Shown: in pieces, positions 1-36,555 of the stretch
Layout of the letters: every line of letters starts with the position of its first letter
Numbering within the stretch: the first letter of the stretch is position 1
From: Roseibacillus ishigakijimensis
Lineage (GTDB): Bacteria > Verrucomicrobiota > Verrucomicrobiia > Verrucomicrobiales > Akkermansiaceae
Assembly: GCF_016595415.1 (NCBI RefSeq)
Contig: NZ_JAENIO010000042.1
Location: 1 to 36,555 of the forward strand
Direction: 5' to 3'
Length of the DNA: 36,555 nucleotides
The notes under the pieces: model-generated
The model's input: the letters and a program-made list of their open reading frames with translations, nothing else
Databases searched by the model: none
What the model was told of the DNA's origin: nothing
Translations under genes and position numbers: made by a program

Positions 1-168
1 CGATCGTCGTCGTCATCTTCATCGCGATCGTCGTCGTCATCTTCATCGCGATCGTCGTCGTCATCTTCATCGCGATCGTCGTCGTCATCTTCATCACGAT
101 CGTCGTCGTCATCTTCATCACGATCGTCGTCGTCATCTTCATCACGATCGTCGTCGTCATCTTCATCA
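1..168 (-). repeat. 24-bp tandem repeat, 7 copies, inside a coding region
   Basis: Seven consecutive 24-bp units (cgatcgtcgtcgtcatcttc plus atcg or atca) start at base 1 and probably continue beyond the window. Read on the minus strand in the frame of the surrounding gene, each unit encodes the eight residues RDEDDDDD. The first three units end in g and the next four in a, a synonymous change in the Arg codon (CGC/CGT). The unit is a multiple of three, so copy-number change would not break the frame. There are no spacers, so this is not a CRISPR array. Confidence 0.97.
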
Positions 169-1025
169 CGATCGTTATCACCGTCCTCATCGCCGTCCTC
201 ATCGCCATCACCGCTTTCAGGGGCGTCGAGGATGCCGTCGTTGTTGGAGTCGGTGTCGCGGTAGTCGGCCAAGCCGTCGCCATCACTGTCCTGATAGCCT
301 TCAACGGAGTCGGGAATGCCGTCATTGTCGGAATCGAGGTCTTGGAAGTCGTGGGTGCCGTCTCCGTCGGTGTCGGGGGACTCGTCGAGATATTGACCAG
401 CAGGAGCGAGGAAGCTTTGCTCCCCTTCTCCGTCGACCCAGAATTCGCCGCGGATGAGGATGTGAGAGAGGTTGGCCAAGACGGCTGAGAGCACCTCTTC
501 GGTGGTGTTGAAGGTCTCGGGCTCGAGCAGGACGGAGTATTGGCAGTATTCGGCTTGGGCCATGCTGCCCAAATCGTGTTCCATGACGCCGTGGCGCAGG
601 TCGGTGACCAGCTCGGTGCCATCTTTAGCCACCAGCATAACGTCTTGGGTCACGGGAGTGGCCCAGGTCTTGTTCAGAGGCTTGGTGGCCATGCCGAAGT
701 AGAAGCGCTGACCGTAAGCACTGGATTGGTCGCCAGTCCATTTGGTCACTTTGAAGTAGCCCGGACCGGCCGCCGTGTCGGTAAAGGCGGCGTCATACAG
801 GTCCTTGTTTTTATTGAAGCTGAGTGAACCTCCGACGGCAGAGATGACTCCGGCCTTGGACTCCAGATCCTTCTTGTCGATTTCCCAGTCGTTCTTGGAA
901 ACCTGGAGTTTGTCTTTTTCGATGTCGTTGCTGATGCCGTCGTGGTCTGCATCCGCCATGAGGGGAGATGCGAGAGCCAAGCTCAGGGTCAGGTTGACGA
1001 GGGGGTATTTTTTGCGTTGTTTCAT
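1..1025 (-). CDS. Exported laminin-B/thrombospondin-3 repeat protein, C-terminus outside window
   Basis: An open minus-strand frame runs from ATG at 1025 off the window start (341 codons seen). It begins with a signal peptide ([20 protein letters not shown]), then a short Ca-binding motif ([14 protein letters not shown]). A domain of about 185 residues follows that resembles laminin B/domain [26 protein letters not shown], and [15 protein letters not shown] near its end. Thrombospondin type-3 DxDxDG motifs come next ([25 protein letters not shown]), then the RDEDDDDD array. The N-terminal half is clearly paralogous to the protein at 2486-5773. It lies 45 nt behind the GT2 gene, probably in one operon. 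Inferred role: secreted or surface Ca-binding protein. The C-terminal sorting signal, if any, is not visible. Confidence 0.85.
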
Positions 1026-1070
1026 TGTTGTGAGGGAGAGGGTTCGTTTTAAAAAGAGAATGGAGAGAGA

Positions 1071-2072
1071 TTAGGCGACCAGGCTGACGTCCTCGCGATG
1101 GACGCGGGGTTGGAAAGATTTTTCGCCAGCGGTCTGGGCTACGGGGACGGTGTGGTCTTCGAGCATCGCGCGGTAGACGCCGAGCTCCATCTGCAAGCCC
1201 ATGCCGATTGAGAGGAGAGCTGCCATCAGGCTCATCATACCGATCACGGTGAGAAAGAGGGAAAGGGCGTGGCCGAGCAGTGCGGTGAGTAGGCCGGCTA
1301 TCAAAAAACCGCCGGCGGTGAATCCGGCGAGGAGAGCGATACGACCGAAGAAGTGCATGGGGCGATTGCGGTAACTCTTGAGGAAACTGATGGTGACCAT
1401 GTCGAAGAGGCCGCTCAGGATGCGCTTGACGCCGTATTTGCTTTTCCCAAATGCGCGGGGGTGGTGTTGCACAATCAGCTCGGCGGTCTCGTAGCCTTCG
1501 AAGGAGGCCAAGGCGGGCACCATGCGGTGCATCTCGCCATACATGGGCAGTTGCTTGGCCACCTCGCGCCGATAGGCTTTGAATCCGCAGTTGTGGTCGT
1601 GCAATTTCACTCCGACGAGCTTGCTCAGGATGGTGTTGAAGACGCGGCTGGGGAGGACTTTATGCCAGGGATCAAAACGTTTTTTTTTGTGCCCTGTGAC
1701 GATTCCATACCCCTCTTGCAGCTTGCTCAAAAAGCGTGGAATCTCTTGCGGATCATCCTGTAAATCAGCATCCATGGTGATAACGACATCACCGATTGCT
1801 TTTTCGTAACCCAGGGAGAGAGCGTCAGCCTTGCCCATGTTGCAGCGGAAACGGAAGGACCGCACGATGCCGGGATTGAGGGTGGCCAGGCGTTCCATTT
1901 CCGACCAAGTGCGGTCGCTGCTGCCATCGTCGATGAAGAGCACCTCGAAGTTGTGACCGAGGATTTCCATCTGCTCGCTGATGCCTCGGAAGAGGGTCTC
2001 CAGAGTCGCCTCCTCATTCATCGCGGGGACGATGAAGGAGACGGTGTCGATGTGGAGTTGGGAGAGTTTCAT
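1071..2072 (-). CDS. GT2 family glycosyltransferase, DPM1/ArnC-like, copy A
   Basis: 333 residues, polytopic at the C-terminus. The N-terminal GT-A fold shows SFIVPAMNEE, the nucleotide-binding DDGSSDRTW (D48, D49), the metal-binding DADLQDD (D101, D103) and DHNCGFKAYRREV. Two hydrophobic segments follow (about 240-290). This architecture is typical of polyprenyl-phosphate glycosyltransferases that load a sugar onto a lipid carrier for envelope or exopolysaccharide synthesis; the substrate cannot be read from sequence. A copy of the same length lies at 7497-8498 and most residues are shared. It is the first gene after sigma-54-like promoter A and is followed 45 nt later by the laminin-B/TSP3 gene. 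ATG 2072 was chosen because it aligns with the start of the paralog. Confidence 0.9.
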   Translation of the reverse strand: MKLSQLHIDTVSFIVPAMNEEATLETLFRGISEQMEILGHNFEVLFIDDGSSDRTWSEMERLATLNPGIVRSFRFRCNMGKADALSLGYEKAIGDVVITMDADLQDDPQEIPRFLSKLQEGYGIVTGHKKKRFDPWHKVLPSRVFNTILSKLVGVKLHDHNCGFKAYRREVAKQLPMYGEMHRMVPALASFEGYETAELIVQHHPRAFGKSKYGVKRILSGLFDMVTISFLKSYRNRPMHFFGRIALLAGFTAGGFLIAGLLTALLGHALSLFLTVIGMMSLMAALLSIGMGLQMELGVYRAMLEDHTVPVAQTAGEKSFQPRVHREDVSLVA

Positions 2073-2100
2073 TGGGATGCGGACTGGTTGCTGATTACTG

Positions 2101-2118
2101 TATTCATTTCATGTGCCA
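2101..2118 (-). promoter_or_regulatory. Sigma-54-like -24/-12 promoter A
   Basis: Read on the minus strand from 2118: TGGCAC, 5 nt, then ATGAATA. The -24 element matches the TGGCAC consensus exactly; the -12 element is ATGA where TTGC is expected. The -24 T lies 46 nt before the GT2 copy A start. The same TGGCAY-N5-ATGAW pattern recurs at 5896-5913 and 8528-8545, which argues against chance and suggests a lineage- or regulon-specific -12 variant. Confidence 0.65.
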
Positions 2119-2208
2119 AAATAGCTATAGGTCGTATCAAAACGCTTTAGGTAAGTGGTTTATGGTTTTTTTTTGGCAGGTGCGAGTGGAAAGTTGGCTA
2201 GCGAAAAT

Positions 2209-2256
2209 CCGGTAAAAATTTCCGCTTTCCCCAATTTTACCGGAAAGATTTACCGG
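2209..2256. promoter_or_regulatory. Enhancer-like double dyad (UAS A)
   Basis: Two 17-bp imperfect dyads: CCGGTAAAAATTTCCGC (2209-2225) and CCGGAAAGATTTACCGG (2240-2256), centres 31 bp apart, about three helical turns. They also contain the perfect inverted repeat TCCGGTAAAA (2208-2217) / TTTTACCGGA (2235-2244). The centre of the first dyad is 99 bp from the -24 T of promoter A. Homologous pairs with the same geometry occur at 6003-6050 and 8635-8682. Likely binding site of a sigma-54 activator; the protein is inferred. Confidence 0.75.
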
Positions 2257-2404
2257 ATGGGTGAGATGGGGGCAGGATGTCGTGGCGGGGAGCTTTTTCG
2301 TTCGGGTTTGAAGGGGGGCGTGAGGGGCTGGGAAGCCTCAAAGCAGCGGTCGCAGGGGGGGGCTGGGGTGGGGGTTCCTGGGGTTCAGAGAGGAGCGAGG
2401 GGAT
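2257..2404. other. G-rich intergenic stretch, no gene seen
   Basis: Together with the promoter and UAS this fills the gap between the GT2 copy A start and the end of the large exported protein gene. The plus strand is rich in runs of G (for example 2356-2374). Short open frames here have no start signals or recognisable product. Confidence 0.5.
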
Positions 2405-2440
2405 AAAAAAACTCCTCCTCGCCGGGGGTGCGAGGAGGAG
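2405..2440 (-). terminator. Rho-independent terminator of the 2486-5773 gene
   Basis: Perfect 11-bp stem CTCCTCCTCGC (2412-2422) / GCGAGGAGGAG (2430-2440) with a 7-nt loop. On the minus strand it is followed by seven T (2411-2405). It begins 46 nt after the stop codon of the minus-strand gene. It isolates unit B from unit A, so unit A needs its own promoter, as seen. Confidence 0.9.
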
Positions 2441-2485
2441 GCTGGGTTTTTTTAGTTGGATTGAGGCCAGACTTGGGGGGTGGTC

Positions 2486-5400
2486 TTAGAAGTCGCCTTT
2501 TTGTTCGCTGCTATAGCCATCGACGCCGTCCCATCCGGTGGTGGGGTCGGGGCTGCCTTGGTAGTAGCCGCTGCCGCCGAGGCTGAGGGGATCCAGAGCG
2601 GGGGTGATCTCGAACCAGAAGTCCGCGAAGTTGGAGTCGCTGGCGGCTCCGGCTTCGGTCCCTTCGGCCCGACTGTGGTCCTCGACCATGACGACGGTGG
2701 TGTTGTTGTCGGTGAAGGTGAGGAATTGGTCGAGGGCTCCCGGGTTGGCCGCATTCACGGAGAAGAGCGGCTGGCGCTTGGTGTTCTCGCCCTGGCCACG
2801 GGGGGTGTAGCGGTGGGGATTGGTCACGAAGCGGTCGAAGCGGTTGTGAGGCAGCATGGCCAACATCACGGTCCGTCCAGCGAGTCCCAGGGCTTGGGGG
2901 TCGAAGGTGACCTGGTCGCCGGCTTCACTGATTTGGTTGTCGAGCACGGTCACCGCGTTCTCTCCCGCAATGGCGCGGAATTCTAACAAGTTGGGGGTGA
3001 CGGTGGCCACTTTCTCGTAGTCCACGAGGGCGAGGCTGAAGTCGAGGCTGCTGGCATCGCCCCGCAGGTCGATGGTCACCGGGCCGGAGGCGGGCAGCTC
3101 GAACAAGTCGGCTGAAATCTCGTAGCTCGGGTCGTTCCAGCCCAGGTTGGTGAGCACGGTCTCGACGTCTGCCGAGGTGGGGGAGATTCCACCGAACTGC
3201 AGGGTTGCCGGGGCGGCGGGCACGATGTCAATGAGGAGGATGACGTCGTTGAAGTCATTGTCCCGACCTTGGAAGACCCGGTCCTCGAAGGCGACGATGA
3301 GCGGGTCGCCGGGGATGTCGAGGAGGGAGGCGGCCAGCTCCAGGGAGCCGGGATTGAGGTCGGCATCCTGGTAGATGCGCTGGGTGCCTCCCGCTCCGCC
3401 ATCGGAGACGAGGCCAAGGCGCAGCTCGGTGCCGGCGGGCAGAATGCCCAGGCTGGCGGTGGAGCCGGGGACCAGGGGTGCGGTGGGGCCGGTGCCGAAC
3501 TTCTCCCAGATGGTGCTCCAAGTCGCGACGTGGTCGGCGGCATCATACCAGGCAACGGAGTTGATTTGCTTGGCGCCGTCGTAGATGACGGTGACGAATA
3601 CCTCGGAGTCCTCTTCCACGTAGAAGCGGTCTTCATCGAAGCCACGCTTGTGATCCTCTAGGGGAAGGCCGTCGGTGTTGCAGTTGAGCTCCAGCTTCAC
3701 CGCATTCCAGATGTCGCGGGCGTAGGAGTAGAAGAGCGGGTCGATGCCGTAGTTGCGGATTTGGCCCTCGGTCAGTTCAAACTCGATGATGTTGTCGTCG
3801 AGGTTGCACAGCGGGCAGTCGTCGATGGGGGTGTCGATGCCGTCGCCGTCGTCATCGATGTCGATGAAGTTGGGGGAGCCGTCGCCATCGGAGTCGAGGA
3901 TGATGCCGTTGTCGAGGATTTCGTCGGCATCCAGGACGCCGTCGTTGTCGGAATCGAGGTCGAGGTAGTTGGGGGTGCCGTCGTCATCGTAGTCCCCGGT
4001 GCCTTCGATGTCATTGGGGATGCCATCGCCGTCGCTGTCGAGGTCCTCGAGGTAGTCGGGGGTGCCGTTGCTATCGCTATCGAGGTCGATGACCGCTTGG
4101 GGCAGCGCGTAATGGTGTAGCGCCACCGAGTTGCGGACGAGCCAGTTGTCGGCCAGGAGAAAGCCTTTCATGCTCTGCGATTGAGTCACGGTGGCATTCG
4201 GCGCGAGGAGGGAACCCACGAACTGCCGCTGATTGATGTTCACGACTTGAGCGTCGGAAAAGTTCCAGACGATCTTGGAAGGATCGTAGTTCACCGACCA
4301 ACCCCAGTTCGTCAAGTTTCCGGTCACGTTGATGACCACCGATCCTTGGCCATTGAGAAAATCGAGGGTCTTGTAACCGGTGATTTTCGAGGCATCGATA
4401 TGGAACACGTTCAGTCCGTCGTTGATGGAGAGCTTGATGTTGTTCGGGTCCGTGATGAGTCCGGCCATGTCTACTCCCTCCTGGCTAGCCAAGACGGCCG
4501 ACATGGCGACGTAGCCAGCCCAATTCGGCTCCTTGTCCATCGTGCCCAAGTCACCCGTGTATTTGCCCAGCGCTCCCCGGATGTCGCCGAAGACGCCATC
4601 GGTGGAACTGTGATTGTGGCCCGGACCATCGTAGCGCAAATAGTCGTTGATTTTGTTATCTCCTCCGACGAAGAGAGGGACGATCTGATTGCCCTGACCC
4701 GCAATGGTGTAGTAGGAGCCAGTGACGTCTCCTTTAACCCAAATTCCGTTGTCGGCCCGACCTCCTTGGAAGTCCGCATTGCTGAGGATCACGGCGTTGC
4801 CGTAACCATCGGCGAAGGCATCCCGGGGAGTCTCGACCACGGCGTTGCCGCCGCCTTGCTGGGAGCTGTTTCCGCCCGCTTGGGAGGAATCCTCTTCCTG
4901 GGAGGTGGCGGGGTCGCCATCGTAGTCGAGGGCGTTGGGGATGCCGTCCTCGTCACGGTCGGCGTATCCTTCCACGATATCCAGGAGGCCGTCGTTGTCG
5001 CTATCGACATCGCGGTAGTTGGCGAGTCCGTCGCCGTCGCTATCGTCTGCTCCCTCCAGAGAGTCGGGGAGACCATCGTTGTCAGAGTCCTCGTCCAAGG
5101 AGTCGACCACGCCGTCGCCATCGGTGTCGGGCTCGGCTCCCACATAGGTGCCGGCCGGCGCGAGGTAGCATTCTTCGCCGTTCACTCCGCTCCAGAACTC
5201 ACCCCGGATGAGGATGTAGTCGAGGTCGGCGAGCACCTGGCGGAGCTTTCTTTCCGTGGTCTCGAAGGTGGCGGGGTCCAGGGTGATGGCGTATTGGCAG
5301 AATTCACCAAAGGCAGTGCTGCCCAGGTTGTTCTGCATCACGCCGTGGCGCAGGTCCACATTGACCTCGATGCCGGACTTGGAGACGAAGGCCACGTCAC

Positions 5401-5773
5401 GGGTCGTGGTGGTGGCCCAGCTCTTGTCGAGAGCTTTGGTCGCGATGGCGAAGTGCAGTTTCTGGCCGAGGGCCGCCGATTGATCGCCCTGCCACTTGGT
5501 GACTTTAAAGTAGCCGAAGCCATTGGCGGTATCGATGAAGGACAAGGTGTCGCGACCGAGTCCCAGGCTTTGTTCAGTGTGTCCGCCCAGGCCGGTGATG
5601 GCACCGGAGGCGAAGTCAGCGGCTTCGACCAGCAAGTCGCCGGGGCCGAAGCTCACGATGTCTTTTTCGAGGGTATCGCTCAAGCCATCGGAGTCCTGGT
5701 CGGCAGCCAGAGGGCCGCTCAACATCAGAGCCAATGAGACGGGGGCGAATAGGTGTTTGCGTTTTTGTTCCAT
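2486..5773 (-). CDS. Exported laminin-B / TSP3 / choice-of-anchor-A / DUF4114 protein
   Basis: 1095 residues. In order: signal peptide (1-24); Ca-binding motif DQDSDGLSD; laminin-B-like domain (about 40-215; [34 protein letters not shown]); TSP3 repeats (about 215-290); a Q/S/G-rich linker; a choice-of-anchor-A-type domain (about 318-555; [14 protein letters not shown] at its start, [13 protein letters not shown] near its end); more TSP3 repeats (about 560-660); and a DUF4114-type motif ([18 protein letters not shown], about 830-845). The C-terminus (SSEQKGDF) shows no PEP-CTERM, LPXTG or hydrophobic anchor. Inferred role: secreted or surface, Ca-stabilised adhesin or matrix protein. It is a single-gene unit with its own promoter and UAS and a strong terminator. 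The N-terminal half is paralogous to the gene at 1-1025. Confidence 0.9.
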
Positions 5774-5895
5774 TTGAAGAGAGGGAGGTATCGTTTTTCT
5801 GAAAGAGAGAGTTTGGTTGAAAGTGGGTGAGAGGCAGTAGAGGGCTCGTTAGGGGAAAAGCTTATTGAGAGTCTTTGATTTGTTAGCGACTCTAT

Positions 5896-5913
5896 TAATC
5901 ATTCGACGTGCCA
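5896..5913 (-). promoter_or_regulatory. Sigma-54-like -24/-12 promoter B
   Basis: Minus strand from 5913: TGGCACG, 4 nt, ATGATT. The -24 half is a perfect TGGCACG; the -12 half has TGA where TGC is expected, as in promoters A and C. It lies 140 nt before the start of the large exported protein, so the leader is much longer than for A and C, yet the distance to its UAS is the same. Confidence 0.7.
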
Positions 5914-6002
5914 AAGCTGATAATATTTTCCGTAATCTGCTTTTAATGAAGCGGTTGGGTTTATTTTTTGTGGTGGCAGTAGAATTGCGGGGAGCTGGAA
6001 AT

Positions 6003-6050
6003 CCGGTAAAAATTTCCGGGTTTCCTAGTTTTACCGGAAAAAATTACTGC
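6003..6050. promoter_or_regulatory. Enhancer-like double dyad (UAS B)
   Basis: CCGGTAAAAATTTCCGG (6003-6019) and CCGGAAAAAATTACTGC (6034-6050), centres 31 bp apart. The perfect 10-bp inverted repeat TCCGGTAAAA (6002-6011) / TTTTACCGGA (6029-6038) is also present. The first dyad is centred 98 bp from the -24 T of promoter B. The far half of the second dyad is degenerate. Confidence 0.75.
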
Positions 6051-6190
6051 CCGAGCCGGTGAGGAGACCGGAGGCAAAGTTCGCAGCTTCGGCTGGCCAA
6101 ATATCGGCGGCTTGGTCGGCAATCAGCGGGGGTTGCTCAGTATCGGCGTCGGCAAGATTGGGACGAACGGGTCTTTGCGTTTTCGACTGA
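6051..6190 (-). pseudogene. Decayed N-terminal fragment of a laminin-B/TSP3 exported protein
   Basis: Read on the minus strand from about 6190, this stretch aligns with the first part of the gene starting at 5773. Shared blocks are aaaacgcaaa (KRK of the signal peptide), gctgattgccgaccaagc against ggctgccgaccaggac (AADQ), and gaagctgcgaactttgcctc against gaagccgctgacttcgcctc (EAADFASG). The ATG is gone, the frame is shifted or stopped (CGC TGA), an internal segment is missing and the homology ends at UAS B. It sits directly behind the GT4 gene, where unit A has its intact laminin-B/TSP3 gene. It is therefore read as the relic of a third family member lost by truncation. Confidence 0.7.
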
Positions 6191-6199
6191 TAGGTTGAA

Positions 6200-7456
6200 T
6201 TACGCGGGGAGGGTGTGGCGGGTAGCTGCGGGCTCGTTGTGGGAAAGGTCGTGGTAGGACTGGAGGGTCAATTGGGCACAACGGTCCCAGTCGAAGAAGC
6301 GGCGGGCGTGGTCGTGACCTTGTTCGCCCAGTTTCCCGGAGAGGTCCTGGTCGGCCAGCACGGTGAGGATGGCTTTCGAGAGGGCTTTGGGGTCTTTCTC
6401 CGGCACGAGCAGCCCGGTCTCGCCGTCGATGATGACGTCGACGATGCCACCTACTGCGGAGGCGACCACGGGCTTGCGGCAGGCGAGGGCCTCGATGAGC
6501 ACCACGCCGAGCCCTTCAGTATCTCCCTGGTCATCGTGGATGGCGGGGTGAACGTAGAGGTCACACTCCTGATAGAGGGAGCCGAGGCGCTCGTTGGAGA
6601 CGAAGCCCGCGAATTCCACCTTGTCGTCCAAGCCCAGTTCGGTGGAGAGGGCTTGCCATTCGGCCTTGCGGTCGCCTTCGCCAGTGATGACGAGGCGCAC
6701 CTCGCGCTTGGCCAGCACTTGGGGGAGGGCGTGGAGCAAGACGTCGATGCCCTTGCGCTGGATGAGGCGTCCGCAGAAGAGCAGAAGGGGCACTTTTTCC
6801 TCAGCGGTGGTCGCTGCGGGAGGGGCTGGAGTTTCTTGAATGGTCGCTCCGTAGGGAATGATTTCGGCATCGAGACCGGTCAGGCGCTTGATCTCGGCTG
6901 CCGTGTGAGAGCTGTTGGCGCGAATGGCGTCCGACTGCTTGAGGAAAAAGGTGAGGGCCCAACGGATGGGCTTGCTCTTGCGGGCAAGAGCGAGCTCGGC
7001 TCCGTGGCACATGGAGACGACTTTGATGCCGAGGAACCACTTGGGCAAGAGAGCCCAGAGGCCGTGGGGGAAGGGCCAGTGCACGTGCAAGACGGTGGTG
7101 CGGTTGACAATGCACCAGTAGAAAATGGAGAGCATTCCGCAGAGGAGGTAGGGAATGGTGAGCAGCTTGTAGGAGAGGGAGCGGGACTTGCTGGGGGCTC
7201 CTTCATCATGAGTAAGGGCTTCCCACCTGGCGGGGGCATAGCGGAAGCGGCGCACAGGGATGCCGTCGATCTGGTGGCTCTTCAGTCCACGGAAGCCAGC
7301 GGCGAAGATCTCGAGATCGGGTAGACCGGGAGCGGTGCGGCGGGTCATCTCGCGCATCCAGGGCACCTGGTGATCGTCTTGGCTCCGGGCGTAGGTGGAG
7401 GTGACAACGGCGACCCGCGGGCGATCGAGTGGTTGGTCGAAGAGAAGGTTGATCAT
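6200..7456 (-). CDS. GT4 family glycosyltransferase
   Basis: 418 residues from ATG 7456, chosen because translation from further upstream would overlap the preceding GT2 gene with unrelated sequence. The N-terminal Rossmann half starts RVAVVTSTYARSQDDHQVPWM. The C-terminal GT-B half shows LLLFCGRLIQRKGIDVLL, VITGEGD and the EGLGVVLIEALA motif (E-x7-E, nucleotide-sugar binding), then KPVVASAVGG and DGETGLLVPE. This is a retaining glycosyltransferase of the GT4 class, cytosolic or membrane-associated, acting on lipid-linked or polysaccharide acceptors; donor and acceptor are unknown. It lies 40 nt downstream of GT2 copy B, so the two are probably co-transcribed from promoter C for one glycoconjugate. 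Confidence 0.9.
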   Translation of the reverse strand: MINLLFDQPLDRPRVAVVTSTYARSQDDHQVPWMREMTRRTAPGLPDLEIFAAGFRGLKSHQIDGIPVRRFRYAPARWEALTHDEGAPSKSRSLSYKLLTIPYLLCGMLSIFYWCIVNRTTVLHVHWPFPHGLWALLPKWFLGIKVVSMCHGAELALARKSKPIRWALTFFLKQSDAIRANSSHTAAEIKRLTGLDAEIIPYGATIQETPAPPAATTAEEKVPLLLFCGRLIQRKGIDVLLHALPQVLAKREVRLVITGEGDRKAEWQALSTELGLDDKVEFAGFVSNERLGSLYQECDLYVHPAIHDDQGDTEGLGVVLIEALACRKPVVASAVGGIVDVIIDGETGLLVPEKDPKALSKAILTVLADQDLSGKLGEQGHDHARRFFDWDRCAQLTLQSYHDLSHNEPAATRHTLPA

Positions 7457-7496
7457 GATGAGAGCGAGGTGAAAGGTGGGCAGAGCAGGCGGGGAT

Positions 7497-8498
7497 TCAG
7501 GCGATGAGGGAGGCTTCTTCCTGGAGAATCCGTGGGGAGAAGACTTTGGCGTCGGTATTTTCGGCAACGGGCACAGCGTGGTATTCCTTCATGTTCTTGT
7601 AGACTCCGTGCTCCAGCTGCAGACCCATCCCCACTGAGAGGAGAGCCGTCATGGCTGCCAGCATGCCGGTGACTGCGAGGAAGAGTGAGGTGCTGTGGCC
7701 CAGAAGTGCGCAGACCGCCGCGAGAGTGAGGAGGGTGGCCGCGGCCACGCCGCCAAGGAGAGCGATGCGCCCGAAGAAGTGCATGGGGCGATTGCGGTAG
7801 GTCTTCAGGAAGCTGACAGTGGTCATGTCGAAGATGCCGCAGAGGATGCGCTTGACGCCGTATTTGCTCTGGCCGAATTGGCGGGGGTGGTGCTGCACGA
7901 CCAGCTCGGCGGTCTCATAGCCTTCGAAGGAAGCTAGGGAAGGAACCATGCGGTGCATCTCGCCATACATGGGCAATTGCTTGGCCACCTCGCGCCGGTA
8001 GGCTTTGAAGCCGCAGTTGTGGTCGTGCAAGTCGACGCCGACGAGTTTGCTAAGCACGGCATTGAAGACGCGGCTGGGGAGGACCTTGTGCCAGGGATCG
8101 TAGCGCTTCTTCTTGTAGCCAGTCACAATGCCGTAGCCTTCCTGGATTTTTGCCAGGAAGCGGGGGATCTCCTGGGGATCGTCCTGCAGATCCGCATCCA
8201 TGGTGAAGATGACTTCCCCGGAGGCTCGCTCGTAGCCCAGGGAGAGGGCATCGGCTTTGCCCATATTGCGACGGAAGCGGTATGCCCGCACCAAGCCGCG
8301 ATGACGGAGAGCGAGCTCTTCCATCACTGACCAGGTCCGGTCTGTGCTTCCGTCGTCGATGAAAATCACTTCGAAATCGTGTCCGAGAGCCTTCATTTGG
8401 GAGGCGATTCCTTGATAGAGAGTTTCCAGGGTCGCTTCCTCATTCATGGCGGGAATGACGAAGGAGACGGTGTCGATGGCGATTGTTGATAATTTCAT
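7497..8498 (-). CDS. GT2 family glycosyltransferase, DPM1/ArnC-like, copy B
   Basis: 333 residues, the same length as copy A (1071-2072) and collinear with it throughout. Motifs: SFVIPAMNEE, DDGSTDRTW, DADLQDDPQEIPRF, DHNCGFKAYRREV, RNRPMHFFGRIALL, then two C-terminal membrane segments and a similar tail (VPVAENTDAKVFSPR against VPVAQTAGEKSFQPR). Predicted polyprenyl-phosphate sugar transferase on the inner membrane. It is the first gene of unit C, 47 nt behind the -24 element, against 46 nt for copy A, so gene, leader and enhancer were duplicated together. The GT4 gene follows 40 nt later. Confidence 0.9.
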   Translation of the reverse strand: MKLSTIAIDTVSFVIPAMNEEATLETLYQGIASQMKALGHDFEVIFIDDGSTDRTWSVMEELALRHRGLVRAYRFRRNMGKADALSLGYERASGEVIFTMDADLQDDPQEIPRFLAKIQEGYGIVTGYKKKRYDPWHKVLPSRVFNAVLSKLVGVDLHDHNCGFKAYRREVAKQLPMYGEMHRMVPSLASFEGYETAELVVQHHPRQFGQSKYGVKRILCGIFDMTTVSFLKTYRNRPMHFFGRIALLGGVAAATLLTLAAVCALLGHSTSLFLAVTGMLAAMTALLSVGMGLQLEHGVYKNMKEYHAVPVAENTDAKVFSPRILQEEASLIA

Positions 8499-8527
8499 TT
8501 GAATACAGGCTACGTTGTGAAATACCT

Positions 8528-8545
8528 AAATCATTAGCTATGCCA
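8528..8545 (-). promoter_or_regulatory. Sigma-54-like -24/-12 promoter C
   Basis: Minus strand from 8545: TGGCAT, 5 nt, ATGATT. It matches promoters A and B in both half-elements, with one change (C to T) at the end of the -24 box. The -24 T lies 47 nt before the GT2 copy B start and 98 bp from the centre of the first dyad of UAS C. Confidence 0.6.
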
Positions 8546-8634
8546 TCTCGGTTTCCTAAGGCTCTATCCAGCTTCTCATGAATTGTTTACGAAAATCTGT
8601 GGCCGATGGCTGGTCTCGGGCCCTGCGGGGAAAT

Positions 8635-8682
8635 CCGGTAAATTTTTCCGGCTCCGGCAATTTGTTCCGAAAGTTTTACCGG
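8635..8682. promoter_or_regulatory. Enhancer-like double dyad (UAS C)
   Basis: CCGGTAAATTTTTCCGG (8635-8651) and TCCGAAAGTTTTACCGG (8666-8682), centres 31 bp apart as in UAS A and B. The near half of the second dyad is degenerate. The element overlaps the 5' end of the divergent NodT-like reading frame, so it might influence that gene too. Confidence 0.7.
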
Positions 8683-10098
8683 GCGAAGGGAGTGCTTTTG
8701 GCTGCATCTCCGTTGGCGTTGAGTTCTTGTTTTCAAGCGGGTCCCGATTATGTGGATCCGCAATTGCAGGCTCCGGCGGATTGGCGCACTGCGGAGGGCG
8801 AGGTCGCGCAGAAGGATTATTGGATCGAGCGCATCGACCGCGACCAGTTGGCCCGGCGCACAGGGGCCGAGCTGTGGTGGCGGCAATTTGGCGACAGTAC
8901 GCTCAATACTCTCATCAGCCATGCTCGCAAGCATCACCCCACAGCCTATTTGGCTGACGCCCGTATCCGCGAGGCGCGGGCCCAGCGCCATGTCCTGGCC
9001 TCCTACTGGTCTCCCTGGGTGGGGACTCGCGACGAGATCGGCTTTGGGGAAGACTTTTCCGCCAGCTACCTGGCGGCCCTGGAGGCGGGCTGGGAGCTGG
9101 ATCTCTTTGGCCATATCGGACGGGGGGTGGAGGCTGCCGAGGCGGAGTGGGAGTCAGCTGTCGAGTGGAAGCGCGATTCGCTGGTGGTGCTTACCTCCGA
9201 GGTGGCTTTATATTATCTGGCCTACCGCACCCTGGAGGAGCGGATGACTCGGGCGGAGATGGCCGCTGCCCAATTTCGCGATCTCCATCAAGTGCTCGAG
9301 GAGCGGGCCGAGCTCGGCATTGTGCCGGAGAGTGACGTCGTCGAGAGTCACGCCCAGCTGCTTACCCGGGAGGCCCGGTTGCCAAAGTTGCGGCAGGATA
9401 AGGAAGTGGCCGCCATCCGCTTGGCCAATGCGACGGGCATTTATCCGGCCGCACTGGGAGATATTTTGGAGCAAAATGAGGGAATCCCGGAACTTCCCCG
9501 CAAGATTCTCCTCGGCACGCCGGCCGAGGCCTTGCGCAACCGTCCTGACGTGCGACGCGAGGAGCGCAAGCTGGCGGCCCAGACGGCTAGTATTGGCTTG
9601 GCCGAGGCCGAGCTTTACCCCCTGATTTCCATTTCGGGAGGGTTACGCTACGAGAGTGATTCCGCAGGGGATCTCTTCAGTCAGGTCAACCGCATCTTTG
9701 GTTTTGGTCCCAAGCTGACCTGGCGCATCTTCGAGGCCTGCCGGGTGCAGCATCGCGTGGCTGAGGAGAAGGCGCAGACGGAGATTCGCCTGGCGGCCTA
9801 TCAGCAGCAGCTGCTGGATGCGGTCGCGGAAATCGAGATCGCCCTTGCCCGCCTGCAGTCCGAGAAGGAGTATGCCGACAAGCAGGCGGAGGCAGCGGCC
9901 GCTCATGAGCAGAGTGTGGCCATGATCCGGGAGTCTTACCTGGCCGGTTTTGTGGACATCCGTCGCTTGCTCAATGCGCTCATGGATTACCACGATACGC
10001 GGGATGAGGAAGCTGCGGCCCTCGGACGGAGAGCCTCCTTTGCGGCCGCTCTCTTCAAGGCCATTGGCGGGGGCCAATTGGCCGAGGACCCTGCTTGA
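8662..10098 (+). CDS. NodT-type RND efflux outer-membrane lipoprotein (TolC family)
   Basis: About 478 residues. The signal peptide ends in lipobox LSSC, followed by FQAGPDYVDPQLQAPADW, the classic N-terminus of NodT/OprM proteins; the rest is two outer-membrane-efflux repeats rich in helical coil (RIREARAQRH, AELGIVPESDVVESHAQL, RNRPDVRREERKLAAQTASIGLAEAELYP). Predicted trimeric outer-membrane channel for an RND pump. No inner-membrane or adaptor subunit is in the window. The start is uncertain: the frame is open from ATG 8578, but that stretch contains UAS C. TTG 8662 gives a compact signal (MFRKFYRAKGVLLAASPLALSSC is 23 residues) and is preferred; GTG 8692 is also possible. The gene ends 2 bp from the convergent kinase stop. 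Confidence 0.85.
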   Translation: MFRKFYRAKGVLLAASPLALSSCFQAGPDYVDPQLQAPADWRTAEGEVAQKDYWIERIDRDQLARRTGAELWWRQFGDSTLNTLISHARKHHPTAYLADARIREARAQRHVLASYWSPWVGTRDEIGFGEDFSASYLAALEAGWELDLFGHIGRGVEAAEAEWESAVEWKRDSLVVLTSEVALYYLAYRTLEERMTRAEMAAAQFRDLHQVLEERAELGIVPESDVVESHAQLLTREARLPKLRQDKEVAAIRLANATGIYPAALGDILEQNEGIPELPRKILLGTPAEALRNRPDVRREERKLAAQTASIGLAEAELYPLISISGGLRYESDSAGDLFSQVNRIFGFGPKLTWRIFEACRVQHRVAEEKAQTEIRLAAYQQQLLDAVAEIEIALARLQSEKEYADKQAEAAAAHEQSVAMIRESYLAGFVDIRRLLNALMDYHDTRDEEAAALGRRASFAAALFKAIGGGQLAEDPA

Positions 10099-10100
10099 GA

Positions 10101-12536
10101 CTAGCGGAGAACGCCGATTTTGCTCAAAACTTCGTTGAGATGGGGGCGGCGAATGGGCTTGGAAATAAAGTAGGGCATCCCTGCTGCCTGGCAGCTTTCG
10201 CGGTCGCTTTCCATGGCATTGGCGGTGACGGCGATGATGGGGAGGTCGGCAGCCTTGCGACCGGCTTCGCCAGCCCGGATGCGGCGGGCCGCTTCCAGGC
10301 CGTCCATCACGGGCATGCGGACGTCCATCAGGATGGCGGCGAAGTCGTCCTTGGTGCGTAGGATTTCCAAGGCTTCGGCTCCATGCTGGGCAGTCTGGTG
10401 CTGGAAGCCCAATTTTGACAGCATGATGCCCAGCAGGCGGGCGTTGATCTCGTGGTCTTCAACAATGAGAAGGGAGAGATCGCTAGTGGAGGCGGTAGTC
10501 GCCTTTTGGGCGGGCGGTAGGATCTGGTCTGTGGGAGTGTGCAGGGGGATCCAGAACTTGAAGGTCGCTCCTTCACCAGGAGTCGAGTCGGCATGGATCT
10601 TTCCACCCATGGCGTGCACGATTTCCCGGCAGACGGCCAGGCCAAGGCCGGTGCCTCCAGTTTTTTTGGTGATCGAGCGGTCGACTTGGTAAAAGGTTTC
10701 GAAGAGCTTTTCTTTCATCTCTTCCGGGAAGCCTGGTCCGTTGTCTTTCACGGTCACTATGAGGCGGTCGCTGGTGACGCCCAGCTCGACGGAGACTTCC
10801 CCTGAGGGGATGTATTTGACCGCATTTCCGACGAGATTGGAAACGACTTGGAGGGTGCGGGTGTTGTCGCCGATGATGAGGGCAGGAACCTCGGGGGCAA
10901 TGTGAGTGGTGATGGAGATCGATTTTTTGCGGGCTTTGATCTGGTGGGCGTCGACGACGTCCCGCACCAATTGCCGGATGTCGAAGGTGGCTGACTTCAG
11001 CTTCAGGCCTCCACTTTCTATTTGGGAAAGGTCGAGGAGGTCGTTGAGGAGATTGGCGAGGAGGTCACCACTGCGCTGGATGATGCCGATGGCCTCTTGC
11101 GCTTCCTCCTTGAGGTCCATCTGGGAGAGGAGGTCCGCGAAGCCGAGAATCCCGTTGAGAGGGGTCCGGATTTCATGGCTCATGGTGGCCAGAAAGAGGG
11201 ATTTGGCGGCATTGGCTTGTTCCGCTTCCTCGCGGGCTTGTAGGGTGCGGGCCTCTTGTTCGCGCTGTTCGGTGATGTCGCGGATGATGCCCTGAATGAG
11301 CTTCTTGCCGCCCAGTTCGAAGACGACCCCAGTGGCTTCGGTCCAGAATTCTTCGCCGCTAGGGCGCAGGAAGCGGACTTGGAAGCGGGCCTGCCCGCGC
11401 TCGACGACGTGGGCGATGCGCTCGCCTACCCGCTCGGGCTCTCCGGGAGCAAGGATGGTGCTGACGTTGATGCCGAGCAGCTTCTCGCGGGGGGTGCTGA
11501 ACATGCGTTCCACGGCCCTATTGATATCGAGGATGCGTCCTTCCAGATCATGGAGGATGATGCCATCGAGGGAAGACTCGAAGACCGCGCGGAATTTGCG
11601 TTCCCTTTCCACGGCGGCGGCGAGGGTTTGCTTGCGGGTCGTGATATCGCGCAGGATGCCGTAGATCTGCTTCTGGCCATTAATCTCGAAGAGGCGGCCG
11701 TAGACTTCGGCGGGAAAAGTGGAGCCGTCGCTGCGCTTGAAGTTGGCCTCATAGCGGCAAAAGCCAGAGTTACGCACTAGACGGAAGGCGTTCTTGGCGA
11801 TGGCAAAGCTGGCGGGGTCGACCATGCGGGTGATCTTCATCGTGCGCAGGGTCTCGCGACTGTAGCCGAACATGGAGACCGAGGAATCGGAGGCCTCGGT
11901 AATCGCGCCGTTCAACTTGTGGATGAGAATGCCATCGATGGAGGCATGGAACAGCCCCCGGTATCTTTCCTCTTGCGCTTGATTCTCGACATCGGCTTCC
12001 AGTCGTTCGGCTTCGACTCCGATGGCATGGGAAGCGAGTTCGAGGATCACCCGATCCAGAGCAGTCGGGGTGTAGTTGGTTCGGAAGCGGACGGCCACCA
12101 CGCCATAGTTGGTGTATTCGGCGTGGACGGTGGAAAAACCGTAGAGGGCGCCTTGGTTATCCTCTTCCAAGCGGGTGCGCAGACAGCTTTCGAAAAGGCC
12201 CGGGATGGAAGGAAGATCGAAGTCCCGGGGAAAGGTTTGCGCCATGGTGGGATTTTCCCGCGAGGGGTTGGGGAAGTAGCCACCCCCTTCCACATTCATC
12301 AGATCGACGAATTTCTCCACCAGGCGGAGAATGTTGCGCGAGTGATCGCCGCCCGTCTTGAGAAAGACGTTGGTCAGCTCCGTCATCGTGCTTTGGTAAG
12401 TCGAAAGCGACTCCTCCAAGGCCCGGTTGGTCTCGTAAAGGCGGAGGCTCTTTTCCTCCAATAGATCTTCCGCTTGTTTTCGCGCGAGCTTTTCGCGCGC
12501 GACCCGTTGTTTTAGCCGTTCCTCTTGATTCCTCAT
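10101..12536 (-). CDS. Hybrid sensor histidine kinase (coiled coil, GAF-like, two PAS, HisKA, HATPase, REC)
   Basis: 811 residues from ATG 12536, no membrane segment. In order: an N-terminal coiled coil (about 1-55); a GAF-like region (about 60-190); two PAS domains (GLFHASIDGILIHKL and VFESSLDGIILHDLEG mark their starts); HisKA with MSHEIRTPLNG (phospho-His about 453); HATPase (NLVGNAVKY, DNGPGF, GGTGLGL); and a C-terminal receiver (LLIVEDHEIN, ILMDVRMPVMDG, phospho-Asp about 738). Its start codon overlaps the H-NOX stop (TGATG), so the two are translationally coupled. H-NOX proteins are known to control partner kinases in an NO-dependent way; a cytosolic kinase with this neighbour is the expected partner. 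The receiver implies that phosphate leaves through an HPt protein, and one is encoded at 14500. Confidence 0.92.
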   Translation of the reverse strand: MRNQEERLKQRVAREKLARKQAEDLLEEKSLRLYETNRALEESLSTYQSTMTELTNVFLKTGGDHSRNILRLVEKFVDLMNVEGGGYFPNPSRENPTMAQTFPRDFDLPSIPGLFESCLRTRLEEDNQGALYGFSTVHAEYTNYGVVAVRFRTNYTPTALDRVILELASHAIGVEAERLEADVENQAQEERYRGLFHASIDGILIHKLNGAITEASDSSVSMFGYSRETLRTMKITRMVDPASFAIAKNAFRLVRNSGFCRYEANFKRSDGSTFPAEVYGRLFEINGQKQIYGILRDITTRKQTLAAAVERERKFRAVFESSLDGIILHDLEGRILDINRAVERMFSTPREKLLGINVSTILAPGEPERVGERIAHVVERGQARFQVRFLRPSGEEFWTEATGVVFELGGKKLIQGIIRDITEQREQEARTLQAREEAEQANAAKSLFLATMSHEIRTPLNGILGFADLLSQMDLKEEAQEAIGIIQRSGDLLANLLNDLLDLSQIESGGLKLKSATFDIRQLVRDVVDAHQIKARKKSISITTHIAPEVPALIIGDNTRTLQVVSNLVGNAVKYIPSGEVSVELGVTSDRLIVTVKDNGPGFPEEMKEKLFETFYQVDRSITKKTGGTGLGLAVCREIVHAMGGKIHADSTPGEGATFKFWIPLHTPTDQILPPAQKATTASTSDLSLLIVEDHEINARLLGIMLSKLGFQHQTAQHGAEALEILRTKDDFAAILMDVRMPVMDGLEAARRIRAGEAGRKAADLPIIAVTANAMESDRESCQAAGMPYFISKPIRRPHLNEVLSKIGVLR

Positions 12537-13069
12537 CAATCCAGCAATCTGACAGTGAAAAGAGTTCCGCTAGTCGTGGCCGCTTTGGACACTTCTCCCT
12601 GCCGGTGAAAGTGGGCAAGGGCTCCCTCGATGAGTCCATGGCAAAAGTCATCAAGATGGCGCTGGGAGGTGTAATGGACCTCCAGCTCGGTGGGTGACAG
12701 GCGCCGGGTCTTCAAGCTGGGAAGTTCTGCTTCGGGATAGAATTTGCTCGCTTCCACATGGACGTAGCCTTCCACATCTTCCAAGAACTCAAGAGGGCCG
12801 GAAGAGGTGCGGATAAACTGGGGGTAGCGATTGGCGAGGAGGGGGAGCAGGTGGCGGCCATACTCCCGCAGGACTTCGGCCACGGGCTTGTCGGTATGGC
12901 GCGCGTAGGCTTGCACCAGGGCGGTGAACTCTTGGTGGGGATAGGTGCCCACGGCGGTGTAGGCCCCTTGCGAGGGGAGGTCGCATTCGTGGATGAGGTC
13001 GTCCACGGTGTCCTCGTCGCACTGGTTTTCCACCAGGGAGAGAAATTCGGTAAAGAGAAAGCCTTTCAT
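12536..13069 (-). CDS. H-NOX heme-nitric oxide/oxygen binding sensor
   Basis: 177 residues, the usual length of stand-alone bacterial H-NOX. It starts MKGFLFTEFLSLVE. The proximal heme ligand is H104 in GYVHVEASKFYPEAELPSL (family pattern VH-x-E-x-x-KLYPDAELP). The heme-propionate motif YxSxR is present as Y133-T-S135-Q-R137. ATG 13069 was chosen because it begins the conserved MKG and overlaps the upstream activator stop by 4 bp (ATGA). H-NOX of facultative bacteria binds NO at ferrous heme and tunes a cognate kinase; here it lies between a sigma-54 response regulator and a hybrid kinase in one coupled operon. NO selectivity rather than O2 cannot be settled from sequence alone. Confidence 0.9.
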   Translation of the reverse strand: MKGFLFTEFLSLVENQCDEDTVDDLIHECDLPSQGAYTAVGTYPHQEFTALVQAYARHTDKPVAEVLREYGRHLLPLLANRYPQFIRTSSGPLEFLEDVEGYVHVEASKFYPEAELPSLKTRRLSPTELEVHYTSQRHLDDFCHGLIEGALAHFHRQGEVSKAATTSGTLFTVRLLD

Positions 13070-14439
13070 GCGGGAAGTAGCTCGATGCCGTATTTTTTCA
13101 TTTTGTTGTAAACGCTCTTTTCGGCAATGCCCAGGCGTCGGGCGGCCTCTGACTTGTTGCCTCCGCAAGCGCTCAGGGTCTGGCGGATGGCCTCGGCTTC
13201 TACTTGGGCCAGCGAGAGTCCGGCCAGTCCGGCGGGGGCATTCGCGACCTTGTCGGCGTCCGGGGAGGGCTTCTGGATGGCGCTGGGCAGATCTGTGAGG
13301 CGAATGGTGTTTGCCTCACAAAAGGCGCTGGCTCGTTCGAGGGTGTTTTCCAACTGGCGCACGTTACCCGGCCAGCGGAAGCCGGTGAGGGCCTTCAGGG
13401 CCGCGGCTTCCAGGCGGAGGGCCGGGCCCTTTCGCCGGGAAGAGAGGCTTTGCAAAATGCGTTGGGCCAAGGCGGGGATGTCTTCCGGCCGCTCGCGCAA
13501 GGGTGGCAGCTCAAGGGGGATGACGCTCAGCCGGTAGTAAAGGTCTTCGCGGAACTCGCCGGCCGCGATTTTTTCCTCAAAATCAATATTGGTTGCGGCC
13601 ACCAGACGGACATCGGAGGAAATCCAGTCGTTGCCGCCGATGCGTTGGAACTCGCGGTCCTGCAGCACGTTGAGGAGCTTGGGCTGCAAGTCCAGTGGCA
13701 GGTCGCCAATCTCGTCGAGAAAGAGAGTGCCACCGCGGGCAGATTCGATCTTGCCGATGCGGCGTTTGAGCGCTCCCGTGAAGGCTCCTTTCTCGTGTCC
13801 AAAGAGTTCGCTTTCCAAGAGTTCCCGGGGCAGGGCGGGACAGCTGACGGTGACGAAGGGGGCATCGGCGCGCGGGCTGTTCTGGTGGAGGAAGCGGGCG
13901 AGCGCTCCCTTGCCCGAACCGCTCTCTCCGGTGAGGAGAATGGTGGAATCGTGCCCGGCGACCTTGCGCGCGCGGGCGACTAGATCCTTGCTCACCGGGG
14001 CTTCCGCGACAAAGGTGGCATTGCTCGTGGTGGGCGTGCTGATGGACTCGCGTAGGGCTTCGTTTTCCTGCTGCACTTCCCGTAGGCGACCGGCTTTGTG
14101 CAGGCACTCGAAGAGCTCTTGCGGGTCGAAGGGTTTGGTCAGGTAATCGAAGGCCCCCAGCTTCATGGCCCGCACGGCTTCCTGAGCCCCATCGGCGGCG
14201 GTCAATACGACCGAGGGCAGCCCGGGGTGTCTTTTGGCAAGAATTTCCAGTAGCTCAAAGCCCGACATCCCAGGCAGGCCGAGGTCGAGGAGGATGGCTC
14301 TCGTCTCGTCCTCAATGGCCGCCAGCCCCTCTTCGGCAGTGGCAAAGCAGTGGGTGCGAAATCCGAAGTCCCTGGCCTTGAGTGATAACAAGCGGCGGGT
14401 GATTTCCTCGTCCTCGACAATGACTAAATCAAAAGGCAA
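13066..14439 (-). CDS. Sigma-54-dependent response regulator (NtrC family enhancer-binding protein)
   Basis: 457 residues. The receiver (1-120) has VEDEE, phospho-Asp D52 in LLDLGLPGMSG and K102. The AAA+ domain has Walker A GESGSGKG (171-178), the sigma-54-contacting GAFTGA loop (218-223), Walker B LFLDE (D242, E243) and FREDLYYRL. A C-terminal Fis-type helix-turn-helix (about 415-455; GGNKSEAARRLGIAEKSVYNKM) follows. The intact GAFTGA loop means it can remodel sigma-54 polymerase. The start is TTG 14439; no ATG precedes the receiver motif. It heads the operon with H-NOX and the hybrid kinase (ATGA overlap). Its DNA targets are unknown, but three sigma-54-like promoters with paired enhancer dyads lie 4-12 kb away. 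Confidence 0.93.
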   Translation of the reverse strand: MPFDLVIVEDEEITRRLLSLKARDFGFRTHCFATAEEGLAAIEDETRAILLDLGLPGMSGFELLEILAKRHPGLPSVVLTAADGAQEAVRAMKLGAFDYLTKPFDPQELFECLHKAGRLREVQQENEALRESISTPTTSNATFVAEAPVSKDLVARARKVAGHDSTILLTGESGSGKGALARFLHQNSPRADAPFVTVSCPALPRELLESELFGHEKGAFTGALKRRIGKIESARGGTLFLDEIGDLPLDLQPKLLNVLQDREFQRIGGNDWISSDVRLVAATNIDFEEKIAAGEFREDLYYRLSVIPLELPPLRERPEDIPALAQRILQSLSSRRKGPALRLEAAALKALTGFRWPGNVRQLENTLERASAFCEANTIRLTDLPSAIQKPSPDADKVANAPAGLAGLSLAQVEAEAIRQTLSACGGNKSEAARRLGIAEKSVYNKMKKYGIELLPA

Positions 14440-14465
14440 ATTATTGTGCGGAAAAGCCTAACGAA

Positions 14466-14492
14466 TTGACTAGTTCGATGCTAGGATAAAAA
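14466..14492 (+). promoter_or_regulatory. Possible sigma-70-type promoter of the HPt gene
   Basis: TTGACT (14466-14471) and an AT-rich taaaaa (14487-14492) with a 15-nt gap, just before the HPt start at 14500. The spacing is short and the -10 weak, and the leader would be almost absent, so this is tentative. No CCGGTAAA dyad is present here, so the signalling genes do not appear to share the enhancer found in region 1. Confidence 0.3.
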
Positions 14493-14499
14493 TCTCAAC

Positions 14500-14835
14500 A
14501 TGACCATGGACGATCTCATTGACGAAGACTATCTGCAAAGCTTGGGAGGACGGGAAGATGAGGAAATCGGCCTTGTTCTGGAGGATTTTCTTTCCGGGTT
14601 GCCGGATAGCGCGCATTCCCTCCGCCAGCGACTGGAGGCTGGCGAACGCGAGCGGGTGCGGGAGGAGGCCCATGCCCTCAAGGGTTCGGCCCGCATGTGT
14701 GGCTTTGCGGCCATTGGCAACAAGGCGGCGGAATTGGAGGAAATGGCCGCCGGGGGTCAGGCGCTGCCCGAGGGGGAGCAGTGGAGTGAAGATGTCGTCA
14801 AACTCGGTGAGGCGACGCAGAGGGCCCTGCGCTGA
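14500..14835 (+). CDS. Histidine phosphotransfer (HPt) domain protein
   Basis: 111 residues, a single HPt helical bundle with the phospho-acceptor motif EEAHALKGSARMCG (H58). Stand-alone HPt proteins shuttle phosphate between the receiver of a hybrid kinase and a final response regulator. It is divergent from the sigma-54 activator with 60 bp between, and the hybrid kinase three genes away ends in a receiver. The likely relay is kinase H453 to REC D738 to HPt H58 to activator D52. This is inferred from gene order and domain chemistry. ATG 14506 is an alternative start. Confidence 0.88.
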   Translation: MTMDDLIDEDYLQSLGGREDEEIGLVLEDFLSGLPDSAHSLRQRLEAGERERVREEAHALKGSARMCGFAAIGNKAAELEEMAAGGQALPEGEQWSEDVVKLGEATQRALR

Positions 14836-14890
14836 GGTGCCACGCTCGGCGCTTTTCCCCATGACCGGTCCGGGCTAGCTTCCTCCGGCG

Positions 14891-15433
14891 ATGGGAGACT
14901 TTTTTTCCGATTTCAGCAGCGACGAATATTTCATGCAAATGGCTTTGCGCGAGGCGCAAAAGGCCTTGCGGGTCACCGAGGTGCCGATTGGGGCCATCAT
15001 TGTCCGCGAGGGGAGCGAAGTGATCGCCCGGGGTTGGAATCAAGTGGAGACCCTCAAGGATGCTACCGCGCATGCCGAGATGATTGCGCTGACCTCGGCC
15101 CAGGAGGCCTATGGCGATTGGAGGCTGGAGGGTTGCACGCTTTATGTGACCAAGGAGCCTTGCCCGATGTGTGCGGGGGCCATTGTGCATTGCCGCCCCG
15201 ATCGAGTCGTCTTTGGCTGTGAGGACCCGAAAGGGGGAGCGGCGGGGGGCTGGATCAATCTTCTGCAAGCGAACCCGCCCCTCAATCATCGCTGCGAGGT
15301 GACGGCAGGAGTGCTGGGGGAGGAATGCGGCGCGCTCATCAAGGGCTTCTTTCGCGAGGCGCGGGCGCGCAAGGCGGCGGCCCGGCTCTTGGAGAAGCAG
15401 GGGGATGAGGGGCCGCCCTCGGAGCACAATTGA
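14891..15433 (+). CDS. tadA: tRNA-specific adenosine deaminase TadA
   Basis: 180 residues. Zinc-deaminase signatures are HAEMIAL (Zn His and catalytic Glu) and PCPMCAGAI (two Zn Cys). YFMQMALREAQKAL at the N-terminus, PIGAIIV and the FGCEDPKGGAAGG segment are typical of TadA, which converts A34 to inosine in the anticodon of tRNA-Arg(ACG). It lies 55 nt behind the HPt gene on the same strand, but is not obviously related to it in function. Confidence 0.92.
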   Translation: MGDFFSDFSSDEYFMQMALREAQKALRVTEVPIGAIIVREGSEVIARGWNQVETLKDATAHAEMIALTSAQEAYGDWRLEGCTLYVTKEPCPMCAGAIVHCRPDRVVFGCEDPKGGAAGGWINLLQANPPLNHRCEVTAGVLGEECGALIKGFFREARARKAAARLLEKQGDEGPPSEHN

Positions 15434-15522
15434 GGGAGAGAAAGAGCCCCCTGAGCCGCAGTGGAACCTGATTCCCTCTTTCGAGTGGCCAATTGTGGGG
15501 GGGATTGGTCTAAAAGAGCGTC

Positions 15523-16203
15523 ATGACCCGCCCTTTTCCCTCCCTGTTGTTTGTCTTATTGCCCCTAGGGCTGCTTTCCAGCTGTGCCCAGTTTTTTGTC
15601 AAAGAAAAGACCTATCTTCCCACGGGGAGCGCCACCGTTAATGGGGCGGAGGTGGCCAGCGCAGTGAAGGGGATGGGAGGGAAGTCGGGGCTCTCGGTCT
15701 CGGCCATGGTCTACAGTGCTGCCAGTGGGGAGACCGATGGTCCCTTCCTCTGGCGCATCGAGGCCCGGGGGGAGGAAGGGGTGCACGAGTCCCTCACCGT
15801 CCATCGCCTGCGGGTGAAGACGGAGAAGACCGGGCGCAATGAACCCTTCCCGGCCAAGTGGCTGGGCACAGCCGCTCCCTTCGAGCCCCTCAAGGGCAAG
15901 AAGAATGAGGGCACGACCTTTGCCAAGTTCCAGCTCCCCGGGAAGTTGGAGGTCTTTCCCGAAAGCGACGGCCGCATCACTCTGGAGGCGGACCTGACGG
16001 TGCGGGCCGGAGGACGCAATGAACGCCGCCAGCTCACCTTCGTGATGGAGCCTTCCGTGGGGCGAAAGACGGAGAATCTCTTCCTTCCTGGCGAAATCAT
16101 CGGTAGCCTGGGCAAGGAGGACCCCACCGAGTGGCAGTGGAACTCCGCTGGTAGCGATCGCTATGGCGACCGCTTTTGGGGGGATAGCCGCAACTTCCAC
16201 TAA
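15523..16203 (+). CDS. Small lipoprotein of unknown function
   Basis: 226 residues with a clear lipoprotein signal (MTRPFPSLLFVLLPLGLLSSC, lipobox LSSC, Cys about 21). The remainder is a soluble, charged domain with no family recognised; it contains alternating segments such as WRIEARGEEG and FQLPGKLEVFPESDGRITLEADLTV that suggest beta structure. Aspartate is absent at +2 after the Cys (AQF), so outer-membrane delivery is plausible. It ends overlapping the convergent gene's stop (CTAA). Function not assigned. Confidence 0.75.
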   Translation: MTRPFPSLLFVLLPLGLLSSCAQFFVKEKTYLPTGSATVNGAEVASAVKGMGGKSGLSVSAMVYSAASGETDGPFLWRIEARGEEGVHESLTVHRLRVKTEKTGRNEPFPAKWLGTAAPFEPLKGKKNEGTTFAKFQLPGKLEVFPESDGRITLEADLTVRAGGRNERRQLTFVMEPSVGRKTENLFLPGEIIGSLGKEDPTEWQWNSAGSDRYGDRFWGDSRNFH

Positions 16204-17213
16204 CGCAGCATGATCTCCAGATGGCGGGCGGTGAGCTCGCCCATGGACTGGCAATGCGAGAGGTCCTCTCCGGGATAGTAGGCTGCCAGGTCTTTGCGCA
16301 GCGTCTCCACATGGCTGTCGGGGGCGATGCTGTCCTTTTGCATCACCGCCAGGAGGGACCGCAGGCGGATGCGTTCCACCTTCGCCCGCCGCGCCATCTG
16401 TGCTCTTTCTTCTTCCACATACTGGGCTATGGTCTTGCGATTGAGCGCCCGAAAGGCCAGGCGGGTGATGGGCTTGTTGGAGTCGAAGTGGTAGGCCAGA
16501 TAAGTCTTGCTGCGCCCTTCGTAACATTGCTGGTCGAAGTCGATGGGCCGCACCCGGTATTGGATTTCCTCAAAGTCGGGGGTGATGTCGACCACGTAAT
16601 TCACTGAACGCATGTCACCCAGCAAGCGGATGAAGCAGCGCTCATTGAACTTGGTAAACTCTTTGGCAATGCGCACTTTATTCAAGTCCCGGCTCTTGAG
16701 GTAGTCGCGCAGGAAGACATCCCCCGGCACCCCAGCGATGTGCTCCTCGATGAGGGTGTTGCCATTGACCAGATAGTTTAGGCGATTGGGGGAGAGGAGA
16801 TGCTCCAGCTCCAGACCATAAAGCCGCGAGGCATCGGCAGTTTTCACGTAGTAGTAGTCGGAATTGCCGTTGAAGAGATTGCGGATACAGACGCGGAAGG
16901 GACGCGAGTTACCGAATGAGCCGAAATCGATGCGATCGACGGTCAAATGATCGGCCAGCGAGAGATCGCCGCCGATTTTTAAAGTGGCATAGATGGAGGT
17001 TAGCTTGGGGATGAGGGCTTCCATGATTTCCGGCGGATACATCACGGTGAGCCAGAGGGTCTCTTCTCCCATGGGATTGATGTAAGGGACCGAGCCGGTG
17101 AAGCCATAGAGATCGTCATAGACGAGAGGAATCTCCGACTGGCGCCCGAAGTGGTAAAGGTAGTGGCGCAGCGAGGAAGAAAGGGGGTAGAGGATCTTGC
17201 GGCGGGAAATCAT
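16200..17213 (-). CDS. Conserved-looking hypothetical protein, possible kinase-like fold
   Basis: 337 residues from ATG 17213 (MISRRKILYPLSSSLRHYLY); a TTG at 17249 would add 12 residues. Soluble, no signal. Composition and codon use match its neighbours, so it is real. Segments such as YVVDITPDFEEIQYRVRPIDFDQQ and NERCFIRLLGDMRSVNYVVD faintly recall atypical kinase or phosphotransferase loops, but no catalytic triad can be assigned. The C-terminal third is helical and charged (EEERAQMARRAKVERIRLRSLLAVMQ). Function unknown. Confidence 0.75.
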   Translation of the reverse strand: MISRRKILYPLSSSLRHYLYHFGRQSEIPLVYDDLYGFTGSVPYINPMGEETLWLTVMYPPEIMEALIPKLTSIYATLKIGGDLSLADHLTVDRIDFGSFGNSRPFRVCIRNLFNGNSDYYYVKTADASRLYGLELEHLLSPNRLNYLVNGNTLIEEHIAGVPGDVFLRDYLKSRDLNKVRIAKEFTKFNERCFIRLLGDMRSVNYVVDITPDFEEIQYRVRPIDFDQQCYEGRSKTYLAYHFDSNKPITRLAFRALNRKTIAQYVEEERAQMARRAKVERIRLRSLLAVMQKDSIAPDSHVETLRKDLAAYYPGEDLSHCQSMGELTARHLEIMLR

Positions 17214-17268
17214 GGCGGGGCCCGCACTCTGGGGCAGAAGCTGCGACAAGTCACTGCCGAAAGGCCAG

Positions 17269-17293
17269 AGACCACGCGGAGGGCGCGTGGTCT
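17269..17293. other. Perfect 10-bp hairpin in an intergenic gap
   Basis: AGACCACGCG (17269-17278), loop GAGGG, CGCGTGGTCT (17284-17293). It lies between the baeRF gene end and the hypothetical gene start, both minus strand. There is no T-run on either side, so it may be an mRNA-processing or attenuation structure rather than a simple terminator. Confidence 0.5.
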
Positions 17294-17317
17294 ATCGGCT
17301 TGGGGACGGCTGGAAAG

Positions 17318-17337
17318 GGGCGGGAGCCTTGCCGCCC
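17318..17337 (-). terminator. Possible weak terminator of the baeRF gene
   Basis: GGGCGG (17318-17323) and CCGCCC (17332-17337) form a 6-bp GC stem with an 8-nt loop, 8 nt after the stop codon at 17345. On the minus strand it is followed by CCTTTCC only, so efficiency is doubtful. Confidence 0.35.
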
Positions 17338-17344
17338 GTCTGGC

Positions 17345-18559
17345 TCAGTAGCGGTAGATGGCCCCGATCGCTTCGCCTTCCGGCAGGGGGCTGGCGACAT
17401 CGTGAGCGCTAATGAAGTGAACGGCTCCTTCTGCCAGAGCGGTCTCGCAGGCGGCCTGGTTCACCAGTTCATAGTCTCCGGGGTGCCGCTCGGCATGGAC
17501 TTCCACGCGGCCATCGGATTCCGACAAACGGCCAAATCGTTGGGCCCCTTCCCGCACAAACAAGGTTTCGACCTTCCCCATCCGGGCCGCAAAAACGATG
17601 TCTGCAAAGTCCTGCGAACCTTGCCCAAGAGCCAGTAATTCACGGAAACGGGCGTAGTGTTCCAGGCGTTGCCGGCGGTCCTGCTCCTCCATCCAGGAAC
17701 ACAGTTTGGCGACGAGCTCGGGATCGCGCAAATTGCTCACGTTCTCATCGATCACGTCGGGGGAGAGATTTTCCCAATTGACTACTTCCCGGAAGTGCCC
17801 CGCCGTCGCCCGATCCGCACAGAGGACGACCTTCATCTCGGCATGGGGCAGATTTTTCGGCAGGCCTTCCTGCACCATTTCGTAGAAGCGCTGGATTTTT
17901 TTCTGCTTGGTGGATTCCGTGGTGACCCCGTGTCCGTGGTAAGTGACCTCGGTGCCTCCCCTCGCGGGTGCGGCTGTGGCGTGATACTGCAGGCTTTTCT
18001 CGGGATCATCGAACTTCATCGCCTCTTCCAGGGAGGTGGGCATCCCGCTCAAGGACACTTCCTGCGCCCCCCACCGGGTGACGTGATAGCCGCGCAGTTG
18101 GTTCAGATCGACAACGAGAACGAAGACCTCGTTCCCCACCGTGGTCTGCAGGAGCGGCGAGAGATGGGGCTTGCCATCCTTCACCACCAGGGGCGTGGGG
18201 GTGAAGGGCACCTTGTAGGCCTCCGCTCCCCCTCCGTGGGCGATGAGGAGGAGACCCTGGCTTTGCTCCTGCCAGTAGGGAGTTTGCCCCTGGCCGAGAG
18301 GGGCCAATCCCGACAAGACCGTGCCGATGCGTTCATGATTGAGCTCGTCGTGGCTCAGGCTCTCGCGAGCGTCTGCGAGCGCGTTCTTGAAGACAATCGG
18401 GTTCTTGCGAGTCTCCGCTCCCTTGCTCTCCATCGGCATCCAGAGGGTGAGACAGGGCCCTTCGGGGGAAAGGGAATGGAGGCGGCGGAACATGTCCCGG
18501 TCGAATTGCTTCCACTCCCGGGTCGGCATCTCTTCTAGGATTTCTTTTTCTGCGATCAT
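17345..18559 (-). CDS. baeRF family protein (bacterial archaeo-eukaryotic release factor-like)
   Basis: 404 residues from ATG 18559 (MIAEKEILEEMP); a TTG at 18580 is an alternative. It resembles bacterial homologs of the aeRF1 middle and C-terminal domains: GPCLTLWMPM near the start, VFVLVVDLNQLRGYHV, a GGTEVTYHGHG stretch followed by KQKKIQRFYEMVQEGL, VVLCADRATAGHFRE, and the typical ending IGAIYRY. The family is predicted to act on ribosomes or tRNA, possibly as peptide-release or rescue factors, though biochemistry is scarce. It stands alone between terminator-like hairpins. Confidence 0.7.
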   Translation of the reverse strand: MIAEKEILEEMPTREWKQFDRDMFRRLHSLSPEGPCLTLWMPMESKGAETRKNPIVFKNALADARESLSHDELNHERIGTVLSGLAPLGQGQTPYWQEQSQGLLLIAHGGGAEAYKVPFTPTPLVVKDGKPHLSPLLQTTVGNEVFVLVVDLNQLRGYHVTRWGAQEVSLSGMPTSLEEAMKFDDPEKSLQYHATAAPARGGTEVTYHGHGVTTESTKQKKIQRFYEMVQEGLPKNLPHAEMKVVLCADRATAGHFREVVNWENLSPDVIDENVSNLRDPELVAKLCSWMEEQDRRQRLEHYARFRELLALGQGSQDFADIVFAARMGKVETLFVREGAQRFGRLSESDGRVEVHAERHPGDYELVNQAACETALAEGAVHFISAHDVASPLPEGEAIGAIYRY

Positions 18560-18669
18560 AGCAAATGCCTGGAATCGCAATTCTCATGCCGATTGATAGT
18601 GAGAGGATTGAGGGTGTCCCCGGATTGGGTCGCGTGCAAAGTGCGGGATCACACCTTGCAGCCTGCCCC

Positions 18670-18703
18670 AAAAAAAAAGACCCGGCCGCCAGCCGGGTCT
18701 TTT
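18670..18703 (-). terminator. Strong rho-independent terminator of the Nramp-like gene
   Basis: Perfect 12-bp stem AAAAGACCCGGC (18675-18686) / GCCGGGTCTTTT (18692-18703), 5-nt loop. On the minus strand the T-run extends to nine (18678-18670). It lies 38 nt after the stop at 18741. Confidence 0.92.
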
Positions 18704-18740
18704 GGATAAAGAAGGGGATTCGCCGCAGGTAAGGGAGAGG

Positions 18741-20390
18741 CTAGCCCTCCTTCTCGTGCTTGAAGAAGGAAAGCCCGCCCACCACGAAGAGAATGACGAG
18801 GAAGGCCAAACCACCCCAAGCCACCCCGCTGATCCAGCCTCCGGCGGCAGTCTTGCCATGAAGGACCCAGACTGAACCCAAGGTGGCCACGGTGGTGGCG
18901 AAAATCATGAGCACATTCCAAATGAGGCGGGCCTTCCCCTCCGGACGATGCTCTCCCAGGATTTTTTTGGAGTTCATCATGAGGAAGAAAGTGAAGTAAG
19001 CGATGGGAATGAGGCTGCCTCCGATGACGGAAGTGGGCACCGCTAGAGCGGCTTTGGATTCCCCGGTCCAGATCCAAGGGAAGCAAGCTCCGGAAAGACC
19101 GGAGAGGCCACAGCCGATGAAGTAGAGGGTGCGGTTGCTGCTGATATTCGCCGAGTTCTCTTTCTTGATCCCTCCCTGGCGGCCATCACGGGAAAAGGCT
19201 TCCTGAAAGGCAAGTCCGTTCATGAGCATCAGAATGACAATGGTCGACATGGCCATCCCCAACACCCCGATGCCGAAGATTTTTTGCGCAATGAATTCTC
19301 CGGCGAAGGGCTCCAGGGTCTCGGCCAGAGAGTCGGCATCGCGCTTGGTCAGCATCTCATTCAGCATGATGTCAGCCTCCCGCACTTGGGCGGGGTCTTG
19401 CTGCATCATCTCTGCCACCGCCACCCGGGAGGTCTCCAAGGCATCGCCAGTCGGCAGCTCCGCCTTACCGTGGAAGCTGCTTGCAGCGGAAATGACCACA
19501 CAGGAAGTAGCCAGGAAGAAAGGAATGAACAGCCCGATGGAGAGATCGGTGATGGAGAGCCCCCGGTGCTTTTGGCCCCAGCGCTTCTTGAGGAGCGAAT
19601 AGGGCAGGAGGAAGGTCATATTGATGCCCACTGCGGTGCCGAAGGCCGCGATGATGACGTCCTGCTGCTCGGAAACGATCTTGTTTCTCCAAAAGTCGGA
19701 AAAGGCCGAGTCCGCGATGAAGCTCTCGTAAACGGCCGCAGGCTTGAAGAGGTAAGCGGGGTTGGGCAGGTAGCCAGTGAGGATCTTGCCGAACTCCAGT
19801 TTGCCGGAAGCCAGGAGGGCAAAGACGACCGCAAAGAAAGAGAGCACAATGATGCCCACCATCACCTTAATGACCAGATCAAAGGCTTTCGCGCCCTTTC
19901 CCTCGGTCTGGTAAAGATAATTCACCCCCATACCGACGGCGAAGAGCAAGAGAATGATGAAAGTGGTGCCCGCAGTGCCCTGCAGGATGCCGAGATTCTG
20001 CTGCATGGCCGCAGTGCCCAAGGCAAACTGAGGCATGACCCACACCATATTGGCCATCATGGTGGCAATGATCCAGGACCAGCCGAGGAGGGGGTGGAGG
20101 TTCTTGTTGATGGAATGGAAAGGCCGGTTGCCAGTGGACAAAGTCACGTAAGCAATGGCGGAAAGCATGATGATGCCACAAATCATCGCCAGCGGCTGCA
20201 ACCACATCAGGCCAAAGCCGGAAATGACCCCGAGGTAGAGAGCCCCGGCCAGTGAGCCTCCCCCCAGGGTGATGGCTCCTTGCAACCAGCCGGGGCCGGA
20301 GAGCTTGGCATAGGCGGCAAATTTCTTCAGGGGCGGGGCATTTTCGACAGAGTCGATAACGGCGATTTCGCGGTCGTATTGGTCAGACAT
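18741..20390 (-). CDS. Nramp-like divalent metal/cation transporter
   Basis: 549 residues with about 11-12 membrane segments. The first segment region reads GPGWLQGAITLGGGSLAGALYLG, which corresponds to the GPG...DPGN region of Nramp carriers but lacks the DPGN metal-binding motif. A later MSTIVILMLMNGLAFQEAF replaces the usual MPH region. Members of this divergent branch are annotated as Nramp-family in Planctomycetes and Verrucomicrobia, but missing metal ligands make the substrate uncertain. A soluble helical insertion (about 315-375, including QQDPAQVREADIMLNEML) is unusual. Monocistronic, with a strong terminator. Confidence 0.65.
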   Translation of the reverse strand: MSDQYDREIAVIDSVENAPPLKKFAAYAKLSGPGWLQGAITLGGGSLAGALYLGVISGFGLMWLQPLAMICGIIMLSAIAYVTLSTGNRPFHSINKNLHPLLGWSWIIATMMANMVWVMPQFALGTAAMQQNLGILQGTAGTTFIILLLFAVGMGVNYLYQTEGKGAKAFDLVIKVMVGIIVLSFFAVVFALLASGKLEFGKILTGYLPNPAYLFKPAAVYESFIADSAFSDFWRNKIVSEQQDVIIAAFGTAVGINMTFLLPYSLLKKRWGQKHRGLSITDLSIGLFIPFFLATSCVVISAASSFHGKAELPTGDALETSRVAVAEMMQQDPAQVREADIMLNEMLTKRDADSLAETLEPFAGEFIAQKIFGIGVLGMAMSTIVILMLMNGLAFQEAFSRDGRQGGIKKENSANISSNRTLYFIGCGLSGLSGACFPWIWTGESKAALAVPTSVIGGSLIPIAYFTFFLMMNSKKILGEHRPEGKARLIWNVLMIFATTVATLGSVWVLHGKTAAGGWISGVAWGGLAFLVILFVVGGLSFFKHEKEG

Positions 20391-20525
20391 AGTTTGAGAG
20401 AGCTGTGTTACCCCCAGTCATGCAGAAAATTTTCATCCTTGAACAGGGAAAGGTGAAAATCCCGCTTACCCAATTGAGGGAGGGACTTTGCAAAGAAGGC
20501 CTCTTGGTCTTAAGCTTTCTCCCGC

Positions 20526-21011
20526 ATGCCCTGTCGTTTTGGTTTCCTGCTTCTTTGCCTTGTTTTTCTCCTCACTGCCTGCCAGCGGCAAGAGGGGGAG
20601 AGCGGGGGGCCGGAGCTTTTGCCTGAAGGGGAGTCGCTGGCGGCAGGAGAGGGCCTGCCGGTGGTGAGGGAGGTGCGGGTGCTTGGGGGGGAGGATTTTC
20701 TCCCGGCCATAGCCCGGCGGGATCGGATTGTGGTGGTGGAGTTTTTTTCTGAAGATTGCCTGCCTTGCCGACAGCTGGCCGTCCGCATGGAGAAGCTGGC
20801 CGGGGAAGGAATCGCGGGGGTGGAGTTTGCCAAGCTGAAGGTGGAGAGTCACCCGGCTCTGAGCAAAGAATACGGGGTGCGGCTGGTTCCTGATACCCGA
20901 ATTTTTCATGGGGGAAGGGAGTTGGGAGGCTTTGTCGGGGTGCGGAGCGAGGCCACTCTGCGCTACCTGGCGGAGCAATATCTGCGCTCCGTGCCACGTG
21001 CTGCTCCTTGA
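20526..21011 (+). CDS. Thioredoxin-fold lipoprotein
   Basis: 161 residues. Lipoprotein signal with lipobox LTAC (Cys 19), an acidic linker, then a thioredoxin domain: IVVVEFFSEDCLPCRQLAV contains the active-site CLPC, and YGVRLVPDTRIFHGGRELGGFVG is the cis-Pro/beta-sheet half (VP). Predicted envelope disulfide reductase or oxidase anchored in a membrane. It lies 34 nt before hflX on the same strand, so co-transcription is likely. Confidence 0.85.
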   Translation: MPCRFGFLLLCLVFLLTACQRQEGESGGPELLPEGESLAAGEGLPVVREVRVLGGEDFLPAIARRDRIVVVEFFSEDCLPCRQLAVRMEKLAGEGIAGVEFAKLKVESHPALSKEYGVRLVPDTRIFHGGRELGGFVGVRSEATLRYLAEQYLRSVPRAAP

Positions 21012-21045
21012 TGTCCCCCGCAATCCGGTGTAGCTCTGCGGACTG

Positions 21046-22347
21046 ATGTTTGAGGTGCGCGAAAAACCCGACTTGGTCGAACGGGCCATGTTGGTGGGAT
21101 TTTACTTTGATCCGGCAGAAGAGGACGAGGCTCGGGCCTTGTTGCTCGAGCTGGAGGAATTGGTCGATACCCTGGGGATCGGGGTGGTTGGGATGGAGCT
21201 CATCCGGGTGCGCTCGCAGCACAAGGGGTTCATCTGTGGCACGGGCAAGTCCGAGGAGGTGGTGGCTCTGGCGCGGGAGAAGAATTGCGATTGCCTCATT
21301 ATTGACAACGGCCTTTCCCCCTCGCAGCAGAGGAATTGGGAGAATCTGGCCGAGGTGACCGTCATCGACCGCGAGGAGGTGATTCTCGATATTTTTGCCC
21401 AGCGGGCTTCCACCAAGGAGGCCCAGCTGCAGGTCGAGCTGGCACGGATGGAGTATGCTTTGCCACGGATGGCGAAGATGTGGGGTCACCTCGACCGTGA
21501 GGGTGGCGGGGGTGGTGGCAGTGGGGCGGCCTCGCGGGGGATGGGCGAGCAGCAGATTGAGGTGGACCGTCGCCTCGCCCGCACGAAAATTACCCGGGTG
21601 AAGCGCGAGCTGGAGGTGGTGCGCAAGCAGCGGGCGACCCGGCGCAAGGAGCGCGACCGCTTCGAGGTGCCCTCGGCCGCCATTGTGGGCTACACCAATG
21701 CCGGCAAATCGACCTTGCTCAACCGGCTCTCGGGTTCCGATGTCTACGAGGCCGATCAGCTCTTTGCGACCCTGGACCCCACCACGCGCCGCATCGAGCT
21801 CCCGGGCGGGCAGCCCTTGCTCCTGACCGATACGGTGGGTTTTGTGCGCAATCTGCCCCACCGCCTGGTGGAGGCCTTCAAGTCCACCTTGGAGGAGGCT
21901 GTGCTGGCCGATTTTCTCTTCCACGTGCTTGATGCCAGTGACCCGGGGGTGGAGGCCTTTGCCAAGACCACGCGCGATGTCCTCGCGGAGCTGGGGGCTG
22001 CCGAAAAGCCCACTCTCATCGTGCTCAATAAAGTCGACAAGCTCGCGGATCAGGAGGTGCTGGTGCGGCTGCGGGAGCAATTCCCTGGTGCCGTCGAGAT
22101 TTCGGCCCGCACCGGGAAGGGAATCGACAAGCTCATTGAGGCGGCCGAGGGTCAGCTTGCCAGCCGGGTGCGTCGCCGCCGCTACCGCATCCCCCAGCGA
22201 CGGGGAGACCTTGTCAGCCTTTTGCATAGCGAAGCCAAAGTGGTGACAACCGACTTCGAGGGAAACGATGTCCTTATCTCCGCAGTGGTCACTCCTCTGG
22301 TGGAAGGAAAATTAAGCGATTTTTTGGAAGAAGAGGGCGGGCACTAA
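21046..22347 (+). CDS. hflX: GTPase HflX
   Basis: 433 residues. The N-terminal HflX domain (EDEARALLLELEELVDTLGI, GTGKSEEV, IDNGLSPSQQRNWE, DREEVILDIFAQRA) and a glycine-rich loop (GGGGGSG) precede the G domain: G1 GYTNAGKSTL, G2 TLDPTTR, G3 DTVGF, G4 NKVD, G5 SARTGKG. HflX is a ribosome-associated GTPase that splits stalled 70S ribosomes under stress. The C-terminal helical extension is typical. Followed by a terminator. Confidence 0.96.
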   Translation: MFEVREKPDLVERAMLVGFYFDPAEEDEARALLLELEELVDTLGIGVVGMELIRVRSQHKGFICGTGKSEEVVALAREKNCDCLIIDNGLSPSQQRNWENLAEVTVIDREEVILDIFAQRASTKEAQLQVELARMEYALPRMAKMWGHLDREGGGGGGSGAASRGMGEQQIEVDRRLARTKITRVKRELEVVRKQRATRRKERDRFEVPSAAIVGYTNAGKSTLLNRLSGSDVYEADQLFATLDPTTRRIELPGGQPLLLTDTVGFVRNLPHRLVEAFKSTLEEAVLADFLFHVLDASDPGVEAFAKTTRDVLAELGAAEKPTLIVLNKVDKLADQEVLVRLREQFPGAVEISARTGKGIDKLIEAAEGQLASRVRRRRYRIPQRRGDLVSLLHSEAKVVTTDFEGNDVLISAVVTPLVEGKLSDFLEEEGGH

Positions 22348-22374
22348 CGTCACACAAAATGTGGAGAAAGTGAC

Positions 22375-22411
22375 ATCCTTTTCCGGTAGAGAAGACGGGG
22401 AAAGGATTTTT
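22375..22411 (+). terminator. Rho-independent terminator after hflX
   Basis: ATCCTTTTCC (22375-22384) pairs with GGGAAAGGAT (22398-22407) over 10 bp with one G-U wobble. It is followed by TTTT on the plus strand, 27 nt after the hflX stop. Confidence 0.75.
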
Positions 22412-22477
22412 GAAGGGTTGTTTTGCAATTCTTAAATTTCTCGTTACTTTCCTGTCATTCTTGCCTCCCCCTTTGTC

Positions 22478-23476
22478 ATGAAATTTTGTCTCTTTCCTCT
22501 CCTTTTCCTCGTCCAGTGGCTCGGTGCGACCGAGGCCACCCTCGGGCCCGAGCGCGATGCGGCCGTTCGTCTGCAGATTTACCTCGACGAGAATCTCTTC
22601 GGGCCCGGTTTCATTGATGGTAAACCGGGAACTTTTACCCAGCGGGCGGTGGCTTCCTACAACCGGGCCAAGGGGCGGGAAGAGGACGATCAGTTGGTGC
22701 AAATGGAGGCGGATGAACACGTCGACAGCACCTATGTGACCGCCATTGTGCCGCCATCTGCCAAGCGATTTGTCAATGGCAGCCTATCCTATAAGCGCGA
22801 GGAACAGGCCCGGGCCAAAGCGCTCTCCTACCGGAGTTATTTCGAATATATGGCTGAGCGCTATCATACTTCGGAGTCTGTATTATATGAATTAAATGGT
22901 AAGAAGAAGACTTGGGGTGTTTCTCCGGGTCGCAGTCTCATCGTTCCCAATGTGGAGCCTTTCCGCATCGAAGAGATTCAAGCCGGGCGCATGCACACGG
23001 GCGAAGATTCCGATCTCGCTCAGCGCAAGGTGATCATCGACATCGCGGAGCGACAGGTGCAGTTTTACGAGGCTCCCCAGCAGCTTCTTGTGAGCAACAA
23101 TGAAGGGGCCGCCGAGGAGGAAGTGCCCTGGCGCCTCATTGCCAGCTTCCCCACCACTCCCGGGCAGGATCGCTACATTCACCGGGGCACTTGGCGCCTC
23201 AAGAACACCATTGAGTGGCCCGTCTGGCGCTACGACAAGCAGATGCTGGAAAAGGGGAAACGCAGCGACGAGGCTCTCAACATTCCCGGAGGCCCCAATA
23301 ATCCGGTGGGCGTGCTGTGGGCTGGCCTGAGCAAGAGTGGCATCGGCATTCATGGCACCGACAGCCCCCGCACCATCGGGCGGGCCCGTAGTTCGGGTTG
23401 TTACCGCTTGGCCAACTGGGACGCCATTCGCATCCCTCAACTCGTCCGCCCGGGCGCGACCGTCATCGTGCGATAA
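22478..23476 (+). CDS. L,D-transpeptidase (YkuD domain)
   Basis: 332 residues with signal peptide (MKFCLFPLLFLVQWLGATEA). The N-terminal half has a peptidoglycan-binding-like helix set (RLQIYLDENLFGPGFIDG, GTFTQRAVASYNRAKG) and a LysM-like stretch (YMAERYHTSESVLYELNG). The C-terminal YkuD domain carries GIHGTDSPRTIGRARSSGCYRLANWD, with catalytic Cys308 and the upstream His. Predicted periplasmic enzyme forming 3-3 cross-links or anchoring proteins to peptidoglycan. It converges on the selenoprotein gene with 33 bp between stops. Confidence 0.9.
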   Translation: MKFCLFPLLFLVQWLGATEATLGPERDAAVRLQIYLDENLFGPGFIDGKPGTFTQRAVASYNRAKGREEDDQLVQMEADEHVDSTYVTAIVPPSAKRFVNGSLSYKREEQARAKALSYRSYFEYMAERYHTSESVLYELNGKKKTWGVSPGRSLIVPNVEPFRIEEIQAGRMHTGEDSDLAQRKVIIDIAERQVQFYEAPQQLLVSNNEGAAEEEVPWRLIASFPTTPGQDRYIHRGTWRLKNTIEWPVWRYDKQMLEKGKRSDEALNIPGGPNNPVGVLWAGLSKSGIGIHGTDSPRTIGRARSSGCYRLANWDAIRIPQLVRPGATVIVR

Positions 23477-23509
23477 CGGCGCGCCTCCGGGGCGGGAAGT
23501 TTGCCTGGA

Positions 23510-23725
23510 CTAGGAGGAAAAGAGAGCAGCCGCCTCTCCCGAGTTGGGAAAATGGCCCGAGCGCTGTTTTTTCCAAAGAAGGTTGCCGTCCTGGCGAATC
23601 TCGAAAATACCGCCACCCCCGGCGACGAGAGTGATTTCCTCGTCGGTTGCGGTCTTGATTTCAGCCGACACCCGGTCGGCATGGGGCTTGTAGTTTCACT
23701 GCGCGCAGTATTCGATCTCAATCAT
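23510..23725 (-). CDS. Rdx/SelW-like selenoprotein with in-frame TGA (Sec10)
   Basis: ATG 23725 to TAG 23510 encodes 71 residues if TGA at 23698-23696 is read as selenocysteine. It starts MIEIEYCAQU-NYKPHADRV; the Rdx family (SelW/SelT/SelH type) has CxxU or CxxC exactly here, followed by YxPxA. Downstream, ITLVAGGGGIFEIRQDG, LLWKKQRSGHFPNSGE matches the family pattern (GxGGxFEV, W-x-K-x-x-GxFP). A GGGGG ribosome-binding-like stretch precedes the ATG. A SECIS-like hairpin follows the TGA. The family has a thioredoxin-like fold and presumed redox function; substrates are unknown. Coding pattern and homology continue past the TGA, which argues against a pseudogene. The Sec insertion machinery is not in this window. 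Confidence 0.85.
23664..23680 (-). promoter_or_regulatory. Bacterial SECIS-like hairpin
   Basis: On the minus strand GCCGAC-CGGGT-GTCGGC forms a perfect 6-bp stem with a 5-nt, G-containing loop. The stem begins 15 nt after the TGA, so the loop lies about 22 nt downstream, within the range of bacterial SECIS elements recognised by SelB. The hairpin is inside the coding region, as in other bacteria. Confidence 0.65.
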
Positions 23726-23792
23726 AACACCCCCAAGATGCGCTGAAATCACCCGCTGGCCAATGAAAAGTTTCGACAAAGGCCGTTGCTTT

Positions 23793-24065
23793 CTACCCAC
23801 GTGGGCCAGGCGAGATGGGCCGGATGTCGACCACTAGGATCTGTCGGGCCGGGGTGTCGATCCACCAAGTCACGGCGAAGCCCGAGACGAGCGAGACCTC
23901 GAAAGGTCTTCCCGATTTTGGATCGACGGTTTGAAAGCCTCCTCCCAAATGAGCGTTATTCTTGAGCCCTTTCATCAGGTGAATAACGGAGTCTCTTCGG
24001 CGGCCCTTCTGAGGCAGGACTTCCAAGGCTGCAAGGGAAGCAATCATCGTGTCGTCCCAAGACAT
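23793..24065 (-). CDS. Small RelE/ParE-like protein, putative toxin
   Basis: 90 residues (MSWDDTMIASLAALEVLP...). The second half, LGGGFQTVDPKSGRPFEVSLVSGFAVTWWIDTPARQILVVDIRPI, has the strand-rich layout of RelE/ParE toxins, ending in a typical ILVVDIR strand. It begins 3 nt after the stop of a 59-residue protein, the standard antitoxin-then-toxin order. The family is not certain; a plain hypothetical pair is the alternative. Confidence 0.6.
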   Translation of the reverse strand: MSWDDTMIASLAALEVLPQKGRRRDSVIHLMKGLKNNAHLGGGFQTVDPKSGRPFEVSLVSGFAVTWWIDTPARQILVVDIRPISPGPRG

Positions 24066-24068
24066 TTC

Positions 24069-24248
24069 TTAAATGTCCTCGACAGGAATCCATTTATCGG
24101 GGTGAGCGGTCTGGTCGGTCCGCCTTTGCAGGGTAGGCCAGTAGTCAGGATCCCCTTCCAATTCCAATTTGGCGAGAAAAGTCGCCAGTTCCCGGCGCTC
24201 CTCAGGTGTCATCTTGCTGATGCGGGCCTTCAATTCTTCAGCAATCAT
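24069..24248 (-). CDS. 59-residue putative antitoxin
   Basis: ATG 24248 to TAA 24069: MIAEELKARISKMTPEERRE, then LATFLAKLELEGDPDYWP and a polar tail ending DKWIPVEDI. An amphipathic helical N-terminus (TPEERRELATFLAKLE) followed by an extended tail fits small antitoxins that wrap their toxin. The toxin-like gene starts 3 nt downstream. Codon pattern is consistent with coding, and it has no competing frame. Confidence 0.6.
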   Translation of the reverse strand: MIAEELKARISKMTPEERRELATFLAKLELEGDPDYWPTLQRRTDQTAHPDKWIPVEDI

Positions 24249-24301
24249 GATTAAAGAGATAGCTCACGGGGACCTCGTTTTCAAGCTCGCATCGTTGACG
24301 G

Positions 24302-24694
24302 TCATCGCGTCTGCTCCCGTTCCGCAGCCAAGCGGAAGGTGCTTTCTTCCAGCTCCTCGCACTCCCGGCAGAGGGTGGGCCAGTGGCGACCGAGACGGTA
24401 GAGGCCCATGGCCAAAGCGAGGACACAGAGGGACGAAAGGAGGTTCCGGGAATGGGAAAACCACACTGAAAATTGGATGGAGCGAGGGGAGGCCGGGTCC
24501 AGCAAGTTGGTGTGGAGGTAGCCCACCACCGCTCCCATTGCAGTGAGGATGAAGAGGGTGAGGCTGGCACTGAAGATGAGCCGGGAGCCGGGTTGGCGCT
24601 GGCCCAAGTGAATAAAGGAGGCCCCGAAGAGGAGAGCCCCGGCAAGAGCCAGTCGAATTCCGTAAAAGAGCGAGGCGTAGAGGAGAGGAGTCAT
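24302..24694 (-). CDS. Small membrane protein, type B copy 2
   Basis: 130 residues from ATG 24694 (MTPLLYASLFYGIRLALAGA), with three or four hydrophobic segments, then a cytosolic tail GRHWPTLCRECEELEES-TFRLAAERE. This tail, with a CxxxC-like LCREC pair, is shared almost exactly with the type B copy 1 protein at 25095-25568, and at DNA level over 51 bp. The start overlaps the preceding type A stop (ATGA). No known family recognised. Confidence 0.75.
   Translation of the reverse strand: MTPLLYASLFYGIRLALAGALLFGASFIHLGQRQPGSRLIFSASLTLFILTAMGAVVGYLHTNLLDPASPRSIQFSVWFSHSRNLLSSLCVLALAMGLYRLGRHWPTLCRECEELEESTFRLAAEREQTR
24341..24391 (-). repeat. 51-bp exact repeat, copy 1 (pair with 25182-25232)
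   Basis: Identical to 25182-25232 over 51 bases, encoding GRHWPTLCRECEELEES in both type B membrane proteins. Flanking sequence of the two genes is much more diverged, so recent gene conversion or very strong constraint is implied. Confidence 0.95.
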
Positions 24695-25074
24695 GGCGAG
24701 GGAGGCCGTGCTTCTTTTTCGGCAAGCAAGGCTTGGGAGAGCGTTTTCAATTCGATCTGGCGGTGGCTGAGCCTCCGGCAGCGGGCGCAAAAGGCCAGAA
24801 AGGCGACGATGAAAAGGAGCATGCCGATGAAAACTCCCGCTCCGAGGATCAATAAAAGATCGTCGTCAATCAGGTCCCATAGGATTTCGTGGAAGCCAGC
24901 TAGTGCGAGGCCTGTCGTTGGGCTGCCGATGCAGACCAAGCCACTGCTCCACAGCATGAGATGAGTGGCCCAGGAACGGGAGCCTCGCTGGAGCCGGAGG
25001 CATCCGAGGAAGGCGATGCCGGCGGCGAGAGCGAGGGTGAGGTAGAACGTGGCGAGAGACCAATCGATGAACAT
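24691..25074 (-). CDS. Small membrane protein, type A copy 2
   Basis: 127 residues from ATG 25074 (MFIDWSLATFYLTLALAAGI). Three hydrophobic segments; loop SRSWATHLMLWS is shared with type A copy 1 (HRFWATHLMLWS). A basic C-terminal tail (CARCRRLSHRQIELKTLSQ) follows the last segment, as in copy 1. It lies 20 nt behind type B copy 1 and overlaps type B copy 2 by 4 bp. Function unknown. Confidence 0.75.
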   Translation of the reverse strand: MFIDWSLATFYLTLALAAGIAFLGCLRLQRGSRSWATHLMLWSSGLVCIGSPTTGLALAGFHEILWDLIDDDLLLILGAGVFIGMLLFIVAFLAFCARCRRLSHRQIELKTLSQALLAEKEARPPSP

Positions 25075-25094
25075 GCCTTGTCGAGTGGTGGGGA

Positions 25095-25568
25095 CTAGTG
25101 CGGGTTGATAGAGTGGTCGACTGTGTTTGCGGCAGTGGTTGGAGGAGCCCCGGCCTCCCGTTCCGCAGTCAAGCGGCGGGCGCTTTCTTCCAGCTCCTCG
25201 CACTCCCGGCAGAGGGTGGGCCAGTGGCGACCCATGAGGTATAGGCCGATGGCAAAAGCCAGCCCTCCCAGAGAGGCAAGACTGATCAAAATGGGGAGGA
25301 GGTTCGCGAACGAAAGGAATGATTCGGGAGGCTGGGATGAGCTGCCCGACGAGGCTCCGATTATGGCTGAGATATGAGAGATGGCAAAGAAAGACAAGGC
25401 CACCGAGCCGATCAGGCTGATGGCAAGAACGCCAGCTGAGATGAGCGTGATGAGCGTTCCCCGGGTGGGGGCGCCACGGTGGGCGAGAAAGGCGGAAAAG
25501 GCCATCGCCCCCAGTATGGCGAGGGGAATCACGAGAAAGAGGAAAGATGCGATTCCGAAGAAAGTCAT
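25095..25568 (-). CDS. Small membrane protein, type B copy 1
   Basis: 157 residues from ATG 25568 (MTFFGIASFLFLVIPLAILG). About four hydrophobic segments, then the tail GRHWPTLCRECEELEES-ARRLTAERE. Longer than copy 2 (130 residues), with an extra serine-rich loop (GASSGSSSQPPES). The start overlaps the type A copy 1 stop (ATGA), so A and B are translated as a pair. Function unknown. Confidence 0.75.
   Translation of the reverse strand: MTFFGIASFLFLVIPLAILGAMAFSAFLAHRGAPTRGTLITLISAGVLAISLIGSVALSFFAISHISAIIGASSGSSSQPPESFLSFANLLPILISLASLGGLAFAIGLYLMGRHWPTLCRECEELEESARRLTAEREAGAPPTTAANTVDHSINPH
25182..25232 (-). repeat. 51-bp exact repeat, copy 2 (pair with 24341-24391)
   Basis: Second copy of the 51-bp segment described at 24341-24391, 841 bp away in the same orientation, at the equivalent position of the paralogous gene. 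Unequal recombination between the copies would fuse the two type B genes in frame and delete one A-B pair. Confidence 0.95.
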
Positions 25569-25951
25569 GGGAGGGTTTGCGATGAGGTTTCGGGGTGAAT
25601 CGAACGGGGTTGCGCGGATTGCAGGGCTGAGACGAGGGGGAGCAATTCGGCTTTCCTTTGACCCAGAGCCTTCCAGCGAAGGCAAAACCCGAAGAACCCA
25701 ATGGCATAGACTGGAACTCCGAGCCAGGAGAGGAGGGAGAGAAGACTGAACATGATCGCTGTTTGAGAAAGGGAGGCTCCGTAGGCTGCGATATTTCCAA
25801 TCAGGATGGCGATGATGCTCCAGAGCATCAGGTGGGTGGCCCAGAAGCGGTGGCCCTTTTGGGCTCGGATGGTTCCAAAAAGGATAAGGATCAGGCTGAC
25901 AAAAAATCCTATGCCAACAAGTGAGAGCCAAAAGAGGGAACTTTCTTCCAT
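25565..25951 (-). CDS. Small membrane protein, type A copy 1
   Basis: 128 residues from ATG 25951 (MEESSLFWLSLVGIGFFVSL). Three hydrophobic segments with the loop HRFWATHLMLWS between the first two and a basic tail (LRWKALGQRKAELLPLVS) after the last. It is the first of four tandem membrane genes in order A-B-A-B, 32 nt behind the TIM-barrel-like gene and possibly in its operon. Function unknown. Confidence 0.75.
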   Translation of the reverse strand: MEESSLFWLSLVGIGFFVSLILILFGTIRAQKGHRFWATHLMLWSIIAILIGNIAAYGASLSQTAIMFSLLSLLSWLGVPVYAIGFFGFCLRWKALGQRKAELLPLVSALQSAQPRSIHPETSSQTLP

Positions 25952-25983
25952 TTGCAACTCTCTAGGCGAAATTCCGGCTGCCG

Positions 25984-27699
25984 TCACTTGAAAACGGAGT
26001 CTAGGCCCATGGCGGAGTCGCGCATGGTCTTGGGGAGGGCTTCCTGAGAGCGGTTGCGGAAGAGGCGGTAGAGGAAGGAGAGGAGGTTGAGGGTGAAGAA
26101 GTGGTCCATCACCCGGCGGTAGCCGCGTTGGCGGCGCAGGAGGAGCTTGGACATCAGCACCAGGGTGCGGCCTTTGAGGGCGGAGGGGGCGAAGTCGGTC
26201 TTGATGCGGTAGCGGGCCCGTCCTTCGCTGGGCCAGGCTTCCTTGTAGGCTCGCTTGGCGGCCTTGATCTCCTTCACCAATTCTTTGTTGTAGGTGGAAA
26301 AGTAGTAAGTGCGGGCCAGATGAATGAGGGCGCAGGTGTCGCGCATGAAGCGGAGGTCCTCCTCGGGCCAGCCGGCTTCCTGGGCGAGCTCGATGACGCG
26401 GGGGAAGCGGTGGAGGGCTCCTTCCGATTCGTGCAGAGCGGCTTCCTGATCGCTCACGAAGTGGCGCAAAATCTTGCGGATGGGAGCATGGATGTAGAGC
26501 GAATCCCAGTAGATATGGAGGAGGGGCGGGATGCGCACGCGGCGGAAGAAGAGCTTGAGGCGGGCGAATTCCGGGATGTAATAGAGATTGAGGATGATGT
26601 GGCGGGTGTGCTCCAGCAGCTCGGTGGCGGCGGCGGCCCGCTCGGGTCCGACTTGTTTGGCGACGGATTGATTGGCGGAGAGTCCGTGGCGGAAGATGTC
26701 GATGGCGCTCCGGGTATTGACCTCGGCCCAGAGAGCATCCTTGTCGAGAAAGGTGAGGCGCTTGAAGCGGTGCCAGCCGCCCGTCTGGCACCACACGGAG
26801 ATACCGCGCATGTTTTCGGCATGGATCAGCTCATCGCGCAGGTCCTCGCACTCGGGTCCGATCCAGCTGGGGAACTCGCCCGCGCCTTCGTATTCGCGCC
26901 GGGCTTGCAGTTCGAGGATTTTGGGCCCCTGGTAGCGGAAGAAGGCTTTGTTGATGGGCAGGTGGCGAAAGAAGTCCGATTCGGCGGGCTTCATGGAGAG
27001 GATGAAGCGCTCGGACTCGATGCCATTGAGGGCTTCCGAGAGGCGGCCGCGGTGCCAGATGAGGTCGCCGATGCGGTGGGCGCCCACGGTCCAGGTGCGC
27101 AGGATGATGTCCTTTTGCTGCTCCTCGGCATGGGTGAGCAGCCCCCGGAGGAATTTGTTCACTTCCTTGGCGGAGCGGATGTGGAGATTGGAGCGGAGCT
27201 CGTCCCGGACGTCGAGGCCATCGGACTCCCCGATGCGGAGGATGAGCCCCTTGACCGAGGGGTGGCGCTGGCAGAAGCGATTGAAGAGGTCGTAGAAAAA
27301 GGAGGTGCGGGCATCGAAGTCCTTGCCCACCCGGATGGCGGCCTCCGGAGACAGGCTGATCACGTCGGCGGTGACCCAGGCCTGCAGGTCGTGTTTTTCG
27401 AGAATGGCAAAGAGACGCGAGAATTTTTCCGCGAAGAATTCCAGCCTCTCATTCATCTCCTCGCTATGCCAGGGATGGGGCGTCAGGTGAGCGAGGTCAT
27501 CGAGGGTGATGGCATTGTAGCCCAGTTCCTTGGCGCGGGCGGCGACCGTGCGGAAGTCGGTCTCCAAGCGGCGCCAGAACCATTCGCCCTCGGCCCCGCT
27601 CAGGGGGAGGTGGGCAAAGGGAATCTTGGACCAATTGATGCGGGAGTGATCGAGCGCCCGGAAAAAGGGGCCTATGCCATCGAGAAGAAAGAGGTTCAC
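25984..27699 (-). CDS. Predicted TIM-barrel, glycoside-hydrolase-like protein
   Basis: 571 residues, cytosolic (no signal peptide). Start GTG 27699. The N-terminal half alternates beta and alpha elements like a TIM barrel: RAKELGYNAITLDDLAHL, LQAWVTADVISLSP, PSVKGLILRIGESDGLDVRD, DIILRTWTVGAHRIGDLIWHRG. The RIGESDG loop contributes Glu and Asp that could be catalytic, and the layout recalls the alpha-glucuronidase-type GH67 barrel, but no firm family can be named. The C-terminal half is helical (AKRAYKEAWPSEGRARYRIK). It could serve glycan turnover linked to the cluster in region 1, but there is no direct evidence. Confidence 0.6.
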   Translation of the reverse strand: MNLFLLDGIGPFFRALDHSRINWSKIPFAHLPLSGAEGEWFWRRLETDFRTVAARAKELGYNAITLDDLAHLTPHPWHSEEMNERLEFFAEKFSRLFAILEKHDLQAWVTADVISLSPEAAIRVGKDFDARTSFFYDLFNRFCQRHPSVKGLILRIGESDGLDVRDELRSNLHIRSAKEVNKFLRGLLTHAEEQQKDIILRTWTVGAHRIGDLIWHRGRLSEALNGIESERFILSMKPAESDFFRHLPINKAFFRYQGPKILELQARREYEGAGEFPSWIGPECEDLRDELIHAENMRGISVWCQTGGWHRFKRLTFLDKDALWAEVNTRSAIDIFRHGLSANQSVAKQVGPERAAAATELLEHTRHIILNLYYIPEFARLKLFFRRVRIPPLLHIYWDSLYIHAPIRKILRHFVSDQEAALHESEGALHRFPRVIELAQEAGWPEEDLRFMRDTCALIHLARTYYFSTYNKELVKEIKAAKRAYKEAWPSEGRARYRIKTDFAPSALKGRTLVLMSKLLLRRQRGYRRVMDHFFTLNLLSFLYRLFRNRSQEALPKTMRDSAMGLDSVFK

Positions 27700-27943
27700 A
27701 GGAAAATATCGTCAGGAGGAATAAATCAACAGCCGGGAAAGGAGGAGAAAGTTGCGTGACTCTTTTGTCACTTATCCGCGCAGGGAGTTCAATAGGGATT
27801 CGGAGTCGAACTCATAGGATGAAGAATTTTTTGGGGAGAACTCTGGCCTTGAGTCCTATGAGGGAGCGGAGAGGGGGCGGAAGGCGAATGGCAGGAAGTG
27901 GAAATGATTGGAAACGTCATCAAAATGCATCAAATTCCGTGCC

Positions 27944-28132
27944 ATGAGAACGACGGTCAATTTGGACGAAAGCGTGGTGGAAAAGGCGCGGAAGTTGTTC
28001 GGCTCCCTAAAAACCAGTGAACTTATCGACAAAGCCCTGCGGGAGATGGTGCAACGGGAGGCCGCGCGGCGATTGGCGGATCTGGGCGGCTCGGCCCCCG
28101 GGGCCAGTGCGCCTAAGCGCCTGAGCGCCTGA
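27944..28132 (+). CDS. vapB: VapB-type antitoxin
   Basis: 62 residues from ATG 27944: MRTTVNLDESVVEKARKLFG, then SELIDKALREMVQREAARRLADLGG, the ribbon-helix-helix N-terminus and helical tail of VapB (DUF2191-type) antitoxins. Three copies of the 8-bp unit GCGCCTRA (28109-28132) form the 3' end and include the stop; because 8 is not a multiple of 3, a change in copy number would change the C-terminus. It lies 74 nt before the PIN toxin, an unusually wide gap for vapBC. Confidence 0.85.
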   Translation: MRTTVNLDESVVEKARKLFGSLKTSELIDKALREMVQREAARRLADLGGSAPGASAPKRLSA

Positions 28133-28206
28133 GCGGCGGCGGAGCGCCTTTTTGGTCGCCGAGGACGAGGCTGACTTTCATCCATCCAAGTAAGAGGGGG
28201 AGGACG

Positions 28207-28581
28207 GTGAAGCTCCTTGTTGATACCAACGTTTGGATTGAGCATTTCCAGCAGAGGAGTGCTCAGCTCTCGCATCATCTCCTGGAGGGTGAGGTTTTCT
28301 TGCATCCGCTGGTCTTCGGGGAACTGGCCCTTGGGCAATTCAAACAGCGCGAGCTGGTTCTGGAGTTTTTGGCGGAAATGCCGCAGGCGCAGGAAGTGAC
28401 GGCAGCGGAGACTCTGGCCCTGATCGAAGGGCGGCGTTTGATGGGGCGGGGAATCGGTCTGGTCGGTGCCATGCTCTTGGGCTCGGCCCTGATCACGGAG
28501 GACTGTCTGCTCTGGACGAGAGACCGGCGGCTGGCGGGGATTGCCGAAGAATGTGGAGCAGGCTTTTTGCCAGGAGAGTGA
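28207..28581 (+). CDS. vapC: VapC-type PIN domain ribonuclease toxin
   Basis: 124 residues from GTG 28207. PIN acidic residues: D in LLVDTNVWIEHF, E in PLVFGELALGQ, and the LLWTRDRRL D near the C-terminus. GRGIGLVGAMLLGSAL matches the fourth strand-helix region, where the usual D is replaced by G-L-V (often GxxDAxLLAxA in family members), so activity may be reduced. Toxin of the preceding VapB; VapC proteins cleave tRNA or rRNA. Confidence 0.85.
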   Translation: MKLLVDTNVWIEHFQQRSAQLSHHLLEGEVFLHPLVFGELALGQFKQRELVLEFLAEMPQAQEVTAAETLALIEGRRLMGRGIGLVGAMLLGSALITEDCLLWTRDRRLAGIAEECGAGFLPGE

Positions 28582-28600
28582 GCCCGGGCTCTTCCCGGGC
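28582..28600 (+). terminator. GC hairpin directly after vapC
   Basis: GCCCGGG-CTCTT-CCCGGGC, a perfect 7-bp stem starting one base after the stop codon. There is no T-run, so termination is uncertain; mRNA 3'-end protection is equally possible. Confidence 0.4.
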
Positions 28601-28684
28601 CTCTCGCAGATTGCAACTCGCGAGGCGTTGCCCATGCAAAATGCTGCGTGGCCGAGAGAGAAGAAGAGAGGAGGTGATCGCAAG

Positions 28685-28702
28685 ATGCTTGTAGTGAGCT
28701 GA
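28685..28702 (+). CDS. Five-codon upstream reading frame (MLVVS) with near-perfect ribosome-binding site
   Basis: GGAGGTGATC (28670-28679) is a ten-base complement of the 16S rRNA 3' end and sits 5 nt before ATG CTT GTA GTG AGC TGA. The DUF892 gene begins 50 nt after its stop. Such a strong ribosome-binding site before a minimal frame may be a translational leader or ribosome standby site, or may have arisen by chance. Confidence 0.35.
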   Translation: MLVVS

Positions 28703-28752
28703 CTGTTCTTGCGAGGGAAGCTAGGCACGGGGACTGCCAATCGGGAGTTGCT

Positions 28753-29250
28753 ATGACTATTGACTCATTAGAAAAACTCCTGATTCACGAAATGAAAGAC
28801 CTCTACAGTGCCGAATCGCAGATCGAGGAAGCTCTTCCCAAAATGGAGGAGGCTGCTTCCCATGACGATCTGAAAGCTGCCTTTCGGGAGCATTTGGAGG
28901 AGACGAAAACCCACAAGCAGCGCTTGGAGCAAATCTTTGCCGACCTCAAGTATGCCCCCACCGGAGAAAAATGCGAAGGTTGCGCCGGGCTAATTGAAGA
29001 GGGAGAGGAGATTATTGAAGAAATTGAAAAAGGGGAGGTTCGGGATGCGGGCCTCATCGGTGCCGCCCAGCGGGTGGAGCACTACGAGATGGCGGGCTAT
29101 GGAACGGTTATCGCCTTCGCGCGCAAGTTGGGTCATCACACCATCGCGGATACCCTCACCTTGACCTTGGAAGAAGAGGGCAAGACCGATCGCAGCCTCT
29201 CCCGTCTGGCGGAAAAGGTGATCAACTTCCAAGCCATGGAAGTGGCTTGA
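28753..29250 (+). CDS. DUF892 (YciF/YciE-type) ferritin-like protein
   Basis: 165 residues, four-helix ferritin-like bundle: LLIHEMKDLYSAESQIEEALPKM, HLEETKTHKQRLEQIF, AAQRVEHYEMAGYGTVIAFARKLG, ADTLTLTLEEEGKTDRSLSRLAE. Glu and His residues in these helices (E in HEMKDL, ExxxH in EHLEETKTH, ExxxYE-like in EHYEMAGY) are the usual di-metal ligands. The family is induced by osmotic or general stress; the reaction is unknown. A GEKCEGCAG loop with two Cys lies between helices 2 and 3. Followed by a terminator. Confidence 0.9.
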   Translation: MTIDSLEKLLIHEMKDLYSAESQIEEALPKMEEAASHDDLKAAFREHLEETKTHKQRLEQIFADLKYAPTGEKCEGCAGLIEEGEEIIEEIEKGEVRDAGLIGAAQRVEHYEMAGYGTVIAFARKLGHHTIADTLTLTLEEEGKTDRSLSRLAEKVINFQAMEVA

Positions 29251-29290
29251 GGCGAGAAGCACGCATTTGACAGCCGCCGCTTGACAAACG

Positions 29291-29324
29291 GGGAGGAGTT
29301 GCCGGGCAGCTCCTCCCTTTGTTT
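29291..29324 (+). terminator. Rho-independent terminator after the DUF892 gene
   Basis: GGGAGGAGTTGCC (29291-29303) pairs with GGCAGCTCCTCCC (29305-29317) with one G-U wobble; the tip must open to make a loop. TTTGTTTT follows. It lies 40 nt after the stop codon. Confidence 0.8.
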
Positions 29325-29376
29325 TCGCCCGGGGATGGGGCCCGGGGAGTGAAATTCTCTTTTTAGCGTTTTCATT

Positions 29377-30309
29377 TTGCGGGGGGCAGTCAATTTGGAG
29401 GCCTTGAGCGCACGGGAGTCAGCAAAAGACGGGGAAGCGGTTGCTCCGGGATTGGTTGAGGATTTGAAAACCCTCGTCAAAGCCCGGCTCAATTTGTTCG
29501 TCATTATCACCACCTTTTTTGGCTACGCCATAGCCTGTCGGGGCGGGGGCTGGGAGTTCTGGACGCTGCTGCACCTGCTCATCGGCACCACCGCCTGTGC
29601 CTTTGGCTCTGCCGTTTTCAATCAACTTTCCGAGGTCGATAGCGATGCCCTGATGGCGCGCACGGCCAATCGCCCTTTGCCCGCGCGCCGCATCGGGGTG
29701 GTGCCGGCCTTCGTCATCGGCTGGGGCCTGTCGGCTTTCGGCATTGTCCATCTGTGGAATATGGTAGGCTTTCATCCCGGTTGGATTGCGGCCGCGACCA
29801 TTGCGACTTACGTCTTCATTTACACTCCGATGAAGAAGCTGAGCTCCGCGAATACCCTGGTGGGCGCGGTGCCGGGAGCTCTGCCGCCTCTCATTGGTTG
29901 GACGGCGGGCGGCGGCGGCCTGGCTGAGGCGGGGGGCTGGTATCTCTTTGCCCTCCTCTTTCTCTGGCAGCTGCCTCACTTCGTGGCCATCAACTGGCTG
30001 TGCCGCGAAGAATACGAGTTGGCTGGTTACAAGATGTGGTCCAATGGCGATGTCTCGGGCAAGCGCAGTGTGTCCCTCGCGGTGGGTTTTTCTCTGGGGC
30101 TCGGGTTGCTCTCGGTCCTGGTGCTGCCCTTCGGCCTCGCCAGTTGGCCCTTCGTGCCCATCGGCCTGTTCCTGGCGGGCATGCTGGTCGCCACCGGGCA
30201 GAAGTTTCTGCGCAGTGGCGAGCGGGTGGACTTTCGCCGCTTCTTCCTCGCGACTTTGCTTTACCTCCCTCTCGTGTTGATTGCGTTGTGGGCGTTCTGG
30301 CGGGTTTAG
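29377..30309 (+). CDS. ctaB: Protoheme IX farnesyltransferase (heme O synthase)
   Basis: 310 residues with about eight membrane segments. UbiA-type motif NQLSEVDSDALMARTANRPLP (N-x-x-x-x-D-x-x-x-D-x-M-x-R-T-x-x-RPLP), LVKARLNLFVIITTFFGY at the first segment and a second acidic site around NWLCREEYELAGYKM. It attaches a farnesyl group to heme B on the inner membrane, the first step to heme A for cytochrome oxidase. The start is uncertain: TTG 29377 or TTG 29395, the latter with a GGGGGG stretch at suitable distance. First gene of a cytochrome-oxidase assembly operon. Confidence 0.92.
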   Translation: MRGAVNLEALSARESAKDGEAVAPGLVEDLKTLVKARLNLFVIITTFFGYAIACRGGGWEFWTLLHLLIGTTACAFGSAVFNQLSEVDSDALMARTANRPLPARRIGVVPAFVIGWGLSAFGIVHLWNMVGFHPGWIAAATIATYVFIYTPMKKLSSANTLVGAVPGALPPLIGWTAGGGGLAEAGGWYLFALLFLWQLPHFVAINWLCREEYELAGYKMWSNGDVSGKRSVSLAVGFSLGLGLLSVLVLPFGLASWPFVPIGLFLAGMLVATGQKFLRSGERVDFRRFFLATLLYLPLVLIALWAFWRV

Positions 30310-30369
30310 GGGCGCTTCCTTCCCGGTCTGGCTTGCCTCGCGAAAAAAAGGCGCTAGGTTCTCCCGCCC

Positions 30370-31101
30370 GTGAAATCGAAAGCCGCCGAGGGATTGGAAC
30401 CCGCCGATGTTGATCCCGCCCAGTTGCGGCGCACTGCCTTTGCTCTTCTGGGCATCATTCTCATTGGCGCGATCGCCATTCTCTGGTCCTACAACCTGAC
30501 CGCGAGCAAGCAGAAGGAGGACTTTCGCCCGGCCTTTATGGACGAACTTACTGGGCACATTCTCCTGCAGCGAGCTGATGGCACGGTGGTGAATACGGCT
30601 GATATCGAAGAGGATGTCTGGCTCTATTACCAGACCTCTTTTGCGGATCGCGATAATCATCCCGAGCGGGAAAAGGCCCTAGCCCTTTTGCCCGAGGAAG
30701 GAATCCGTCGGGTGGAATTCTTCGTCGACATGGATCCCAATGACGAGGCCGACCGGGCACAGATGGCGACCCTGGAAGAGAAGCCCCACACCTGGCGGGT
30801 GGCGGCCAAGGCCAAAGTGCTGGAGAAATACCTGAAGTCTGAGATTCGCTTTGGCACTATTCCCCACGAGCGGGATGGCCAGCTGATCTACGACAGCTCG
30901 GTGGCGGTGCTGAAGCGGGACCGGCCCGAGGGTAAGAATCCCCGCATCCACATGCGCGGGGAGATGTTTGACTTTGCCCGGGCGGCCCGGGAGGCGGAAA
31001 AGGCGGGGAAACCTGAACTCGCCGTCGGCTACCGCGAAGACTACTTTCTCCGCACCATCAATCACCTGCTGGCGGAGGGCGATCCCACTGAAAAGAAATG
31101 A
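30370..31101 (+). CDS. Membrane-anchored SCO-like protein lacking the Cys pair
   Basis: 243 residues from GTG 30370, one N-terminal membrane segment (TAFALLGIILIGAIAILWSY). The exported domain parallels the SCO-like protein next door: DGTVVNTADIEEDVWLYYQTSF aligns with DEVRLSELKDKVWIMAQFFA, and RVEFFVDMDPNDEADRAQM with HVVCVTVDPETDDPARLQ. The copper/redox Cys-x-x-Cys is replaced (SFADRDNH), so it cannot work by thiol chemistry. The start codon of the next gene overlaps its stop (ATGA). Inferred: degenerate SCO paralog, perhaps a partner or scaffold in oxidase assembly. Confidence 0.7.
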   Translation: MKSKAAEGLEPADVDPAQLRRTAFALLGIILIGAIAILWSYNLTASKQKEDFRPAFMDELTGHILLQRADGTVVNTADIEEDVWLYYQTSFADRDNHPEREKALALLPEEGIRRVEFFVDMDPNDEADRAQMATLEEKPHTWRVAAKAKVLEKYLKSEIRFGTIPHERDGQLIYDSSVAVLKRDRPEGKNPRIHMRGEMFDFARAAREAEKAGKPELAVGYREDYFLRTINHLLAEGDPTEKK

Positions 31102-31796
31102 CTGACAAGACCAAAATCACCCTCATCTACGTCGGCATTGCCGTCTTTGCGGCCTTTATTGTGACGATGTTCATCATCATCGGCAATGGGGTGGACCGGA
31201 CGCTGGAGGAAGACAACCGCATCGCCACCGACGTGGGTCGCGAGCAAGCGCAGGAGATGCTGCGTCTGGAGAACGATCTGGTCGCGACCAATCAGGCGGG
31301 GGACGAGGTCCGTCTTTCCGAGCTCAAGGACAAGGTCTGGATCATGGCCCAGTTCTTCGCCGCTTGCCCCAATTGTGCCGCCCGCAATGGCGACCACCTC
31401 GTGAAGCTCTATCAAGAATACAAGGACAACCCCGACTTCCATGTGGTCTGTGTGACCGTCGATCCCGAGACCGACGATCCCGCGCGGCTGCAGGAGTATG
31501 CCGAGACCCTGGGGGCGGATATCTCCGACTGGTGGTTCCTCACCGGGGACCATGAGACCCTGCACCACTACATGGAGGAGGAGATGAAGTTCCTCGCCGT
31601 GCGCGAGCGGGTGAAGCAGGAAGACATTGACCGGGAAGGCCGTTATGCCCACGACATGGGGGTGGCGGTCTTTGGCAAAGGACTGGTCATGAAGGAAAAG
31701 AAAGACCTTCTTTTTGCCCGCCAGCAGGGCCCGGAACTCTACGAACACTTCGAGGGACTCTTGACAAAAGCCATCGAGGAGGCTTTGGCCCAGTAA
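31098..31796 (+). CDS. SCO1/SenC-like cytochrome oxidase assembly protein
   Basis: 232 residues, one N-terminal membrane anchor (ITLIYVGIAVFAAFIVTMFI), then a thioredoxin-fold domain: VWIMAQFFAACPNCAARNG with a CPNC site, VTVDPETDDPARLQEYAETLGAD, and a downstream YAHDMGVAVF His in the region of the SCO copper-ligand His. Classical SCO proteins have CxxxC; here the spacing is CxxC, as in thioredoxins. Proposed role: delivering copper or reducing the CuA site of cytochrome c oxidase. It lies 4 nt before the DUF420 gene. Confidence 0.8.
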   Translation: MTDKTKITLIYVGIAVFAAFIVTMFIIIGNGVDRTLEEDNRIATDVGREQAQEMLRLENDLVATNQAGDEVRLSELKDKVWIMAQFFAACPNCAARNGDHLVKLYQEYKDNPDFHVVCVTVDPETDDPARLQEYAETLGADISDWWFLTGDHETLHHYMEEEMKFLAVRERVKQEDIDREGRYAHDMGVAVFGKGLVMKEKKDLLFARQQGPELYEHFEGLLTKAIEEALAQ

Positions 31797-31800
31797 CGAC

Positions 31801-32361
31801 ATGAGTGAAAGAATGCGATACCTCGCCAAATCGTCGCAGGACGAGCTGGCCCGGAAGTTGATGAAGGTGGTGTGGATCCTCACCGCCGTAGTGCTGGGCC
31901 TGGTGGTGGCCATGCGTCGCATCAAGCTCCCTCTTCCCGAGGGGGTGGATCTCTCCTTTCTCCCCGCCGTCAATGCCGGCCTCAATAGCGTGGTCGCCCT
32001 TCTCCTCATCGGCGGCCTGGTGGCGGTCCTGCGCGGTCGCATCACCCTGCATCGCAATCTCATGAGTGCGGCGGTCCTCTTTTCCATCGCTTTCCTCCTC
32101 TGCTACGTGGCCTATCACATCACCACGGGCGAGACTAGCTATGGGGGCGAGGGTTGGCTGAAGACCCTCTACTACGTAATCCTGGCCACCCACGTCATCC
32201 TCGCGGCGGTCAGCTTCCCCTTCATCCTCATGACCCTGGTCTTCGCGATGACCAATCAATTCGGCAAGCACCGGCGGCTCGCCCGCCGCATTTACCCGAT
32301 TTGGCTCTACGTCGCCATCACCGGCCCCGTGGTCTATTGGATGCTCGCTCCTTATTATTAA
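31801..32361 (+). CDS. DUF420 family membrane protein (CtaM-like)
   Basis: 186 residues, about five membrane segments. Conserved His residues of the DUF420 family are visible: TLHRNLMSA, AYHITTGET, ATHVILAAV and KHRRLARRI. Members such as CtaM are needed to mature heme-copper oxidases. Its place after ctaB and the SCO-like genes supports this. It ends 6 nt before hisD. Confidence 0.85.
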   Translation: MSERMRYLAKSSQDELARKLMKVVWILTAVVLGLVVAMRRIKLPLPEGVDLSFLPAVNAGLNSVVALLLIGGLVAVLRGRITLHRNLMSAAVLFSIAFLLCYVAYHITTGETSYGGEGWLKTLYYVILATHVILAAVSFPFILMTLVFAMTNQFGKHRRLARRIYPIWLYVAITGPVVYWMLAPYY

Positions 32362-32367
32362 AAGCTC

Positions 32368-33654
32368 ATGAAAGTCGTTGCCTATTCCTCCCAAGCTGAT
32401 GCTGAGTTCCTGCAGAGCCTCGATCGCCGGGCTTTGCCTTCGCACGAGGTGCGCGACATCGTGGCTGGCATCATCCGCGACGTGCGCGAGCGAGGGGATG
32501 AGGCTCTCCTCGAATTGACCCGCAAATTCGACCGCGCCGACCTCGCCGGGGGGCTCCTGGTCAGTGAGGAAGAATGGGCCGAGGCGGAGGAGGCTACCAG
32601 CGAGGCCACTCGCGAGGCCATCGCCGCCAGTTTGCGCAACATCACTTTCTTTGCCAAAAAAAGCCAGCGGCAGGACTGGAGCGAGCTCAATGAACAGGGC
32701 GTGCAGGTGGGCGAGCGCTTCGTGCCCTACGAGCGCGTGGGCTGCTATGTGCCTGGAGGCAAGGCCCCTCTCGTTTCCACCGCGCTCATGACGGCGGGCT
32801 TTGCCCAGGCGGCCGGGGTGCCCGAGATCGTCGCCGCTACTCCCTGTGGACCAGACAGTAAAGTCAATTCCGCTCTTCTCTCGGCTCTCAAGGCGGCCGG
32901 CGTGACCGAAGTCCTCAAGGTCGGCGGTGCGCAAGGGGTGGCCGCTCTGGCTCTGGGAACGGAGTCGGTGGCCCCCGTGCAAAAAATCGTCGGTCCCGGC
33001 AACAGTTTCGTGGTGGAGGCCAAGCGCCAGCTCATCGGCGCGGTCTCCATCGACCTTCTCCCCGGGCCGAGCGAAATCATGGTTCTCGCCGATGACTCCG
33101 CCCATGCGGCCTTCGTGGCGGCGGATCTCCTGGGCCAGGCCGAGCATGGACCGGATAGCGTTGTCGGTCTCGTCACCCCCTCCCGCGAGCTGGTCGATCG
33201 CGTGCTCGCCGAGGTGGAGCGCCAGGCTGCCACCCTGAGCCGGGGTGACTATCTGCGCCAGGTTCTCGCCGACGGAGCCTTCGCGGTCATCGTGCCCGAT
33301 TTGGTCGCGGGAGTGGAGGTGGTGAACGCCTTTGCGCCCGAGCACTTGTCCCTCGTGGTGGAGGATGACAGTCGCTGGCTGGGGGGCATCACTACGGCCT
33401 CCGCCATCTACGTGGGCTCCTTTTCGCCCGTGGCGGTGGGCGACTTCCTGGCTGGACCGAGCCACACCCTGCCCACTGGCGGCAGTGGCAAAAGCTTCTC
33501 CGGGCTGCGCGCCGACCAGTTTCAGCGCCGCATCAGCGTGGTGCGCATGGATCAGCCGGCAGTGGCGCGGTCGGTGGAGGCGGTGGAGGAGTTCGCCCGG
33601 GTGGAGGGGCTCGATGCCCACGGGCGCTCGGTGCGAATCCGCGTGGAGGACTAG
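32368..33654 (+). CDS. hisD: Histidinol dehydrogenase
   Basis: 428 residues, full length. Family landmarks: VPGGKAPLVSTALMT, KVGGAQGVAALALGT, VGPGNSFVVEAKRQLIG, IDLLPGPSEIMVLAD, AADLLGQAEHGPDS (Zn region) and the catalytic pair in FAPEHLSLVVED. It oxidises histidinol to histidine using two NAD. No other his gene is near; it follows the oxidase-assembly operon by 6 nt, so it is likely co-transcribed. Its stop codon overlaps the stop of the convergent aldo/keto reductase (CTAG). Confidence 0.97.
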   Translation: MKVVAYSSQADAEFLQSLDRRALPSHEVRDIVAGIIRDVRERGDEALLELTRKFDRADLAGGLLVSEEEWAEAEEATSEATREAIAASLRNITFFAKKSQRQDWSELNEQGVQVGERFVPYERVGCYVPGGKAPLVSTALMTAGFAQAAGVPEIVAATPCGPDSKVNSALLSALKAAGVTEVLKVGGAQGVAALALGTESVAPVQKIVGPGNSFVVEAKRQLIGAVSIDLLPGPSEIMVLADDSAHAAFVAADLLGQAEHGPDSVVGLVTPSRELVDRVLAEVERQAATLSRGDYLRQVLADGAFAVIVPDLVAGVEVVNAFAPEHLSLVVEDDSRWLGGITTASAIYVGSFSPVAVGDFLAGPSHTLPTGGSGKSFSGLRADQFQRRISVVRMDQPAVARSVEAVEEFARVEGLDAHGRSVRIRVED

Positions 33655-34592
33655 GCGAGAGCAGCGGCCTTCTCCTCCAAAGAGCGGAAAAAGTCTGCGC
33701 CCAAAGGAGGGAGTTCGAGGGCGGCGAGAGCAGCTTCGTAGTCTGCCAGGCTCTTGGCTCCCAAGCAGATGCTGTCGTGGGCGGGCTGGTCGAGGACCCA
33801 GCGAATGGCGGCCTGGGCCATGGTGTAGCCCTCGGGCAGATCCTCCGCCAGCACGGCGTAGCGGGAGAGGTCGTCGCCTGCCAGCCGGTGGGTGCGGTTG
33901 TCATTGCCGTCCCACTGGGGTTGTCCGGCAAAGTATTTTCCGCTCAGGCGACCTTGCGCCAAAACCCCCCGCACCTGGGTGCCGATGTCGTTTTGCTCAC
34001 AAAATGTGGACAACTCGCGGGCAGGGCTCAGCAGGTTGCTGGGAAACTGCAGCACATCGAGCAGTCCTTCCCGGTAAAGAGCCTGGCTCAGCTCCAGATC
34101 GCTGGTGGAGATGCCGAAGAAGCGCACTTTGCCCGCCTCCCGGGCCCCTTCCAGAATCTCGAAGGCTTCTTCCAAGTGAGCGGGCTCCGGGGCGCAGTGG
34201 TAGAGGTAAATGTCGATGACGTCGGTCTGGAGACGTTGCAGGGAGCCCTCCAGACTGGGGAGGATGGTCGGCGGGCTGGAGTCGTCGATACGCGTCACCC
34301 CGGGGCCCACCCGGTAGCCGAATTTGGTGGAGATGACCCATTGGTCGCGCTGGCCCTTGAGCGCCTCCCCCGTGCGGCGCTCCGCTTCCCCGTCTCCGTA
34401 TTGCTCGGCAGTATCGATAAAGTTCAGGCCCCGGTCGCCCAGCTCGTGGATGAGGCGGAGGGCGGCTTCCTTGCCCGGATCGGGGTGCCCGTCGGGCTGG
34501 CCATCGAAATTGAGAGGGCCTGCCAATTGCCAAGTGCCGATGCAGAGGGGCGAGACCTGCAGGCCGGTTTGTCCGAGGGTGGTGAGTGTCAT
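33651..34592 (-). CDS. Aldo/keto reductase
   Basis: 313 residues from ATG 34592 (MTLTTLGQTGLQVSPLCIGT). TIM-barrel AKR with tetrad Asp (FIDTAEQYGDGEAE), Tyr in the same motif, Lys (STKFGYRVG) and His (YLYHCAPE). NADPH-dependent carbonyl reduction is expected; the substrate is not deducible. It is divergent from the antiporter gene with about 124 bp between and convergent with hisD. The reading frame stays open far upstream of 34592, but that part opposes the antiporter and is not coding. Confidence 0.92.
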   Translation of the reverse strand: MTLTTLGQTGLQVSPLCIGTWQLAGPLNFDGQPDGHPDPGKEAALRLIHELGDRGLNFIDTAEQYGDGEAERRTGEALKGQRDQWVISTKFGYRVGPGVTRIDDSSPPTILPSLEGSLQRLQTDVIDIYLYHCAPEPAHLEEAFEILEGAREAGKVRFFGISTSDLELSQALYREGLLDVLQFPSNLLSPARELSTFCEQNDIGTQVRGVLAQGRLSGKYFAGQPQWDGNDNRTHRLAGDDLSRYAVLAEDLPEGYTMAQAAIRWVLDQPAHDSICLGAKSLADYEAALAALELPPLGADFFRSLEEKAAALA

Positions 34593-34716
34593 GTCCGCAT
34601 CAAAGGCCCTGCGTCTCCCTCTGCCAAGCTTGCGAAGGAAGAAATCGTCGCGGGTCAGAGCGTCTTGCCAAGAACTCGACTGGCGGAAGGAATTCATTCT
34701 GCTAGCACTGGTGGCG

Positions 34717-36342
34717 ATGGATGCTCTCTTGCTCGCGGTTGCCTTTGCCTTCGGATTGCTGGCCCAAGTGGTGCGCCTGCCGCCCATGGTGGGCTTTCTC
34801 CTCGCCGGCTTTGTGCTGCAGTCCTTGGGGGAGGAGAGCGGCGAGCTTCTCACCATGATGGCGGACCTCGGGGTCACCCTCATGCTCTTCAGCATCGGGC
34901 TCAAGTTGAGGGTGAAGAGCCTGGCCTCCCCGGAGATCTGGGCCGGCACCACCTTGCACATGGGCCTCGTGCTCGCCCTCTTTGCCCCCGTCCTCCTCCT
35001 GCTCACCAGGGCCCTGGCCCCCGCGATGGCTTTGGACTGGTCCAGCGCCTTTCTGCTGGCCTTTGCCCTCAGCTTTTCCAGCACCGTCTTTGCGGTGAAG
35101 GCTCTTGGGGAAAAAGGGGAGTTGGGTGCGGTCCATGGCCGTCTCGCCATCGGTGTCCTCGTGATGCAGGATATCGTGGCGGTTCTCTTTCTAACCATCT
35201 CCAAGGGCGTGGTGCCGTCGCCCTGGGTGCTGGCTTTGATCCCGGGGCTTGTGGTGGCGCGACCGGCCTTGGGCTGGTTGTTGAAAAAGTCCGGCCACGG
35301 CGAACTGGTGGCCTTGTGCGGCTTCTTCCTCGCCCTCGTCGTCGGGGCGCAGGCCTTCGACTCCGTGGGGGTGAAGGCCGACCTCGGGGCTCTCTTCATC
35401 GGGGTGCTGGTGGGCACCCATCCCCAGGCCAAGGAGCTGAAGAAATCCCTCGCGGGCATCACCGATCTGCTGCTGGTGGGCTTTTTTCTCAATATCGGGC
35501 TCAATGGCACCCTGTCGTGGCAAGCCTTCCTCTGGGCCCTGGTCATCATGGTGGGGCTTCCCCTCAAGAGCGTGGGCTTTCTCCTTCTCTTCACCCGCTT
35601 CAAGCTGCGCGCCCGCACCGCCTGGCTGGCGGCCAGCTCCCTCTCCACCTACAGCGAGTTTGGTCTCATCGTGATGGCCTTGGGGGTGGGCCAGGGCTGG
35701 GTGGGGGAGGAGTGGCTGGTGGCGGTGGCTCTCTCCCTGTCCCTGAGCTTCCTCCTCGCCGCGCCCTTCAACCGCGTGGCTGAGCAACTCTACGACCCCT
35801 GGAGCGATTCCTTGAAAAAGCTGCAGACCCGCGGCCGCCATCGCGACGACCTGCCCATCATCCGCCGGGGCGAAAAAGTGGCCATCTTCGGGATGGGACG
35901 CATCGGTCTGGCTGCTTATCACGCCTTGGAATACCGATTCCCCGGCCATGTCATCGGCTTCGACCGCGATCCCACCCGGGTGCAGGCTCATCGCGAGCAG
36001 GAGCGCAATGTGACCCTCGCCGATGCCACCGACTCCGATTTCTGGGAGCGGGTGAGCCCCCGCGACGAGCTCGAGCTGGTCGTCCTCTCCATGCCTTCCC
36101 ACGAAGCCAACCGGCACGCCATCGAGACCCTCAAGCGGCATGACTTCCACGGAGTGGTCATCGCCAGTGCCCGTTACGATGATGAGGTGCGCGAGCTGCG
36201 CCAAGCGGGGATCGATGCCGCCTTCAATCTCTATGCCGAGGCCGGGGACAACTTTGCCCGGCACGTCTTCGATGTCTTTCTGCAACAGCGGCCCGACCTC
36301 GTGGCCCATTGGCAGGCCGCGGGAGAGGTGCGGGAAGGATGA
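34717..36342 (+). CDS. KefB/YbaL-type monovalent cation:proton antiporter (CPA2) with RCK domain
   Basis: 541 residues from ATG 34717 (MDALLLAVAFAFGLLAQVVR). About 12 membrane segments of the Na/H-exchanger CPA2 fold (PPMVGFLLAGFVLQ, LALSFSSTVFAVKAL, IGVLVMQDIVAVLFL, KADLGALFIGVLVG), then a cytosolic Rossmann RCK/TrkA-N domain (VAIFGMGRIGLAAYHALEYR, GFDRDP, NVTLADATDSDFWE). Predicted K+ or Na+/H+ antiporter gated by nucleotide or glutathione-type ligands. The start is uncertain; GTG 34711 would also fit, and the ribosome-binding site is weak. Confidence 0.88.
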   Translation: MDALLLAVAFAFGLLAQVVRLPPMVGFLLAGFVLQSLGEESGELLTMMADLGVTLMLFSIGLKLRVKSLASPEIWAGTTLHMGLVLALFAPVLLLLTRALAPAMALDWSSAFLLAFALSFSSTVFAVKALGEKGELGAVHGRLAIGVLVMQDIVAVLFLTISKGVVPSPWVLALIPGLVVARPALGWLLKKSGHGELVALCGFFLALVVGAQAFDSVGVKADLGALFIGVLVGTHPQAKELKKSLAGITDLLLVGFFLNIGLNGTLSWQAFLWALVIMVGLPLKSVGFLLLFTRFKLRARTAWLAASSLSTYSEFGLIVMALGVGQGWVGEEWLVAVALSLSLSFLLAAPFNRVAEQLYDPWSDSLKKLQTRGRHRDDLPIIRRGEKVAIFGMGRIGLAAYHALEYRFPGHVIGFDRDPTRVQAHREQERNVTLADATDSDFWERVSPRDELELVVLSMPSHEANRHAIETLKRHDFHGVVIASARYDDEVRELRQAGIDAAFNLYAEAGDNFARHVFDVFLQQRPDLVAHWQAAGEVREG

Positions 36343-36555
36343 GCGTTTTCCTTTTTGGGAGAAAAGGTGGAGTCCGGTGCGAAGGGTGCCTGCGGAGGGG
36401 AGCTGACTTTCCCGCAGTGAAGGGATGCTCGCGGATGCCTCGGCAAGGCCTTCCCTACCGGGCCTGCGGCCAAAAGGCATTTTCCTGCGGAAAATGGTCG
36501 GGGTGACAGGATTGCCTTCACTTCGTTCCGGCTGTCTGCGCTTCGCTTCGGCTCG
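36343..36555. other. Intergenic end of window, hairpins only
   Basis: No gene is recognised. CATTTTCC-TGC-GGAAAATG (36478-36496) is a perfect 8-bp hairpin without a T-run. CCTTTT/AAAAGG (36350-36367) just after the antiporter stop is weak. The last 55 bases are rich in cttcg motifs and may be a dispersed repeat. Confidence 0.4.

Follow-up and report, generated by a model that had tools for sequence, protein, structure and literature searches.

The window, a stretch of 36,555 nucleotides from contig NZ_JAENIO010000042.1 of Roseibacillus ishigakijimensis, carries a short minus-strand gene of the SelW-like (Rdx) type with an in-frame TGA at its tenth codon. The features of the locus are as follows.

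22478..23476, plus strand: L,D-transpeptidase (YkuD) gene, convergent with the selW-like gene (Pfam YkuD, 1e-14)
23510..23725, minus strand: predicted selW-like (Rdx) selenoprotein gene of 71 codons followed by a TAG stop (translation, Pfam Rdx, TIGR02174)
23664..23680, minus strand: predicted bacterial SECIS, 6-bp stem GCCGAC/GTCGGC with loop CGGGT, G at loop position 2
23696..23698, minus strand: codon 10, TGA, predicted selenocysteine codon, next nucleotide A (translation and relatives)
23705..23707, minus strand: codon 7, TGC, first redox residue, the Cys of CxxU (translation and alignment)
23730..23734, minus strand: GGGGG run 5' of the ATG, possibly a weak ribosome-binding site, judging by its sequence

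The product reads MIEIEYCAQ-U-NYKPHADRVSAEIKTATDEEITLVAGGGGIFEIRQDGNLLWKKQRSGHFPNSGEAAALFSS, from the initiating methionine at 23725 to the TAG at 23512-23510, and the TGA of codon 10, which falls at the second redox position of CAQU, is the sole in-frame stop before that TAG. The first-pass annotation had described just such a 71-codon frame, broken only by the TGA, without naming a strand; the frame proves to be as described, and the strand is minus. Taken alone it is no better than chance: in this 60% GC window 126 of 1063 ATG-started 71-codon stretches have neither TAA nor TAG and exactly one TGA, nested stretches each being counted separately. No promoter-like site was found near the gene. 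The YkuD gene lies outside the mechanism discussed below; it adjoins the selW-like gene, which is followed by an HflX-type GTPase gene, in the window as well as in Roseibacillus persicicus KCTC 12988 (L023) and at L030, also a Roseibacillus locus.

What lifts the gene above chance, unlike the frame or the fold alone, is homology together with conservation of the TGA codon in relatives. The product matches Pfam Rdx (PF10262; E 4.6e-17, 62.4 bits against a curated cut-off of 22.6), scores over the cut-off of TIGR02174 and matches solved Rdx proteins by sequence (best E 1.8e-10, to 2fa8), in keeping with the earlier claim of Rdx homology on either side of the TGA. The best-scoring NCBI model is NF041051 (SelTWH_Campy; E 3.6e-22, residues 2-68 of 71), at 78.4 bits and thus below its curated cut-off of 88, so the product is not filed under that equivalog; the relatives L034, L049 and L055 exceed the cut-off. 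An AlphaFold2 model built from 17 sequences (pLDDT 92.2) has a strand at residues 2-7 and a helix at 13-27, with the CxxU/CxxC motif, here C7-A-Q-U10, closing strand 1. A Foldseek search with this predicted model points to the thioredoxin-like Rdx fold, rows 1-21 all being bacterial Rdx chains and mouse SelW appearing in row 22. The Cys-type Rdx structures (2fa8, 3dex, 2ojl, 2p0g, 2oka, 2obk) share the fold of the predicted model (TM 0.81-0.84 by query length), but are about 10-35 residues longer than the window protein and have CxxC rather than CxxU. Mouse SelW (2npb) is likewise an Rdx-fold protein (predicted model, TM 0.63 by query length) with Sec in its redox loop.

The hairpin consists of the arms GCCGAC (23680-23675) and GTCGGC (23669-23664), its stem starting 15 nt after the TGA, where the first-pass annotation had put it, and its loop 21 nt after. 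According to the accessible part of one review (PMC13188914), the bacterial SECIS (bSECIS) model has a stem of 4-16 bp closed by a loop of 3-9 nt whose first two positions include a G, the loop lying 16-37 nt from the UGA, and an MFE <= -7.5. The window hairpin falls within these rules, with a 5-nt loop, 6 bp, G at position 2, a 21-nt spacing and -10.7 kcal/mol for the hairpin fragment. As a lone sequence its fold is not significant: at 41 nt z is -1.01 and 33 of 200 shuffles are as good, z rises to 0.11 at 59 nt and 1.02 at 86 nt, and the minimum-energy fold of the 59-nt fragment is another structure, slightly preferred over the hairpin. The fold check proposed in the first-pass annotation thus gave a divided answer, in which the single-sequence fold failed to stand out but the bSECIS rules fitted and the stem was kept across relatives.

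The comparative evidence also bears on the best-surviving alternative, that a different signal recodes the UGA and the hairpin arises only as a by-product of protein-level conservation (ADRVSAE). As this alternative would have it, two of the six pairs are invariant in a set of 16 sequences, and Rfam finds no SECIS family over the gene region; its sole hit there is to an unrelated frameshift element and is at chance level (E 4.7). Yet standard pairs make up 97.9% of this stem in the same 16 sequences, and three pairs have changed on both sides; of 500 shuffles, 499 or all 500 score below it, depending on the measure, slid versions do not exceed 54%, and RNAalifold recovers the same stem unaided. 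Across 43 distinct sequences the share of stem cells that pair is 97.7%, more than in any of 2000 synonymous resamplings (mean 80.7%, maximum 88.0%); fold energies average -9.5 kcal/mol, against -6.7 kcal/mol under resampling. This set excludes sequences whose first 60 nt duplicate those of another member, the UGA-less L038 and L039 and the Cys copies L043-L045; L080 is also absent from it. All six pairs are present in 37 of the 43 and five in the other 6, loop position 2 is G in every one, and several of the hairpins are weaker than -7.5 kcal/mol. The stem is kept through arm changes to GCCGAG/CTCGGC, GCGGAT/ATCTGC and GCAGCT/AGCTGC. Set against the resampling and these paired changes, the by-product explanation is improbable.

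Nineteen relatives of the gene came from a scan of genome contigs. At the position of codon 10, 15 of them have TGA, two have Cys (L036, L037) and two are relics (L038, L039); the TGA persists at the identical codon in relatives down to about 44-47% identity. The codon 7 position is Cys in all 19 alignment rows when TGA is read as C, the UxxU forms described below having TGA itself there. The alignment with Rdx proteins that the first-pass annotation had suggested therefore gives the anticipated outcome, Sec or Cys at residue 10. One further relative, L080, has the redox site CEMU. A search of plasmids brought up 27 records, all below 60% identity among the matches listed (10 of 27).

Sampling of the window's bacterial family (137 genomes) found an Rdx match in 43, and every one of these carries a copy whose redox site has TGA, 40 of them CxxU and three UxxU; G031, G044 and G068 have in addition an uninterrupted Cys copy of a longer type. 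In a sample of 387 genomes across the phylum, 48 have one Rdx match each, of which 40 are uninterrupted and eight carry one TGA, three of these eight belonging to the window's own genus. From these counts, the Cys type is the more frequent one across the phylum, whereas the window's family is dominated by the Sec type.

The source genome (95.16% complete, 0.01 contamination) encodes all the components that the first-pass annotation had proposed to look for: selA (446.5 bits), selB (328.2 bits), selD (365.6 bits) and a tRNA-Sec with anticodon UCA (66.4). That annotation had held that a complete genome devoid of selA, selB and the tRNA-Sec gene would make the locus a pseudogene. The selA contig (C150) holds another selB-like match, rejected as a second SelB because it is an EF-Tu-type protein of 394 aa. 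The selD gene itself has one in-frame TGA (SSCAG-U-ASKL, L010:1531-1533), so its product is probably a selenoprotein too; downstream of this TGA lies a hairpin, and the TGA stands at what we take to be the known Cys/Sec site of SelD.

Presence of the machinery tracks that of the TGA-bearing gene. Among the 137 family genomes selA is matched in 61, comprising 42 of the 43 with TGA-Rdx and 19 of the 94 others (Fisher p 3e-19, not corrected for relatedness). No selA match was found in G113, a family genome with TGA-Rdx, and selA of G099 is in two pieces, each under the cut-off. The 19 family genomes with a selA match and no Rdx match (G028, G033, G035 and 16 others) form a separate observation; in these, other proteins presumably contain the Sec.

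In the genomes of the 19 relatives, those of the TGA class have selA in 14 of 15, selB in 14 of 15, tRNA-Sec in 12 of 15 and all three in 12 of 15, and those without TGA have the three together in 0 of 4. Eleven of the tRNA-Sec genes were found by both ARAGORN and Rfam; that of G015, with a CUUCAAA anticodon loop, was found by Rfam (60.2 bits) and missed by ARAGORN. The TGA relatives G004 and G007 have selA and selB and lack a detected tRNA-Sec only. Run on the sub-threshold best hits, ARAGORN called tRNA-Ser in G004, G007, G016, G018 and G019 and tRNA-Leu in G017. The Cys-type genome G016 yielded selA and selB and no tRNA-Sec; none of the three was found in G017 (Cys type) or in G018 and G019 (relics). 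The myxococcal draft genome G013, which has a TGA-form selW-like gene (L033), also gave no selA, selB or tRNA-Sec, its Rfam tRNA-Sec match being rejected as tRNA-Ser(UGA) by ARAGORN; the genome may be incomplete, the contig may be misbinned, or the absence may be real.

The locus would be a pseudogene if it had once encoded a Cys-type Rdx protein and the TGA were a plain nonsense mutation in it. Decay of this kind does happen. The relics L038 (about 4418-4528) and L039 (about 5001-5111) lack 57 bp relative to the intact L083, a deletion that removed both redox site and hairpin; decay is seen in the 3' part of each as well. The first-pass annotation had held that relatives disrupted elsewhere in the frame would mark the gene as a pseudogene; such relatives do exist, but selA, selB and tRNA-Sec were not found in their genomes, which fits decay after Sec decoding was lost. 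The occurrence of the Sec form of the short gene in every Rdx-bearing family genome, together with relics where the machinery was not found, ties survival of the gene to Sec decoding. With the TGA at the identical codon throughout that family and in most relatives, the protein conserved past it and the Sec machinery in the gene's own genome, the nonsense-mutation explanation is rejected as very unlikely. Decoding of the TGA as Cys or Trp, through a changed code or suppression, would suit its standing where other Rdx proteins have Cys, but with many genes at the examined loci ending in TGA or broken by it on read-through, and with tRNA-Sec(UCA), SelA, SelB and the SECIS-like hairpin all present, it is scarcely credible and is likewise rejected.

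The sequence evidence leads to the conclusion that the locus is almost certainly a genuine SelW-like (Rdx) selenoprotein gene of a Roseibacillus-type verrucomicrobium, with UGA 10 read as selenocysteine. SelD would supply selenophosphate and SelA would make the Sec-tRNA(UCA), which SelB would bring to the UGA at codon 10, the stem-loop 15 nt downstream of it guiding the recoding. The product would be a small thioredoxin-like protein with a Cys7/Sec10 CxxU pair ending its first strand. Given the gene, the position of its TGA, the homology, the hairpin, the machinery genes and the predicted fold, selenocysteine insertion at codon 10 is itself the most likely outcome. By analogy with the motif and the family, we infer a thiol-disulfide or glutathione-linked redox role.

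SelW-like proteins are already known from several bacteria (PMC1794560), and the accessible part of the GOS paper treats them as an abundant prokaryotic selenoprotein family, with 427 sequences in its table (PMC2398784). In the portions available, the papers on the GOS and Sargasso data give the family a CxxU motif and an unclear function, and mention that SelW binds glutathione (PMC2398784, PMC1088965). The window gene shares with the prokaryotic SelW-like family (PF10262) its length, the Rdx domain, the single-Sec CxxU and a bSECIS-like hairpin just past the UGA, as far as these are covered in the available text (PMC2398784, PMC1088965, PMC13188914), and differs from it in taxon and sequence only. 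With the family established in prokaryotes, the gene adds to a known family and is not a new kind. A full-text literature search found no account of SelW-like proteins in Verrucomicrobia, nor of selenocysteine in Roseibacillus. The first-pass annotation had presented the use of selenocysteine by this lineage as a consequence of note; the machinery is indeed encoded, but the implied surprise is smaller, SelW-like being so abundant a prokaryotic selenoprotein family. The locus matters as sequence-level evidence that UGA encodes selenocysteine in this verrucomicrobial lineage, which places the residue in a small redox protein. Standard gene calling would cut the gene to nine residues or skip it altogether, and the accessible part of PMC4607533 reports SelW genes missed by annotation in Epsilonproteobacteria.

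In the related genus g10, the genomes G041, G105 and G121 each have a SelW-like gene holding a pair of in-frame TGAs, three codons apart. Of the 12 genomes of this genus, six have an Rdx match, and three of the six have the UxxU form (L055:173-397, L047 on the minus strand and L049:695-919); selA is present in all three genomes. A single hairpin follows the TGAs, its loop lying, by count, 21 nt from one UGA and 30 nt from the other, with 6/6 pairs in L055 and 5/6 in L047 and L049; in a longer L055 stretch the lowest-energy fold differs from the hairpin. There is a good likelihood that these are UxxU sites (probably diselenide) in which one bSECIS-like hairpin recodes two near-adjacent UGAs, the CxxU of the window gene looking ancestral within the family.

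In their available portions, two reviews list prokaryotic SELENOW-like proteins only as CxxU (PMC9312934, PMC13188914), and a literature search on UxxU and bacteria found no bacterial UxxU SelW described in the accessible parts of the papers. The available part of PMC7539508 reports a UxxU form of SELENOW in amphioxus and Ostreococcus; these proteins and mammalian SelW differ in having a eukaryotic SECIS in the 3' UTR, according to a general statement in the accessible text of PMC1088965. The g10 variants offer a natural case for whether one bacterial SECIS serves two UGAs. A 45-protein tree built on 72 columns, in which few forks are resolved, does not place the three UxxU rows in a single clade; they may still have had one origin.
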